Assembly (NCBI GenBank): GCA_003142355.1
Contig: PLMF01000068.1
Span: 2,426 to 12,506 of the forward strand
DNA: 10,081 nt
Direction of reading: 5' to 3'
From: Bryobacterales bacterium
GTDB lineage: Bacteria; Acidobacteriota; Terriglobia; Bryobacterales; Bryobacteraceae
This document shows positions 1 through 10,081 of the stretch, one piece after another. The first letter of the stretch is position 1. The number at the start of each line of letters is the position of its first letter. The notes beneath the pieces were generated by a model. The model had not been told where the DNA came from. It saw only the letters and a program-made list of their open reading frames with translations, and made no database searches. A program made the position numbers and the translations under genes.

Positions 1-30
1 CTGCCAATCCTATTCGAGGTAGAATTTTGA
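1..30 (+). CDS. Possible 3' end of an upstream gene (partial)
   Basis: Reading from base 1, nine sense codons (LPILFEVEF) precede a TGA at 28-30. The other two plus frames also reach stops early, so this rests only on the open frame and on the 15-base gap to the next gene, which would fit an operon. The ribosome-binding site of the next gene starts immediately at this stop. Too short to assign a family, and it could be non-coding. Confidence 0.25.
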   Translation: MPILFEVEF

Positions 31-45
31 AGGGAGCTTCTTGAA

Positions 46-480
46 ATGACCGCGCAGACGGATTTTTGGGGAGAGATAGTGCCAGCCCAGGAGCGCACTC
101 CGCTCGCCATATTGAGGGAACAGGCCTCTCTGCTAGGCACCAAGACAAAGAACCTGGTCGAGGCGACCGTGGATACAAGCGTCAGCTCCTACGGCCAGTT
201 CGTTAATCGGTTCACTCTCGTCGTGCCGTCCCTGAGCAATTACAAGTACGAATTGTTCACGATCGAACATGGTGTCGCGATTTACCCGATTACTGTCGCC
301 TCTGAGGTGCCTGCAGGGGAGTTGAATCGTGGGGCACAGAGTGTGTTGACGCCTGCATCGCCGATTAACCGCCCACAACTGCAGACGGAACAGGAGTTCG
401 TCGACTGGTTACGTCGCAGGTTATCTTCGGCCGAGACGAAGAGGATCATCGCAAGTCTGCTCGCGCAGGCTACGAGCTAG
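46..480 (+). CDS. Uncharacterised 144-residue protein
   Basis: I do not recognise a family. The ATG start is supported by an AAGGGAG ribosome-binding site at 30-36, nine bases upstream. The protein has no signal peptide or membrane segment, so it is probably cytoplasmic. Residues 55-95 look like alternating beta strands (FTLVVPSL, YELFTIEHGVAIYPITV). The C-terminal third (about 112-142) is helical and charged (EQEFVDWLRRRLSS, then KRIIASLLAQ). This layout would fit a small alpha/beta domain, perhaps an accessory or immunity-type protein, but that is a guess. Base composition is visibly less GC-rich than in the neighbours: bases 241-300 have 28 G/C of 60, against 43 of 60 at 5101-5160. This hints at a different origin. 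It may be cotranscribed with whatever ends at base 30. The yefM operator 46 bases downstream suggests the toxin-antitoxin pair is transcribed independently. Confidence 0.72.
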   Translation: MTAQTDFWGEIVPAQERTPLAILREQASLLGTKTKNLVEATVDTSVSSYGQFVNRFTLVVPSLSNYKYELFTIEHGVAIYPITVASEVPAGELNRGAQSVLTPASPINRPQLQTEQEFVDWLRRRLSSAETKRIIASLLAQATS

Positions 481-525
481 GGGTCCCGGCTCCTGCGTTG
501 GTTTCGGTTCGCCCGTGTTTTAATC

Positions 526-544
526 TGTACAGGATTCCTGTACG
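526..544 (+). promoter_or_regulatory. YefM-YoeB operator: paired TGTACA boxes in a palindrome
   Basis: Bases 527-543 read GTACAGGATTCCTGTAC, a perfect inverted repeat with 8-base arms around one central T. Each arm carries a TGTACA-type box: TGTACA at 526-531 and TGTACG at 539-544, with centres 13 bases apart. TGTACA is the known core of the operator bound by YefM and the YefM-YoeB complex in E. coli. The site ends 18 bases before the yefM start codon and overlaps a possible -10 element (TACGAT, 541-546). No convincing -35 is visible (TTTTAA at 518-523 is weak). Autorepression of the downstream pair is the natural reading. Confidence 0.8.
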
Positions 545-552
545 ATAGTATT

Positions 553-556
553 GAGG
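553..556 (+). promoter_or_regulatory. Ribosome-binding site of yefM (decides the start)
   Basis: GAGG lies six bases before the ATG at 563. An in-frame TTG at 551 would overlap this site and has no ribosome-binding site of its own, so the ATG is the better start. Confidence 0.7.
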
Positions 557-562
557 CGCCGG

Positions 563-847
563 ATGGCTTTCGAAACAACCTACACGAGTCTGCGCGAAAA
601 TCTTGCCGGCGTCCTGGACCGGGTGGCGGACGATCACGAGGTGGTATTGGTTCGCCGCAAAGGGCAGAGGGACGTGGCACTGGTGCCGGCGGGGGAATTG
701 GCCGGGCTGATGGAAACGGCCCATCTGCTGCGTTCGCCACGCAATGCGCGGCGGCTCCTGACGGCTCTGCACAGGGCGGAACGGCGGCAGGGCCGGGCGA
801 TGTCTATCGAATGGCTGCGCCGGGAGAACGGGCTTGAAGCGCGCTGA
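563..847 (+). CDS. yefM: YefM-type antitoxin (Phd/YefM family)
   Basis: This is the antitoxin of a type II toxin-antitoxin module. It would bind and neutralise the YoeB toxin encoded just downstream and repress the shared promoter. The 94-residue protein has the family layout. The N-terminal DNA-binding and dimerisation half (residues 1-45) contains SLRENLAGVLDRVADDHEVVLVR-like strand and helix elements, with Arg11 in the place of the DNA-contacting Arg10 of E. coli YefM. The toxin-binding C-terminal half starts with ETAHLLRSPRNARRLL (51-66), nearly the same as the E. coli segment ETAYLLRSPANARRLM. The tail (80-94) is a little longer than in E. coli. The ATG at 563 was chosen over the TTG at 551 because of the GAGG site. 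Its 3' end overlaps the toxin gene by 14 bases, and the TGTACA operator lies just upstream. Confidence 0.93.
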   Translation: MAFETTYTSLRENLAGVLDRVADDHEVVLVRRKGQRDVALVPAGELAGLMETAHLLRSPRNARRLLTALHRAERRQGRAMSIEWLRRENGLEAR

Positions 848-1103
848 GCGCGACGCCGTCTTTCATCGCGAGTTTCTCGAGGACCTCCGCTTCTGGGTGA
901 AAACGGACCGCAACGCCGCGCTTCGAATCCTGGAGCTTGTGGAGGCCACGCTTCGGGATCCATTTCAGGGCATCGGCAAGCCGGAAGCGCTGCAGTATGT
1001 GCTGGCCGGGTGCTGGTCCAGACGCATCACGCAGGAGCACCGTCTGGTCTACAAGGTGGGTGAAACGCGCGTCGATTTTCTTCAGGCGCGGTATCACTAT
1101 TGA
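834..1103 (+). CDS. yoeB: YoeB-type mRNA interferase toxin (Txe/YoeB family)
   Basis: This is a ribosome-dependent endoribonuclease of the RelE superfamily that cleaves mRNA in the ribosomal A site and stops translation when the antitoxin is degraded. The 89-residue product matches YoeB along its whole length: DPFQGIGKPE (42-51), WSRRITQEHRLVY (61-73) and the terminal RYHY. The catalytic residues of E. coli YoeB (Glu46, Arg65, His83, Tyr84) are all present at a constant shift of five, as Glu51, Arg70, His88 and Tyr89, so the enzyme should be active. The start is a TTG inside the last codons of yefM, preceded by GGAGA at about 823-827. Overlap plus a weak start codon would couple toxin synthesis to antitoxin synthesis and keep it low. 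The last 7 bases overlap the end of the convergent peptidoglycan-binding gene. Confidence 0.94.
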   Translation: MKRAERDAVFHREFLEDLRFWVKTDRNAALRILELVEATLRDPFQGIGKPEALQYVLAGCWSRRITQEHRLVYKVGETRVDFLQARYHY

Positions 1104-1681
1104 GGGTCGGGCGGTGGGGCGGGGGGACTCTCGGCGGGAGGCTTGGGCGCCGCGGTCTCGCGCTTCGGGCCCAGACCCAGCGCGATCAGGGACAGGGAAT
1201 TGATCTTGCCGGTGGAATCGAGGTTCTGTCCGGCTTGGAACTTCTTCAGCGCGTCTACCGACGCGGGGGTCCACGTGCCGGTGGCATCTTCGGGTTTCAG
1301 GTAGCCCTTGGCGGCCAGCGCCTCCTGGATTTCTTTGTACCGCTGGGGCGTCGGCGCCAGTTGCCGGTTGCGCCACGTGACACTCTTTACCGGCGGCCCC
1401 TTCTTCCCGCGGCGCGCGGCGGTGCTCGTGGAGCCGGTTTTCGTAGCGCCGGGGCGCGAGGCGGTGGTTCTGGAGCCGGCTTTCGTAACGGCGCGGCGCG
1501 GGGTGGTGGCTCTGGGGGCCACCGCCCCCTTCGAGAGGCCGGTTTTCGAAGCGGCCACTTTCTTCTTGGTCGCCGATGCGGGCGACTTCGCGACGGTCTT
1601 CTTGGCCGGGGTTGTGTTATCGGCGCTCCAACCGAGCGCCGCCAGGGCGGCAATGCCCGCGCAGCACAGAATGGTCCGCAT
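1097..1681 (-). CDS. Secreted peptidoglycan-binding domain protein
   Basis: The 194-residue protein has three visible parts. Residues 1-19 are a short signal peptide (MRTILCC, then a hydrophobic run ending ALGWSA), so export is likely; two cysteines sit inside it. Residues 22-100 are a low-complexity Lys/Thr/Ala/Pro/Ser linker with degenerate repeats such as AVTKAGSRTTASRP and GATKTGSTSTAARR; the positive charge suits contact with cell-wall polymers. Residues 112-170 resemble a PG_binding_1 three-helix domain (RYKEIQEALAAKGYL, TGTWTPASVDALKKFQ, TGKINSLSLIALGL). A proline-rich tail follows. No enzymatic domain is seen, so it probably anchors to or senses the wall. The ATG is preceded by AGGGAG four bases upstream. 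It follows the HtrA gene after 42 bases and is probably cotranscribed. Its tail overlaps yoeB by 7 bases. Confidence 0.85.
   Translation of the reverse strand: MRTILCCAGIAALAALGWSADNTTPAKKTVAKSPASATKKKVAASKTGLSKGAVAPRATTPRRAVTKAGSRTTASRPGATKTGSTSTAARRGKKGPPVKSVTWRNRQLAPTPQRYKEIQEALAAKGYLKPEDATGTWTPASVDALKKFQAGQNLDSTGKINSLSLIALGLGPKRETAAPKPPAESPPAPPPDPQ
1431..1550. repeat. Degenerate tandem repeat inside the linker of the peptidoglycan-binding gene
   Basis: On the plus strand, the segment GAGCCGGTTTTCGTA at 1431 recurs as GAGCCGGCTTTCGTA at 1473, and a related GGCCGGTTTTCGAA appears near 1537. Spacings are 42 and about 63 bases, both multiples of 21, so the repeat is in frame (7- and 14-residue units). 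It encodes the recurring TKxGS/TAxR pattern of the linker. Such repeats change copy number by slippage without breaking the frame. Confidence 0.6.
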
Positions 1682-1723
1682 GTCGCTCCCTAACGGTCGC
1701 GGCTCCGATGGCTTTCAGAGCAC

Positions 1724-3346
1724 CTAGCGGGGGGACGGCAAAGTGCCCGCCGCAAACGCCGGGGACCACTCCCCGTTGGTACCGCGTGCTTTCCGCAGGA
1801 ACCGGAACGTGACCGGGTCGCCGGGCTTGAGCGTGTTGCGGGCGCGCGTCACATCGTCGACGGAATTGATGGGCTGATGGTTGATGGAAGTCAGCACATC
1901 GCCCGGTTGCAGCCCGATGTCTTCGGCGAAGGAGTCGGGTTCCACCGAATAGACCCGGACCCCGCCCTTTTCCTTGAGACCCAGGGTCTCGCGCCGCTGG
2001 TCGGCGAGGTTCTCGAGGCGCATGCCCAAGCTCACCGCGGAGGCTTCGGCCTTATTCGGTTCCTGCTCGTTCCCCGTGCCGAACCTCTCCGGGAAGAGCT
2101 GCGCCAGATCGCCGACCACCACACGGAAGTTTTGGCGCTTATGGTCGCGCATCACCCCGACGTCCAGCGTAGTGCCCACCGGCGTCGCGGTCACGGTGTC
2201 GATCAGATCGTTGCCAGTGCGAACCGGCTTGCCGTTGATGGACACGATGACATCGCCGTCCTTGATGCCGGCCTTGTCCGAGGCGCCGCCGGCTTTCACC
2301 GTCTCGACGAACGCGCCTTCGGTGACGCCCGCCTCTTTCAGCAAGGCGCGGGCCTTGTCGGTGTCCGAAATCACAATCGAGACGCCGATTCCGCCGCGCG
2401 TCACCTTGCCGTTCTTGATGATCTGGTTGTAGACCTGCGCCGCCATGTTGATGGGCATGGCGAAGCCAACGCCCTGGTAGCTGCGCGTCAGGGAATTGGT
2501 GGCGATGGCGGTGTTGATGCCAATCACCTCGCCGCGGATGTTGAGCAGCGGTCCGCCGCTGTTGCCGGGGTTAATGGCGGCATCGGTTTGCAGGAAGTGC
2601 TGGAACTGCGATTCCGGATCGACATCGCGCTCCTTGGCGCTGATGATGCCGGCGGTCACCGTGGCCTGGAGACCGAATGGCGAGCCGATGGCGATGGCCC
2701 AGTCGCCCACCTGCACGGCGTCGGAATTGCCGATCTTGGCGACTACCAGGTTCTTCTTGCCCTCGACGCGGATCACGGCGAGGTCGGTGGGCGCATCCAC
2801 ACCCACCACCTTGGCGTCGTACTGGGTGGGATCGCCGGTGAATTTCACCTGGATGCGGTCGGCCTTATCGACCACGTGATTGTTGGTCAGGATGTAGCCG
2901 GCCTGGTCCACCACCACGCCGGAACCCAGCGCATAGCCCTTCCGCTGCGGCATGTCGGGCGCCCCGTTGCCGAACGGACTACCGCCGAAGAAACGTTGGA
3001 AGAAATCGTCCATGCCGCCGTTTTCGCCCTGGTCCTGTTCGTCCGGGGGCGTCACCTGGCGCTTCCCGCCGCGGGGCGTCTGCCGCGAAGTGACCTTCGG
3101 CTCGTAGGTGGTGGCAATGTTGACCACGGAAGGCTCCACCTGCTTGGCAATTTGGCTGAACGTGTTGGACAGTTCAACGGGGTTGGGGATGACCAGCGGC
3201 GTCGCTCCGGGCGCTACCTGGCCACCCTTGGCTGCCTTCACACCCGAGTTAATCAGGGTGCCGATCACGATTCCGATCGACAGCGTGAACAACACCAACG
3301 TGAACGAAAGGAATTTCTGCGTTCGCAACTTGTCAAAGATACTCAT
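1724..3346 (-). CDS. htrA: HtrA/Deg family periplasmic serine protease with two PDZ domains
   Basis: This is an envelope quality-control protease and chaperone of the S1C family that degrades or holds misfolded exported proteins. The 540-residue product starts with a hydrophobic segment (about 14-32, FSFTLVLFTLSIGIVIG-like) that may be an uncleaved anchor or a signal. The trypsin-like domain spans about 60-310 and has the full triad: His157 in TNNHVVD, Asp188 in DAPTDLAVI and Ser263 in NPGNSGGPL. A charged, Gly-rich insert (about 85-132) fits the family's long LA loop. PDZ1 covers about 316-412 and PDZ2 about 436-522, as in DegP/DegQ. The ATG has AAGG three bases upstream and a stronger AGGAG 12 bases upstream. 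It lies 28 bases after the EamA gene and 42 bases before the peptidoglycan-binding gene, all on one strand. Which Deg paralogue it is cannot be told from sequence alone. Confidence 0.95.
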   Translation of the reverse strand: MSIFDKLRTQKFLSFTLVLFTLSIGIVIGTLINSGVKAAKGGQVAPGATPLVIPNPVELSNTFSQIAKQVEPSVVNIATTYEPKVTSRQTPRGGKRQVTPPDEQDQGENGGMDDFFQRFFGGSPFGNGAPDMPQRKGYALGSGVVVDQAGYILTNNHVVDKADRIQVKFTGDPTQYDAKVVGVDAPTDLAVIRVEGKKNLVVAKIGNSDAVQVGDWAIAIGSPFGLQATVTAGIISAKERDVDPESQFQHFLQTDAAINPGNSGGPLLNIRGEVIGINTAIATNSLTRSYQGVGFAMPINMAAQVYNQIIKNGKVTRGGIGVSIVISDTDKARALLKEAGVTEGAFVETVKAGGASDKAGIKDGDVIVSINGKPVRTGNDLIDTVTATPVGTTLDVGVMRDHKRQNFRVVVGDLAQLFPERFGTGNEQEPNKAEASAVSLGMRLENLADQRRETLGLKEKGGVRVYSVEPDSFAEDIGLQPGDVLTSINHQPINSVDDVTRARNTLKPGDPVTFRFLRKARGTNGEWSPAFAAGTLPSPR

Positions 3347-3374
3347 GGACCTTCTTATCTCCTGCGTGTAGTCG

Positions 3375-4265
3375 CTATCCTGGTGGATGCAGCCGCGGAT
3401 TCAAGGGTTTCAACTCCACCAGCACAACCCCACCCAGAATGAGAGCGGCGCCCGCGGCGGCGCGTCCGGAAAGGCCCTCACCCACGATCGAATACGACGT
3501 AATCCAGGCGAAAACCGGCTCCAGCATGTAAATCAATCCGGTTCGTGTCGAGGTGGTGTACTGCTGGGCCCACGCCTGAATCGTAAAAGCCAGAGCAGTG
3601 GCCAATAGCCCTGTAACCAGTATGGCGCAGATCACCGCGGGCCGCCACCGCACATGGGGAGTCTCCGCCCACCAGAACAACGATAGAGCCAGCACCGCGG
3701 CGGCGCCCACTTGCGCGACGGACAACAGTTGAAAGCGCATGTTTTCGGAGAAGTGGCCCAGCGTCACGATGTGCGCGGCGAACCCAATGGCGCAGAAGAA
3801 CGTCAGCAGGTCGCCCCGACTGACGGAACCGGCGGCGCCGGCACCGGCACCTTCAAGCGTCATCAGGCCCAGCCCGGCCGTAGCCACCAGCACCCCAGCC
3901 ACCTCGGAAACCTGGGGCTTACTCCGATAGACGAGCGCCGCGAGCAAAGGTACCATGACCGACGTCAAGCCCGTGATAAACGCCGAATTGGGCGCCGTGG
4001 TGAGCCGCAAGCCCAGTGTTTGGAATAGATACCCGGAGAACAGAAAGACGCCGGCAAGCGCTCCCGCAGCCACGGCCTTCCCGGTGAAGGGGACCCTCCG
4101 GGGTCCGCGGAACAAAGCCAAAAGCGCCCCGGTGGCCAGGGAGAACCGCAGCGCCAGGAACAGGAGGGGCGAAATGTCGAGCAACGCCGCTTTCACCAGG
4201 ACAAACGTGGCGCCCCAGACCACGGTGTTGAGGACCAGCGCGGCTTCCGCCTGGCGGCGGTTCAC
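3375..4265 (-). CDS. DMT superfamily transporter, EamA family
   Basis: This is an inner-membrane permease of the drug/metabolite transporter superfamily, usually an exporter of amino acids, metabolites or drugs; the substrate cannot be read from the sequence. From the GTG at 4265 it is 296 residues, the normal EamA length, with about ten hydrophobic helices in two repeats. Repeat 1 starts at ALVLNTVVWGATFVLVKAAL near the N-terminus. Repeat 2 starts at GDLLTFFCAIGFAAHIVTLG and contains the typical LEPVFAWI motif near residue 250. The GTG overlaps the stop of the upstream peptidase in a GTGA (4262-4265), so translation is probably coupled; no strong ribosome-binding site is visible. A farther start at 4385 would add 40 charged, non-membrane residues that only read the peptidase gene in another frame, so I rejected it. 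Confidence 0.9.
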   Translation of the reverse strand: MNRRQAEAALVLNTVVWGATFVLVKAALLDISPLLFLALRFSLATGALLALFRGPRRVPFTGKAVAAGALAGVFLFSGYLFQTLGLRLTTAPNSAFITGLTSVMVPLLAALVYRSKPQVSEVAGVLVATAGLGLMTLEGAGAGAAGSVSRGDLLTFFCAIGFAAHIVTLGHFSENMRFQLLSVAQVGAAAVLALSLFWWAETPHVRWRPAVICAILVTGLLATALAFTIQAWAQQYTTSTRTGLIYMLEPVFAWITSYSIVGEGLSGRAAAGAALILGGVVLVELKPLNPRLHPPG

Positions 4266-5512
4266 CCGGAATTCGTGACGGGTTTGCACTTCCCGCGCCC
4301 CCCGGGACCGGGATCGCGCATCAGCAGGAGCAGGGTCAGCAAGATGCGCTTGAGGCCCAAATCGCGCCCATCCGGCCGGTACCATTCCTGGGTGGTGTGA
4401 ACGCCTCCGCCTACTCCCCCACCGCCGATGGCGATGGCCGGAATTCCGAGGGACAAGGGAATATTCGCATCCGTGGAGGAGCAGTCCAAATGGGAGCGGA
4501 TGCCGAGGTGCGCGTCCACGGCTCGCACGTACTGGAGGATCGGGGCGTTTTCGGGGAGGGCCGCCGCCGGCCGCGACCCGATCTCTTTCAGCTTGGCGGC
4601 CACCTTGCCGCCGGTGGCGTGCTGGTTCTCGATCTCGCGCGCCCGGTCCACGGCGCCGCCCAGCAGGTCCACGAGCTCGTCCATCTTCTGGTTGGTTTCG
4701 GAGCGGATGTCGACTTTGGCGCGCGCCATCTGGGGGATGGCGTTGACGCTAGAGCCGCCCTCGATCAGGCCCACATTCACCGCCGACTTGGGCGCGCCGT
4801 CGATGCGCGTTTCGGCGAACAGCGCCACCGCGCGGCACAACGCGTGCAGCGGATTGCCGACGCCGTAATCGCTCCAGCTATGGCCGCCCGGACCGGTGAA
4901 GGCGATCTCGAAGCGGCGGCTCCCCAGCGCGCGGCTGGTGATGTAATCGGTGTTGGCGCCATCGAGCACCAGGAAGGCCTGGATCTTGCGGGCCAGCGGC
5001 TGCTTCGCAAGGTGCCGCATCCCCAGCAGATTGCCCTCGCCTTCTTCGCCGACGTTGGCCACCAGCAGCAGGTTTGCAGCAAGATCCGCGGGCCTGGGGC
5101 AATTCTTCCAGGCGCGCGCCACCGCCAGCAGGGCGGCGAGGCCGGCGCCATTATCGGAGACGCCGGGGCCGCAAAAACGGCCATCCGCCTCCACCGTGAT
5201 ATCGTCTTTGTTGCGCGGGGCGATGACGGTGTCGAGATGCGCGGTGAGAGCGACATAAGGGCCGCTGCCCTGGGAGGCGATCACGTTGCCGGCGCGGTCG
5301 ATGGAGGCATCCCATCCCAGGGCGCGGAAGCGTTCCAGGAACCAGGCGGCGCGCTCCTGTTCGAGGAACGTGGGCGCGGGCACGCGGCAAAGCTGCAAGT
5401 GCGTCTCGTTGATCCACTGCTTCTCGCGCGTGAACCATTGCAGGCACTCGCGCACCTCGCGCTCGCCGGCCAGTTCGCCGATGCCGATCCCCGTTACCCC
5501 GTTGGCAGCCAT
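4262..5512 (-). CDS. M20-family zinc metallopeptidase
   Basis: This is a cytoplasmic di-zinc aminopeptidase or carboxypeptidase of the M20 clan, releasing amino acids from small peptides or cleaving related amides. The 416-residue protein has the expected two domains: a catalytic part (about 25-195 and 320-400) and a lid/dimerisation domain (about 197-315, starting FEIAFTGPGGHSWSDYG). The metal ligands and base can be seen: His92 and Asp94 in TAHLDTV, Asp120 in GVSDNGAG, Glu156 (base) and Glu157 in GEEGEG, Asp184 in VLDGAN, and His372 in GGGVHTTQEW. The complete set suggests an active enzyme. The layout recalls tripeptidase-like M20 members, but the substrate is not clear. The ATG at 5512 has no obvious ribosome-binding site, so a start a few codons further in is possible. 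It is the first gene of the minus-strand cluster and overlaps the transporter start by four bases. Confidence 0.9.
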   Translation of the reverse strand: MAANGVTGIGIGELAGEREVRECLQWFTREKQWINETHLQLCRVPAPTFLEQERAAWFLERFRALGWDASIDRAGNVIASQGSGPYVALTAHLDTVIAPRNKDDITVEADGRFCGPGVSDNGAGLAALLAVARAWKNCPRPADLAANLLLVANVGEEGEGNLLGMRHLAKQPLARKIQAFLVLDGANTDYITSRALGSRRFEIAFTGPGGHSWSDYGVGNPLHALCRAVALFAETRIDGAPKSAVNVGLIEGGSSVNAIPQMARAKVDIRSETNQKMDELVDLLGGAVDRAREIENQHATGGKVAAKLKEIGSRPAAALPENAPILQYVRAVDAHLGIRSHLDCSSTDANIPLSLGIPAIAIGGGGVGGGVHTTQEWYRPDGRDLGLKRILLTLLLLMRDPGPGGRGKCKPVTNSG

Positions 5513-5538
5513 GCTGACTGACAGTGTAGCAGTGGCGG

Positions 5539-5556
5539 GGCATGCTTTAGCTTGCC
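5539..5556. repeat. Imperfect inverted repeat in the divergent intergenic region
   Basis: GGCATGC at 5539-5545 and GCTTGCC at 5550-5556 can pair with one mismatch around a TTTA loop. It sits in the 156-base gap (5513-5668) between the divergent peptidase and RES-antitoxin genes. It could be an operator, or a decayed copy of a palindromic repeat. Apart from this I see no clear promoter hexamers in the gap; TTGCTC (5611-5616) and TATGGA (5635-5640) are a weak candidate pair with an 18-base spacer. Confidence 0.35.
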
Positions 5557-5668
5557 AATTATTCCACGCGCAACGCGGCGATGGGACGGCAATCAGGGGC
5601 GAGTGGTTGGTTGCTCTTGTCTAGTCTATTACTCTATGGACATGGTAAACTCAGGGTGAGAGGATACG

Positions 5669-6307
5669 ATGAGATCTCAGCGCCGAACCGCCGCATTGCC
5701 ATTTGCCGCGATGGGCAGGCATCCGGCCGGCAGCGCCCGGCGGGCTCTCGCGCAGGCATTCTTGAAGCGATCTGTGAAGATGCTGGAACGTGTGAGTTCC
5801 GCTGCGTCGTCCGAAGCCCTGGAGTCCGCCCTGTCCTCGCCGACGGATGTCGGCGGCCTGGCGTCCCTGCTGTCGGACCTTGCTCCGCTGGGTGTCGACC
5901 TCTCGGCCGTCGATCCGTTCGTGGAAGCGATGGCGCGGGGAGCGGCCATCAAGCGGGAGTTGTTGACCCGCGGCGGCGGAGGCCTCACGTCCAGCCAGGT
6001 GGCAAGCGCGCTAGGCATCACGCGGCAGGCAGTGGACAAGCGCCGCGGCCGGCGCGCTTTGCTGGCGGTACCGAACGGATCCGGCGAGTACGTGTATCCG
6101 GCCTGCCAGTTCACTGCGGACGGGGTGATCCCCGGCTTTGAGGAGGTTCTTCGGGCGTTCCGGATTCAAAATCCCTGGACCCAACTCTCGGTGTTGCTCG
6201 CACCCGCGCCGGCTCTGGGGGGCAAGACGATCCTCGAAGCGCTGAAATCCGGCGTTGTGGAAACGCCGGTCGCCATCGCCCGATCGTTTGGGGAACAGGC
6301 AGCGTAA
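5669..6307 (+). CDS. Xre/MbcA/ParS-type antitoxin of RES module 1
   Basis: This is the predicted antitoxin for the RES toxin directly downstream. The 212-residue protein is longer than most of its class. Residues 1-100 form an alanine-rich, mostly helical N-terminal region with no recognised motif. Residues 106-126 are a helix-turn-helix (LTSSQVASALGITRQAVDKR), followed by a wing-like segment with EYVYPACQF (140-148). Residues 169-211 fit the toxin-binding DUF2384-like domain: NPW at 168-170, ALGGKTILEALKSG at 182-195, then a helix ending in SFGEQ. The combination of a DNA-binding middle and a DUF2384-like end predicts autorepression plus toxin neutralisation. The ATG is well supported by GAGG at 5660-5663, five bases upstream. 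The toxin starts seven bases after the stop, so the two are surely cotranscribed. It is unrelated in its N-terminal part to the antitoxin at 7383-7814. Confidence 0.87.
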   Translation: MRSQRRTAALPFAAMGRHPAGSARRALAQAFLKRSVKMLERVSSAASSEALESALSSPTDVGGLASLLSDLAPLGVDLSAVDPFVEAMARGAAIKRELLTRGGGGLTSSQVASALGITRQAVDKRRGRRALLAVPNGSGEYVYPACQFTADGVIPGFEEVLRAFRIQNPWTQLSVLLAPAPALGGKTILEALKSGVVETPVAIARSFGEQAA

Positions 6308-6309
6308 GG
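6306..6309 (+). promoter_or_regulatory. Ribosome-binding site of RES toxin 1 (decides the start)
   Basis: AAGG overlaps the TAA stop of the antitoxin and lies five bases before the ATG at 6315. It supports that ATG over an in-frame ATG at 6255 inside the antitoxin gene. Confidence 0.7.
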
Positions 6310-6314
6310 CGCGC

Positions 6315-6902
6315 ATGACGCCGAAACCCGCCCTGCCGAAGCGCCTCCCGTCGATCCAGGTGAAAGCCGGCAGTCGCTGGATGCGAATTCACGCGCAAGG
6401 CAGGAATGCGCTTTGGTTCGGCCCTGGCTCCGGCCGCCCGCCGATTCATCGCTTCGACGATCCCGAGGGGCGATTCCGCGTATGCTATTTCGGGACCACT
6501 CTCGAGGTGTGCTTTGCCGAGACGTTTCTCCGCAATCCGCCGGTAAGAATTCTGGCGCTCGACGATCTCGCCGGGCGCTCCATCGCGACTGTGGAAGTGC
6601 GCCGCGATCTGCGACTGGTGCCGGTTCACGGTCCGAGTCTCGCCCGGTTGGGGGTGACGGCCGAACTGGCGAGCGGCATCGACTACAGGGCCTCGCGATT
6701 TTGGTCGCGTGCCCTGTGGGAGCACAGTGACGAGCCGGACGGAATCCTCTATCGATCTCGCCACGACGATTCGGCGCTCTCGGTGGCCGTGTACGACCGT
6801 GCGAAAGATGGCTTGGTTATCGTTGGGGATCGTTCCCTGTCTGAAGATGCTCAGCAGTTAGCGGGACTTCTGAGAAGATATGGTCTGGGGCTGACCAAGT
6901 AA
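6315..6902 (+). CDS. RES-domain toxin 1 (NAD-targeting)
   Basis: RES toxins consume NAD+ (hydrolysis or phosphorolysis in studied cases such as Pseudomonas Res and mycobacterial MbcT) or, in ParT, ADP-ribosylate a target; they are ADP-ribosyltransferase-fold proteins. The 195-residue product shows the named residues in order: Arg24 in SRWMRIH, Glu69 in CFAET, and Ser148 in LYRSRHD. It also has RFRVCYFGTTLEVCFAE (53-69), the usual strand-helix around the glutamate, and DLAGRSIATVEV (84-95). The sequence GILYRSRHDDSALSVAVY matches the long RES subtype. Start at 6315 was chosen from the AAGG site; the ATG at 6255 would give a 60-base overlap and an arginine-rich extension not expected in the family. 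Its gene ends 20 bases before the end of a second, convergent RES toxin gene. Confidence 0.9.
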   Translation: MTPKPALPKRLPSIQVKAGSRWMRIHAQGRNALWFGPGSGRPPIHRFDDPEGRFRVCYFGTTLEVCFAETFLRNPPVRILALDDLAGRSIATVEVRRDLRLVPVHGPSLARLGVTAELASGIDYRASRFWSRALWEHSDEPDGILYRSRHDDSALSVAVYDRAKDGLVIVGDRSLSEDAQQLAGLLRRYGLGLTK

Positions 6903-6922
6903 CGGGAATTCTGGGAATCAGG

Positions 6923-7399
6923 TTATGGCCATCTCCAAAGCCGTCGATCCCAGTACGCTGGCACGGGCTGGCTGGCACTGATGCGGTGGAAGTCGGGATG
7001 TTCCTGGTTGATCAGGACATTCCGCTCCACATGTGTCACCACGGAAGGCACCAGGAGCACCGGGGTGCGGCGTTCGTCATACCATCGGTCGCCGAACGAT
7101 CGAGCTGTTTCAAACGAGGGTGAATTCCACCGCGGCAGATCGGCTGGCGTGATTTCTTCGTTGGACAAGCCGGCCGGAATCTCGATCTCGACATAACCCT
7201 GGCTTTGCGGGATGCTGCCGGAGGCGTGGACCAGAATCTCCAATAAGGCGCCCGCATACGTTTCGGCGGCATAGATTACGCGCCGGCCGGGAGAATTCCA
7301 GCGGGCGCCGTGGAGCATGGCCCCACTCCCATCGAAGATGGGATGCCGCATATCGGCGATGCGGAACGCTCGCAGCAGGCCGCTACGCCGGAAGGCCAT
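6923..7399 (-). CDS. RES-domain toxin 2 (short subtype)
   Basis: This is a second RES toxin, predicted to deplete NAD+ or modify a target with it, neutralised by the antitoxin encoded just upstream on the minus strand. From the ATG at 7399 it has 158 residues, typical of the short RES subtype. Visible motifs are LRAFRIAD with Arg13, GARWNSPGRRVIYAAET (31-47), ALLEILVH with Glu54, VLLVPSVV with Ser119, and NVLINQEHPDF (127-137), followed by a WDRRLW end. It shares the fold signature but little linear sequence with toxin 1. The start overlaps the antitoxin stop by 17 bases, so translation is probably coupled; no separate ribosome-binding site is evident. A longer frame from 7480 adds an Arg-rich stretch that only reads the antitoxin gene out of frame and was rejected. 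Confidence 0.92.
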   Translation of the reverse strand: MAFRRSGLLRAFRIADMRHPIFDGSGAMLHGARWNSPGRRVIYAAETYAGALLEILVHASGSIPQSQGYVEIEIPAGLSNEEITPADLPRWNSPSFETARSFGDRWYDERRTPVLLVPSVVTHVERNVLINQEHPDFHRISASQPVPAYWDRRLWRWP

Positions 7400-7814
7400 A
7401 GACAATGCGGGCCATGACCTCCTCCGCCTGCCGCGCACCCAATTCGGTGAGCGCGGCATCGAGGGGTGTTTTGCCCCCAATCTCCGGATGAGGGGTCGTC
7501 AGAAAGCGCCGCGCCTGTTCGCGATCCTGCCAGACGTCTTCGGCCGTGGCAACCACCCGCGCCAGGCGCTCGGTCCGTTCACTTTCCGCGGGCGTCAGAC
7601 GGTCGCGCCGCCGTTTATACGTAGCCTCCGGAACGATCCGGTGCATCATGGCGCGCTGGCCGGCGGCGTCCGGGAAGACGCGCCGCGCCACGTTGCGAAG
7701 GGTGGCCTTGGGCAGGCCGCGCTCGACGGCGTCATTCAGTTCCAGGATGGACGTGACGGGCCTGCCCAAAACGTGGCGACCTCCGAGGACTTCTCCAATA
7801 TGACGTGGCTCCAT
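7383..7814 (-). CDS. ParS/Xre-type DUF2384 antitoxin of RES module 2
   Basis: The 143-residue protein follows the standard Xre/MbcA/ParS antitoxin pattern end to end. VLGGRHVLGRPVTS (9-22) leads into a four-helix Xre-like part containing GLPKATL (33-39), RIVPEATYKRR (59-69) and the LTPAESERTERLARVVATAE-type helix (73-92). The toxin-binding domain contains DREQARRFLTTP (97-108), GGKTPLDAAL (113-122) and a final helix ending in RIVYGLPA. The C-terminal tail of such proteins plugs the toxin active site. Its gene overlaps the RES toxin 2 start by 17 bases. No ribosome-binding site is visible before the ATG, and a TATGAT -10-like hexamer lies only eight bases upstream, so a leaderless mRNA is possible. 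An inverted repeat overlaps that promoter. Confidence 0.92.
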   Translation of the reverse strand: MEPRHIGEVLGGRHVLGRPVTSILELNDAVERGLPKATLRNVARRVFPDAAGQRAMMHRIVPEATYKRRRDRLTPAESERTERLARVVATAEDVWQDREQARRFLTTPHPEIGGKTPLDAALTELGARQAEEVMARIVYGLPA

Positions 7815-7817
7815 TCG

Positions 7818-7853
7818 GTATCATCATACACTATGAAACGGATCAGATGATAC
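7818..7853 (-). promoter_or_regulatory. Promoter/operator of RES module 2
   Basis: GTATCATC at 7818-7825 and GATGATAC at 7846-7853 are perfect 8-base inverted arms 20 bases apart. The left arm overlaps a -10-like TATGAT on the minus strand (plus bases 7823-7828), whose expected transcription start lies close to the antitoxin ATG at 7814. A second small symmetry, GTAT-CATC-ATAC, spans 7818-7829. No good -35 is seen. This arrangement fits binding of an antitoxin dimer over its own promoter. Confidence 0.55.
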
Positions 7854-7863
7854 TAGAGCCGTT

Positions 7864-7953
7864 TGTGGGGCAGGTTGGTAACCTGCGGGCCGATTGGAAA
7901 TCGGCCCGCGCGGCGATTGCCAATCGCCGCGCCGGATGCCATCCGGCCCCACA
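7864..7953. repeat. 90-base multi-hairpin element (four adjacent hairpins in an outer stem)
   Basis: An outer stem TGTGGGG (7864-7870) pairs with CCCCACA (7947-7953). Inside it are four perfect hairpins laid end to end, each with a three-base loop. Hairpin 1 is GCAGGTT/AACCTGC (7870-7886, loop GGT). Hairpin 2 is GGGCCGATT/AATCGGCCC (7887-7907, loop GGA). Hairpin 3 is an 11-base stem GCGCGGCGATT/AATCGCCGCGC (7908-7932, loop GCC). Hairpin 4 is GCCGGAT/ATCCGGC (7931-7947, loop GCC), sharing end bases with its neighbours. Practically no base is unpaired. No T-tract follows on either strand, so it is not a standard intrinsic terminator. Candidates are a REP-like dispersed repeat mobilised by a transposase in trans, a structured RNA at the 3' end of the permease transcript, or a DNA cruciform. 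It lies between the permease gene and RES module 2. Confidence 0.85.
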
Positions 7954-7958
7954 TGAAT

Positions 7959-8057
7959 CTACTCCGGCAACGGCCGGTCCTTGATCTCCGGCGCAAATGG
8001 CAGAGCCGCCAAGCCAACCAGGAATAGCAGGCACATGGCGGCGCCTGCATAACGCAT
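7959..8057 (-). pseudogene. Likely C-terminal remnant of an MFS transporter
   Basis: From the ATG at 8057 a 32-codon frame encodes one hydrophobic helix (AAMCLLFLVGLAALPFAP) followed by EIKDRPLPE and TAG at 7959-7961. Many major-facilitator sugar-type transporters end in just this way, with a last membrane helix followed by APETKGKPLPE or similar. The frame stays open a little upstream (GELAP precedes the ATG) but then runs into the end of the permease gene. There is no ribosome-binding site. The simplest reading is that the rest of a transporter gene was lost by rearrangement next to the permease gene. A genuine 32-residue membrane microprotein is the alternative. Confidence 0.45.
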
Positions 8058-8080
8058 GGGCGCTAGTTCGCCGGCCAGCG

Positions 8081-10081
8081 CTACTCCGCGCGCAAAGCAG
8101 CCATGGGGTCGGCGTGCGCGGCGCGGCGGGCGGGGAGTGCGGCGGCGGCCAGCGCCACCAGGGTCACCAACACCACGGTGCCCGCCAGCATCCAGAGATT
8201 CCAGGGATTCACGCCGTAGAGCAGGCCGCGCAGGAGATGCTGGCTAGCCAGCGCCAGCCCGCAGCCCAGCGCCACTCCGGCCAGCGCCAGCCGCAAGGCT
8301 TCGCGAATCACCTGCCTGGCGAGCAGCGCGGGAGTGGCGCCCATGGCCACGCGCACTCCGAATTCGCGCATGCGGCGGCCTACGGCGTAGAGCGTCACGC
8401 CAAACAGGCCCGCCGCGGCCAGCACGATGCACAATAGCGCCATGCCGCTGCAGACGTCCGCGGCCAGTTCCTCTTCGCTGCGCTGGGCGCGCAGGTGTTG
8501 CGACAGGGTGAAGAAGTCATGCGCCAGGAAGGCCGCATCGGCTTGGCGGATACGCTCCCGGGCCGGCGCCGTGATGCGCCCTGGGTCGCGAGTGGTTTCG
8601 AGGAAATAGGTGACCCCGCGGTACGGCCGTTGCGCGAACGGAAAATAGACAAATGGCTCGATGGCTTCTTTGAGGTTTACGGAAGGGCCGTCTTCGACGA
8701 TGCCGACAATCTGCCGGTCCTTCCCTCCAAGCCGCACCCAGGCTCCCAATGGCTCCTGGGTTGGGAGGAACTTGCGGACGAAGGCCTCGCTCACCATGGC
8801 CACCAAGGTGGAATCCGGGCCATCGCCTTCGGAAAACGTGCGGCCCCTGAGAACGCGCGCTCCGGTGGTTGCGAAATAGCTCGGGCTTACCTGGTTGAAG
8901 CGGAAGGTGAGCTGGGGCTGGCCGGGGCGTTCAAAAGCGACCCGCTGGCCACCCTCCGAACCCGCCAGCATCACTCTGCGGCAGTAAGCCACCCGCACCA
9001 CGCCGGGAAGCGTGCTCAACTCGCCGGCCAGGCGGTCGGAACGGGTGGCCAGCGGGCCGCTGGTGGTCCAGAAGCCGGCCACGATCAGCAGCTTGCGGTC
9101 CGGGTCCATGGCGGGGCGAACCGCGGCCACGTTTTCGAGACTGCGCCACAACAGCCCGGCCGAATCGGCCACCGCGGTGATGAGGGCCATCTGCACCACC
9201 ACCAGCGCGGCCAGCCAGCGGTTGGCCGATGGCGAGGTGACCGCCTGCAATGCGGGCATGACCCCGACCTTCCACACGTCGCGCAGCGGAATGAGGGCAC
9301 CGACGGCCGCCACCAGCAACATGGCGCCCGCGCTGAAGGCGAACACGCGCGCGTCCAAACGAATGTAATACTCGCGGTACCGCTGCCCGGCGTAGAGCAC
9401 CGCGGGAGCGAAATCGATGAGCCAACCCGCGAGGAGCAATCCCAGGGCGGTGCCGGCTCCCGCCAGGAGCAGGCTTTCGGAGAGGTGCTGGCGCAGCAGG
9501 GCCGCGCGCCCCGCGCCTAGCGCCAGACGGACGCCCGTCTCGCGCCTGCGCGCCTGGTTCTCAATCAACCGCAGGCCGGCGAAATTGGCCGCGGCAATGG
9601 CCAGAACCAGCAGCACGATCCACGGGAACACGTCGCCGGGTGTGGTTTCGGGCTTGACTTCCGGCCGGGTGAACGAGAAAACGGCGGCCGTGCGCCCGGG
9701 CTCGTGGGCGAGCCCCGCGGCTTCGCGCCGCCGCAGTACCTGGTCTATATCGCGGCGCGCGGTTTCGAGCGTTACGCCCGGTTTCATGCGGATCAGGGGC
9801 TCGAACTGCGTATCCTTGGGATCCGCCGGTGAGCTCATGTCTAAGGAGCCAAACATGGTCTGGTGGGGCACGAACAGGTCGACGGCAACCCCGCGCATCG
9901 TTCCCGAGAAGCCCGGCGGCAGGACTCCGATGACCGTCAGCGCCGCCCTGCGTACCGACACGGTGCGGCCGCAAATTGCGGGGTCGCCGCCGAACGCGGT
10001 TTTCCAATAGCGGTCGGTGAGGACCAGTTGGCCGTCGGCGCCGGAGCCGGCATGGAACACCCGCCCCATGGCCGCCTGCAC
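8081..10081 (-). CDS. Acidobacterial duplicated orphan permease (ADOP), MacB/FtsX type, 5' end outside window
   Basis: The visible 666 residues continue past the right edge without a start. Order of parts: the end of a first MacB-type periplasmic core domain (1-150, with FSFTRPEVKPETT at its end); a first FtsX domain with membrane helices near 153-171, 207-225 and 247-265, containing RRRETGVRLALGAGR (178-192) and LSESLLLA (200-207); a linker helix near 288-308; a second periplasmic domain (about 330-530, with FNQVSPSYFATTGARVLRGR); and a second FtsX domain (545-664) with REFGVRVAMGAT (572-583), LLYGVNPW and the typical end ALPARRAAHADPMAALRAE. MacB-like permeases move substrates or transmit force with an ATPase partner, but none is encoded in the window, as expected for this orphan family. 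Substrate is unknown. Stop TAG is at 8081-8083. Confidence 0.93.
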   Translation of the reverse strand: MQAAMGRVFHAGSGADGQLVLTDRYWKTAFGGDPAICGRTVSVRRAALTVIGVLPPGFSGTMRGVAVDLFVPHQTMFGSLDMSSPADPKDTQFEPLIRMKPGVTLETARRDIDQVLRRREAAGLAHEPGRTAAVFSFTRPEVKPETTPGDVFPWIVLLVLAIAAANFAGLRLIENQARRRETGVRLALGAGRAALLRQHLSESLLLAGAGTALGLLLAGWLIDFAPAVLYAGQRYREYYIRLDARVFAFSAGAMLLVAAVGALIPLRDVWKVGVMPALQAVTSPSANRWLAALVVVQMALITAVADSAGLLWRSLENVAAVRPAMDPDRKLLIVAGFWTTSGPLATRSDRLAGELSTLPGVVRVAYCRRVMLAGSEGGQRVAFERPGQPQLTFRFNQVSPSYFATTGARVLRGRTFSEGDGPDSTLVAMVSEAFVRKFLPTQEPLGAWVRLGGKDRQIVGIVEDGPSVNLKEAIEPFVYFPFAQRPYRGVTYFLETTRDPGRITAPARERIRQADAAFLAHDFFTLSQHLRAQRSEEELAADVCSGMALLCIVLAAAGLFGVTLYAVGRRMREFGVRVAMGATPALLARQVIREALRLALAGVALGCGLALASQHLLRGLLYGVNPWNLWMLAGTVVLVTLVALAAAALPARRAAHADPMAALRAE

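What the first reader, a model, noticed from the sequence alone, without database searches (positions are those of the whole stretch)
7864..7953. Fully tiled multi-hairpin element: four perfect hairpins inside an outer stem
Ninety consecutive bases are almost entirely used by five perfect stems (7, 7, 9, 11 and 7 pairs), each inner hairpin capped by a three-base loop and starting where the previous one ends. Chance cannot explain it. The loops (GGT, GGA, GCC, GCC) and stem sequences differ, so this is not a simple tandem repeat; selection or the copying process preserves pairing rather than sequence. It could be a member of a dispersed palindromic repeat family (REP/BIME-like), a structured 3' UTR RNA of the permease transcript, or a cruciform-forming recombination site. 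Its place beside a gene remnant and a toxin module suggests a role in, or a mark of, rearrangement.
Basis: partly seen in the sequence, partly recalled or inferred. Interest (0 to 1): 0.75.

Follow-up and report, generated by a model that had tools for sequence, protein, structure and literature searches.

The report
Four-hairpin mobile repeat, REPIN-type
The 90-base run of hairpins is one copy of a repeat scattered through soil acidobacteria; it looks like the two ends of a small mobile element, with the enzyme gene that normally sits between them left out, and it is a little-described two-hairpin version of a known repeat type.

Summary
In detail: 7864-7953 holds four perfect 3-base-loop hairpins, end to end, inside a TGTGGGG/CCCCACA stem. 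It is one copy of a dispersed family. The REP/BIME guess is supported; the RNA and rearrangement guesses are not. Strict half-unit matches occur in 54 of 200 genomes of the order, up to 290 in one, none for the reversed pattern. Each end is GT[AG]G plus two hairpins. Such ends bracket Y1/RAYT transposase genes: 20 of 51 class-2-type cores have tagged hairpins on both sides, 12 of them two at each; controls 0 of 672. RAYTs with 7-bp GCAGG[TCG]T stems form one clade, support 94/87. The closest relative found lacks the element at the matching site but has a copy elsewhere with 55 identical bases. Stems covary mainly by two-sided Watson-Crick changes, as expected of DNA hairpins. Best reading: a RAYT-less, non-autonomous REPIN-like element with two hairpins per end, moved in trans. 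Movement itself is inferred, and no RAYT match was found in that closest relative.

The parts
7857..7863 (+). AGCCGTT, between the shared left flank and the outer stem; the empty site in G190 has other bases (GGGG) there. Perhaps a 5' tail that travels with the element (tentative)
   Evidence: compared by eye; similar [CT]CGTTT before GTGG in some G028 copies
7864..7870 (+). left arm of outer stem TGTGGGG, with the GT[AG]G-type tag GTGG at 7865-7868
7870..7886 (+). hairpin H1, GCAGGTT-GGT-AACCTGC (outer hairpin of left end)
7885..7909 (+). hairpin H2, 11 bp, loop GGA (inner hairpin of left end)
7908..7932 (+). hairpin H3, 11 bp, loop GCC (inner hairpin of right end); no spacer between H2 and H3
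7931..7947 (+). hairpin H4, GCCGGAT-GCC-ATCCGGC (outer hairpin of right end)
7947..7953 (+). right arm of outer stem CCCCACA, with CCAC (inverted GTGG tag) at 7949-7952
7383..7814 (-). neighbour: Xre/MbcA/ParS-type antitoxin gene, reading away from the element
6923..7480 (-). neighbour: RES-domain toxin gene of the same RES/Xre pair
7818..7853 (.). inverted repeat GTATCATC/GATGATAC before the antitoxin gene; in most relatives that keep this gene pair the similarity ends at about 7851-7856 (operator or promoter is inferred)
7960..8060 (.). right flank shared with G190 at 82% identity; seems to be the 3' part of a gene that continues in G190 (transporter-like by eye, not tested)

Best explanation
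It is a non-autonomous mobile repeat of the REP/REPIN kind, in what is most likely a Bryobacterales (Acidobacteriota) genome. Left end: GTGG + H1 + H2; right end: H3 + H4 + CCAC, here fused without spacer. Relatives carry ends of the same build around a Y1 (RAYT) transposase gene, so this copy is the RAYT-less form. Shown: family, ends, RAYT bracketing in part of the RAYT genes, clade-specific end sequences, occupied and empty sites, two-sided Watson-Crick changes. Inferred: a cognate RAYT acting in trans cuts the tagged hairpins in single-stranded DNA and pastes the element elsewhere, so that pairing more than sequence is kept.
For: Copies: matches in 54 of 200 genomes of the order, up to 150+140, reversed pattern 0. 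Ends: a second hairpin follows H1 in 101 of 117 distinct acidobacterial half-units, shuffled 85 of 2340. RAYT bracketing: of 51 class-2-type cores 20 have GT[AG]G hairpins on both sides, 12 of these two hairpins at each, 29 at least on one side; control positions 0 of 672 with both. Counting from that same output only the genes of G001-G005, found through PF01797 and not through the RAYT alignment, it is 10 of 25. Tree: the 7 rows with a 7-bp GCAGG[TCG]T stem form one clade, 94/87; GCAGCCA, GCACGCA and GCAGGCCC ends lie elsewhere. Protein: best PDB match of the RAYT profile is TnpA_REP 4er8; NCBIfam REP_Tyr_transpos is the best model. Mobility: empty site in G190, sister copy at another place of G190 with 55 identical bases; at G028:C259 the element is missing in 7 of 7 relatives looked at. 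Covariation: 48 two-sided changes vs 16.7 +/- 3.5 in shuffles. Extragenic: 71 of 96 clusters outside predicted genes although 81% of bases are coding.
Against: No genome of the window is held, so its own RAYT is unknown. The nearest relative found, G190, has copies but no match to the RAYT alignment. In G028, with 76 model matches over both strands, three of five RAYT matches were looked at and none has GCAGG[TCG]T ends. 22 of 51 cores show no tagged hairpin. About half the cores were fetched with an alignment of three RAYTs chosen because they have such ends, which may raise the share. The three RAYTs score 78.5-79.9 bits, just under the REP_Tyr_transpos cut-off of 80. The clade support is just under the tool's starred level, and two L218 genes with similar 6-bp GCAGGC stems and 4-base loops lie outside it. 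Empty sites do not tell gain from loss; no target duplication is seen. Gene calls were home-made.
Confidence: 0.9

Rival explanations
1. A structured RNA (small RNA, 3' UTR stabiliser or terminator) selected for folding in the transcript.
For: Very stable predicted RNA fold, z -5.8; pairs covary. Extragenic clusters are rare between divergent genes (6 of 61, against 41 of 202 of all gaps of 60 bases or more), so they tend to lie behind a gene end; REP elements can act on transcripts once present (PMC8266576 introduction).
Against: Two-sided changes outnumber one-sided wobble changes 48 to 12 and non-Watson-Crick cells are 6 G-T, 3 A-C, 18 other of 707; no T run or terminator-like site; best Rfam match far under its cut-off. 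Avoiding divergent gaps also fits selection against insertion into promoters.
Confidence: 0.05
2. Templated hairpin correction alone: short palindromes grow and homogenise by slippage and template switching, without a transposase.
For: Changes are mostly Watson-Crick to Watson-Crick on both arms, as template switching would give.
Against: Does not explain spread to many sites with fixed GTGG tags, nor RAYT genes bracketed by matching ends. It may act on top of transposition.
Confidence: 0.03
3. A cruciform recombination or rearrangement site.
For: The window carries a relocated segment 5591-8080 that holds the element.
Against: The element is more than 100 bp from the nearer breakpoint, and G190 has the toxin-antitoxin pair and the right flank without it.
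Confidence: 0.02

Closest known systems
REP / BIME elements and REPINs with RAYT (TnpA_REP) transposases (PMC3116915: passages incl. part of the abstract; PMC8266576: abstract, introduction and one discussion section)
   Same: GT[AG]G tag before a hairpin, inverted pairs, extragenic, high copy, matching copies beside a Y1 HuH transposase gene; compensatory changes in the hairpin are reported for REPINs too
   Different: Two hairpins per end here, four in the compact form, instead of one REP hairpin per end; RAYT directly bracketed by the ends in many cases; found here in Acidobacteriota
TIRtrons and double palindromic TIRs (PMC3733652: section 16 and passages)
   Same: RAYT-like genes flanked by inverted repeats, some double palindromic; several are from Acidobacteria (Koribacter, Terriglobus, Acidobacterium, Granulicella); some also form repeat families; Pseudomonas has degenerate GTAG units joined to a second stem-loop
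   Different: The motif printed there for some TIRs, GGGGWSAS, does not fit GGGGCAGG; the figures with the sequences are not held, so identity could not be tested
Double-foot REPs of TnpA_Y1 subclass 2.4 (PMC6006769, passages)
   Same: GT[AG]G at one foot and its complement at the other
   Different: Described as one long hairpin; here four hairpins
Class 3 TnpA_Y1 and its ~600 repeats in Solibacter usitatus (PMC6006769: section 27 and passages)
   Same: Acidobacteria, high-copy hairpin repeats linked to a Y1 protein
   Different: Foot CnGA and Y motif ending in Q there; the three EQ-type genes met here (L228-L230) have no GT[AG]G hairpins beside them
IS200/IS605 insertion sequences
   Same: HuH/Y1 enzyme, hairpins at both ends
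   Different: The three RAYTs score 24-30 bits against the IS200 model cut-off of 55

Membership tests
REP element (GT[AG]G superfamily) | GT[AG]G tetranucleotide at the foot of a hairpin | tested here: met
   GTGG at 7865-7868 and inverted at 7949-7952, each before a 7-bp hairpin
REP element (GT[AG]G superfamily) | many copies per genome | tested here: met
   met in relatives: up to 290 strict matches in a genome, 25 model matches over both strands in G190; the window's own genome could not be counted
REP element (GT[AG]G superfamily) | mostly extragenic | tested here: met
   71 of 96 clusters outside predicted genes at 81% coding (home-made gene calls)
REPIN / BIME | two REPs in inverted orientation that can form one hairpin | tested here: met
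   45-base arms 78% complementary; lowest-energy fold pairs the two ends in a long stem
REPIN / BIME | linked to a cognate RAYT gene | tested here: inconclusive
   met in relatives: 20 of 51 cores tagged on both sides, clade-specific ends; own genome not held, none found in G190
REPIN / BIME | evidence of movement | tested here: inconclusive
   occupied/empty sites, window vs G190 and G028 vs 7 relatives; gain not told from loss, no excision reads
Class 3 TnpA_Y1 repeats (Solibacter type) | CnGA foot | tested here: not met
   the foot here is GTGG
TIRtron (Di Nocera 2013) | TIR sequence shared with the published ones | not testable with these tools
   figures not held; GGGGWSAS motif does not fit
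Rfam RNA families | match above gathering score | tested here: not met
   best at the element: CRISPR-DR29, 20.5 bits vs 39

The most novel reading that the evidence does not exclude
In these acidobacterial RAYT lineages the transposing unit is defined by architecture (tag plus two hairpins at each end) more than by sequence: the enzymes read folded single strands, and the stems drift by two-sided Watson-Crick changes, so that each RAYT lineage soon has its own private end sequences. The compact 88-base GTGG...CCAC form without spacer would be a distinct four-hairpin REPIN class.
Probability: 0.35. Interest if true: 0.65.

Novelty: new variant of a known kind. Interest (0 to 1): 0.5.

Why it matters
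RAYTs are regarded as domesticated transposases and have been studied mostly in gamma-proteobacteria (PMC8266576, introduction). Here one order of soil bacteria holds several RAYT lineages, often in one genome, many with their own double-hairpin ends, next to RAYT-less copies. These are natural matched and mismatched pairs for asking what a RAYT recognises (tag, stem sequence or shape) and how REPINs arise from RAYT-bearing elements.

Tried and rejected
A longer strict pattern gave nothing in genome contigs and was replaced by the half-unit pattern. The plasmid search gave only partial matches, at most 36% of the query, judged chance; the phage search none. Some of the 55 viral-contig hits look unrelated, for example tRNA-like GTGGGGCAGGATTCGAACCTGC (judged by eye); viral contigs were not used in the counts. 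An architecture parse with a faulty tag test was thrown away and redone. RNA, terminator and rearrangement readings were tested and set aside. A search in the genus of G190 held only G190 itself. In other phyla (33 of the 120 genome loci) 36 of 55 parses are single-hairpin pairs, 3 are lone two-hairpin ends and none is a pair of two-hairpin ends; a common origin was not tested.

Rows dropped or chosen. Searches count only genes in which my HuH...Y pattern was found, once per distinct core; loci without it (for example L219, L221, L222, L238-L240, L242, L252, L303, L312, L313, L319, L321 and part of L176-L200, L203) were not counted. The 12 genomes were taken because they hold the pattern, so their 12 of 12 matches prove nothing. 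Five of the eight genomes also gave copies to the model. The rows of A2 were picked by likeness to the window, 18 of the 20 loci fetched plus L264 and the window; L333 and L338 were left out, and L276 is the same site as L325. Related rows can exceed the shuffles without structure, as the tool warns. One search looked at 7 relatives out of the 24 genomes with matches. L309 has GCAGGTT ends but is too short for the tree.

Full report
Observation. The 90 bases 7864-7953 hold four perfect hairpins with 3-base loops, end to end, inside a perfect 7-bp outer stem. Neighbouring stems share one or two bases. Markov versions of the window gave no adjacent pair of such hairpins in 200 trials, and no dinucleotide shuffle folded as well. 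The lowest-energy RNA fold is not the four-hairpin one: it keeps H2 and H3 and pairs the two outer hairpin regions with each other.

Family. By their titles 87 of the 120 are Acidobacteriota, mostly Bryobacterales, and 33 other phyla, chiefly Planctomycetota and Verrucomicrobiota (not a random sample). In a sample of 200 genomes of the order, 54 have it, with up to 290 matches; the reversed pattern has none. Matches are not elements: an element with two such ends counts twice. Relatives of the window's compact form occur too: a covariance model of 20 copies matches in 8 of 8 chosen genomes, for example 76 times in G028 and 25 in G190 over both strands (most copies count twice, and five of the eight genomes gave rows to the model).

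Anatomy. In 117 distinct acidobacterial half-units 101 have a second hairpin at once after H1, against 85 of 2340 shuffled stretches; over all phyla, with a stricter test, 89 of 173 against 7 of 3700. Of 203 half-unit parses in 103 loci (both strands, so pairs count twice) 71 are lone two-hairpin ends, 54 lone one-hairpin ends, 32 belong to pairs of two-hairpin ends with a spacer and 6 to closed four-hairpin forms, that is the window, L264 and L276; the rest are mixed. Of 20 loci from G190 and G028, 13 measure 88 bases from GTGG to CCAC as in the window: 11 of 12 from G028, which had been picked among full-length model matches, and 2 of 8 from G190; one G028 locus was not parsed.

Link to a transposase. 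Y1_Tnp genes occur in 11 of the 12 genomes tried; the twelfth, G009, has 75 strict matches. Among 51 distinct class-2-type RAYT cores, 20 have tagged hairpins on both sides, 12 of them two hairpins at each end; 29 have them at least on one side and 22 on none; 672 overlapping control positions in 22 loci fetched for other reasons gave none with both sides and 27 with one side. Counting only G001-G005 in that output, where genes were found by PF01797, 10 of 25 have both. In the 12 genes with two hairpins at both ends, left and right ends agree in 66 of 72 apical H1 bases and 62 of 72 H2 bases. On a tree of 52 proteins the seven with a 7-bp GCAGG[TCG]T stem form one clade, 94/87, just under the starred level; other groups carry GCAGCCA, GCACGCA and GCAGGCCC ends, and two L218 genes with 6-bp GCAGGC stems lie outside the clade. 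Against the link, several genomes with copies show no RAYT with matching ends among those looked at, G190 and G028 among them. The assemblies are in many contigs and may lack genes.

Movement. G190, 90-92% identical to the window in the long matches, reads GATACTAGGGGGTGAGCTTACTCC where the window has GATACTAG, then AGCCGTT, the element, then TGAATCTACTCC. No target duplication is visible. A copy elsewhere in G190 (L354) is identical to window 7901-7955 over 55 bases; its inner left hairpin differs by a compensated pair and its H1 loop is longer. At G028:C259 a compact copy sits inside another GTGG-tagged inverted pair, and in 7 of 7 relatives looked at the conserved flanks are 58 bases apart or less. 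Gain was not told from loss.

DNA or RNA. In A2, 90.6% of cells pair, with 48 two-sided and 12 one-sided changes; shuffles give 16.7 +/- 3.5 two-sided, and sliding the partner drops pairing to 32-49%. In the larger set 680 of 707 apical cells are Watson-Crick, 6 G-T, 3 A-C, 18 other. The counts are small, but there is no sign that wobble is favoured, so the helix is probably kept as DNA. No Rfam family, promoter or terminator consensus applies. Extragenic clusters avoid gaps between divergent genes, 6 of 61 against 41 of 202, which fits either avoidance of promoters or a place behind gene ends.

Surroundings. The element lies beyond the conserved upstream region of a RES/Xre toxin-antitoxin pair. 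The window segment 5591-8080 is inserted relative to G190 and G178, where the sequence about 5590 abuts that about 8081; in G190 the pair lies elsewhere on the same contig. The element is inside this segment, not at its edges.

Known or new. Tag, palindrome, copy number, extragenic position and inverted pairing are met; RAYT link and movement are met or suggested only in relatives. Two hairpins per end depart from the usual single REP; the nearest printed precedents I saw are the double palindromic TIRs of PMC3733652 (section 16), whose sequences could not be read. Seven library searches, seen as listings with a few papers opened, showed no description of this family in Bryobacterales; the class 3 repeats of Solibacter in PMC6006769 have another foot. 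The library is partial, so this is no proof of novelty.

Noticed in passing
window 5591-8080: About 2.5 kb (a second RES-domain gene at 6255-6902, the RES/Xre pair, the element and a gene end) is inserted between 5590 and the FtsX/MacB-type permease gene relative to G190 and G178.
   Followed up: partly
L228, L229, L230 (G003): Three Y1 genes with a Y motif ending EQ, as in class 3, without GT[AG]G hairpins nearby; their own repeats were not looked for.
   Followed up: no
L377:1396-1619 (G028:C259): A compact four-hairpin element nested inside another GTGG-tagged inverted pair whose stem resembles the ends seen by eye beside RAYT L316.
   Followed up: partly
L361, L362, L363, L365, L366, L367 (G028): These copies share about 25 more bases on both sides, themselves partly complementary, so a longer repeat unit exists.
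   Followed up: no
G009 (L097), G010 (L105): Genomes labelled as other phyla carry many matches with the same GTGGGGCAGG tag, in the loci seen mostly as single-hairpin pairs; G009 has 75 matches and no Y1_Tnp hit.
   Followed up: no
L250:1149-1823: The open RAYT frame runs into its own 3' terminal hairpins, so the repeat encodes the last residues.
   Followed up: no
L373:1090-1317 (G190:C60): Two tagged four-hairpin elements of different sequence stand side by side.
   Followed up: no
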